From Hyphomonas sp. (GTDB taxonomy: Bacteria > Pseudomonadota > Alphaproteobacteria > Caulobacterales > Hyphomonadaceae): a stretch of 10,110 bases of DNA. Location: contig JANSXJ010000112.1 in assembly GCA_024743015.1 (NCBI GenBank), positions 1-10,110 of the forward strand, given 5' to 3'. The notes beneath the pieces are model-generated. The model was not told the origin of the DNA. It did not search any database and saw nothing but the letters and a program-made list of their open reading frames with translations. Made by a program: the position numbers and the translations under genes. Shown here piece after piece: positions 1-10,110 of this stretch. How positions within the stretch are numbered: position 1 is the first letter of the stretch; each line of letters starts with the position of its first letter.

Positions 1-64
1 CAGCTGGTAGAGCATCGCATTCGTAATGCGGAGGTCGGGTGTTCAAGTCACCTACGCGGCACCA
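1..64 (+). tRNA. tRNA-Thr (anticodon CGU), 5' end cut off by the window
   Basis: The visible part runs from the last base of the 5' D-stem strand to the encoded CCA (62-64). The D-loop is followed by GAGC. The anticodon stem TCGCA/TGCGG closes the 7-base loop TTCGTAA, which puts CGT at positions 34-36 and reads ACG threonine codons. The T-stem is GGGTG/CACCT with loop TTCAAGT. The 3' acceptor strand ACGCGGC is followed by discriminator A. About 12 bases (5' acceptor strand, two linker bases and most of the D-stem) lie outside the window, giving a full length of about 76 nt. The CA of CCA overlaps the nested inverted repeat that follows. Confidence 0.93.
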
Positions 65-127
65 TTTTCCTGCAATTCAGCAGCGCTGAAAAATTTGATC
101 CAGTGGATCAAATTTCGCAGGAAAATG
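63..127. repeat. Nested inverted repeat able to form a three-way junction
   Basis: Perfect outer arms of 11 bp (63-73 CATTTTCCTGC and 117-127 GCAGGAAAATG) enclose two complete hairpins: TTCAGC-AGC-GCTGAA (76-90) and an 11-bp arm hairpin with loop AGT (91-115). Almost every base between 63 and 127 is in one of three perfect stems. The unit starts inside the tRNA CCA. It could be a tRNA 3' processing/termination structure, a small palindromic repeat, or a MITE-like remnant. I do not recognise a named family. Confidence 0.7.
91..115. terminator. Possible bidirectional terminator hairpin between tRNA-Thr and the minus-strand operon
   Basis: The 11-bp stem AAATTTGATCC/GGATCAAATTT with a 3-base loop has A-rich 5' and T-rich 3' flanks in both directions. 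On the minus strand the right arm continues into two more T, giving a run of five T. It sits between two transcription units that meet here (tRNA-Thr on plus, nitrilase operon on minus), which fits a shared terminator. The stem is only moderately GC-rich, so efficiency is uncertain. Confidence 0.45.
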
Positions 128-138
128 CCCAAGCGCCA

Positions 139-201
139 GCTCAGGGCTGCTTTTATTGGATCCCGTATCGCTGCGCTCACATGGATCGCGCTCAGGGCTG
201 C
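139..201. repeat. Direct repeat GCTCAGGGCTGC, two copies
   Basis: The 12-mer occurs at 139-150 and again at 190-201, 51 bp apart, in the stretch between the nested inverted repeat and the nitrilase stop codon (65-235). The first copy runs into CTTTTATT and has a weak CAGC/GCTG stem, so it may add to termination of tRNA-Thr transcripts. Otherwise I see no gene or promoter in this stretch. It may be decayed mobile or repetitive DNA. Confidence 0.5.
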
Positions 202-235
202 GGGAGGGCTCGAGCGTGCGGGGCCAGGAGGCTTC

Positions 236-1069
236 CTAGTATCGCGTCAGATCGATCTCCTGATCATTCTGTAAAGCTGGGATGCGCGCGCGGGCTTTGG
301 CCACTTGGTCGAGATCCAGGTCGGCGAGGATGATGCCGGGCGCGTCGCCTTTTGCTTCGGCCAGCACTTCTCCCCAGGGCGATATGATCAGGGAGTGGCC
401 ATAGGTTTCGCGACCATCCTCGTGCAAGCCGCCCTGCGCCGGAGCGAGCACGAAACTGCCGGTCTCTATGGCCCGCGCACGGAGCAGGACATGCCAATGC
501 GCCTCACCGGTCACCCGCGTAAACGCTGCCGGGACCGTGATCAGCTCCGCCCCTGCCTGCGCCAGCGCGCGATAGAGGTGCGGGAAGCGTACATCATAGC
601 AAATGGTCATGCCCACCTGCGCGAGTGGCGTCTCGGCCAGCACCGCGTTCTGCCCAGCTCGATAGGCTTTGGATTCACGATAGGTCTGACCGTCACCGAC
701 CTCGACATCGAACATATGGATCTTGTCATATCGCGCCAGAACCCGGCCGTCCGGTCCGATCAGAAATGAGCGATTGGCAAACCGATCATCGTCTGGCAAG
801 CCGACGGCGAGCGATCCGATCAACAGCGTGATACCAAGCTCGCCGGCCAGCGCCGACAGCGCAGAGAGACACGCATCCTCGGCCTCCAGCGTGATCTTGG
901 AGCGGGCCTGCTCGGGCCGAATATCCAGCAGATTGGTCATTTCCGGGGTCGCGATAAACTCTGCGCCCTCAGCGGCGGCCGCACGAATGAGGCGTGACGC
1001 AGCCTCGACATTGACCGCAATATCCGTCGTCGATCGCATCTGAATGCAGGCGGCGCGCACAGTTTTCAT
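236..1069 (-). CDS. Carbon-nitrogen hydrolase (nitrilase superfamily), Nit1/omega-amidase-like
   Basis: 277 aa, the usual length for stand-alone bacterial Nit proteins. The nitrilase catalytic triad is visible: Glu43 in TPEM, Lys116 in YDKIHMFDV and the nucleophile Cys157 in TICYDVRFP. The KIHMFDV and CYDVRFP signatures are typical of the Nit1/NitFhit branch. Family members hydrolyse small amides such as deaminated glutathione (metabolite repair) or alpha-keto acid omega-amides in the cytoplasm. The exact substrate cannot be read from sequence. The ATG at 1069 has only a weak GGCGG upstream, and no better start is seen. It lies 28 bp behind the SDR stop on the same strand, so it may be the last gene of the HxlR operon or have its own promoter in that gap. 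In many alphaproteobacteria nit sits beside grxC, which is not present here. Confidence 0.9.
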   Translation of the reverse strand: MKTVRAACIQMRSTTDIAVNVEAASRLIRAAAAEGAEFIATPEMTNLLDIRPEQARSKITLEAEDACLSALSALAGELGITLLIGSLAVGLPDDDRFANRSFLIGPDGRVLARYDKIHMFDVEVGDGQTYRESKAYRAGQNAVLAETPLAQVGMTICYDVRFPHLYRALAQAGAELITVPAAFTRVTGEAHWHVLLRARAIETGSFVLAPAQGGLHEDGRETYGHSLIISPWGEVLAEAKGDAPGIILADLDLDQVAKARARIPALQNDQEIDLTRY

Positions 1070-1097
1070 ACCGCCAGTCTAACGCGGGTCTGCGAGA

Positions 1098-1823
1098 TCA
1101 CCAGCTCTCTCTAAATGGACGCAGGTCCATTTCATGGGTCCAGGCGGAGCGATGCTGGCTATGGACGTGCCAATAGGCTTCTGCAATCGCGTCTGGCCGC
1201 AGGCCGCCATCTTCCCCAAGGCCGTCCAGATAGTCGCCAAACCGGCTGCGCACCTGTTCGCCATCTATCACCCCATCAATGATGAAATGCGCCACATGCA
1301 CTCCTTTCGGGCCATAGTCGCGCGCCAGCGATTGTGCCAGCATGCGCAGTCCCGCCTTCATCATGGCGAAATGAGCAAAGTTCGGCTTGCCGCGCATCGA
1401 GCCCGATGCACCGGTGAAAAACAGGCTGCCGCGGCCTTGCTGCTCGAGAATGGGAATGGCGCGTTTGGCGGTCAGGAAGGCCCCGAAACAGCCAACCCGC
1501 CAAAACTGCTCAACCGTATCTGCTTCAAGCTGTTCAAACGGAATAATCGCATTGTTGCCGGCATTATAGAGCACAGCCGCCACCGGCCCGCGCGCTTTGG
1601 CCTGTTCGAACAATTGGTCGAGATCAGCTTCGGATGTCACGTCTACGGCAAGGCTCTCCGCCGATCCGCCCGCGGACGAGATCTCGCTGGCCAGGGCCTC
1701 GACCTTGGCTGCCGTTCGCCCGGTCATGATGACGTGATGGCCCTCCGCTGCAAATTTGCGCCCGAGCGCGCCGCCAACCCCCTGCGAGGCGCCAGCTCCC
1801 AGAATGATCACTGTTTCAGACAT
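1098..1823 (-). CDS. Short-chain dehydrogenase/reductase (SDR) with Phe at the catalytic Tyr position
   Basis: 241 aa, classical-SDR size. Rossmann nucleotide-binding motif GAGASQGVG (9-17), NAG at 87-89 and Arg36 after beta-2 (TGR), which suggests NADP(H) preference. The catalytic region reads S140 ... FAHFAMMK: Ser140 and Lys156 are present, but the YxxxK tyrosine is Phe152 and the usual structural Asn after the NAG strand is Gly111 (VGCFGAF). From memory, a bacterial SDR subfamily ending in WTHE(L/M)DLRP shares the FAxFAxxK pattern; this protein ends the same way, so the substitution is probably a subfamily trait and not decay. Redox activity is therefore doubtful. A good SD (AGGAGAGG) precedes the ATG. 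It follows the DUF4345 gene by 32 bp in the same transcription unit. Confidence 0.88.
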   Translation of the reverse strand: MSETVIILGAGASQGVGGALGRKFAAEGHHVIMTGRTAAKVEALASEISSAGGSAESLAVDVTSEADLDQLFEQAKARGPVAAVLYNAGNNAIIPFEQLEADTVEQFWRVGCFGAFLTAKRAIPILEQQGRGSLFFTGASGSMRGKPNFAHFAMMKAGLRMLAQSLARDYGPKGVHVAHFIIDGVIDGEQVRSRFGDYLDGLGEDGGLRPDAIAEAYWHVHSQHRSAWTHEMDLRPFRESW

Positions 1824-1855
1824 GCTGCACCTCTCCTGATGAGTCTCTCAATGGC

Positions 1856-2242
1856 TCAATTCTGAGCCACGGTCTTGCGAAAGTACAGGACGAGCGCAAT
1901 CGCCGTCGCGGCGATCTCAAAATAGAGCAACGGCATGATGGTCGATGGGGGCGACCCAACCGCCAGAATGCTGGCAATTCGACCGATTGCAGCGCCGGTC
2001 ATGAAGATGGCAACAAATGCCAGAGCGTCGCGCCGCCGCGCTTCCGAGAAAACGCCGAGCAGAAAGACCAGCGAGCAGGTCAGGAACAGGCCGCCATAGG
2101 CCGAGCGCAGCATATTATCCATGCCTGCGCTGCCCGCCATCAAATCATATCGCGCCAGCAACAGATTGGGATCGCAAAGGTAGAGAAGTCCAATACTGCC
2201 AATCGACAGCGCCATCAGTCCGAGAAAAAACCGTACGATCAT
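1856..2242 (-). CDS. Small integral membrane protein, DUF4345-like
   Basis: 128 aa from the ATG at 2242. An in-frame start at 2299 would add 19 polar residues overlapping the preceding gene and is less likely. Four hydrophobic segments are visible: residues about 5-23, 45-65 (YGGLFLTCSLVFLLGVF), 72-92 and 100-120, predicting a four-helix inner-membrane protein. The central NMLRSAYGG stretch and overall layout match DUF4345 proteins as I remember them, and function is unknown for that family. The start lies 4 bp after the upstream tautomerase stop, with only a weak AGGGA just ahead of it, so translation is probably coupled. Its place inside an enzyme operon suggests a membrane accessory role, which is inference only. 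Confidence 0.75.
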   Translation of the reverse strand: MIVRFFLGLMALSIGSIGLLYLCDPNLLLARYDLMAGSAGMDNMLRSAYGGLFLTCSLVFLLGVFSEARRRDALAFVAIFMTGAAIGRIASILAVGSPPSTIMPLLYFEIAATAIALVLYFRKTVAQN

Positions 2243-2246
2243 ATCC

Positions 2247-2651
2247 CTATTCCGCGGCACTTGGTCGATTGTGGCGGGCGAGCCATTCGGCTTCCTCACC
2301 CGGTTCCGGCATCACTTCACCGCCCTCGAACGCCCAACTGGCAGGAACATCCGTGGTCATCATGCCGACCGCATCAAGCGCGATACCGGTATGCGTGGAG
2401 ATGGACTGGCGCATCTCAGCGATGATCTGCGCTTTTTGCGCGTCGGTTCGATTGGCGCGAATGCTCCCGAATAGGACGGCAGACTTGCCATCAAGCGGTG
2501 GGGCGGTGTCTTCCTCGACAAAGAAAGCGTGAACGAATTGCGGTGGAGCGCCGGTCACATCGCAATGAATACGGGTGATATCGGCGGCAATTTTCGGCTT
2601 GGCCTCATCAGAGATCGCGCCCTTGGCCGCGTTACACAAATATAGGGGCAT
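2247..2651 (-). CDS. Tautomerase-superfamily enzyme, cis-3-chloroacrylate dehalogenase (cis-CaaD)-like
   Basis: 134 aa beginning MP, so Met removal would expose the N-terminal catalytic Pro1 of this superfamily. Compared with cis-CaaD from memory (mature numbering), His28 is conserved at the same number, the Arg70/Arg73 pair corresponds to Arg64/Arg67 (IRANR), and Glu114 corresponds to Glu108, just before the family tail motif PEPGEEAEW. Tyr103 corresponds to Met97. It is therefore a cis-CaaD-type fold with most of the active site, but dehalogenation is not implied: many such proteins are tautomerases, hydratases or decarboxylases of unsaturated acids. A strong SD (GAGGAG) overlaps the end of the preceding gene, 12 bp away. 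It is followed by the DUF4345 gene after 4 bp. Confidence 0.85.
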   Translation of the reverse strand: MPLYLCNAAKGAISDEAKPKIAADITRIHCDVTGAPPQFVHAFFVEEDTAPPLDGKSAVLFGSIRANRTDAQKAQIIAEMRQSISTHTGIALDAVGMMTTDVPASWAFEGGEVMPEPGEEAEWLARHNRPSAAE

Positions 2652-2663
2652 ATCAGGCTCCTC

Positions 2664-2981
2664 TCAGGTCTGAGGGTCGGAAATGACGCCGACGACTTCA
2701 TCCAGCGAGCGATGGGTTTCGCGGATCCATAGTTCACACATTTCTTTCAGGAGCGCGGCGCGCTCGGGCTGCGGCACTGGCCGGTTCGCTGCCATGGAAA
2801 TGATCGATGAGGTGCTTGGCTGTGCGGCGGTAAAGCCGCTGCGCTCTGGAATGGCGCGCCAGTTGATCTCTGCCGGTTCGCCAAAGGCACGCTCTGCAAA
2901 CGCGCTCAGGTTCGCGCGCAAGCGAGTCTCCGTCTCGGGTGAGATCTGACCAGCCTGCACAATGCAATTGCAGGAAATCAT
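2664..2981 (-). CDS. Tautomerase-like protein lacking the catalytic Pro1
   Basis: 105 aa. It aligns with the next gene's product nearly without gaps over the first 45 residues: after Met removal both have Cys5, Gly10, Ile12, Ser13, Glu15, Gly33, Pro35 and Glu45. Later parts also match (SS before ANR/NR, then KEM versus AEM, and SLDEVV versus ALDAVG). It begins MIS, so there is no Pro1; the His28 position is Ala, the first active-site Arg is Ala63 and the second is kept (Arg66). It also lacks the C-terminal PEPGEEAEW tail. The start is secure: a GGAGG sits 7 bases before the ATG, and the ATG overlaps the HxlR stop as ATGA. It is probably a divergent paralogue that is inactive, uses other chemistry, or partners the active subunit. 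Confidence 0.72.
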   Translation of the reverse strand: MISCNCIVQAGQISPETETRLRANLSAFAERAFGEPAEINWRAIPERSGFTAAQPSTSSIISMAANRPVPQPERAALLKEMCELWIRETHRSLDEVVGVISDPQT

Positions 2982-3466
2982 GAGGGGTCCTCCTTTTCTT
3001 CATGCCAGATTTTTTGCGGGGCACCATTGGCGCGGCGCATGCCGACGTCCTTCAGCGCCATGGGTTCGCCATCTTCGCGGCGCGGCCAGATTCGCGGCAG
3101 CTTTTCGCCGGACTCTCTGACCGTAATCACGGTGGACGGGCCTTTCTCATGCGCCACCCATTTGTCGCCCCATTGGGCGAGCGCGATGATCACAGGCGCG
3201 AGCTCTCGCCCGCGCTCGGTCAGCACATATTCCTCATGCGCATAGCCGTCCGAGGCTGGAACTTTTTCCATAATGCCCCCTTCGATCAGGTCGGTGAGGC
3301 GGCTTGTCAGCGTGTTTTTGGCGATCCCGAGGTTTTCCTGGAAATGCTTGAACCGCCGCGCGCCCATCATCGCGTCCCGGATGATCAGCAGCGACCACCA
3401 GGAGCCAACATGGTCCAGCGCCCGGGCGATGGAACACTGCATATCTGAAAAGGATTTTGTCTTCAT
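2978..3466 (-). CDS. HxlR-family (DUF24) transcriptional regulator
   Basis: 162 aa from the ATG at 3466. A winged-helix HxlR domain fills residues about 10-105: CSIARALDHVGSWWSLLIIRD, then RRFKHFQENLGIAKNTLTSR (recognition region) and YVLTERGREL with ALAQWGDKW. Cys11 sits at the conserved N-terminal cysteine that acts as redox sensor in some family members (YodB, HypR, QorR), so electrophile or oxidant sensing is possible. A tail of about 45 residues follows. An in-frame ATG at 3526 is rejected because its codon overlaps the -35 element. The stop overlaps the next gene's start (ATGA), implying translational coupling. As first gene behind two palindromic operators it most likely controls its own operon. 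Confidence 0.92.
   Translation of the reverse strand: MKTKSFSDMQCSIARALDHVGSWWSLLIIRDAMMGARRFKHFQENLGIAKNTLTSRLTDLIEGGIMEKVPASDGYAHEEYVLTERGRELAPVIIALAQWGDKWVAHEKGPSTVITVRESGEKLPRIWPRREDGEPMALKDVGMRRANGAPQKIWHEEKEDPS
2989..2995 (-). promoter_or_regulatory. Strong ribosome binding site AAGGAGG for the Pro1-less tautomerase-like gene
   Basis: On the minus strand AAGGAGG is followed by 7 bases and then the ATG at 2981. It lies within the last codons of hxlR and fixes the start of the downstream gene, excluding a longer or shorter version that would begin with Met-Pro. Confidence 0.8.
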
Positions 3467-3481
3467 GAGGCCAGGGTTTTT

Positions 3482-3528
3482 GGTTGCAATATGAAACCGT
3501 ATACTGAGTCTGGTTTCATATTGCAACC
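3482..3528. promoter_or_regulatory. Two 17-bp palindromic operators, probably for the HxlR protein
   Basis: GGTTGCAATATGAAACC (3482-3498) and GGTTTCATATTGCAACC (3512-3528) are perfect reverse complements separated by 13 bp. Each arm is also nearly palindromic by itself and fits GGTTKCA-WWW-TGMAACC, so the element is best read as two separate dimer sites with centres 30 bp apart, about three helical turns and on the same face. One covers the -35 of the hxlR promoter and the other the predicted transcription start, a layout expected for repression. Assignment to the adjacent HxlR product is inference. Confidence 0.78.
3498..3526 (-). promoter_or_regulatory. Promoter of the hxlR operon
   Basis: On the minus strand TTGCAA (3526-3521) is followed by exactly 17 bp and then TATACG (3503-3498). 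The predicted start is near 3491, leaving a leader of about 25 nt before the ATG at 3466. The promoter lies within the operator pair. Confidence 0.6.
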
Positions 3529-3583
3529 GCTTTTCTGAATTTGCCTCGGCGCGTGTGCCACGGCTGCTCCAGTCAAAGACGTC

Positions 3584-4219
3584 CTAAGTCGGTGTTTTGA
3601 GCGTGGGAAACGCTCTGATCCAAATTTGCATCGGCTTTCTATCCGACTGCGATTTGTCCACATCCCGCCATTCGAAACTAGCGAATGCACCACGCAGTTT
3701 CTCGTAACCGCGTTTCCGCCAGAATGCGTCCAGCGGGCGATATGCCTTTGGGCGCAGCGGGTGATCGCTAGGCCGCTTAACAGCGCAAAAGCAGGTCCGC
3801 TGATAATTCAGGCGGGCGGCCCAGGCTTCGCGAAGGTCGAAGAATGCATGACCAATGCCCCGTCCTCGAAGGGCTGGCTGTAAAACAGACTCTCCGAAAT
3901 AGAATGTCGAGGGCAGGTCGATCCCGGCGGCGCTCAACGGCTCGGAAAACGCGTCGTGGTGACCGACTATGGCCGAGCCGGTGGCACATCCGACAATTTC
4001 CCCATTCGTGAACGCCGCGATCACAACGGCGTCTTGCGCTGTGATCAGTGTGCTCAAGTATTCGGTTTCATAGTCGAGATCCCCGTCATACAGATATGGA
4101 AACGCCCGGAAGACCTCTATTCGCAACCGGGCGACGTCAGGCAGCGCCGCCTTAAGCGCGTCACCCGCCAGGTGAACGAGTGCGGGATGGTCTGACGGGG
4201 TCGGGCGGATCGCGATCAT
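3584..4219 (-). CDS. GNAT-family N-acetyltransferase
   Basis: 211 aa from the ATG at 4219. In-frame GTG (4225) and TTG (4231) codons lie just upstream and the start is not certain: GTGAGG abuts the ATG too closely to be an ideal SD for it. The acetyl-CoA binding motif A is visible as SVLQPALRGRGIG (about 111-123, RxRGxG type) followed by helix HAFFDLREAW. The C-terminal part has WRKRGYEKLRG, typical of the GNAT last strand region, and ends SDRKPMQIWIR. The acceptor substrate is not predictable. It is monocistronic in appearance: tRNA-Val lies 150 bp upstream on the same strand, and its stop is 117 bp ahead of the hxlR ATG. The 138 bp between this gene and tRNA-Val shows no convincing promoter or gene. 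Confidence 0.85.
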   Translation of the reverse strand: MIAIRPTPSDHPALVHLAGDALKAALPDVARLRIEVFRAFPYLYDGDLDYETEYLSTLITAQDAVVIAAFTNGEIVGCATGSAIVGHHDAFSEPLSAAGIDLPSTFYFGESVLQPALRGRGIGHAFFDLREAWAARLNYQRTCFCAVKRPSDHPLRPKAYRPLDAFWRKRGYEKLRGAFASFEWRDVDKSQSDRKPMQIWIRAFPTLKTPT

Positions 4220-4369
4220 CCTCACTGGCAAACCGAGTCTGGAGCGATGAATGGATCGTGCCCGCAGAAAAGTCTTTGTCCAGTCGTCTCCAAATCTACT
4301 GATGTATCTTCAGGATGCCCGCCTTGGCTTCCGGCGCGCCCACCACGGAACTGATCTAAACGGGAAAAA

Positions 4370-4444
4370 TGGTGGTCGATACTAGGTTCGAACTAGTGAC
4401 CCCTGCAATGTCAATGCAGTGCTCTACCACTGAGCTAATCGACC
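4370..4444 (-). tRNA. tRNA-Val (anticodon GAC)
   Basis: A complete 75-nt cloverleaf on the minus strand: acceptor GGTCGAT/ATCGACC with discriminator A and encoded CCA (4372-4370), D-stem GCTC/GAGC, anticodon stem CTGCA/TGCAG with loop TTGACAT placing GAC at 34-36, and T-stem ACTAG/CTAGT with loop TTCGAAC. It reads GUC valine codons. A run of five T follows one base after CCA on the minus strand and may end the transcript. A possible -35 TTGACT (4492-4487) lies upstream, but no good -10 is visible. Confidence 0.97.
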
Positions 4445-4525
4445 ATCCGATTTAGAAGGACGGGTCATCCACTTTTGGACGCCTCAAGTCAAGCCTGAAC
4501 TGCAATCCAGATCAGGTGAAATACA

Positions 4526-4885
4526 CTAGGCCGCCATGACCCGTTCGACCTCGTCCACCAGTTCGCGCAGGTGGAACGGTTTGGAGAGCACTTTCGCCCC
4601 AGCAGGGGTCGGTGCGCCGCCTGAGAGCGCAACGGCGGCAAAGCCGGTAATGAAGACGATTTTCATGGCGGGATCGAGCTCCGCGCCGCGGCGGGCGAGC
4701 TCGATGCCATCAATTCCTGGCATCACGATATCGGTCAGAAGCAGGTCGAACACTTCGCGTTCCAGCGCTTCCAGGGCGCCTTCGCCGTCTTCATAATCCT
4801 GGACATCGTGCCCGGCACGACGAAGGGATGCGCTGAGAAATGTGCGCATCGCATCATCATCTTCTGCCAGCAATATTTTGCTCAT
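4526..4885 (-). CDS. cpdR: CpdR-type single-domain response regulator
   Basis: 119 aa consisting only of a receiver domain. Acidic pocket Glu8-Asp9-Asp10, phosphoacceptor Asp52 in TDIVMPGIDGIELA, Thr80 (ITGFAAVAL) and Lys102 (LSKPFHLRELVDEVE). The ITGFAAVAL and KVLSKPFHLR stretches are characteristic of CpdR, which in Caulobacter is the phosphorelay-controlled adaptor that, when unphosphorylated, primes ClpXP for cell-cycle proteolysis and helps place ClpXP at the pole. The C-terminal Ala-Ala resembles a ClpXP-recognised end. It is divergent from an N-formylglutamate amidohydrolase gene, a neighbourhood I recall for cpdR in Caulobacter, which supports the name. The 129-bp divergent spacer (4886-5014) shows no clean CtrA box (TTAA-N7-TTAA). 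The SD is weak (GGGACAG). Confidence 0.92.
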   Translation of the reverse strand: MSKILLAEDDDAMRTFLSASLRRAGHDVQDYEDGEGALEALEREVFDLLLTDIVMPGIDGIELARRGAELDPAMKIVFITGFAAVALSGGAPTPAGAKVLSKPFHLRELVDEVERVMAA

Positions 4886-5014
4886 GGAAATCTGTCCCTG
4901 ATGGATATTGATGCCATATAGGCCTCAAATCGGTAAACCCTCAGTGAACAATTCAGAGAAATGCAGCGCTGATTTGCCCTTGACCTCAGCCGCAGAACAC
5001 AGACCTTAAGCGCC

Positions 5015-5896
5015 ATGCGCGTCACTTTCGACCTTCCTTCCGGCTCAAGCGAAACGACCCTCCCGGCGTTCGAAATTGCGCGCGGGCAGCCTTTGAAAGC
5101 GCCGGTCATTTTTGCCTCACCGCATAGTGGAACCCATTATCCACAACACATGCAGACGAATTTGAGCGTTCCGCTTTCGGATCTGCGCCGGACCGAAGAT
5201 GCTTTCATAGACGAGCTCTATGCGCCGGTCGCTGACCAGGGCGGCGTATTGATCTGCGCGACGCATGCGCGAACCTATGTCGATCTCAACCGAGATGCGC
5301 GCGAGCTTGACGCCGACATGTTCTTCGATGGGCCGCCACGCATGACAGGGATGCCGTCTGCCCGGGTCAAGGCGGGGCTGGGCTGCCTGCCGCGCGTCGG
5401 GGCGAGCGGGCGTGACATCTACCAGCAGCCGCTTTCGAGCGCCGAGGGCGCCCATCGCCTTAAGCACGTGCACGACGCCTATCACCAGGCACTGCAATCG
5501 GAGGTGGAGGCTCTGAAACCGAACTGGTCGGATATTTTCGTCATTGATTGCCATTCCATGCCATCGCGCCAGCCTGGTCGGTCGAGCATGCCAGACATCG
5601 TGCTCGGAGATCGGTTTGGGTCCAGCTGTTCGGCCCGCCTCACCTCGCTGGTGGAGCGGCAGTTCCGGCGCGAAGGTTTCACCGTGGCGCGAAACGCCCC
5701 GTATGCAGGAGGCTATACAACCCGCAAGTATGGTCGGCCCCGGCGCGGTATTCATGTGCTTCAAATCGAGATCAACCGCGCCCTCTACATGAATGAGCTG
5801 ACAATTGAGAAGACACGCGGCTTCGACACGCTGCGAAATCAGCTCTCAGACCTGTGCACCGAGATCCTGACCCTGGCTTTGCTGGAAAACGGTTAA
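5015..5896 (+). CDS. N-formylglutamate amidohydrolase family protein
   Basis: 293 aa. Family motifs in order: SPHSG (35-39, metal-ligand His37), RRTEDAF (Glu61/Asp62), RTYVDLNR (86-93), DCHSM (178-182, His180) and GGYTTRKYG followed by VLQIEINRALYM near the end. The family hydrolyses N-formyl-L-glutamate to formate and glutamate in histidine degradation. This cpdR-linked version is not in a hut cluster, so its substrate could be another N-formyl or acyl amino acid. No clear SD precedes the ATG; TTGACC at 4980-4985 could be a -35 giving a very short leader, but this is weak. The stop codon overlaps the U-tract of a terminator serving a convergent sRNA. Confidence 0.9.
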   Translation: MRVTFDLPSGSSETTLPAFEIARGQPLKAPVIFASPHSGTHYPQHMQTNLSVPLSDLRRTEDAFIDELYAPVADQGGVLICATHARTYVDLNRDARELDADMFFDGPPRMTGMPSARVKAGLGCLPRVGASGRDIYQQPLSSAEGAHRLKHVHDAYHQALQSEVEALKPNWSDIFVIDCHSMPSRQPGRSSMPDIVLGDRFGSSCSARLTSLVERQFRREGFTVARNAPYAGGYTTRKYGRPRRGIHVLQIEINRALYMNELTIEKTRGFDTLRNQLSDLCTEILTLALLENG

Positions 5897-5924
5897 AAAA
5901 AAGCCGCGCAGGTAATGCGCGGCT
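5895..5924 (-). terminator. Intrinsic terminator of the MmgR-like sRNA
   Basis: On the minus strand AGCCGCGCA, loop TTACC, TGCGCGGCT forms a perfect 9-bp stem (5924-5902), followed by a T-tract reaching 5895 (eight T counting the last stem base). Read on plus, the same hairpin is followed by GTATCA and not by T, so it is directional and probably a poor terminator for the amidohydrolase gene. The T-tract covers the last two bases of that gene's TAA. Confidence 0.92.
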
Positions 5925-5973
5925 GTATCAGGTAAGGGAGGAAACGCCCGTAGGCGTTAGCACCGCAGTGCTG
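5895..5973 (-). ncRNA. mmgR: MmgR/alpha-r8 (suhB-family)-like trans-acting small RNA
   Basis: A predicted transcript of about 78 nt on the minus strand with the MmgR layout: hairpin AGCAC-TGCG-GTGCT (5972-5959), hairpin AACGCC-TACG-GGCGTT (5958-5943), a mostly unpaired pyrimidine-rich stretch containing UUUCCUCCCUU, then a 9-bp GC-rich terminator stem and eight U. The UUUCCUCCCU decamer is, from memory, the hallmark of the alphaproteobacterial alpha-r8 family, whose Sinorhizobium meliloti member MmgR is about 77 nt and limits polyhydroxybutyrate accumulation. The motif is anti-Shine-Dalgarno and can pair with GGGAGGAAA-type ribosome binding sites, probably with Hfq. Assignment rests on motif, size, fold and promoter/terminator placement; no covariance search was possible. 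Confidence 0.8.
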
Positions 5974-5979
5974 ATGCTT

Positions 5980-6007
5980 ATAGTATTGTGCACTGCACAA
6001 AAAACAA
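5980..6007 (-). promoter_or_regulatory. Promoter of the sRNA, with a 15-bp palindrome between -35 and -10
   Basis: On the minus strand TTGTTT (6007-6002), a 16-bp spacer and TACTAT (5985-5980) place the start at about 5973. The spacer contains TTGTGCA-G-TGCACAA (6000-5986), a perfect 7+1+7 palindrome, suggesting a dimeric regulator binding inside the promoter. TGCA-containing half sites recall NtrC-like or LuxR-type boxes, but spacing differs from both, so the regulator is unknown. Confidence 0.55.
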
Positions 6008-6190
6008 CTGAAACTTTGTCACACCCACGCATAACTCCTCTGCAGCAGCGGGATGCAGCGCCAGATTACCAATAATTACATGTGCTCAGGCCGCAATCTG
6101 TAGAGGATATGCAGTTTCGGCATGCGAATTGCTGTTGTCCGGAACAGTATTCAATATCGGGACGCCGAGAGGGGCCTTCCGAATGTGTCC

Positions 6191-6195
6191 GGAGG
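6191..6195 (+). promoter_or_regulatory. Ribosome binding site GGAGG fixing the start of the XRE regulator
   Basis: GGAGG lies 6 bases before the ATG at 6202. The upstream in-frame ATG at 6082 has no comparable site and would add 40 residues (with CCC) unlike HTH proteins. A weak promoter guess is TTGCTG (6129-6134), 17 bp, CAATAT (6152-6157). Confidence 0.75.
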
Positions 6196-6201
6196 GTTGG
6201 A

Positions 6202-6600
6202 ATGACGGATAATACGGATCTTCATGTTGGCAAACGCCTGCGGCGACGCAGACGCTTGCTGGGCATGACACAGCAAGATCTCGCCGGCATGGTTGGAGTC
6301 CGCTTCCAGCAAATTCAGAAATATGAGTGCGGTGCCAATCGGGTCACATCGTCTCGGCTTGACGATCTCTCCCGCGCCTTGAATGTTTCGGTTCAGTACG
6401 TCTTTGATGGCCTCGAAACCGTGGGTATGCAGGGACTGGCAGCCAATGATGCTGAGCGTCTGGATGCTGACATTCTCAGCCAGAAAGAAACGCTGGAGCT
6501 GGTTCGGGCTTATTATCGTCTCGGTGAACGTCCGCGTCGACGCCTTCTGGAACTTGCCAAAGCGCTCGAGACTGAAGCCACTGAGTCAGGTGCTGCTTGA
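6202..6600 (+). CDS. XRE-family helix-turn-helix transcriptional regulator
   Basis: 132 aa. A cro/cI-type HTH_3 domain fills residues about 10-66: VGKRLRRRRRLLGMTQQDLA, then VRFQQIQKYECGANRVTSSRLDDLSRALNV in two helices plus wing, and VQYVFDG. The C-terminal half (about 85-132) is charged and predicted helical, with the RRRLLELAKALE region probably for oligomerisation. Short XRE proteins of this kind are common in alphaproteobacteria and their targets are mostly unknown. It precedes hisN by 32 bp on the same strand, so co-transcription is plausible. Upstream, 5975-6201 contains the divergent sRNA promoter region. The GGAGG site is a conceivable pairing target for the CCUCC of the adjacent sRNA, though GGAGG is too generic to prove it. 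Confidence 0.88.
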   Translation: MTDNTDLHVGKRLRRRRRLLGMTQQDLAGMVGVRFQQIQKYECGANRVTSSRLDDLSRALNVSVQYVFDGLETVGMQGLAANDAERLDADILSQKETLELVRAYYRLGERPRRRLLELAKALETEATESGAA

Positions 6601-6632
6601 CCATGCATTGTCTCAGCCGCTAAGCGCGGCAG

Positions 6633-7436
6633 ATGACCAAAGCACCTCAATTTGATGCCATCGGTGTCGCTCAGGCGATGGCCGATGCTGCGCGTTCTGC
6701 GATTCTGCCGCACTATCGATTGCTCGACCATGTCGACAATAAGGAAGATGGCACGGCGTTTGATCCGGTGACCGAAGCCGACCGGGCCGGAGAGCGGGCG
6801 ATGCGAGCGGTTCTGGAAGAGCTTCGCCCGGATGACGCAATTTTCGGTGAGGAATATGGCAAACAAGCGGGCACAACTGGCTGGACCTGGGTTCTCGATC
6901 CGATTGATGGCACCCGCGCATTTGTGGCAGGTCTGCCAACCTGGACCAGTTTGATCGGCCTGGTCGATGAGGCTGGCGACGCGATTGTCGGTCTGATTGA
7001 CCAGCCGAATCTGGATGAACGCTATATTGGCGCGCCCTCTGGAAGCCGCATGATCTCATCGGCGAAAGAGATCGAGCTTTCCGTGTCGAGCTGTGATGAT
7101 CTGCGTGAGGCGGTCATATCCACAACGGATCCGTTCATCTTGACCCCACCGGAGCAGGGCGCATGGACGCATCTGCGCCACACGGCCAGGATTGTCCGCT
7201 ATGGTCTCGATGCCTATGCCTATGCTCGCGTCGCGGCTGGAACGATTGACCTGGTCGCGGAGTCCGGCCTCGCCCCGTATGATGCTGCTGCGCTGATCCC
7301 TGTTGTCCGCGGCGCTGGCGGCCTTGCATGTGACTGGCGCGGCGATCCGGCAAAGCCCGGTGGCCAGCTGGTCTGCGCTGCCAGTCAGGGCATCCTTGAT
7401 CAGGCGCTGATCTCATTGCGTCGGTCAGCTGACTAG
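6633..7436 (+). CDS. hisN: Histidinol-phosphatase, inositol-monophosphatase fold (HisN)
   Basis: 267 aa. IMPase metal-binding motifs: Glu73 in FGEEYG, Asp89/Asp92 in WVLDPIDGT, and Asp217 in LAPYDAAALIPVV. The stretches DPVTEADR, TRAFVAGLPTW, GLIDQPNLDERYIG and RYGLDAYAYARVAAGTIDLV match the HisN branch (Mg-dependent dephosphorylation of L-histidinol phosphate, penultimate enzymatic step group of histidine synthesis) better than SuhB/IMP or CysQ. The ATG at 6633 has no strong SD, though CGGCAG lies close. The gene sits between the XRE gene (32 bp) and glnD (49 bp), in the same direction. A role on related sugar or inositol phosphates cannot be excluded from sequence alone. Confidence 0.88.
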   Translation: MTKAPQFDAIGVAQAMADAARSAILPHYRLLDHVDNKEDGTAFDPVTEADRAGERAMRAVLEELRPDDAIFGEEYGKQAGTTGWTWVLDPIDGTRAFVAGLPTWTSLIGLVDEAGDAIVGLIDQPNLDERYIGAPSGSRMISSAKEIELSVSSCDDLREAVISTTDPFILTPPEQGAWTHLRHTARIVRYGLDAYAYARVAAGTIDLVAESGLAPYDAAALIPVVRGAGGLACDWRGDPAKPGGQLVCAASQGILDQALISLRRSAD

Positions 7437-7485
7437 CGCTGCGTCGACCTAGCCAGACCTCTAAAAATCGCGCTAATGGGCAGGA

Positions 7486-10110
7486 ATGGGAAACGAAGTC
7501 GAACTCGTAGAAAAAAGAATCCCGGTGCGGCGCGCGCCGGGCAAATGGCGGCTCAGTTCGATTATTGATGGGGTCGCTCTGCGGGTAAAGCTGAGCGCAG
7601 CCGCCCTCAGCCACTCCGGCGATGACAAAGCCGCCCGAAAGGAAGCGCTCGACATTCTGCATGGGGCCTTGTTTCGCGGGCGCCTGATCGCACAGGAGCG
7701 CTTGCAACAAGGCGCAGATGGTCTGGACACGGCGCGTCTTCTGGCCGCCGTTCAGGACGAGGTGCTGCACGCCCTCTACGATTTCACCACGACGCACGTC
7801 TTCCGCGCGCGAAACCCGACTGAAGGGGAGCGTCTCGCTGTGTTTGCGACGGGCGGATATGGCCGTTCGGTGCTGGCCCCGTCCTCGGACATCGATCTGC
7901 TCTTCATTCGATCCTACAAGGCGAGCGCTCATGCCGAGAGTGTGATCGAATACATGCTCTACGCCCTCTGGGACATGGGCCTGAAGGTCGGCCATGCCTT
8001 CCGAACGCCGCAGGAATGCGTGCGCTTGTCCAAGGAAGACGTCACGATCAAGACCAGCCTGCTCGATGCCCGCTTCCTTTTCGGTGACCAGGCCCTGGCC
8101 GACGAAACAGCTGATTTGTTCATCAAGCAGGCCGTGGAGGGAGAAGACGCGCAATTCATCGCCGACAAACTCGAAGAACGTGACAAGCGTCACGCCCGCC
8201 AGGGCAATGCGCGCTATCTCGTCGAACCGAATGTCAAAGAAAGCAAAGGCGGATTGCGCGATCTTCAGACGCTTTACTGGATCGTCAAGCACATGCATCC
8301 GGAAGAAACCGCGACCCTCGAAGATGTAATGAAGTCGCAAGTGTTCACCGAACACGAATATCACGTCTTCCTGCGCGCCGCCCGGTTCCTCTGGACCGTG
8401 CGCTGCCATTTGCACTACATCACCGGACGACCGGAAGAACGCCTCAGTTTTGATCTCCAGCCCGAGATCGCATCCCGAATGGGCTATCAGGATCGCGGGG
8501 AACAGCTCGGCGTTGAGAGGTTCATGAAGCGATACTTCCTGGCCGCCAAGGATGTCGGCGGTCTGACCCGCATCCTCGCGGCCAAGCTGGAGGCCCAGCA
8601 AAAGGCCAGACCCGAGGGCTGGCGACGCTTCCTTCCGGGCGGCGTACAGACAAAAAACCTCGATCATCCCAACTTCAAGCTGACCGCCAACCGCGTCGAT
8701 TTTGTCGACCGCGAAGAGGCGCTCAAGGCACCGCAATCCTTGCTGAAGCTGTTTCAGATCGCGGACCAGTTGGGGGTCGACGTACACCCGGACGCGCTCA
8801 CCACCACGACTCGCAACAGCAAGCTGATCCACGCCCGTAATCGCACCCATCCGGACATGATCGAGATCTTTCTCGAAATCCTGCTCGACAGCCAGAATCT
8901 CGGGCTGACGCTGAACCGGATGAATGAAGCAGGCGTGCTTGGGCGATTCCTGCCCGAGTTTGGCGGAATCGTCGCGCAGACCCAGTTCAACATGTATCAC
9001 CATTACACGGTCGACGAGCATACGATCCGTGCGATGGATCATATCGCTCAAATGGACAAAGGCGAAGATGGGTTCGGCCTGGCCAAGCAATTGTTCGGAA
9101 AGATCGAGAACCGGCGGGCGCTCTATCTGGCAATGCTGCTGCATGACACAGGTAAGGGCCTCGGTGACCAACAGATTGAAGGCATGAAGACCGCGCGCCA
9201 AGCCTGCAAACGCCTGGGCCTTGCAGATGGCGAGACAGAGCTGGTGGCCTGGCTGGTTGGTAACCATCTCGAGATGAGCGAAACCGCACAGAAGCGCGAT
9301 ATTTCCGACCCAACGACGATTGTCACTTTTGCGGAAAAGGTGATGGATCTGGAGCATCTCCGTCTGCTCTACATTCTGACCGTGGCGGATATTCGTGCCG
9401 TGGGGCCTAATGTCTGGAACGCCTGGAAAGGCCAATTGCTCGGTGATCTCTATCACAATACAGAAGCGGCGCTGCGCGGCGGCCGGACCGATGAGAGTAG
9501 CGTCACAGCCGAACTCCAGGCCCGCGCCGAAACCAATCGCGAAATCGTTCAGGACCGCGTTGGGCAGATCCCTCAAGTTATGTTGGAAATGGACGAGGCC
9601 TATTGGACAGGCTTCGATGCCGAGATCCTGGTCCTGCACGCAGAACGCCTGGTGACGAATGAAGATGCGATTGTCACAGCGAATTCCCGCGGTGATGAAC
9701 GCACGGTTCTGTTTGTATCAGCGCCGGACCGGGTCGGATTGTTCGCGCGCCTGACCCAGGCGATTGGCGCGCTCGGCGCGCATACGGTTTCGGCTCAAGT
9801 CTATACCGGACCATCCGGGCGCATCATCGACGTCTTCATTCTTGAGGATGGTGCCGGAGAACCCTTCGCGAAAGGTGATCGCGGGCGATTGGATCGACTG
9901 GAGAAAATGGTCCGGGCGGCGATTGACCCGGATCAGACCCTTCCAGACGTCCACCTGTCGCAGAATGCTCGCCAGGCCGCTTTCATCGTCCAGCCCAGAG
10001 TGACCATCTCAGAGAACGCTTCTCAGGCCTACACGGTTATCGACGTGTCCGGACGCGACCGCCCCGGACTTCTGAGTGATGTCAGCAAGGTGCTCGCGGA
10101 AGCGGGGATC
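7486..10110 (+). CDS. glnD: GlnD, bifunctional PII uridylyltransferase/uridylyl-removing enzyme, 3' end beyond the window
   Basis: An open frame of 875 codons from the ATG at 7486 to the window edge without a stop; family members are usually about 900-950 aa. Domains: nucleotidyltransferase motif GGYGRSVLAPSSDIDLL (123-139, metal-binding Asp135 and Asp137), the conserved GGLRDLQTLYWI region, an HD phosphohydrolase domain (HHYTVDEH about 505-512 and HDTGKG with His553/Asp554), ACT domain 1 (about 740-815, APDRVGLFARL) and the start of ACT domain 2 (from about 849, GRDRPGLL), cut by the edge. GlnD uridylylates PII (GlnB/GlnK) when glutamine is low and deuridylylates it when glutamine is high. 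An in-frame TAA at 7474 leaves 7486 as the most upstream ATG; an AGGA directly abuts it, so ribosome spacing is poor. Confidence 0.96.
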   Translation, partial: MGNEVELVEKRIPVRRAPGKWRLSSIIDGVALRVKLSAAALSHSGDDKAARKEALDILHGALFRGRLIAQERLQQGADGLDTARLLAAVQDEVLHALYDFTTTHVFRARNPTEGERLAVFATGGYGRSVLAPSSDIDLLFIRSYKASAHAESVIEYMLYALWDMGLKVGHAFRTPQECVRLSKEDVTIKTSLLDARFLFGDQALADETADLFIKQAVEGEDAQFIADKLEERDKRHARQGNARYLVEPNVKESKGGLRDLQTLYWIVKHMHPEETATLEDVMKSQVFTEHEYHVFLRAARFLWTVRCHLHYITGRPEERLSFDLQPEIASRMGYQDRGEQLGVERFMKRYFLAAKDVGGLTRILAAKLEAQQKARPEGWRRFLPGGVQTKNLDHPNFKLTANRVDFVDREEALKAPQSLLKLFQIADQLGVDVHPDALTTTTRNSKLIHARNRTHPDMIEIFLEILLDSQNLGLTLNRMNEAGVLGRFLPEFGGIVAQTQFNMYHHYTVDEHTIRAMDHIAQMDKGEDGFGLAKQLFGKIENRRALYLAMLLHDTGKGLGDQQIEGMKTARQACKRLGLADGETELVAWLVGNHLEMSETAQKRDISDPTTIVTFAEKVMDLEHLRLLYILTVADIRAVGPNVWNAWKGQLLGDLYHNTEAALRGGRTDESSVTAELQARAETNREIVQDRVGQIPQVMLEMDEAYWTGFDAEILVLHAERLVTNEDAIVTANSRGDERTVLFVSAPDRVGLFARLTQAIGALGAHTVSAQVYTGPSGRIIDVFILEDGAGEPFAKGDRGRLDRLEKMVRAAIDPDQTLPDVHLSQNARQAAFIVQPRVTISENASQAYTVIDVSGRDRPGLLSDVSKVLAEAGI

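Follow-up and report, generated by a model that had tools for sequence, protein, structure and literature searches.

A predicted FGase-linked alphaR8 small RNA of the MmgR/SisA type in a Henriciella relative, with a proposed PhaR operator in its promoter

The minus strand between positions 5895 and 5973 of the window, by which the whole analysed stretch of 10,110 nucleotides is meant, encodes, judged from its sequence, an FGase-linked alphaR8 small RNA (sRNA) of the MmgR/SisA type, a new member of an already known family. The source bacterium is a relative of Henriciella, and the sRNA is the counterpart of MmgR of S. meliloti and of SisA of Caulobacter. Taken as a whole, the observations are very probably best explained by an alphaR8 sRNA of a Henriciella-type bacterium, with a predicted action through Hfq and a seed sequence and a proposed control by PhaR. 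The sRNA itself is ordinary in kind and adds one further member at a locus that is well known; the useful part is a suggested link, in which a conserved site for a storage regulator stands in the promoter of an sRNA with predicted nutrient-uptake targets.

Family membership and architecture of the sRNA

The covariance model RF00519 matches the minus strand at 5962-5887 over its full length (model positions 1-77 of 77) with 40.2 bits (E 1.3e-5), 0.8 bits below the Rfam gathering score of 41, which is the curators' reporting limit and not a biological trait. Within its own genome the window copy ranks first, 12.8 bits above the second-best match (27.4 bits). Among 41 genomes, comprising its own and 40 relatives, 37 contain an RF00519 match and 31 pass the gathering score; the same-genus genomes G008, G015, and G024 also lie slightly below it, with 40.0, 40.6, and 39.9 bits, and the gathering score narrowly misses copies in this clade. 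It is plausible that the sRNA is unannotated in the genome annotation, because its match falls under this score. The same stretch also gives a partial match to RF02278, the Betaproteobacteria toxic small RNA, with 27.5 bits and an E value of 0.034, but the gathering score of that family is 50 and RF00519 scores 12.7 bits higher here; membership was rejected on score, and the probability that the window RNA belongs to RF02278 is close to nil.

The usual neighbor of the family is present as a convergent gene for N-formylglutamate amidohydrolase (FGase) on the plus strand at 5015..5896 (PF05013, 238.5 bits). According to PMC12559287, most species have alphaR8 next to the FGase gene, and the family is characterized by this linkage, by a weak hairpin followed by the 10-mer UUUCCUCCCU, and by a Rho-independent terminator; all of these are present in the window. 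The original prediction had named an MmgR/alpha-r8-like sRNA at this place and had proposed the RF00519 search as its check; the identity was called correctly, the match being of full length, on the correct strand, and accompanied by the FGase linkage, the 10-mer, and the terminator. The gap of 305 bp that it gave for the locus is right from the FGase stop if the HTH gene begins at the in-frame ATG at 6202.

The RNA, of about 79 nt with a predicted 5' end, probably starts near 5973 and ends near 5895. Read on the minus strand, it begins with a first hairpin of 5 bp and a 4-nt loop (5959..5972), followed by a second of 6 bp and a 4-nt loop (5943..5958), the anti-Shine-Dalgarno seed UUUCCUCCCU at 5935..5944, which is the family 10-mer named in the excerpts of PMC12559287, and a terminator (5895..5924) with a 9-bp stem and an eight-U tail. 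The predicted 79-nt fold comprises the two hairpins, an open CCUCCC-rich stretch, and the terminator stem with its U tail, and has a free energy of -33.9 kcal/mol (z -4.87), a value equalled by 1 of 200 shuffled sequences. When three further 5' bases are included (5895-5976, 82 nt), the predicted fold shifts and the core becomes partly paired, so whether the core is open hinges on where exactly the RNA begins. Among 48 relatives, 38 have an open core in their predicted folds; the window, in its 82-nt fold, is not among these 38. The two tetraloop hairpins and the terminator with an eight-U tail, as claimed earlier, were thus both recovered, the U tract lying at 5895-5902, while the unpaired stretch held for the 79-nt fold and not for the longer one.

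The terminator is the sole one detected between 5700 and 6300, where 0.5 would be expected by chance. As had been predicted, its U tract overlaps the stop codon of the convergent FGase gene (5894-5896), and the same overlap is seen in the relatives L039, L040, and L041. This overlap, together with a consensus scan for sigma-70 promoters that listed none on the minus strand, could suggest that the hairpin and U tract merely terminate the FGase gene or a minus-strand read-through and that there is no separate sRNA. The T run, however, lies behind the stem on the minus strand alone, the RF00519 match spans the full length of the model, and upstream there are two further hairpins whose pairing is conserved and a CCTCCC that does not vary, which together make a terminator without an sRNA very improbable.

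Conservation and additional alphaR8-like copies

Relatives of the FGase protein were ranked by protein similarity and the best 80 of 250 were taken, a sample biased to hyphomonads and Caulobacter relatives. A comparison of the same gap in related genomes, likewise suggested in the original prediction, placed the sRNA core beside FGase in 71 of these 80: here, as in the window, TTCCTCCCT lies on the opposite strand no more than 400 bp downstream of the gene. Relatives without it in this interval are L045, L087, L093, L096, L107, L110, L114, L115, and L118. It occurs at greater distance in L093, L096, L114, and L118, and a CCTCCC scan of up to four places per locus found no copy of TTCCTCCCT in L045, L087, L107, L110, or L115. 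In L096 a second TTCCTCCCT (702-704, minus strand) lies some 2.3 kb before FGase in an AT-rich stretch with no hairpin motif. One same-genus genome, that of L045, has FGase and phaR present and the sRNA absent; this genome, listed as G047 and as G012 with an identical phaR place and score, gives no RF00519 match either.

For the analysis of pairing, 48 sequences were extracted and 38 were aligned after 10 near-duplicates had been dropped by eye, with L053 lengthened by hand. The three hairpins are paired in 98.1% of cells across the 38 sequences, and eight pairs are changed on both sides. The first hairpin is paired in 97.4% of cells, with three of its five pairs double-changed somewhere in the alignment; the second in 97.3%, with no double-changed pair; and the terminator stem in 99.1%, with five of nine pairs double-changed. 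The covariation score is 0.240; shuffled alignments give 0.108, none of 500 reaching the observed value, and slid partners give no more than 0.096. CCTCCC is invariant in 38 of 38 sequences, and loss of this stretch and of the hairpins in relatives, which had been named as grounds for abandoning the original prediction, was not what the alignment revealed.

Further alphaR8-like copies occur elsewhere. A second match lies directly behind the stop codon of an ammonium transporter gene in the same-genus loci L297-L305, L307, L308, and L310 (PF00909 in L297); the gene-end sequence was recognized by pattern in 11 loci and by eye in L304, and no PhaR-like dyad accompanies it. This copy could represent a sibling sRNA located in the 3' UTR and linked to nitrogen. 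The weaker RF00519 match of the own genome (L002, G000:C261:23069-23162; 27.4 bits) has two CCTCC stretches and stands, by eye, behind a LysR-type gene, and the sequence of L313 from a same-genus genome is nearly that of L002.

The promoter dyad and its proposed link to carbon storage

Upstream of the predicted 5' end, a minus-strand promoter is proposed, with a -35 element TTGTTT at 6002..6007 and, 18 nt from it, a -10 element CTATAA at 5978..5983 that was recognized by eye; both are absent from the list of the sigma-70 consensus scan. A minus-strand promoter had been claimed earlier, and this is the weak point of that prediction: the promoter rests on conservation, a TTG lying 10-11 nt before the dyad in 64 of 68 loci. 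In the spacer between the two elements lies the dyad TTGTGCAGTGCACAA (5986..6000, minus strand), a proposed PhaR/AniA operator on account of its likeness to S. meliloti PhaR sites and of the conservation of TGCNNNGCA. Of 72 FGase-linked copies, 66 have this pattern and 70 have YGCRNYGCR in the 90 nt that precede the seed, whereas TGCNNNGCA is found in an average of 5.6% of 90-nt windows. The local background is above this average: in 23 of 76 of the loci L039-L118 the pattern also occurs farther from the seed, between 110 and 200 nt upstream, in a stretch taken as control. This excess could reflect either second operators or local composition.

Within the genus, the dyad was present in all 20 FGase-linked copies examined vs. 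none of 18 RF00519 matches elsewhere, some of which are weak and one of which (L314) has no seed. Across the class it accompanies 27 of 37 FGase-linked loci vs. 14 of 31 unlinked ones. This count covers 61 of the 70 genomes with a match through their best-hit loci, the own genome and eight others being excluded, and omits two FGase-linked second copies (L255, no dyad; L260, dyad). The dyad is hence not exclusive to the FGase-linked locus, as 14 of the 31 unlinked loci carry one. Among 76 sRNA promoters, 25 match the full PhaR motif of 21 letters; the window site does not, differing by eye at one outer letter. A match to this motif also lies at 4839-4859 of the window, inside the start of the cpdR coding region, and is possibly a chance occurrence.

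The excerpts of PMC12542648 give a PhaR motif and sites in S. meliloti, including those of mmgR (CAATTGTGCACCGCAGCATTA, efficient binding) and phaP1 (TTATTGTGCACTGCACAAATT), and also name gltA among the genes with a PhaR site. The window dyad resembles the sites of mmgR and of the phasin genes. The own genome contains the 13-mer TGTGCANYGCACA three times: in the window, upstream of a Phasin_2 gene (L120), and inside gltX (L119). The identical 15-mer precedes the phasin gene, in an orientation opposite to it, and the dyad in L119 (1499-1513) lies in the final part of gltX, at a distance of about 180 nt from the gltA gene that follows, which encodes citrate synthase.

A search for the phaR gene (PF07879) gave no match in the own genome, an assembly of 585 contigs with a completeness of 87.5%; phaR is present in 28 of 29 genomes of the genus, the sole miss being the own genome, in all 48 genomes behind L039-L086, and in 14 of 16 order relatives. 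Over 115 genomes, RF00519 and phaR occur together in 58, each alone in 12, and neither in 33 (Fisher p 1.7e-9); genome size and kinship act as confounders, and this co-occurrence is not taken as proof of a link.

The TTGTGCA heptamer of mmgR is reportedly a nitrogen-control element, and the abstract of Ceizel Borella 2018 is said to name this heptamer and a TGC(N3)GCA dyad, in which case part of the promoter point may already be in print. For the same sRNA, the dyad could accordingly serve another regulator or such a nitrogen-control element instead of PhaR. The failure to find phaR in the incomplete own genome is in keeping with this, as are the exact heptamer in 21 of 68 loci and the loss of the dyad where phaR is kept (L049, L060, L010, L013, L026, and L031). 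Against it stand the match of the window dyad to proven PhaR sites, the 15-mer shared with the phasin gene, and the near-universal phaR of the genus, and a regulator other than PhaR is considered possible but rather unlikely.

With PhaR as the preferred regulator, the protein would repress the sRNA promoter at the predicted operator while PHB is low; accumulating PHB might then titrate PhaR away, so that the sRNA would rise together with the phasin genes and could trim nutrient uptake when reserves are full. The direction of this effect is taken from S. meliloti, as given in the excerpts of PMC12542648 and PMC7143759. It appears somewhat probable, by a modest preference, that control of the FGase-linked alphaR8 sRNA by PhaR is ancient and spans rhizobia, hyphomonads, and Caulobacter relatives, with sisA among the genes under it. 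The promoter of L090, the sisA locus of C. vibrioides OR37, contains TGCGCCGCA, and among the papers listed as matches none describes a PhaR site for sisA or for an alphaR8 gene of a hyphomonad. PMC12559287 reports no motif common to the sisA-D promoters, a negative that would not reveal a PhaR dyad because the comparison is one of paralogues.

Predicted targets and comparison with known systems

The sRNA probably works with Hfq, and its seed UUUCCUCCCU would pair with the Shine-Dalgarno and start regions of uptake mRNAs and of hppA. Candidate targets were sought in the own genome as AGGGAGGA followed by ATG 2-10 nt later, a pattern found at 20 places and, read backwards, at one. An open frame of at least 100 codons follows at 17 of these, the exceptions being L271, L274 (cut by a contig end), and L283. 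The 17 frames include three TonB receptors (L265-L267), three solute-binding proteins (L272, L276, and L278), one MFS transporter (L280), and one H+-pyrophosphatase, hppA (L277), along with nine others (YCII, Band_7, GMC oxidoreductase, sulfotransferase, DUF1801, amidase, TPR, DUF2189, and a weak EF-hand match). Finding at least three TonB receptors among 17 has a probability of about 4e-4 if the genome, with its 34 Plug matches, is assumed to hold 3700 genes. The control pattern AAGGAGGA, which like the target pattern is a strong Shine-Dalgarno sequence, occurs at 12 places and, backwards, at two; among 10 of the 12 control proteins (L285 and L294, with short frames, being omitted), no TonB receptor, solute-binding protein, or hppA was found. 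In Caulobacter, according to the excerpts of PMC12559287, hppA and four TonB-receptor fusions are under repression by SisA, and pairing of the window sRNA would likewise block translation of its TonB-receptor, solute-binding-protein, and hppA mRNAs.

Two other candidates were considered. Phasin mRNA is not supported as a direct target, the seed duplex with its leader reaching -14.0 kcal/mol vs. a shuffled mean of -10.05 (sd 2.96), with 49 of 500 shuffles as good. L271, which has the seed complement and no downstream gene and was considered as a sponge, proved to be antisense within a 182-codon open reading frame. If the storage link is true, a carbon-storage sensor would set the levels of TonB receptors and solute-binding proteins via one sRNA, beside the sponge CrfA, and sisA in Caulobacter would be predicted to respond to PhaR and PHB.

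Among known systems, RF02278 resembles the window sRNA in its CU-rich stretch and terminator. The AbcR sRNAs (alpha-r15), as described in the excerpts of PMC7143759, share anti-Shine-Dalgarno CU-rich stretches and partial homology to the SuhB model, but are 114-120 nt long, have two CU-rich stretches, and are encoded by lsrB, features that the window sRNA does not share. MmgR of S. meliloti is like the window sRNA in its length of 77-79 nt, its seed, its terminator, and the PhaR-like dyad of its promoter; its control by nitrogen limitation and NtrC is described in the excerpts of PMC7143759, and its phasin link is not supported for the window sRNA by the duplex test. SisA of C. crescentus, described as nearly constitutive in the excerpts of PMC12559287, shares the FGase linkage, UUUCCUCCCU after a weak hairpin, and the terminator, although the first hairpin of Caulobacter-type loci differs from that of the window sRNA. 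TonB receptors and hppA are targets of SisA, and the same classes recur, here as predictions only, among the targets of the window sRNA.
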